23,869 nucleotides of DNA from a virus. Both the position numbers and the translations under genes were made by a program. Within the stretch, counting starts at the first letter, position 1, and each line of letters opens with the position of its first letter. Below the pieces are notes generated by a model. The model had not been told where the DNA came from. It searched no databases and was given only the letters and a program-made list of their open reading frames with translations. The stretch is from positions 1 through 23,869 of IMG/VR virus record IMGVR_UViG_3300010157_000252; one strand, given 5' to 3'. Positions 1 through 23,869 of the stretch are shown here, in pieces.

Positions 1-11
1 AATGTCATCAT
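1..11 (-). CDS. Start of a further gene running off the left edge (partial)
   Basis: On the minus strand an ATG at 11-9 is followed directly by a second ATG at 8-6 and an ACA codon before the window ends, so only three codons are visible. It is preceded by a copy of the promoter-like motif (46-33) and an A/T-rich hairpin, as expected for the next gene of the leftward array. Nothing can be said about its product, and the call rests on position alone. Confidence 0.3.
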
Positions 12-12
12 A

Positions 13-59
13 AATTACTATACTATATTATATTTTATATAAATATAGAAATAGTAATT
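13..59 (-). other. Long imperfect A/T-rich stem-loop in the gap after the 80-residue gene
   Basis: Bases 13-21 pair perfectly with 51-59 (AATTACTAT against ATAGTAATT). After a small internal loop the stem continues through 23-33 against 37-48 with one bulge, leaving a loop of about three bases. No U-run follows on the minus strand, so this is not a textbook intrinsic terminator. It contains the promoter-like motif at 33-46. It could be a terminator, an RNA processing site, or simply a by-product of A/T-rich promoter sequence. Confidence 0.4.
33..46 (-). promoter_or_regulatory. Promoter-like motif ATATTTAT+ATAAAA before the left-edge gene
   Basis: The minus strand reads ATATTTATATAAAA, one of six intergenic copies of the same motif in the window. 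The motif core ends 27 bases before the ATG at 11. Assignment as a promoter is inference from recurrence and position. Confidence 0.45.
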
Positions 60-61
60 AC

Positions 62-304
62 TTAAGAAATTATTGCAATACCAGGAGTTGTTGTTGTCGC
101 AGCAACTGGCACAGGACCTGCAGTCCCTACTACTACTTGACCTGGAGTTACTGTTACTGTAGCTGATTTAATGTAAGAATCTATGGCAGTTGCTAAAGCT
201 TTAGCTAAATCTTGTTGAGCAGTTGCCATATCAGTTTCAGCATTTGACATTTTTTGAAATGCTGTTAATATTTGCAATTCTAAAACTGGTTTAATTAAAG
301 GCAT
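62..304 (-). CDS. Small conserved phage protein, probably virion-associated
   Basis: This is an 80-residue protein of unknown function. The N-terminal half (about residues 1-48) is helical and rich in Ala, Lys and Glu. The C-terminal half is a low-complexity Val/Thr/Pro/Gly tail with repeated VTVTPGQVVV- and AATTTTPG-like stretches. From memory, small proteins with the same plan (a helical start, an AIDSYIKSATV-like segment and a Thr/Pro/Gly tail) occur in large myoviruses of marine bacteria beside structural genes. It starts one base after the TAA of the cysteine-rich gene, so the two are almost certainly cotranscribed and perhaps translationally coupled. No Shine-Dalgarno is visible. A structural role is inferred from its neighbours. 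Confidence 0.75.
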   Translation of the reverse strand: MPLIKPVLELQILTAFQKMSNAETDMATAQQDLAKALATAIDSYIKSATVTVTPGQVVVGTAGPVPVAATTTTPGIAIIS

Positions 305-305
305 A

Positions 306-785
306 TTAGTTATCTTTTACAGGCCCGCCAGTAATCCAAGCATCGCAAGTTCTAGAACCAGCACATTTGAATTTGTGCATTGTGCAATATCCTAATTTTC
401 CAGCATCTATAGTATCCCAAGCTAAATCATCATTTTGCGGTTTTTCATTATTTATTTTAGCATTTTCAGAATCATCGCTTTCATTAACTGACACTTCTTT
501 TTCTCCAGAAGATAATCCTTTTTCAATGCAATTTAAAATTTTTGAAGTAATATTAAACGCTGCGCATGAATTACATCTAGCCGATTTAGCTTCTTCAATT
601 GAATCTAATTTCCATCTTTCAGCTTTTTCTTTCCAAAATTTAATGTTTGGATTGTTAGGATTCAATGGCCCATATCCATATCTATCAATAGCAATTTGCC
701 TATGCTTTAAATTGACTTCAATGTTTTGAGTAGCTACTGGGCATTTTATAGCTTCTTCTTTTATTAAATGTATTAACTTTATCAT
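306..785 (-). CDS. Cysteine-rich conserved phage protein (KCPVATQN...CNSC...GYC...C family)
   Basis: From the ATG at 785 this is a 159-residue protein with seven cysteines. One lies in KCPVATQN near the N-terminus, then a CxxC pair (CNSC, 71 and 74), C86, and a C-terminal cluster around GYC (134), FKC (141) and TC (147), ending in ITGGP. I recognise this order from conserved proteins of large marine phages next to structural genes, where the cysteines look like a metal or iron-sulfur site; the biochemical role is not known to me. An acidic low-complexity insert (about residues 90-120) separates the clusters. A longer reading frame opens at an ATG at 860, but that start lies 56 bases inside the upstream gene. 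The ATG at 785 leaves an A-rich leader typical of this genome and begins just before the conserved region. Confidence 0.75.
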   Translation of the reverse strand: MIKLIHLIKEEAIKCPVATQNIEVNLKHRQIAIDRYGYGPLNPNNPNIKFWKEKAERWKLDSIEEAKSARCNSCAAFNITSKILNCIEKGLSSGEKEVSVNESDDSENAKINNEKPQNDDLAWDTIDAGKLGYCTMHKFKCAGSRTCDAWITGGPVKDN

Positions 786-804
786 TTTATTTATAATATT
801 TAAT

Positions 805-1761
805 TTACCAAGCTTTGCAGCTCCAATAATTTGCTTTCCAATGAGGCCCTGGGTTTTCACAATGATGTCTAGCTCTATATGATTTTCTTCGGGCCGGAAT
901 TGATTTTTTAATTCTCATATTTGGATCCCCAAATCCTACTTTAACTATATTGCCTTTTTCATTTTTAACGTATACTGCACGTTTTCTAGGACCTCCGGGA
1001 GTATAAAACGGCTTATTTAATTTTACTTTTCTTCCTTTATATTCAGCTTCAATTATTGGCGTGATATCTTTTTTTTTAGATTCAATATAAAGTTCTGAAG
1101 AAGATGCTTTAGGCTGTTTCATTTTTTTATCATAATTGCCCATGTTAATTCCTTTTTGCTGAGCTTTACTTCCAAAAGCCATATCTTTTAGTTCTTTTTC
1201 AGATTGTCTAAAATCTTCAATTTCATTTTCAAACCAACCTGCTGCAATTGCTGCATTGTTCATTGCTTGAGCAACATCATCTTGGTCTGCATCTGGAAAT
1301 TTTTCAAACCCTAATTCATAAAATTCATCCCAGTCATTGTCATCAACTAGCGATTCTAATTTTTTTTTATTTGATTTAAAAAATTTTTCAACTTCGCTAG
1401 TTAACGAAACTTCATCATTTTCATGTAAATTTATTGATTCTTTGACAATTTTACGAACTGCCATTCTAACAACATGCTCTTGAATTTTATGATCTAATAA
1501 ATCATAAATATCTCCAGGTTCATTTGAGAGAATTTTATGAAACATTTTATCGGCCATATCAGCTTCAAATTCAGCTTGTTTTAATTTTTTTGCTTGAGCA
1601 ATTAACGCAGGCTTTATTTTTTCTTTTTTAATTGGATCTGTTGAATTGACAAACGATGATTTAAGAGCAAGCATTTTAGCTTCTTCTTCTTGCATTGCTA
1701 ACATTTTTATTTGCAATGTTTCTGTTGCTTTTTTTAATTCTTTTGAAATAGTTGGTGTCAT
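805..1761 (-). CDS. Phage protein with N-terminal coiled coil and C-terminal RARH...YWSCK module
   Basis: This 318-residue protein is of unknown function. Residues about 5-90 are Lys/Glu/Ala-rich and probably coiled coil. The middle (about 100-190) is acidic and helical. The last 90 residues form a distinct basic module: GRKVKLNKPFYTPGGPRKR, then GFGDPNMRIKK, IPARRKS, RARHHC and the terminal YWSCKAW, with Cys301 and Cys315. I recognise this ending as a mobile C-terminal module found on otherwise unrelated proteins of large phages, and I believe of giant algal viruses too; its role is not known to me. A capsid or DNA-contact function is only a guess from the positive charge. It follows the GAF-like gene after 12 bases. 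Confidence 0.75.
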   Translation of the reverse strand: MTPTISKELKKATETLQIKMLAMQEEEAKMLALKSSFVNSTDPIKKEKIKPALIAQAKKLKQAEFEADMADKMFHKILSNEPGDIYDLLDHKIQEHVVRMAVRKIVKESINLHENDEVSLTSEVEKFFKSNKKKLESLVDDNDWDEFYELGFEKFPDADQDDVAQAMNNAAIAAGWFENEIEDFRQSEKELKDMAFGSKAQQKGINMGNYDKKMKQPKASSSELYIESKKKDITPIIEAEYKGRKVKLNKPFYTPGGPRKRAVYVKNEKGNIVKVGFGDPNMRIKKSIPARRKSYRARHHCENPGPHWKANYWSCKAW

Positions 1762-1773
1762 TATATATTATTT

Positions 1774-2385
1774 TTATTGATAATGTGTCATTAGTACTCC
1801 GCCCATTGCTGAAGCGTGATTTGAAATGTGATTTATAGATTCTGCATCTAATTTAGTTTTTTGTTTGGTAAATCCTACTCCTAAAAATCCAATAAATTTA
1901 TTGTCTATTGTTTTAATAGCAAAAAAATAACCTGATTTACAATTATGTTCTTCTGCAACATATTTTAATCCAAATGTAGCAATTGCAGTGCTACTGAAAT
2001 CAGAAATTTTAATTACGTCATTTTCTAGCAATTCATTAATTGACTTTGAAAATAAATTAACTGGTATATTTTGAAAATTAGATTGAATTGAAGATACTCC
2101 AACTGTTACAGTTTCGTAAAATATAGAAAATTTTGCTATTGATTTACCTGTTGGATAAAAATGACCGCCGTTATGAAATTGTGCAACCCAAACTCGATCA
2201 GCTTTGAATTCATCTTTGATTCCTTCTATTTTAGCTGTTATTAATTTTGAAATTTCTAAAGTATTTTCAATTGTATCAATTGATTTCTTTTTTCTTTCTA
2301 TGAAAGTTTTTACTAATATTACTAATACAGGGCCTGCAACTCCAGTTAAAAATGCAACTATAATTGTTTCTAACGACTGCGTCAT
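1774..2385 (-). CDS. Membrane-anchored GAF-like domain protein
   Basis: This is a 203-residue protein. Residues 7-29 form one hydrophobic segment (an uncleaved signal anchor or transmembrane helix), followed by a basic stretch (ERKKK) that favours a cytoplasmic C-terminal part. The rest looks like a GAF/PAS-type fold: a helix, then WVAQFHNGGHFYPTG (about 66-80) and a strand-rich region with an EEHNCKSGYFFAIK segment. The FHNG motif is typical of a family of small GAF-like proteins in phages and bacteria that I know only as conserved hypotheticals. Possible roles include membrane sensing or binding a small ligand during infection; neither is shown. It sits between the zinc-ribbon gene (11-base gap upstream) and the RARH-module gene. 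Confidence 0.7.
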   Translation of the reverse strand: MTQSLETIIVAFLTGVAGPVLVILVKTFIERKKKSIDTIENTLEISKLITAKIEGIKDEFKADRVWVAQFHNGGHFYPTGKSIAKFSIFYETVTVGVSSIQSNFQNIPVNLFSKSINELLENDVIKISDFSSTAIATFGLKYVAEEHNCKSGYFFAIKTIDNKFIGFLGVGFTKQKTKLDAESINHISNHASAMGGVLMTHYQ

Positions 2386-2396
2386 AATTTATAATT

Positions 2397-2996
2397 TTAA
2401 GGTTTTTTTAATTTATTGATAAAATTTTCTTTGAACATTTTAAATTCATTTTCAATTTTTTCAGCCATTTCATCTCCTGACAATCCGCCATTCCATTTTT
2501 CAGAAGTCCCATCAACATTAATGTAAGCCAATGGATTTCTAAACGCAGCTGCTAATTCAATAGCTTCTTGTTCAGCTTCTTTTAACCAAGCTTCTGCATT
2601 TTTTAACATTTTTTCTTTTTCGTATTCTTCAAATTTCCCTTCAATACGCAAATCATGTTCAAATGCAACTTGACAGTCAAAACAATGACCTTCTAATTTC
2701 CAAAACTTTTCATCTAATCTAGGATTATCCATTGGTTCTTTACATTTTGGGCAATGTGAAGGCATTCTAGAAGCTGCGATAAGCGAACGAATTTCATCCA
2801 TCTTACCTTTTTTAATTTTAAATCCTTCTCTTTGCTCACATTCAATTCCGTCAGCGTCAGTCCAAACTTCACCTACTGCATGAATTTCTTGAGTATTTTT
2901 AGTGTTAGCAAATCTAACTGTTTGTTTAGTTTGCATTCTGTGAGTGCCATCAAGCATTTTTTTAATGGCATCTATATTACGTAACTTTGTACTCAT
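2397..2996 (-). CDS. Zinc-ribbon phage protein of unknown function
   Basis: This is a 199-residue protein with a four-cysteine zinc ribbon: CPKC at 82-85 and CFDC at 105-108, separated by 19 residues. The N-terminal region (RNIDAIKKMLDGTHRMQTKQ) is basic and resembles conserved hypothetical proteins of marine myoviruses as I remember them. The C-terminal third is charged and helical, probably coiled coil. A zinc ribbon of this kind suggests contact with nucleic acid or protein, possibly a structural or assembly factor. The gene has its own promoter-like motif 16 bases before the ATG, following the interrupted HNH gene, so its transcription may not depend on read-through. Confidence 0.75.
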   Translation of the reverse strand: MSTKLRNIDAIKKMLDGTHRMQTKQTVRFANTKNTQEIHAVGEVWTDADGIECEQREGFKIKKGKMDEIRSLIAASRMPSHCPKCKEPMDNPRLDEKFWKLEGHCFDCQVAFEHDLRIEGKFEEYEKEKMLKNAEAWLKEAEQEAIELAAAFRNPLAYINVDGTSEKWNGGLSGDEMAEKIENEFKMFKENFINKLKKP

Positions 2997-3006
2997 TGTT
3001 TATTAT

Positions 3007-3020
3007 TTATAAATAAATAT
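3007..3020 (-). promoter_or_regulatory. Promoter-like motif ATATTTAT+TTATAA before the zinc-ribbon gene
   Basis: The minus strand reads ATATTTATTTATAA, with 16 bases between the core octamer and the ATG at 2996. It overlaps a 14-base perfect palindrome (3003-3016) and a TATAAATA on each strand, so the exact element is ambiguous. It is one of six intergenic copies in the window. Confidence 0.5.
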
Positions 3021-3021
3021 G

Positions 3022-3336
3022 TTACTTTTTAAAAGACGATGCTAAATTTATAAATTTACAGTTATCAAAATGATATCTATACATATTATTAATTCCTCCG
3101 GCTTTATCACAATGCGGGCATAATACAATTTCTCGTTTTTTACCAATTAATTTTAATACATGCTCTATTGATTTTTTCTTTCCTTTCATAGATTTAGATA
3201 TTTTAGAACATCTTAAAGGATCTTTAGAATGTAAACGCACAGATTCTAATCTATCTCCTGTATATTTAATTCCTTTATTCCATGGAATTTGTCCTTTATT
3301 AGCATCAGATAGTTTCTGTTTTGTTTCAGCTGTCAT
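3022..3336 (-). CDS. C-terminal part of the HNH endonuclease: NUMOD3 motif and zinc finger
   Basis: This is a 104-residue open frame. Its start is a NUMOD3 DNA-binding motif (ETKQKLSDANKG followed by WNKG), a module that lets HNH and GIY-YIG homing endonucleases contact DNA. Near the C-terminus is CPHC followed by YRYHFDNC, a Cys2-His-Cys-type zinc finger common at the end of phage homing endonucleases. The ATG used here is internal to the ancestral gene, so independent translation is doubtful. If it is translated, it would be a DNA-binding fragment without a nuclease centre. Confidence 0.5.
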   Translation of the reverse strand: MTAETKQKLSDANKGQIPWNKGIKYTGDRLESVRLHSKDPLRCSKISKSMKGKKKSIEHVLKLIGKKREIVLCPHCDKAGGINNMYRYHFDNCKFINLASSFKK

Positions 3337-3426
3337 AATTATGCCAGTACGTAAAATTTTAAGATTTTTAGCATGTAATTCTTTAGATTCTTGATATGTC
3401 TTGGAATTTGGAATATATCTATTAAC

Positions 3427-3681
3427 TCATTGTTTTCTTTGATTGCACATTCCCCAAAATGCAGCAGTAATACTAACATTTTCAGGATATAATCTAGCTA
3501 GTAACCAATGACATAGAAAGTGCTCTCTCCCTGTTAATAAAACTAAATTAGAATGTTCATTAGTACCTCCCATACATTTAGGAATAATATGATGTGACTC
3601 ATAATATATTTCAATACTTTTTTTCCTAATATCAGCCTTTGCTTTTTCTATTAATTGATCGTATATTTTTTTATAGTTCAT
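3427..3681 (-). CDS. N-terminal part of the HNH endonuclease: catalytic HNH domain
   Basis: This 84-residue frame begins after a 13-base gap from the ligase-fusion gene. It contains a full HNH (beta-beta-alpha metal) centre: ESHHIIPKCMGG with His30/His31, Asn45 in SNLVLL, and His54 and His58 in GREHFLCHW. The catalytic half therefore looks chemically intact. It ends at a TGA, while almost all neighbouring genes end in TAA. If expressed as it stands it would be a nuclease domain without its NUMOD3 targeting region, perhaps unstable or unspecific. Confidence 0.6.
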   Translation of the reverse strand: MNYKKIYDQLIEKAKADIRKKSIEIYYESHHIIPKCMGGTNEHSNLVLLTGREHFLCHWLLARLYPENVSITAAFWGMCNQRKQ

Positions 3682-3692
3682 AACACTTTAAA

Positions 3693-5651
3693 TTATTTTT
3701 TAAATGATGAACTCATGCCTTTAATTATAAAAGATCCAGTAATTTTAAATGGTTTTTTAGAAATTTTAGGATCGCGAATTACAATACCTTCATGATCTGA
3801 TACAGGCCCTAGTGGAGAATTTAATTTTTCTAAAATAGCATCTCCTAGCTTCATAGTAGCCATGTAAGTAACAAATCCATCTACAGCAGCTTTGTAATCT
3901 TTAGGATCTGCAATATATTCTGACAATGGAGTGCCTTCTGAAATTTTAATTAACACGTCTTTTGATAATGCAGAAATTCTCTTACCATCAACAGTTTTAA
4001 TTTCATTATCTGGAATAGTTGTTTGAGCTAACCATTGAGAAAGAGTTTTAGTTTCTTTTTTATTTCCGTAATTAACTGTATATTTTTTATTTAATGCTCC
4101 TGTTAAATCTGGGTCTCCATCTAATGTAGTTGGAATAGAACCTAAAACTTCATATCCTTTTTCAGCTGCAGCTGGAACTAAATTATTTAATAAATCTTGT
4201 AAAGCTGGTTTAGAATACTTAATTTCTTTAGTAGCTCGTCTTTTTGGAGTTACTTGCTCAATTTCTAATAAACCATGTACTGCTAAGAAATTTTTATTAT
4301 AAGACAATACGTTAGTCGAACCAGCTACGTATTCTAAGTTAAACATGATATTTGGATTATCCCAAAGACCTAATTTTTTAAGAGCTGGAGTAATTGAAGA
4401 TAAAGATTCATTGAAAATATCTAATACAGTGCCGCCTACTTTAATCATTCCATGTCCAGCACCAAACCGATCTTCTAATTCTGCTTTGGTAATACCTTTT
4501 ACATCTAAAGGTTTATTAGAACCTCTATCCATTACAAAGACTTTTTTACCATCTAATGTAATTAAACGAATAGAAGCATTTACTCCATCAATTTTAACAG
4601 ACGCAGGGCTTTTTTTTAAATATTCAACAGATTGAACAAAAACTTTAACTAAATCTTTACCTGTTTGTACTCCTTCAATATTGAACAGATGCTGCATATG
4701 CCCCCCTGCCCCTCCTTCGTTAATTAACAATTCATTAATATCTTCTTGAGTTGGCATTTTTACACCGTATACTGTTTTAGGAAATTCATTAAAATCATAT
4801 ACAAATGGTTTTCCTGTATTATTTTTTAAAAATTTTTTAAGTTTTATCATTTTTTTGTCGTGTTGTTTTTGTTGTTCAAACGACATATATCCTTCTGAAG
4901 TTATATCGTAATTTACCAAATCTATTTCTGGTAAATTTAAAGACTCGCTCCACCATTCTTTAGTGAAAAATGAAGTTTGATTTTCAGATACACTGTCAGT
5001 TAAATTTTTTTGTTTCATAATATTTGCAATAAATGAAGATTTAGATTCTGTCAAACCTTCTAATCTATCAAATATCATTTTAGCTGTTTTTTCATTATAC
5101 CATCCAAATGCAGCTTTGAATAATTTAATTCTTTGATCTCTAGTAACTGAATTATCTCCTAACGCATTTCGCAATGTAGTTCCTGACATTTCTCCATATC
5201 CTGGAATATTCATTGAAATATGAGGTGCTACAATTAAATACCCATGTTTATCAAATCCTTGTAAATTGCTTTTATTTTTAGCGTATTCTTGAAAATATGA
5301 ATCGCTGCCATCTTTCTTTTTACCTATTTTAAATCTAGGATCTTCTTTCATATCTTTTGCTCCCACCATAAATACTAAAGCAGTGTCTTCTGGATTCAGA
5401 TGCGTGGTAATCTCCTCTGCTTTATATGGATTTTTTACCTGTACAAGCCTGTCAGCAAGACCGTAATTACTTATGATGTCGTGTTTATCTTTGAAAGAAA
5501 ATGGCGATTTTACTGGGTCTATGACGTTTGAAGTTACTATGTAACAATTGTGAGCCCCAAATTGTTTTTCTAACCACTTAAATGCTTCTGCATGATGTTT
5601 TCCAAATGGCTGAAATCGGCCTGGATATAATGCTATTATATTTTTAATCAT
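3693..5651 (-). CDS. Fusion of cytidylyltransferase/NMNAT-like domain and nucleic acid ligase-like domain
   Basis: This 652-residue protein has two enzyme domains. Residues 1 to about 200 form a nucleotidyltransferase alpha/beta phosphodiesterase fold: LYPGRFQPFGKHH (8-20) is the HxGH-type nucleotide site and MSGTTLRNAL (155-164) the matching C-terminal motif, as in NMN adenylyltransferases and cytidylyltransferases. Residues about 310-652 look like a covalent nucleotidyltransferase of the ATP-dependent ligase superfamily: KIDG (353-356, Lys353 as the AMP-accepting lysine), FNLEYV (437-442) as motif III, EGIVIRD (621-627) as motif IV and KPFKITG...IIK (633-644) as motif V. An insert with no motif I recognise lies between motifs III and IV. 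RNA repair, NAD-related chemistry or a role in packaging are all possible; substrate and pathway are not shown. It starts 13 bases after the 78-residue gene. Confidence 0.8.
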   Translation of the reverse strand: MIKNIIALYPGRFQPFGKHHAEAFKWLEKQFGAHNCYIVTSNVIDPVKSPFSFKDKHDIISNYGLADRLVQVKNPYKAEEITTHLNPEDTALVFMVGAKDMKEDPRFKIGKKKDGSDSYFQEYAKNKSNLQGFDKHGYLIVAPHISMNIPGYGEMSGTTLRNALGDNSVTRDQRIKLFKAAFGWYNEKTAKMIFDRLEGLTESKSSFIANIMKQKNLTDSVSENQTSFFTKEWWSESLNLPEIDLVNYDITSEGYMSFEQQKQHDKKMIKLKKFLKNNTGKPFVYDFNEFPKTVYGVKMPTQEDINELLINEGGAGGHMQHLFNIEGVQTGKDLVKVFVQSVEYLKKSPASVKIDGVNASIRLITLDGKKVFVMDRGSNKPLDVKGITKAELEDRFGAGHGMIKVGGTVLDIFNESLSSITPALKKLGLWDNPNIMFNLEYVAGSTNVLSYNKNFLAVHGLLEIEQVTPKRRATKEIKYSKPALQDLLNNLVPAAAEKGYEVLGSIPTTLDGDPDLTGALNKKYTVNYGNKKETKTLSQWLAQTTIPDNEIKTVDGKRISALSKDVLIKISEGTPLSEYIADPKDYKAAVDGFVTYMATMKLGDAILEKLNSPLGPVSDHEGIVIRDPKISKKPFKITGSFIIKGMSSSFKK

Positions 5652-5664
5652 TTATTTTATAGTA

Positions 5665-5901
5665 TTATGAAAGTGATGCTGATTTCCATACAGTTCCATT
5701 GTGAATGTATAATTTATTTGAATTTACATCGAAATATAAAGATCCTGTTACTGCAATTGACGATGTTGTTGGAATTATCGTAGCAGTTACTTTTGAAATA
5801 ATATTTCCAGTTCCATCATACAACAATCCAGAAGATGAAACTTGCACCAAACTTTGATATGATTGTGATATATACTGATTTGATAAATTTTGTATTGCCA
5901 T
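5665..5901 (-). CDS. Small fibre-tip-like protein
   Basis: This is a 78-residue Ser/Thr/Val-rich protein. Its last 35 residues (TGSLYFDVNSNKLYIHNG, then VWKSASL) match a pattern common at the ends of phage tail fibres, where a short beta hairpin follows GxLYxxxxxNxLYxxxGxxW. The N-terminus (QNLSNQYISQSYQSLVQVSS) is compatible with a trimerising shaft. It follows the large fibre-like gene after a 62-base gap that holds its own promoter-like motif. It is probably a minor tail, fibre or tip subunit. No catalytic motif is present. Confidence 0.65.
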   Translation of the reverse strand: MAIQNLSNQYISQSYQSLVQVSSSGLLYDGTGNIISKVTATIIPTTSSIAVTGSLYFDVNSNKLYIHNGTVWKSASLS

Positions 5902-5912
5902 TTTATCTTTTC

Positions 5913-5926
5913 TTTGTAATAAATAT
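5913..5926 (-). promoter_or_regulatory. Promoter-like motif ATATTTAT+TACAAA before the 78-residue gene
   Basis: The minus strand reads ATATTTATTACAAA, with 17 bases between the core octamer and the ATG at 5901. The leader AAGAAAAGATAAA is A/G-rich and is the closest thing to a ribosome site in the window. It is one of six intergenic copies. Confidence 0.5.
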
Positions 5927-5963
5927 AATGATAAAAATTAAATAAGATTAAAATTACAAACCA

Positions 5964-8411
5964 TTATCCATTAATATTAGGATAGTCATTAGCAATTAAA
6001 TTAGTCCCTGAAGAAGCGTTTGAGGCTAAAAGTCTACTTGACATTACACTGAAATTTGCAAATTTAGCTCGAAATGTAAAATCTGTCCCTGGAGGTACGC
6101 TTGTATTATACATTTTAAAAAATGCATAGTCTAAATCAATTGTATTTATTAAATCTTGCGAACCGCTAGGAATATTAATAACAGCTTTAAATGGAATCAT
6201 TGTTGATATAGCGCCTGATACAGCTGATTGTGGTATAGTAGCTGTAGATGCGACGTTATAATTAGTTGAATTATATGTTACATTACTAGATCCAGAATTC
6301 ATTGTGCCAGAAACTGCATTTACAAATCCATAGTCTCCTGAAGCCGATTCAACATTTCCAGATAATCCAAAATGTTCGTAAGATGAAGTTACTGGTCTCC
6401 AAACTGAAAATCTTAAAGCTAATACTACATTAACATCATCATTGATACTTCCTGTAGTATATTTATCTACATATACATTTCCAAATATAGTAATAGTATT
6501 TTCAAATGGAAGAGAATAATATGATAAATCTGAAATTATTGGTTGATATGCTAGCCATGAATTAGATCTAGGAGCTATTGCCGAGCCTGAATTTAATACA
6601 TTTCTAGCGTTTGGCTGTGTAAATGGCGCTGTATATGATTGTATATATGCTGTATTTAAAATTTCGCTGCTAGCTGAAATTACGGAAATTGTATCTGTTT
6701 GATGATATATTATACGACCAATGTTTTTACCGTCTGTTAATCCAATAGCGGTATTCATCATAAATTGTGAATGAGTGTCGTCTGAACCAGTAACAGCAAT
6801 AAATGCTGAAGCAGTGACGTTTCCTGTAGGGTCTAAATGAAAATAAGTTTTAGTTTGATCTGCATTGTAATTTTTAATTTCTAAATTGTTATTTGATGAA
6901 CTTAAAAATACATTGTCATTTCCGATAAAAAATTTACTAGTTCGAATATCTAATAAACCTGACCCTGAAGTTGTATATTTGAAATAAGATCCTGTATTAG
7001 CATACAATTCTAAACCAACGCCACTGTAATTTTCTGAAGCTCCTAATAACGATTGCACTGATCCTGAATACATTACAAATCCAGGATTTGCATTTGTAAA
7101 TCCTGTATATCCTATGCTTCGAATCATTGAAGCTGAACCTTTTCCTGAAATGTGCACTCCAGTTCCAGAAGCCCCAGCTACATATAAAGATCCTGTTAAT
7201 AAGTTATCATCTCCTCCAATATATGTATTTCCACCTAAAAATAAATTATTTAAAGATTCTACAACTTGCTTCGAAGCTAGACCTTCAGGATTAATAAATT
7301 CAAATTTAAAATCTAATTTATCATTTCGTTGTATAGTTGGTAAATAAAATGAAGCTGATACTACATCAACATTAAATCCAAATTCCGTTGCTTGTTTTGT
7401 TATGTCTGTTTCATTGGAAAGAATATATTCTCCAATTCCAGAACTTCTATAATATGAGCGAATTTTAGCGACTTCTCCTGTTTGAGGTTGCAAATTACTA
7501 AAAAATACTATAGCTGTATTATTTGAATTTTGTGTAATTTCTGGTGAATTAGAAGCTGATACTTCAAAATTAATACTAGCGCTAGAAAATCTAGCGTATG
7601 AAGGAATGTATGTCGAATTGCTGTTAGGTATTGAAAATTGCAATGGAGAATCTAACACAATAATACCAGATCCATTGAATTTTGAAACTTTAATTAATTT
7701 AGATTCGCTTACAGCATATGAACTTAACGGAATTGCATTTGATATATTAGACGAATTAAGCGTTGCATTTCCAGTTACTAAATCAGTTCTAAACCCAATT
7801 GGAGTTAATGATGAAGTGACAAGTACTGGCGTATTATTGTAATAATAATAATCTATGTTGTAGTAAGAACTGCTATTGTATTTTAATCCTCCGTTATATG
7901 ATAAATTTGTGTATGAGCTTGTAGATGGAGTTATAGTAACTTCAGGAAGTTTATTAAAAATAATTTCAGCATCATTTCGTTTAGATGCATTTATATAAAT
8001 AGGAGCAATCCATCGTAAATTAATTTTTGAAGTATTTAAAAATTTACCATTAATGTCATTTCTAATAGTACTACATAAAATAATGTAACCTGTACCTGGG
8101 GGAGTTGTCGCATTAACATGCACAGTTACAATAGCTGCATGATCTGCTGATTCTAAATCTAAAGCAGTTTCGTAATATAAAGGTTGACCATTTGAATCTA
8201 AAATTTCAATATATACATAACTTCCTTCTTTAAATATAGAAGGGTTTCCTTTGAAATGAAATGTATTTTTACCTGCAGTAAATTCTTTTGGTAATTTTGA
8301 AACTCGAAAATAATCTGAAGAATTACTGGTAGTATCTTCTATTAAAACATTTAAATCAGCTAATCCTTGATAAGTTAGTTCATTAGTTAATAAATCATAA
8401 TTAACTGGCAT
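5964..8411 (-). CDS. Large tail fibre-like structural protein
   Basis: This is an 815-residue Ser/Asn/Thr/Tyr-rich, beta-structured protein. Residues 1 to about 390 look like a platform or attachment region built of Ig-like beta segments (for example EFTAGKNTFHFKGN and VYIEILDSNGQPLYYE). At about 391 a fibre-like region begins with GGNTYIGGDDNLLTGSLYVAG, a motif I know from marine phage tail proteins, followed by Gly/Ser-rich repeats. The C-terminal 240 residues (VYVDKYTTGSI...LALRFSVW...) look like a jelly-roll or carbohydrate-binding type fold. No enzymatic residues are evident. It follows the Mre11-Rad50 fusion gene and has a promoter-like motif 16 bases before its ATG. A tail fibre or baseplate-attached adhesin is the best reading, inferred from composition and context. 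Confidence 0.75.
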   Translation of the reverse strand: MPVNYDLLTNELTYQGLADLNVLIEDTTSNSSDYFRVSKLPKEFTAGKNTFHFKGNPSIFKEGSYVYIEILDSNGQPLYYETALDLESADHAAIVTVHVNATTPPGTGYIILCSTIRNDINGKFLNTSKINLRWIAPIYINASKRNDAEIIFNKLPEVTITPSTSSYTNLSYNGGLKYNSSSYYNIDYYYYNNTPVLVTSSLTPIGFRTDLVTGNATLNSSNISNAIPLSSYAVSESKLIKVSKFNGSGIIVLDSPLQFSIPNSNSTYIPSYARFSSASINFEVSASNSPEITQNSNNTAIVFFSNLQPQTGEVAKIRSYYRSSGIGEYILSNETDITKQATEFGFNVDVVSASFYLPTIQRNDKLDFKFEFINPEGLASKQVVESLNNLFLGGNTYIGGDDNLLTGSLYVAGASGTGVHISGKGSASMIRSIGYTGFTNANPGFVMYSGSVQSLLGASENYSGVGLELYANTGSYFKYTTSGSGLLDIRTSKFFIGNDNVFLSSSNNNLEIKNYNADQTKTYFHLDPTGNVTASAFIAVTGSDDTHSQFMMNTAIGLTDGKNIGRIIYHQTDTISVISASSEILNTAYIQSYTAPFTQPNARNVLNSGSAIAPRSNSWLAYQPIISDLSYYSLPFENTITIFGNVYVDKYTTGSINDDVNVVLALRFSVWRPVTSSYEHFGLSGNVESASGDYGFVNAVSGTMNSGSSNVTYNSTNYNVASTATIPQSAVSGAISTMIPFKAVINIPSGSQDLINTIDLDYAFFKMYNTSVPPGTDFTFRAKFANFSVMSSRLLASNASSGTNLIANDYPNING

Positions 8412-8421
8412 TTGATATCTA

Positions 8422-8435
8422 TTTTAAATAAATAT
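8422..8435 (-). promoter_or_regulatory. Promoter-like motif ATATTTAT+TTAAAA before the fibre-like gene
   Basis: The minus strand reads ATATTTATTTAAAA directly after the TAG stop of the Mre11-Rad50 fusion gene, with 16 bases between the core octamer and the ATG at 8411. This is the same spacing as at the zinc-ribbon gene. It would allow the fibre gene to be transcribed separately from the DNA-processing genes. Confidence 0.5.
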
Positions 8436-11400
8436 CTAAACGTAATAGATTTTAGAACTTGTATTGTTTTTAGTAATTTCAATCAATTTATCTACTATAT
8501 CTTTCATTGAATCGATATGTGATATAACTAACATAAATGAAAATTGAGTTTTTAAATAATCAAATAAATTAAATATTGAATTTAAGTTATCAGAATCAAG
8601 TACTCCGAAACCTTCGTCAATAGCTAGGAAATTAGGTCTAGGCAATGAAGACACGTTTATCAATGCAGTTCTAATAGCTAAAGATGATATGAATTTTTCC
8701 ATACCAGATGTTAATTCAATTGACCAAAAATTGTCTTGATCATATACGATATAACAATTGATATTTTTGCCATCCATTTCAAGCATTAATTGAAATTCAA
8801 CTAACTGACTTAGTATGTTGTTAATTTCCTGTTCGATAAATGGAACTGCAGTTGTAATTAAATCGTAAGGAACTCCATCTCTATTAACTGCCTGTAAATA
8901 ATATTCATAAAACTTATACTGCTTTGTTAAGTCTTTTAATTTGATAATAGACTCTTCAGCTTTTTCTTTTAATTTTTCAGCAACTAACATATTTGAGTGA
9001 CATGATAAAATTTGATCATTTAAAATACTCAAATCTTCTTTTAATTTAGACACATCATCATTCAAATTGTTAATAACAGCTTTAATTGTTTTATTTTCTT
9101 TAATAGCAGCTTCTTTTTTAAAGTATTCACTGATTTGATGTTCTACTTCAGCTAACTTAGCAGCTAACTGATGCGGTTTAGAATTAATTTGATGTAAATT
9201 AGATTCGATAGAAGACTTTTCAATTTCTTTTGAATGAATATCTTTCTGCAACTTATTATAATCTTCCTTTTCTCTTAAAGAAGGAGCTAATTCAGCAATT
9301 TTTTCTTTAACTACATTTAATTTATCTACAATTTCTTGAGCAGACTTTTTATCTTCTTCAATTGAAGCTTTAGTAGCTATAGCATCTTTTACAAATACAT
9401 TATTCATGCAAAATATACAATTTTCATCATATTCTAAATCATTAAGTTTTTCCATCTTTTCCAACTTATGACTTACTTCTGCTTTGAGTTTTGCTACTTG
9501 CCCAACTAAAGTTTTTTCAGAATCTTTAACAGCATCTAAAACATTAATTTGTGCTTGAATTTTAGAAATATTATATTTTGCCAATTCAAATTTCAATACA
9601 GATATAGTATCTTCAACTTCAATTAATTCTTCTTTTCTGTTAGTAGAGTCTTCATTTAATGAAACAATCAACTTTTCAACTTTAGATTTTAATTCATTTA
9701 ATGAATCTATATTTTCAATTGAAACATCAATAGGAACTAAATCTGAAGTCAATGATAAAATCTTATCATTTATATTGTTAATTTTTAACTCTAACTCTGC
9801 TTTATCAAATTGATAATCTTTATGTTCTCTAGAATATGTGTCAATGTCTGTATTAGCCTGTGCTAATTGAGTACCAAAGTCTTGTCTCTGATACTCTTTA
9901 ACTAAAGTAGCTACTTCTTTAATATCATCGTTTGCAATTTTATATAAATCTTCAAATATATTAATATCTAAAAATTGAGCTAGCAAATCTTTACGATCTT
10001 TTTGAGCCATATCAATAAATCCAGAATTATTGTTTTGTACTGACAATGCAGTTAAAACAAAATCTTCATAGGTTCCTAGCAATTGTCTAATATGGTCGTT
10101 TGTCTCACTTCTTTCTTTACCATTTAGCGATTCTTTATTTCCTAAATCATCTACAGAATAAAAATCTACATCAACTCGAACATGGTTACCTCTTCCTTTA
10201 GTTCCTTTTTTTTCAATAAAATAATTTTTACTATCCAATTCAAAGTTAAATATACATTTGAATGAATCAGATTTATTATTCATTACAGAGGCAGCTTTAG
10301 AAGTTCTACCACATTTGTCAAATATACAATATGTAATAGAATCTAACATTGTTGACTTGCCTGAAGCGTTTGGAGCAAATATTCCATACACCCCTTTCAT
10401 ATTTGTAAAGTCAATTACATTGTCAGTGCCATAACTAAACATATTTGAAAATTCAAATCGTTTTGGAATCCAAGATACATTTCGATTTACTTCTAAATTA
10501 GGAAGGCTTGAATTAACTGTTCTATTTACATGACGAACGCCATCTAACATTTCGTCATCTAATGCAAATTTATTTTCTAAATATTTTGAAATTAATTCAT
10601 TTTGATATTCAACATCACGAACATCACCAATATTAATTTTTTGTACTCTAGATTTATTAACAGTAAAATCATTTATTTTTTGAATTGTAAATTCTTCAAT
10701 ATTAAATTTAGTTTTAATGTCTGCGACTATCGCTTTTAAGTCGGCAGGATCTGTATTTTGAACTTTAATTCGAAGTCGTATTGTTTTATTTTCTAAAGAA
10801 ACTGGAATTGGATTGAAATTTTTATTATCAATTTCCAATGTATAGTAACAAACATTGTTTTCAATTTCCACAAATTCTGCTTGACAAGTTTTTGTATCCC
10901 ATACTAACATTCCATGAATTAAAGCTTCTGCATAATTTTGTTGTATAAGACTGCCGCTATATTTTATAGCTGGTTTTATATGTTTTATTTTTTTAGTAGT
11001 TAATTTACTTTCATTAACTACTAATTCTTCACATGAATATTCTTGTAATGTTTGATTAGGTTTATGTATATCCCCTAACATACAAATCGAATATCCAGCA
11101 AATGTATCAACATCAACATTATCATTTACTAATTTAAACCCAATATCAGTTATTGCATTATTTACAGCTCCATGATGCAGTGCAATTTTAAAATCTCCTT
11201 CAAACGAACTTGCTTTTATAAAATCTTTAGGTTTATCAAAAACAGACATAACTACAAAATGTTTGTCAGCTAAATGATATATACCAGAATCTTTAAGATA
11301 ATGAAGATTTGGGTGATTTAAAGCATTAACAATTGGAGTTAAAGCATCTAATCTAGATTTATTGTTTAAATTACAATCGTGATTTCCAGTAATTAAAATA

Positions 11401-11657
11401 GTAGGAGCTATGTCAGAAAACATTTTAAAAAATTCCTGTACAGACTGCACTAATTCAGGAGTCATGTCTGTTTTAGCATGCACAATATCTCCTCCTAAAA
11501 AAATAATATCATTTGGGCCTTTAGTGCGTTTTATTTCATCTGCAGTACGCTGAAATACTATTTGATATTCAGCATGACGTTTTAAATTTCTAATATGTAT
11601 ATCGCTGATATGATATATTTTATCAATGGTATCTATTCCAATATTAATTCGCTTCAT
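8436..11657 (-). CDS. Mre11/SbcD nuclease fused to Rad50/SbcC ATPase (gp47-gp46 fusion)
   Basis: This 1073-residue protein does the work of two T4 proteins, gp47 and gp46, which process DNA ends for recombination-dependent replication. Residues 1-270 are a metallophosphoesterase: D19-I-H21, GGD (D57), GNHD (91-94), HH (161-162) and GDIH (195-198). From about 400 an ABC/SMC-type ATPase follows: Walker A APNASGKST (428-436), a long coiled coil broken by a zinc hook CIFC (747-750), a second coiled coil, signature TSGME (983-987), Walker B FLAIDEG (D1014, E1015) and switch His1047. All motifs are present, so the fusion looks active. Normally the two are separate subunits that meet near the ATPase heads. 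Its ATG overlaps the primase TAA by one base, suggesting coupled translation. It ends with TAG, the only one seen in the window. Confidence 0.95.
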   Translation of the reverse strand: MKRINIGIDTIDKIYHISDIHIRNLKRHAEYQIVFQRTADEIKRTKGPNDIIFLGGDIVHAKTDMTPELVQSVQEFFKMFSDIAPTILITGNHDCNLNNKSRLDALTPIVNALNHPNLHYLKDSGIYHLADKHFVVMSVFDKPKDFIKASSFEGDFKIALHHGAVNNAITDIGFKLVNDNVDVDTFAGYSICMLGDIHKPNQTLQEYSCEELVVNESKLTTKKIKHIKPAIKYSGSLIQQNYAEALIHGMLVWDTKTCQAEFVEIENNVCYYTLEIDNKNFNPIPVSLENKTIRLRIKVQNTDPADLKAIVADIKTKFNIEEFTIQKINDFTVNKSRVQKINIGDVRDVEYQNELISKYLENKFALDDEMLDGVRHVNRTVNSSLPNLEVNRNVSWIPKRFEFSNMFSYGTDNVIDFTNMKGVYGIFAPNASGKSTMLDSITYCIFDKCGRTSKAASVMNNKSDSFKCIFNFELDSKNYFIEKKGTKGRGNHVRVDVDFYSVDDLGNKESLNGKERSETNDHIRQLLGTYEDFVLTALSVQNNNSGFIDMAQKDRKDLLAQFLDINIFEDLYKIANDDIKEVATLVKEYQRQDFGTQLAQANTDIDTYSREHKDYQFDKAELELKINNINDKILSLTSDLVPIDVSIENIDSLNELKSKVEKLIVSLNEDSTNRKEELIEVEDTISVLKFELAKYNISKIQAQINVLDAVKDSEKTLVGQVAKLKAEVSHKLEKMEKLNDLEYDENCIFCMNNVFVKDAIATKASIEEDKKSAQEIVDKLNVVKEKIAELAPSLREKEDYNKLQKDIHSKEIEKSSIESNLHQINSKPHQLAAKLAEVEHQISEYFKKEAAIKENKTIKAVINNLNDDVSKLKEDLSILNDQILSCHSNMLVAEKLKEKAEESIIKLKDLTKQYKFYEYYLQAVNRDGVPYDLITTAVPFIEQEINNILSQLVEFQLMLEMDGKNINCYIVYDQDNFWSIELTSGMEKFISSLAIRTALINVSSLPRPNFLAIDEGFGVLDSDNLNSIFNLFDYLKTQFSFMLVISHIDSMKDIVDKLIEITKNNTSSKIYYV

Positions 11658-12604
11658 TATCTAAATAATTTATACTCAATAAATTTACTAAAAGTTAACG
11701 GCTGAGTTTCCTTAATTAACTTACACATTTTTTCAAATCCTATTTCAGCAGGATCTTTTTCTTTTAAATCTACAAAATACACTTCCACTCCATTATTCAT
11801 AAAATATTCTGCATGATCTAAAGCTTGCTTTTGGGCATCTTTATCTAAACAAATATATAATTGACTAACTTTATTTTCAATAATTTTTTTACGTAAATCT
11901 TCTGAAATTGTTTTTCCAAATAATGGAATTGCATTTCTTCTAACTGCAATAGCATCAAACGCGCCTTCTACTAAAACTAATGGAAGTGACCAGTTAATAA
12001 ATAATTCAAATCCTACACAATTTTTAGAAACTTCAGGATTTTTATGTTTAAATGTTTCTGCGTCGTAATAAGCTCTTCCTACAAAATAATTCAACTTACC
12101 AGTTTCATCATACGAAGGAATTATAATTTTTTTAGCATATTCTCCTGATTCACAATATCCAATATTATACTTTACAATTTCTGAAAGTGTTATTTTTCGC
12201 TTTGCTCTTAAATAATGTATTGCATTTTTATATTCAATAGATTCAGAATTTTTATATAGCGGAATGTACTCTTTAGGCAGGTCTATTACTGTCATACCTT
12301 GAAAGTTACTGTCAAATTGACTGCTACTATATTTTGGCTGGATGGAAAGTATTTTATAAAGTTCAGCTATTTTATCGCGACTTACATTTAATGACTTAAA
12401 CAGCGAAGTTAATTTTTTACCAGCTTTACTGCAAGTCCAACAATGCCATGGATTTTCTGATTTATTATTTGTTATAAGCTGTACTTCTAATTTTCTTTTG
12501 TTATGATGACAAAAAGGACAAAAAAATGCTATATTATTTCTATTTGTAATTTTTCCTTTACCTAGTACACTTTCTATTAATTGCGTTAATCTAGTATCTA
12601 TCAT
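11657..12604 (-). CDS. DnaG-type DNA primase with zinc finger and TOPRIM domain
   Basis: This is a 315-residue protein. An N-terminal zinc finger (CPFC at 29-32 and CWTC at 55-58) is the template-recognition module of bacterial and phage primases. A core follows with YNIGYCESGEY and IIIPSYDETGKLNYFVGRAYY, and then a TOPRIM domain with VEGAFDA (Glu213, Asp217) and CLDKDA (Asp254, Asp256), which holds the catalytic metals. There is no helicase domain, so it is a stand-alone primase like T4 gp61 and should work with a helicase encoded elsewhere. It would make RNA primers for lagging-strand synthesis. Its stop overlaps the start of the Mre11-Rad50 fusion. A 42-base gap with an A/T hairpin separates it from the endonuclease gene upstream. 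Confidence 0.9.
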   Translation of the reverse strand: MIDTRLTQLIESVLGKGKITNRNNIAFFCPFCHHNKRKLEVQLITNNKSENPWHCWTCSKAGKKLTSLFKSLNVSRDKIAELYKILSIQPKYSSSQFDSNFQGMTVIDLPKEYIPLYKNSESIEYKNAIHYLRAKRKITLSEIVKYNIGYCESGEYAKKIIIPSYDETGKLNYFVGRAYYDAETFKHKNPEVSKNCVGFELFINWSLPLVLVEGAFDAIAVRRNAIPLFGKTISEDLRKKIIENKVSQLYICLDKDAQKQALDHAEYFMNNGVEVYFVDLKEKDPAEIGFEKMCKLIKETQPLTFSKFIEYKLFR

Positions 12605-12620
12605 GCATTAAATATAAGAT

Positions 12621-12643
12621 AATTTTTTGAATTTTCAAAAATT
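12621..12643 (-). other. Small A/T hairpin between endonuclease and primase genes
   Basis: The arms AATTTTTTGAA and TTCAAAAATT pair around a two-base loop, with one extra A/T. On the minus strand it follows the endonuclease stop by three bases. It is composed only of weak pairs apart from one G-C and lacks a clean U-run. It may act as a weak terminator or mark a 3' end, but its stability is doubtful. Confidence 0.25.
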
Positions 12644-12646
12644 ATT

Positions 12647-13054
12647 TTACTCGTCAAGCCATTCTTGCGGAATTATTTTTTCTGCCCACTTAAATCCATG
12701 CTTTTCTGCCCACATACTGTATGTAGTCTTTGAATTTTTATTAAATTTAGCATTTGCGTTTTGAAATAAAAACCGTATATCAAGTTCTGGATGTTGGTTT
12801 TTAATTAACAAGTGTTTTTTCTTATCATTTAATAAGAGGCGGCCTTTAGTTTCCACAAATATACCATTTGGTAATTTGAAATCAGGATGATATTTATGTT
12901 TAGTTTCCGGTTTGATATATTCAATAATGTGCTGTTCATATTCACCGTCAATTCCTTGACTTTTAAGAGAAGCGTCAATATCCATTTCTAAACCACTACG
13001 AAATCCGTATTTAGCTGCTACAGCTTTTTTGCTATATGTTTTTTTTCTTGCCAT
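12647..13054 (-). CDS. T7 endonuclease I-like Holliday junction resolvase
   Basis: From the ATG at 13054 this is a 135-residue protein. It carries the PD-ExK nuclease site of phage T7 endonuclease I: Glu23, Asp58 in HPDF, and Glu68-x-Lys70 in VETKG. The spacing (35, 10 and 2 residues) is the same as for T7 Glu20, Asp55, Glu65 and Lys67. Length is also close to the 149 residues of the T7 enzyme. Such enzymes cut branched DNA, resolving junctions and debranching DNA before packaging. The longer reading from 13105 adds 17 hydrophobic residues encoded inside the upstream gene. The ATG at 13054 sits 13 bases after that gene's TAA with an A-rich leader and starts with a basic MARKK. It is the first gene of the DNA-processing cassette. 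Confidence 0.9.
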   Translation of the reverse strand: MARKKTYSKKAVAAKYGFRSGLEMDIDASLKSQGIDGEYEQHIIEYIKPETKHKYHPDFKLPNGIFVETKGRLLLNDKKKHLLIKNQHPELDIRFLFQNANAKFNKNSKTTYSMWAEKHGFKWAEKIIPQEWLDE

Positions 13055-13067
13055 TTTATTTTTTAGT

Positions 13068-14852
13068 TTAAATGTCAAAACGAATAATAATATTAGTATC
13101 AACATTATCTCGTTTTTGAATTGGAGTTCCTAATTTACCTACAACTAACAATTGACCTGCGTCGTTATATAATCCTACTGTCGTAATATATGGAGCAAAT
13201 GAATCATTTAAAACAATGCTTTTTGGTATTTGTGAATTTACATCGTTATTTAATCTAATAGTTGGATTTGCAGTAAAATTAAACTCATCATCTTTTAATT
13301 TACATACATATTCGTGCTCGTATAAAGTTACTGTAGAATTAAATTCTAAGCTAAATTTAGAATTGTCAAAATAATTTGTAGGTGTTAATCCAGTATTTTT
13401 ATCGTATATAAAATTATTAAATGTTGCAGAAGACCCTGTAGAACTATATTTAGGTCTAGGATCTGAAATTACTATTAATCCATGTTCATAAAATACATTT
13501 CCAACGACATTAGTGTTTGTAGTCATTGAAAATGAGCCAGTGTCTGCTAACTGATTAATTTCATTTTGCGTTAATCCTTTATTAAAAATAAAAAATTCAT
13601 CAAATGTTCCTTTAAAAGAATTATATCCATTTCCATTTGAGTCTAATCCTAACGAACCTATAAATAAATCAGAATTGTTGTAAAAATTGCCATCAGATGG
13701 TAATGTAGCTTGATTTACTAAAGCCCCTCCAATGTACAATTGAAATATTGAGCCTGTTTTTTGTAATACTACATGATTTTCTGTGTTAGTTGTAAACGTT
13801 CCACTTACAATAGTTATTTTATTTCCATTGGAATTTTTACAATATATTTGATTAGCAGGAATTCCGCTCCCGCTAGGAAAATAAATATCAAATGGATATT
13901 GACTTGAATTATAGTTTACATCACCAGTATATACTTTTTTGTCAACCATATATTGGCCATTACCTGTAGTTCGTTTTGAAATTACTTGCTGAATTTCAGG
14001 AAAATTTGAATATTTTCCAATCCAAAATGACAATGCAAAATCATCAGTTTGTTTAAAATTAAATGAATCGTCATTTGGAATTCTAATGTAAGATGCTGTA
14101 GTAAAAAATGCATCATTACCCCAATTAAATATAGATCCTATAGATGATGTATAGTAATTATTTAAAAATGAAAAATTATTAATCCATGGATTACCTTTTG
14201 CAGTTAAATTAGGATTAATTGAATCAATTTGAAATTCAATTAAATTTCCTGGTTGCTGTGAACTTGTTAAATTAAAATTTGCTGCGTAATTAGAGCAATA
14301 TGTCATTGAATCAAATCCTAAATGTAGCACTTCTTTAGAAATAGAACTGCTTAAAGCAGTGTCAATTAAATTTCCCTTTCCATCGTCTATTAATGACATT
14401 GAAATTGCATTTAATGAAATATTTCTGTAATTCAATTTAACTGATCCTGGTTTAATAGATTCTCCAAATTTTCTTTGAGGTATCGAATAAACCATAGCTT
14501 CATTGAACAAAGTTCTTTTAATGGCATATGGATCAGCATAACCAAACGTTTCTGACGGTTTACCAGCTCGTTTATAATATAAATGATTTAAACTGTGCCA
14601 AATAACTGAGGCTTCTTTATTATTTGCGTTATTAATTAATAACGACCCTGAATCTAAAAAAGTTTGCCAAGTGTCAAGTGTAACTTTATTTCCTGAATAT
14701 ACATTTTGATTAGGTTTTAATGCGTATAGTAAATCTATTCCATCATTTTGTAAACTGCCTGTATTAGTATATTTCCATGACTTGTAAACTTTAAATGGCG
14801 TAATTGTTTGATCTTGCCCATTAATTCTTTTAAATACTCCCGGCTTTCCCAT
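13068..14852 (-). CDS. Tail protein with LamG-like domain and shared C-terminal module
   Basis: This 594-residue protein is a probable tail or baseplate component. Residues 80-145 contain YYKRAGKPSETFGYADP and SIPQRKFGESIKPGSV, segments I associate with conserved marine phage structural proteins. Residues about 250-440 form a LamG/concanavalin-like beta sandwich (FALSFWIGK, then LYIGGALVNQATLP and GTFDEFFIFNKGLTQNEI), typically a sugar-binding or structural fold. The last 100 residues (EYVCKLKDDEFNFTANP, YITTVGLYND, VGKLGTPIQK) are homologous to the end of the protein encoded at 14919-16193. Its ATG follows a strong hairpin that carries a promoter-like motif. The gene overlaps no neighbour once the endonuclease start is set at 13054. 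Confidence 0.8.
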   Translation of the reverse strand: MGKPGVFKRINGQDQTITPFKVYKSWKYTNTGSLQNDGIDLLYALKPNQNVYSGNKVTLDTWQTFLDSGSLLINNANNKEASVIWHSLNHLYYKRAGKPSETFGYADPYAIKRTLFNEAMVYSIPQRKFGESIKPGSVKLNYRNISLNAISMSLIDDGKGNLIDTALSSSISKEVLHLGFDSMTYCSNYAANFNLTSSQQPGNLIEFQIDSINPNLTAKGNPWINNFSFLNNYYTSSIGSIFNWGNDAFFTTASYIRIPNDDSFNFKQTDDFALSFWIGKYSNFPEIQQVISKRTTGNGQYMVDKKVYTGDVNYNSSQYPFDIYFPSGSGIPANQIYCKNSNGNKITIVSGTFTTNTENHVVLQKTGSIFQLYIGGALVNQATLPSDGNFYNNSDLFIGSLGLDSNGNGYNSFKGTFDEFFIFNKGLTQNEINQLADTGSFSMTTNTNVVGNVFYEHGLIVISDPRPKYSSTGSSATFNNFIYDKNTGLTPTNYFDNSKFSLEFNSTVTLYEHEYVCKLKDDEFNFTANPTIRLNNDVNSQIPKSIVLNDSFAPYITTVGLYNDAGQLLVVGKLGTPIQKRDNVDTNIIIRFDI

Positions 14853-14862
14853 ATATAGTAGA

Positions 14863-14894
14863 TAGGCTCTTTAATATAAATATCAAAGAGCCTA
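14863..14894 (-). other. Strong 10-bp hairpin upstream of the 594-residue tail protein gene
   Basis: TAGGCTCTTT and AAAGAGCCTA are perfect inverted repeats enclosing a 12-base A/T loop. This is the only stem with several G-C pairs that I saw between genes. On the minus strand it lies 24 bases after the TGA-TAA stop of the upstream gene and ends 10 bases before the ATG at 14852. No U-run follows in that direction. It could stop or slow transcription, protect or process the RNA, or control access to the start codon. Its loop contains the core of a promoter-like motif. Confidence 0.6.
14870..14883 (-). promoter_or_regulatory. Promoter-like motif ATATTTAT+ATTAAA inside the hairpin loop
   Basis: The minus strand reads ATATTTATATTAAA, with 23 bases between the core octamer and the ATG at 14852. 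The octamer lies in the loop of the 14863-14894 hairpin and the trailing AAA begins its second arm. Confidence 0.45.
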
Positions 14895-14918
14895 AATATT
14901 GTTTAATTTTAAAATTTA

Positions 14919-16193
14919 TCAAAAATCTAATTTTACTTTCACCAAAGCTTCATTATTAAATGATTTTTGTACTGGTTGACTTAATTTTGCAACTGCTAGC
15001 AATTCTTGACGATCATTATACATACCAATTGTCGTAATGTATACTTTTGGATCTCCAATAAATGTTGGCTGTGCAAATTCTCCCACTGATCCTGTAACGA
15101 ATGAAGGATTATTTGAAAAATTATATTCGCCATTTTTAATTCTTACAAAATAATGAGTTGAAGTTACTGTTTCTTCATTTCTAGCTTGAAATGCGTTAGT
15201 CGATGCATTAAGTGACATTGCGCCTGAAATTGACGTAAATAATTTCCAAGCGTTATCGCCGGCTATATTAGATCCTGTTACTGAATTAAATGAAGCTGAT
15301 GCATCAAACGCATTTCCATTGAAAATCATAATACCCATATCAGGATAAACCAATCCATAGTATTTAGGAGCAGTTGCATTATAAACACCGCCGGTAATTG
15401 AACCTGATACGATATTATATACTCTACCTGCTGAAGTCAAATTAGTTTGTTGAGTTTGGCCTGAATCATCTATTAAAGAAATTACTTTATTAGAATTTGC
15501 AACTGTAACATTAGATCCTGTAAATGAATTATTAGGATATGATCCTCCACGCAATTCAGCTACAGACAATTGCCAATTACCTGGATCTAATTTATCTTTG
15601 ATACGAGCTCTATTAAAATTAAGAGCGTAAATTTCTGTGGAATTTTCTCCATTCCCAAAAGTAAATGTAGTGTCTCCAGGTTCTAACAACAATAATTTAT
15701 ATTGAGAATAAATTGCTCGAGAAGGCGAATCGTTTAGTGTGCCAGCTGCTGATGAACCTGAACCATATTGATGTCCCCATGCTATTGAAAATTGAGGTTC
15801 TGCTGTTGCAGATGTATTATTAAAAATTTCATAATAATACTGTTTAGATCCGCTAGATTGCATTGAACCTGTATACATTGCTGATATTGAAGCAGCATTT
15901 CCAGAAAATAAACCTGTCGTTACGTATGTTTTTTGATTTTCAATTACATCTGTGCTTACATCAAATCTAGTAAATACTCTTCCTGAAGCAGCTATTTGCG
16001 ACTGTCTTGCTTGAGCTTTAATTATTTCGCTTGCAATTTGCTGAGCCCTAATTTCAACTTCATTTTGAAATTGAAGAGAGCTATTATATGACAATGGTAA
16101 TGTAGGAGATACTACTTGAACCACGCCATCGACATTAGCTTGTACGTCAAATGGGCTTGTTAATGAAGAAGCTGTTCTGTTTATTATAGCCAT
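14919..16193 (-). CDS. Tail structural protein sharing its C-terminal module with the next gene
   Basis: This is a 424-residue Ser/Ala/Asn-rich structural protein. The N-terminal 75 residues include a helical stretch (about 40-70, EVEIRAQQIASEIIKAQARQ). The centre holds segments such as EIYALNFNRARIKDKLDPG and WQLSVAEL that I know from marine myovirus tail proteins. The C-terminal part (from about 270: YPDMGIMIFNG, FVRIKNGEYNFSNNP, YITTIGMYND, VAKLSQPVQK) is clearly homologous to the end of the 594-residue protein, suggesting that both dock to the same partner. It ends with TGA followed at once by TAA, a tandem stop. The start is 24 bases after the upstream gene with an A-rich leader. No enzyme motif is visible. 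Confidence 0.75.
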   Translation of the reverse strand: MAIINRTASSLTSPFDVQANVDGVVQVVSPTLPLSYNSSLQFQNEVEIRAQQIASEIIKAQARQSQIAASGRVFTRFDVSTDVIENQKTYVTTGLFSGNAASISAMYTGSMQSSGSKQYYYEIFNNTSATAEPQFSIAWGHQYGSGSSAAGTLNDSPSRAIYSQYKLLLLEPGDTTFTFGNGENSTEIYALNFNRARIKDKLDPGNWQLSVAELRGGSYPNNSFTGSNVTVANSNKVISLIDDSGQTQQTNLTSAGRVYNIVSGSITGGVYNATAPKYYGLVYPDMGIMIFNGNAFDASASFNSVTGSNIAGDNAWKLFTSISGAMSLNASTNAFQARNEETVTSTHYFVRIKNGEYNFSNNPSFVTGSVGEFAQPTFIGDPKVYITTIGMYNDRQELLAVAKLSQPVQKSFNNEALVKVKLDF

Positions 16194-16217
16194 ATTTTTA
16201 TTTTATATTATTATTTG

Positions 16218-16898
16218 TTAATCGTTAGCATTGGTAATTGAAGTCGCTAAAGCCGTTGCTAACTGAGTTTTCTTAACTGTTAAATTAATTGTAGATCTCC
16301 CGCCAGTTTCATTTCCTATAATTGTAATAGTAGCAGATACGTCAGAAACTAATTGTTGTTTAGCAACGATATTAAAACTAAATCCAACTGCTGAAATTGT
16401 TTGAGCTGCTTCAGCGTCTCCAATAAATCTAGGAACTGTCGGGCTAACTCCTGCAGCTACAGGTGTTGCAACTTGAAGAGTAGCGACGTCCGAATTAGAT
16501 AAAATTGCTGTATAACCTAAAGTAGCATTTCCAGATGCAAAATTCGTAGTTGTTGGAGTAATTACAAACGTCTGGCCTGGAGAAGTTAATGTGATTGAAG
16601 ATTGTGGCACTGATATTACTGGAATTCTTGCTGTTTTCTTAGGAAGCGTAACGAGTTTGTATCGCATAACGTTGGATTCGTCTGCAGTTGCTTCAACTAA
16701 AGGCATATTTTCTATAATTATTCCGTAATAATCTGATCCTAGAGGATGAGCAGGATTCCATAAATCATAATCAATTTCATCATCTGCTAAAGAAAATTGT
16801 GTAATTTTAAATTCATCTTTTCCACGCGCTAGCAATTCCCTACCTTTTTTAGTAAGTATAGCGTCTACGGTAATTGTACTATTGTTTAAATACCCCAT
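16218..16898 (-). CDS. Conserved phage structural protein, probably tail-associated
   Basis: This is a 226-residue protein. The first 95 residues are the conserved part (MGYLNNSTITVDAILTKKGR, ELLARGKDEFKITQFSLADDEIDYDLW, HPLGSDYYGIIIENMPLVEA), a pattern I recognise from structural genes of large marine phages and their prophage relatives. The remaining residues are Thr/Ser/Val-rich and look like one Ig-like beta domain (SITLTSPGQTFVITPTTTNF and the repeated short strands after it). It lies between the large gpI-like protein and the paired tail proteins, so a tail or baseplate role is likely. Its own promoter-like motif precedes it by 19 bases. Confidence 0.75.
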   Translation of the reverse strand: MGYLNNSTITVDAILTKKGRELLARGKDEFKITQFSLADDEIDYDLWNPAHPLGSDYYGIIIENMPLVEATADESNVMRYKLVTLPKKTARIPVISVPQSSITLTSPGQTFVITPTTTNFASGNATLGYTAILSNSDVATLQVATPVAAGVSPTVPRFIGDAEAAQTISAVGFSFNIVAKQQLVSDVSATITIIGNETGGRSTINLTVKKTQLATALATSITNAND

Positions 16899-16911
16899 AT
16901 ACTGTTTATAT

Positions 16912-16925
16912 TTTTATATAAATAT
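16912..16925 (-). promoter_or_regulatory. Promoter-like motif ATATTTAT+ATAAAA before the 226-residue gene
   Basis: The minus strand reads ATATTTATATAAAA, identical over 14 bases to the copy at 33-46. There are 19 bases between the core octamer and the ATG at 16898. It sits in a small inverted repeat (TTATATTT and AAATATAA). Confidence 0.55.
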
Positions 16926-16947
16926 AATTTTTCTTAAAAACTTAAAT

Positions 16948-19900
16948 TTATAATGATTTACTTTGAACTCCTGTCACTGACTGATCAATTGTAGTAATTT
17001 GGTTATTTGAAAATACTATTTGATTAGGATTAGTTTTAATTACCTTAACTACAGGCCCGCCATCTACAGTCGAAGGAGAATCAATATTAATTCCAGCGCC
17101 TGATAATTTAGATCCATTAAATTTAGAATTTAAGTGGCCTGTAGATTTGTTTAAATTAACTTCAGGATAATTATGATATTGAAATTTAGGTGAGTCGATA
17201 TGTACTCCATATCCGTATCCAACATAATAATCTGATAATATAATATCTGGTGTATAGCTAAAAAAAGAACTAGTGTAACTTCCATAACCTCCATAACCTC
17301 CAGAGTCGACAAGTATTGCTTGAATTAGTTGATTTAGACTATTATATACATATAAATAGTCAGGGTCTGTATCATACGCTCCTAAAAATGTTATTTGATA
17401 ATTTCCAGGCCCGTTTGGTAAATTTATTGATGCTGATGTTCCGATGTAACTAGCAGTTATATTATTTATCGCGTCCATGTTTGTTGGTATATACGGCAAT
17501 TTTCCATCTCGCAATTGAAGATCTATTCGACCGTGATTAATTATTCTATTTGAATTTCCATATGGAGCTGTTTTAGTTGATGTTGGATAATATGAACCTG
17601 ATTCAGTTATTTTGTATTTACCTATATATCTATGTTGCGACCAATGTGTATCTAATATATTAACAGAAGATATTGTTGAAATTAATCCTTGTAAACTTTC
17701 ATAATTACTGTAAACGTCTGGAGAATATGAAATTGCAGTCCCTTCAATTAAATTATATTCTGAAGCAATATTAAGTTGATATTTTTCAATGTATGCATTT
17801 TTAGATAAATCTTCAATTACAGGCTTATTAAGTAATTTAACTTTACTTCTTTCTAAAACGTTTGGTTCAATAACTAAACCTATTATTGAATTAGCTCTTT
17901 GAGGAAGAAGTTGTTTAATATACTTAAATAGCGTAAAATCGTATATTTGTAATGCTCTAAAATAAGCTTCAAAATCATTTCGATTGTCATATTTTTTCCA
18001 ATATTGAATTGCAAAATTATTTAAATCTGTGTAATGATCGCTGTAAACGTCTCCGGGATTTCCAATGTAATCGTCAATTTCAAAATATCCAAATTGATTG
18101 AAAATATCTTCATTGATTGCAGTTTGCGGAGAAAAATAAACTCCTAATCGATTTGAATCGATTGAATATCTGTCAAATGATGATTTTTCAATTCGAGTTT
18201 TAGTATTTAATCTTTTATTAGAATCTAATGAAGCTGATTCAATTCGAACTTTATTTGTATATAAACTAGATCCTCCTAGAGAAGGAGATGGAGTGTAATA
18301 CGTTTCTTCAAAAGCATCAAAAATAATTTGCGAACTAGATGAAATTTGATTAAAATAAATTGATCCTGTATTTATAGTTTGGTTAGGATGTGCTGAAATT
18401 TGATAATACTGCCCTGAACTACTTTGAATTTGTTGAGAAGTTAATGTAAATCGATTTAATAAATTTTTATATGCGGCATCTCCTTGAGACCCATTCGTAT
18501 TATTAATTCTGTCAACATTGTATGTATATGATGAAGGAGACGCAGCATGCTCTTCTAACGAATTTGAATTAATTGAGCCAGACCATAATCGAATTTCTTG
18601 AAAATGTCCTATAAATTTATTTGAACCAGTAGCAAAATAAATGTTTTCGGAAGTTGTAAATAATCCAGACCCGGTGCTAAAAAATGAACTAGAATTGTAT
18701 ACAGTTTTTCCATATAACGATTTAACTACTTGCAAACTAGCTGAACTATTATGTAAATTAGTTAATGCAATTTGATGCCATGAATTATCAAATATTTCTA
18801 AATTATTTAAACTGCCACTTTGACCATTAACAGAATAAGTTAATGTACCTTGATTATCAGTCGACGTTTCTTTAGTTAAAGACAATGTACTTCCAGAAGT
18901 TCGTAATATTATGTAAGTAGACCCGGAAGTGTATGTAACAGAATCTTCAGTTTTAAATCGAAATTCTAAAACATCTGGATAAATTACATTGCTGTCTGCA
19001 TTAATGTAAGATTTTGACGGAATTAATAAACTTGCTGAAATTGAATTCCATGCATAATGATATACGTTATGAACATATTCTGGATATTGATCATTATCAG
19101 TGAATGTTGAAGGTCCTCCATATTCTTTAATTGTTAAAATTGTTGAAGGTATTCCAAAGCATGCAAGAAGAGCTTTAATTGATCTAGAAGTTCCTTTTGA
19201 TTTTAAAATGTAAGGTAAATTATTAACTAATCTTCTCCAAATTTCTTTTGTGTTAGTTTCATCTGATAGCGAATTAATTCCATTTACATCATTTTGAAGT
19301 GCGGCTCCATTTTCATCAACACCTAAAGAATATCTCCATAATTCAGAAGAAGATTTTCCATTTAATAAATCAAAGCCCATTGACGATGCTACATGATGCA
19401 GTAAATCGTTTGGCATTCCATCTTTAGGATGTTCTTCTCGAGTATGAATTGTCGTTAAATTTTTAATATACGTCCATAAAATATCAAAATGCTGGGCTAT
19501 CATATTAATAAACAATACGTATTGATCATCTTCAGAATCTTGAATGAAAGATGGTATAGTATTTTGAAGTTTATGTATATTAAATTTATCATATATTGAA
19601 GCAATATCTAGTAAATTATTATAATATTCAGTAGCTACATCAGAATTAACAGATTGCTGAATAGAAAAATATTCATATGGATCGGCGTTCCATAGTGATG
19701 AAGCAGCTGACCATAATTCATAAGCAGTTGCCCAAGTGTAATTTGCAGTGCTTGTTGATTTAGGCCATGGATTAATTGAGCTAGTTATTCCATATGAACT
19801 AGATACATTGTAAAATGTATATAGAGTAGATCCTGTAGTTTCAAAAAATAAATATTTTTCAAAATTATCAAATACGCTGACTACTTTATTTCGCTTTGAA

Positions 19901-20949
19901 TATAAATCAGATAAATTTGCATTAATTGCAGAATTTGAACCGCTAATATTTAATACTGATTGAATTTGGCTAGTATAATATTCAATTAATTCTAATTTGT
20001 ATTTGAAATTTTTAACTCTTTCTACTGCAGAACTATAATGTATAAAATTATCAAAATATCTATAATCAATATTTAATTGTATTCCAGATAAAGACCCGGA
20101 AAAATAATTATCGATAATTTGTTGCGATGTTGAAACGTTTGTAGATAATAAATCGTTCCAAGATTTAAATGATGTTGCTACTGAGCCTCCTTCATATTCA
20201 TCTAAATTAAAATTTGGACCAGCTAATGTAGTAATAGGTTCTGGTACATGTTTAGGAATAATTAAGACTGAATCTAAAAATGGAGTAAGTATTTCTTCAG
20301 AAATAAAAACTTTAGATTTTTTACCATATTTTGCTGGTAACGGTTCGTATAATTTAACAAATATTTCTGGAGTGTCCGTATTTTCAAATTCAAACCGAAA
20401 ATTAATAATTTGGTACGTTTCATTAAATCCAAAATTTAATATAAATGAATCAAAAATGTCATCTCTTTCTAATTCGGCCCATCGATTTCTTAATCTAATT
20501 AATTGCCCTCGCAACTGCATATTAGCTGATTCAACTAATTGCAGTCTTAATTCTCTTCTAGAAGGGGAAATATCTTTTATAAAAAGTTTCTGAGAGTCAA
20601 ATCCTCCTAATATATTATCAAATAAATTATATACTATTCGATATTGTCCTTTATTAATTCCTAAAGTTTCTAACTCTTTAGATGTATTAATTGCTAAATG
20701 TTTATATGCATTTAATTGAGTATCAGTATTAGTATCTTCAATTGTAAATAATGCATTATGATTACCAGTTAAATAAATTCCATCTGGAGTATATACATGT
20801 AATTCTAAATTAGCTCTAGTATTTTGTTTAAATGTAATTGAAAAATTTCGAATATCTAAAAGTTGTTGGTCAATAACTTCTAATCTAGATACTTCAGTAG
20901 TGCTAGTTGCTTTTAATAAGTCGTTTTGATTTGTATATATTGATAACAT
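16948..20949 (-). CDS. Giant tail/baseplate protein with P2 gpI-like region and LamG-like domain
   Basis: This 1333-residue protein is the largest in the window. Residues 1 to about 230 are beta-rich. Residues about 450-615 resemble phage tail protein I (P2 gpI, Tail_P2_I): a helical start (NTIPSFIQDSEDDQYVLFIN), LLHHVASSMGFDL and then NLPYILKSKGTSRSIKALL, FGIP. In contractile tails such proteins sit at the baseplate between wedge and fibre. Residues about 640-800 are LamG/concanavalin-like (VLEFRFKTED, DNSWHQIALT, FIGHFQEIRLW). A third region, about 905-1060, includes RYSIDSNRLGVYFSPQTAINEDIF and YFEIDDYIG, and a Tyr/Gly-rich tail follows. T4 gp7 is similarly large, but homology to it cannot be seen here. 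It starts 12 bases after the coiled-coil gene. Confidence 0.8.
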   Translation of the reverse strand: MLSIYTNQNDLLKATSTTEVSRLEVIDQQLLDIRNFSITFKQNTRANLELHVYTPDGIYLTGNHNALFTIEDTNTDTQLNAYKHLAINTSKELETLGINKGQYRIVYNLFDNILGGFDSQKLFIKDISPSRRELRLQLVESANMQLRGQLIRLRNRWAELERDDIFDSFILNFGFNETYQIINFRFEFENTDTPEIFVKLYEPLPAKYGKKSKVFISEEILTPFLDSVLIIPKHVPEPITTLAGPNFNLDEYEGGSVATSFKSWNDLLSTNVSTSQQIIDNYFSGSLSGIQLNIDYRYFDNFIHYSSAVERVKNFKYKLELIEYYTSQIQSVLNISGSNSAINANLSDLYSKRNKVVSVFDNFEKYLFFETTGSTLYTFYNVSSSYGITSSINPWPKSTSTANYTWATAYELWSAASSLWNADPYEYFSIQQSVNSDVATEYYNNLLDIASIYDKFNIHKLQNTIPSFIQDSEDDQYVLFINMIAQHFDILWTYIKNLTTIHTREEHPKDGMPNDLLHHVASSMGFDLLNGKSSSELWRYSLGVDENGAALQNDVNGINSLSDETNTKEIWRRLVNNLPYILKSKGTSRSIKALLACFGIPSTILTIKEYGGPSTFTDNDQYPEYVHNVYHYAWNSISASLLIPSKSYINADSNVIYPDVLEFRFKTEDSVTYTSGSTYIILRTSGSTLSLTKETSTDNQGTLTYSVNGQSGSLNNLEIFDNSWHQIALTNLHNSSASLQVVKSLYGKTVYNSSSFFSTGSGLFTTSENIYFATGSNKFIGHFQEIRLWSGSINSNSLEEHAASPSSYTYNVDRINNTNGSQGDAAYKNLLNRFTLTSQQIQSSSGQYYQISAHPNQTINTGSIYFNQISSSSQIIFDAFEETYYTPSPSLGGSSLYTNKVRIESASLDSNKRLNTKTRIEKSSFDRYSIDSNRLGVYFSPQTAINEDIFNQFGYFEIDDYIGNPGDVYSDHYTDLNNFAIQYWKKYDNRNDFEAYFRALQIYDFTLFKYIKQLLPQRANSIIGLVIEPNVLERSKVKLLNKPVIEDLSKNAYIEKYQLNIASEYNLIEGTAISYSPDVYSNYESLQGLISTISSVNILDTHWSQHRYIGKYKITESGSYYPTSTKTAPYGNSNRIINHGRIDLQLRDGKLPYIPTNMDAINNITASYIGTSASINLPNGPGNYQITFLGAYDTDPDYLYVYNSLNQLIQAILVDSGGYGGYGSYTSSFFSYTPDIILSDYYVGYGYGVHIDSPKFQYHNYPEVNLNKSTGHLNSKFNGSKLSGAGINIDSPSTVDGGPVVKVIKTNPNQIVFSNNQITTIDQSVTGVQSKSL

Positions 20950-20961
20950 TTTATTCTTTTA

Positions 20962-21492
20962 TTACATAGTAAGCGAAGGTGCAATTACATTAGTTGACAC
21001 TGTATTAATATTATTTATAGCATTATTACTTAATGTGTTTGTATTAGCTTTTACGTCGACACTATTTTTTGTTGAATCGTTTATTGGAGTTATTGCTAAA
21101 ATTTGAGCTTGCAATGCATTTATTTGATTATTCAATGAATTGATTTTTTGTTTATCAGTATCTCTTCCAGAAGATAAAATTTCTTTATCAGCTTCCAGAG
21201 AATTAATTTTAGCTTGCAATGCTTCTAAAGTTGCTGCAATTGTATTTTTTGCAGTAAATTCAGCAAAATCAATATCAATGACTTGGTTAAATTTTGCTTG
21301 TGAAATTTTTTTAGTAGCTAAACTAATAAATTTTCGTTTACCTTCTAAATTGTTATTTTTATCAATAATTAATTGGCCTAAAGTATTTAAATCATAAGAT
21401 TCATATTTAAAACTATTTACTTCAAATATATTAATTTCTTTTGTAAATACTTTTGTAGGATCAAATTCATGTAATTCGTAATTTTTCATCAT
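20962..21492 (-). CDS. Coiled-coil tail-region protein of unknown function
   Basis: This is a 176-residue protein with three visible parts. Residues 1-85 are a mixed domain (ELHEFDPTKVFTKEINIFEV, then basic KRKFISLATKKISQAKF). Residues about 86-140 show heptad-like hydrophobic spacing (LEALQAKINSLEADKEIL, INSLNNQINALQAQI), a strong coiled coil suggesting a dimer or trimer. The last 40 residues are Asn/Thr/Ser-rich and disordered. Two consecutive ATG codons mark the start; either could be used. It is tucked between the DNRLRE gene and the large gpI-like gene with gaps of about 10 bases, so it is part of the tail operon, perhaps a chaperone or linker. I do not recognise the family. Confidence 0.7.
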   Translation of the reverse strand: MMKNYELHEFDPTKVFTKEINIFEVNSFKYESYDLNTLGQLIIDKNNNLEGKRKFISLATKKISQAKFNQVIDIDFAEFTAKNTIAATLEALQAKINSLEADKEILSSGRDTDKQKINSLNNQINALQAQILAITPINDSTKNSVDVKANTNTLSNNAINNINTVSTNVIAPSLTM

Positions 21493-21501
21493 TTAATTAG
21501 T

Positions 21502-22602
21502 TTATTTAGTAATTTTAAAAATAAAATCGGAAGAACTAAAATATTCAGTTATTCCGTCAATTGTCGATTTAATTTCAAATTTATAAAATCTTTCAGGATA
21601 CATCATTGTCGAATAAAAATCAAAATAACCTCCATTTGAATTTGCGCTAATTTTAGTCGCTTCGCTATATGGAATAATTATTTGATCGTTATGTGCATCT
21701 ACAATTTGATAATATGATGAAGTTGGAAGAGCTTTAATAGTAGCAAATACAGAATTTTGTGCAAATACTGGTCTAGGATATTTAGGTCTAGACCCTAATA
21801 ATATTCTAACTTTGGTATTTCTAGGATGTTCAGATTTAAAATTTCTTGTATAAATTACAGGGGAATCTTCGTATGCAATAGAACTTAATGAGCCTGTAGC
21901 GTATGAAAAACTTCCTGTCCAACTAATGTATAATTGAGGTTCAAATACTGTATGAGTGTCTGAAGAATAAAATTGAATATTAGTATTTGGAGAGTTAGAA
22001 GCTGTTACAGATGCATTATTTAATGAAACTATAAAACCATTGTTATTTAATGTATTATTTTTCCATCCTTTAACTATATTTGTTACGTCAATATCAACAG
22101 CATCATTTGATTTAAAACTAAATGATTGACTTGCAATTGAACTTGTATACCATATACCCCCTCCTTGTAAAGTATTATATGACATTGATTTTCCAGATCC
22201 TGATTGACTATTCCATGTTGCGGAACCAGAGCCTTGAGTAGTTATCCAAGTAGCTCCATCTGTCATTGTAGCTGCTAATTCAGTAGTTGGAGATGAATAA
22301 CCTACTCCATTTGACCAACTAGCTGCTAATGCTTTTGCCTCGATAATATACGTCTGAGGCAATTCAGATTCTTGAACTGTATATAATTTTAAACTAGCAG
22401 ATATGTCATTGATTGAAATATTATTATTAGATAATATAGAATCTAAATTTGTTATGTCAAATTTAATTAAAGCTCTAGATTCAGTTAAAGTAGATGCAGT
22501 TCTAGATTTTCCTATTTCTAGAATTTGATCTAAACCGGTATTTCTATATGGATCGCTTTCGTATATTGTAGTGTCTTGTAGTGCTGGGATTGACCAAATC
22601 AT
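21502..22602 (-). CDS. DNRLRE-type adhesin-like structural protein
   Basis: This is a 366-residue protein. Residues 1 to about 235 match the DNRLRE pattern: a start like IPALQDTTIYESDPYRNTG, then LEIGK, ALIKFDIT, ASLKLYTV, aromatic Trp-Ser and Trp-Thr segments, VDIDVTNIVKGW, NGFIVSL and PQLYISW. Such beta-sandwich domains are common in surface and carbohydrate-associated proteins of bacteria, and here suggest attachment to host polysaccharide or fibre assembly. Residues about 236-366 form a second beta domain (RILLGSRPKYPRPVFAQNSV, YQIVDAHNDQIIIPYS). No signal peptide is present, as expected for a virion protein. It lies 12 bases after the gp6-like gene, the usual place for baseplate-attached proteins. 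Confidence 0.75.
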   Translation of the reverse strand: MIWSIPALQDTTIYESDPYRNTGLDQILEIGKSRTASTLTESRALIKFDITNLDSILSNNNISINDISASLKLYTVQESELPQTYIIEAKALAASWSNGVGYSSPTTELAATMTDGATWITTQGSGSATWNSQSGSGKSMSYNTLQGGGIWYTSSIASQSFSFKSNDAVDIDVTNIVKGWKNNTLNNNGFIVSLNNASVTASNSPNTNIQFYSSDTHTVFEPQLYISWTGSFSYATGSLSSIAYEDSPVIYTRNFKSEHPRNTKVRILLGSRPKYPRPVFAQNSVFATIKALPTSSYYQIVDAHNDQIIIPYSEATKISANSNGGYFDFYSTMMYPERFYKFEIKSTIDGITEYFSSSDFIFKITK

Positions 22603-22614
22603 ATTTAATTATTT

Positions 22615-23869
22615 TTAAAGTGAAACGACTTTGCCTATTATATCTTTATTTGTAAATTTAATTTCAAAAATTGAAGGATCTAAAGAAGGATAAATTACTC
22701 CTGCTTTTGTTGCTGCTGTAATATCATAAACATTTCCAGAATATCCTTGAGTTGAATCATATAAATTAACTATTTTAACTGATGTTACTGATTGCACTCC
22801 TTCTACTCTGTCTAATTCTGTGTAAATTTTTGACAATACAATTGGTTGATTTATTTGCCATAATTTACTGTCAAATATAGTTTTTAATTTGTTAATACAC
22901 ATTAATAAAACTTCATTGGAATTGTATTCTGGCAAGGTAATTATTTCAAATTTAACGCCGATATTAATAACATATGCTGTCTTAATATTAACTGCATCGG
23001 TTAAGATTCTATATTGATTTATGTAAGTTTTTAAATTTTCTTTTACAGCAGGATTAAGATTTGTTAAATTTCCATTTCCATCATACCCTAACGTATATAA
23101 ATTAATTGCTAATGGATTTGGAATCATTTCTTGATTATTATCTGGATTAAGTTGCTGATCTTGAATTACATACGCTTTTGCAACTGAACCAAATTTCGAA
23201 GGCATTGAATATGCTCTAATTATATAATCTTGCACTGTAATAGTTCTTTGTTGAGCAGCAAAATTTGCCATTGCATTTTGTCTAATTTCTTCAATCGTTT
23301 CTTCTGATTTACCTCCTATTGCTGGTGTTGGATTAGTGCAAGCTACAGAAGCTTTTATTTGATTTAATAATGTAAGATCTAATGCTTGAGAATCTATTTG
23401 ATATTCTATATTAGCTATTGTTTTTAAAGAGTATGACGGTACATTTGATTTAATCCCACCTCCTACAGTATATTTAACTGTTAAAGTTGTATTTGACGGC
23501 GCCAAACCATATGATTTCGTATACATAAAGTTTGAAGGATCAATTGGATGATCAAATTGAATTTGTAATCCATTTAATGAAGACCCTACATTATCAGGAT
23601 TTGGAATAATTTCTTCATCGTTATTATTTGATATTCCAGCTCCAAATTGAATTTCTAAATTTTTATCAGATCTAAATTTAGTAATAAATCGATACGAGGT
23701 TTTTTTCAATTTTAAAAGATAAGGTACATCTGTATATTGAGATAATTCAGGATCATTTTGAACGGTATTTGCAATTGTTTCAAATACAGTGTCTTGAGCT
23801 AAATACGGCACTTCTGTCCAAGTATTATTGTCAGAATCTGTTATTGAAATTACATCAATAATATCTGAA
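22615..23869 (-). CDS. Baseplate wedge protein, gp6/Baseplate_J-like (5' end missing)
   Basis: The frame stays open to the right edge: codons before the GTG at 23811 read SDIIDVISITDSDNNTWTEV with no stop and blend into the conserved protein, so the real start lies outside the window. About 417 residues are visible. The mark of the gp6/Baseplate_J family is the GGKSEETIEEIRQNAMANF segment followed by QQRTITVQDY and SVAKAYVIQDQ. The C-terminal half contains YINQYRILTDAVNI and the DRVEGVQSVTSVKIVN strand typical of these proteins. gp6 forms the ring that joins the wedges around the baseplate hub in contractile-tailed phages, so it is the best evidence that this is a myovirus-type genome. Confidence 0.9.
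   Translation of the reverse strand, partial: SDIIDVISITDSDNNTWTEVPYLAQDTVFETIANTVQNDPELSQYTDVPYLLKLKKTSYRFITKFRSDKNLEIQFGAGISNNNDEEIIPNPDNVGSSLNGLQIQFDHPIDPSNFMYTKSYGLAPSNTTLTVKYTVGGGIKSNVPSYSLKTIANIEYQIDSQALDLTLLNQIKASVACTNPTPAIGGKSEETIEEIRQNAMANFAAQQRTITVQDYIIRAYSMPSKFGSVAKAYVIQDQQLNPDNNQEMIPNPLAINLYTLGYDGNGNLTNLNPAVKENLKTYINQYRILTDAVNIKTAYVINIGVKFEIITLPEYNSNEVLLMCINKLKTIFDSKLWQINQPIVLSKIYTELDRVEGVQSVTSVKIVNLYDSTQGYSGNVYDITAATKAGVIYPSLDPSIFEIKFTNKDIIGKVVSL

Follow-up and report, generated by a model that had tools for sequence, protein, structure and literature searches.

A single-chain Mre11-Rad50 fusion of aquatic phages with a putative scar of gene splitting and rejoining beside its nuclease site

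The window analysed here is a 23,869-nucleotide stretch of an IMG/VR virus record (GC content, 29%). Its minus strand encodes a single-chain Mre11-Rad50 (SbcD-SbcC) fusion, identified from ORF, Pfam, PHROGs, NCBIfam and motif evidence. The ORF starts with ATG and runs from position 11657 to 8436 including the stop codon, encoding 1073 amino acids with zero internal stops. Pfam, PHROGs and NCBIfam put a calcineurin-like phosphoesterase within residues 1-180 and, from about residue 400 to the end, a Rad50/SbcC ATPase, the order seen in R555-type proteins. Individual profile matches include Metallophos (Pfam, residues 13-178, E = 4.7e-9), AAA_23 (Pfam, residues 404-638, E = 3.8e-14), PHROG 77 (SbcC, residues 399-1070, E = 2.2e-56) and a weak match to the SbcC Walker B profile (Pfam, residues 983-1033).

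The Mre11/SbcD-like metallophosphoesterase domain covers approximately residues 1-242 (10932..11657, minus strand; Pfam, motifs and fold model). It contains D19-I-H21, G56-D57, GNHD (91-94), HH (161-162) and GDIH (195-198), which together represent all metal-binding motifs of the Mre11/SbcD nuclease (DxH, GD, GNHD, H[HG] and GxH) and lie at the residues listed in a preliminary description of this DNA. D19, H21, D57, GNHD, H162 and GDIH are invariant in an alignment of 43 relatives.

The Rad50/SbcC-like ATPase with its coiled coils covers residues 396-1073 (8439..10472, minus strand; Pfam AAA_23, phrog_77 and PDB matches to Rad50, SbcC and SMC). Alignment places a Walker A motif (APNASGKS, residues 428-435, 10353..10376), a CxxC zinc hook (CIFC, residues 747-750, 9408..9419), an ABC signature (TSGME, residues 983-987, 8697..8711) and a Walker B motif with the catalytic glutamate (FLAIDE, residues 1010-1015, 8613..8630), all on the minus strand, with the zinc hook and signature also placed by motif position. 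Both zinc-hook cysteines are invariant across the 43 sequences. The preliminary description had named these four motifs, and two of them turn out to be variants. The first glycine of Walker A is replaced by alanine, a departure from canonical GxxxxGK[ST] that is kept in the 43 aligned relatives, clade-wide and in Microcystis phage Mel-JY01; we read it as a Walker A variant rather than a loss, with the GKS core retained. The signature departs from canonical SGGE/Q, and TSGME is likewise kept in the 43 aligned relatives, with SGME also found in the fused phage proteins of PTm1, LR756501 and Mel-JY01.

A fold model of the window protein (mean pLDDT 76.6, pTM 0.41; safe at the domain level only) places an Mre11 capping domain at residues 249-327 (10677..10913, by secondary structure), a helix-loop-helix at 349-383 (10509..10613), a linker of about 12 residues at 384-395 (10473..10508) and the first Rad50 strand from residue 396, all on the minus strand, with long helices at 567-924. 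Its best PDB fold matches include Mre11-Rad50 and SbcCD as well as Rad50, SbcC and SMC. The ordinary Mre11-Rad50 complex is M2R2, and the earlier argument that fusion fixes a 1:1 ratio therefore adds little. The helix-loop-helix is the expected Rad50-binding motif, by analogy with the T. maritima MR complex (PMC3175470). A cap and helix-loop-helix followed by a linker of 9-12 residues ahead of Rad50 is the R555-type arrangement, and a linker of this length has been deduced to be enough for normal Mre11-Rad50 geometry (Yoshida, Claverie and Ogata, 2011; PMC3175470). Because the modelled linker matches that range, the fusion probably preserves ordinary assembly, rather than altering how the dimer assembles as had been proposed, and the protein most likely remains an ordinary M2R2 machine.

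The gene immediately upstream encodes a DnaG-type primase (Toprim; 11657..12604, minus strand; Pfam and PHROGs) and overlaps the fusion start codon. The primase-fusion gene order also occurs in Mel-JY01 and LR756508. A T7-type endonuclease I (Holliday junction resolvase) follows at 12647..13105 on the same strand (Pfam Phage_endo_I, E = 3.2e-53). Judged from family and genomic context, two chains most likely pair as the usual M2R2, which would process DNA ends in support of recombination-dependent replication. Elsewhere in the window, a 1333-aa tail-region protein (16948-20949) has no Pfam match at E 0.1, and a very large gene occupies the same place in Mel-JY01. On the minus strand at 3022-3681, two ORFs (84 and 104 aa, phrog_655) represent a decayed HNH/NUMOD3 homing endonuclease directly downstream of a 652-aa nucleotidyltransferase-like gene. 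Both the remnant and this gene end in SSFKK, as if the end of the nucleotidyltransferase-like gene had been duplicated or displaced.

Fusions of this kind are not new. Work by Yoshida, Claverie and Ogata (2011) had already documented them in Mimivirus (R555), plasmids, bacteria, eukaryotes and Bacillus phage 0305phi8-36, and many aquatic homologs were assigned to phages from the SPO1/Twort-type primases and T7-type endonucleases on their scaffolds (PMC3175470); the window shares this SPO1-type primase and T7-type endonuclease neighbourhood. With a looser profile we identified at least 561 IMG/VR stretches that encode relatives, following 24 close loci in a first search. Among phage records, tblastn returned full-length fused relatives in Mel-JY01 (41.6%) and in two huge metagenomic phages, one of 735 kb and one of 484 kb whose copy of the gene is split; Tenacibaculum phages gave more distant matches. 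A scan of the cellular genome collection returned a single bin with a relative (L113), probably through a phage contig binned into the MAG. The fusion thus belongs to a known and abundant aquatic-phage family with hundreds of members; the preliminary description was right that it is real and overstated how unusual it is. The window is a 23.9-kb fragment, and a second, separate Mre11/Rad50 may lie elsewhere in the same phage.

The window protein resembles R555-type fusions in its N-terminal Mre11, cap and helix-loop-helix, short linker and C-terminal Rad50 with coiled coil, and the best viral fold matches of its model are R555-type giant-virus proteins. It differs in being only ~25% identical to the Tupanvirus member, in its alanine-initiated Walker A and SGME signature, and in 21 extra residues after GDIH. 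T4 gp47/gp46, T5 D12/D13 and kayvirus SbcD/SbcC comprise the same two enzymes, with the same expected recombination-replication role and a primase or resolvase in the gene neighbourhood, but are encoded by two separate genes with only distant sequence similarity. E. coli SbcCD and the archaeal and human Mre11-Rad50 complexes share the fold, motifs and M2R2 logic, while consisting of separate chains with 12-16% identity in the fold matches.

Several observations bear on whether the fusion is an artefact of assembly or of a missed stop or frameshift. The whole fusion lies in one intact ORF in 91 fetched loci, among them the deposited phage genome Mel-JY01 (PP395634), which already refutes an assembly error and leaves the artefact reading with a negligible probability. 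The preliminary description had pointed to residues 270-400 as the place where a stop or frameshift would undermine a single chain, and none was seen there. Relatives are indeed broken, but near residue 203. Conservation across relatives also gives no support to an internal start for a separate Rad50: other start codons in the 370-405 stretch lack conservation, and the sole invariant internal methionine, Met 406, falls within the first strand of the ATPase. The six minus-strand gene starts checked in the window have no clear Shine-Dalgarno sequence upstream, so a missing ribosome-binding site says nothing either way about such a start. Comparison of the window with its closest relative, L006, indicates purifying selection in both halves (dN/dS ~0.12 for Mre11 and ~0.15 for Rad50).

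The preliminary description overlooked an insert beside the nuclease site. The window protein is 21 residues longer directly after the catalytic GDIH; these residues, encoded in frame, expand the loop at residues 203-233 (TLQEYSCEELVVNESKLTTKKIKHIKPAIKY; 10959..11051, minus strand; recognised from loop lengths, split relatives and a permutation test). The stretch from GDIH to GS-x-[IVL]-Q is 14-15 residues in 97 loci and 36 residues only in the window, L005 and L009. L005 and L009 are contigs of the window's population from separate samples, so an assembly error is unlikely for the insert. The insert is predicted to be disordered (pLDDT < 50 at residues 207-227), with no tail structure visible in the fold model. 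It could lower the nuclease activity of the window protein, given its position beside the metal site.

A relative approximately 85% identical to the window protein (L021) has its gene broken exactly at the insert site. Its 5′ ORF ends in GDIHKPNQTLQEYSYEELEIDEIDLDRYLKEGWECM followed by a stop, endonuclease remains come next, and a second ORF opens with NKKIRIKRVKPGIKYVGSLIQQN. The window reads GDIHKPNQTLQEYSCEELVVNESKLTTKKIKHIKPAIKYSGSLIQQN, which corresponds to L021-type tails joined together, minus the end of the first tail, the stop and the start. The window loop matches the joined L021/L032 tails at z = 11 against shuffles, and scores z = -0.6 with the intact L006 (permutation test). The split allele in the window clade has the tail opening TLQEYS.EEL, the same as in the window, and the tail's helix segment, YLKEGWE, is missing from the window insert. 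On the tree, the scarred window, the intact L006 and the split L021 group in a single clade with support of 97/88. A split counterpart nearly identical to the window itself was not found.

We identified at least 15 distinct contigs in which fused or unfused genes are split at this position, giving two ORFs whose peptide tails are conserved (L002, L021, L030, L031, L032, L034, L035, L122/L149/L165, L129, L137, L154, L155, L156, L161 and L168), although the locus of L031 stops inside the tail and a few other cases have a 3′ piece that leaves the contig or was traced no further. The pieces are separated by zinc-ribbon homing endonucleases (HNH, Vsr-like or TnsA-like), by their remains, or by nothing, the last in L035 and L129, whose two ORFs are adjacent or overlapping. 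The pieces are under purifying selection, as are the tails (pN 0.21 versus pS 0.48, and pN 0.34 versus pS 0.76), which argues that split alleles are not dead genes. The split L032 pairs with the intact L014 on the tree, and such switches of state between close relatives (L021/L006 and L032/L014) are as expected of homing. Comparison of these alleles thus points to the codons after GDIH as a place where phage Mre11 genes break repeatedly, an observation that is new here, though an earlier report may exist beyond the open literature.

Unfused Mre11 genes are also split at the same GDIH site by zinc-ribbon homing endonucleases (L122/L149/L165 and L155), which implies a homing site older or wider than the fusion. 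The endonucleases of L137, L155, L161, L165, L168 and L002 have a common zinc-ribbon/NUMOD front and differing nuclease domains (HNH, Vsr-like or TnsA-like). This pattern suggests that nuclease domains have been swapped behind a common target-binding part. In L006 (9313-10119), and also in L036, a 268-aa endonuclease-like ORF lies just downstream of the fusion. The L006 ORF ends with a copy of the fusion's last 30 residues (NISHIDSMRDVVDKLIEITKTNGNSKIYYV), and the fusion's own C-terminus has diverged. This arrangement appears to mark a second site of insertion, at the fusion gene's 3′ end.

Searches with the tails themselves returned the same position. Two degenerate patterns of the first tail, run over all IMG/VR, matched only at the post-GDIH site, within the limits of a search that catches only tails close to the pattern. 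A third, looser pattern again returned this site in fused and unfused Mre11, plus one unrelated AAA family; we rejected the latter matches as coincidence, because in that single homologous family the peptide lies in mid-protein. Pfam gave no match to the tails alone. A short-peptide tblastn of the tail against phages also gave no match, and it missed the known LR756508 tail, hence is uninformative.

A second, distant fused lineage (L127/L176) carries both tails in frame within a 1079-aa ORF. Its split near-twin, L154, has an HNH remnant in the gap, comparable to the end of the L161 endonuclease, and what distinguishes the two junctions is a deletion at a short repeat, GAAGAAA. This pair provides what looks to be the clearest case of the rejoining step that we propose for the window, and re-fusion seems to have occurred in at least two lineages, the window's and that of L127/L176. 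A fold of L127, predicted to look for a tail domain, has low confidence past residue 219.

Taken at the sequence level, these comparisons make it probable that the window encodes a working single-chain Mre11-Rad50 of the known aquatic-phage family whose Mre11 half derives from a split allele, later rejoined, with a scar kept. An ancestral allele would have been split just past the catalytic GDIH by a free-standing homing endonuclease gene. Through this insertion the 5′ piece would have gained a peptide tail at its end and the 3′ piece a further one at its start. Later, the stop and the second start would have disappeared along with the endonuclease gene, and the pieces would have been rejoined in frame, such that parts of both tails persist as the 21-residue insert near the active site. 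We infer this order of events in the window lineage, from split to re-fused, as well as the biochemical activity of the protein.

Simple growth of the loop after GDIH in an ordinary fusion, with a coincidental likeness to the tails or with an ancestral loop, would also account for an insert that is in frame in an otherwise normal and conserved protein. We consider this improbable given the 97 intact loci with loops of 14-15 residues, the z = 11 match to the L021/L032 tails, and the clade's closest relatives, among which a split allele shares the tail opening. Restoration of split alleles by RNA or protein splicing, through a group I intron or intein and with no true gene-in-pieces stage, has a precedent in the many group I introns that split essential genes in Jug phages (PMC12363816). 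Such restoration is highly improbable here, since no Rfam intron was detected in the interrupted loci scanned, no intein or other splice ends were found, and the tails are conserved as protein rather than RNA. The adjacent or overlapping pieces in L035 and L129 moreover leave no room for an intron and nothing to splice.

A different question is whether the insert is a neutral scar. General homing logic, in which endonucleases insert at the codons of highly conserved motifs and altered alleles should resist cutting (PMC2988022), raises the alternative that the insert is kept as it removes the endonuclease target and immunises the gene against re-invasion. Intact alleles with an uninterrupted site outnumber scarred ones, and we regard immunity as a rather unlikely reason for the insert's retention.

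Genes in pieces created by free-standing homing endonucleases have been reviewed for Aeh1 nrdA/mobE, T4 gene 60/mobA and phage 25 gene 43 (PMC2988022). As in Aeh1 nrdA/mobE-type cases, the proposed rejoining history involves a homing endonuclease gene that, unaccompanied by an intron, interrupts an essential gene at a critical position, with the pieces staying under selection; for the ancestral allele of the window, relatives show an intron-free split by a homing endonuclease gene at precisely this site. The history differs in that the Mre11 site is the GDIH motif, used across many phages by endonucleases of several types, and in that at least two Mre11 lineages have apparently been rejoined with tails left in frame. 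A broader model, which we put forward tentatively and at slightly less than even odds, is that the GDIH codons of phage Mre11, fused or not, serve as a homing site across a wide span of phages. Alleles would cycle from intact to split with an endonuclease, to split without one, and to re-fused with the tails as an insert, the stage represented by the window. The tails would then be a candidate assembly module that keeps a nuclease cut at its active site working.

The series of split and rejoined alleles at one catalytic motif would capture, in nature, the intermediate steps by which a selfish endonuclease breaks a gene that is then restored. It opens a direct test of whether an Mre11 cut beside its metal site works and whether mobile-element tails hold the pieces together. 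It also suggests that phage Mre11 genes may be annotated as two unrelated ORFs.
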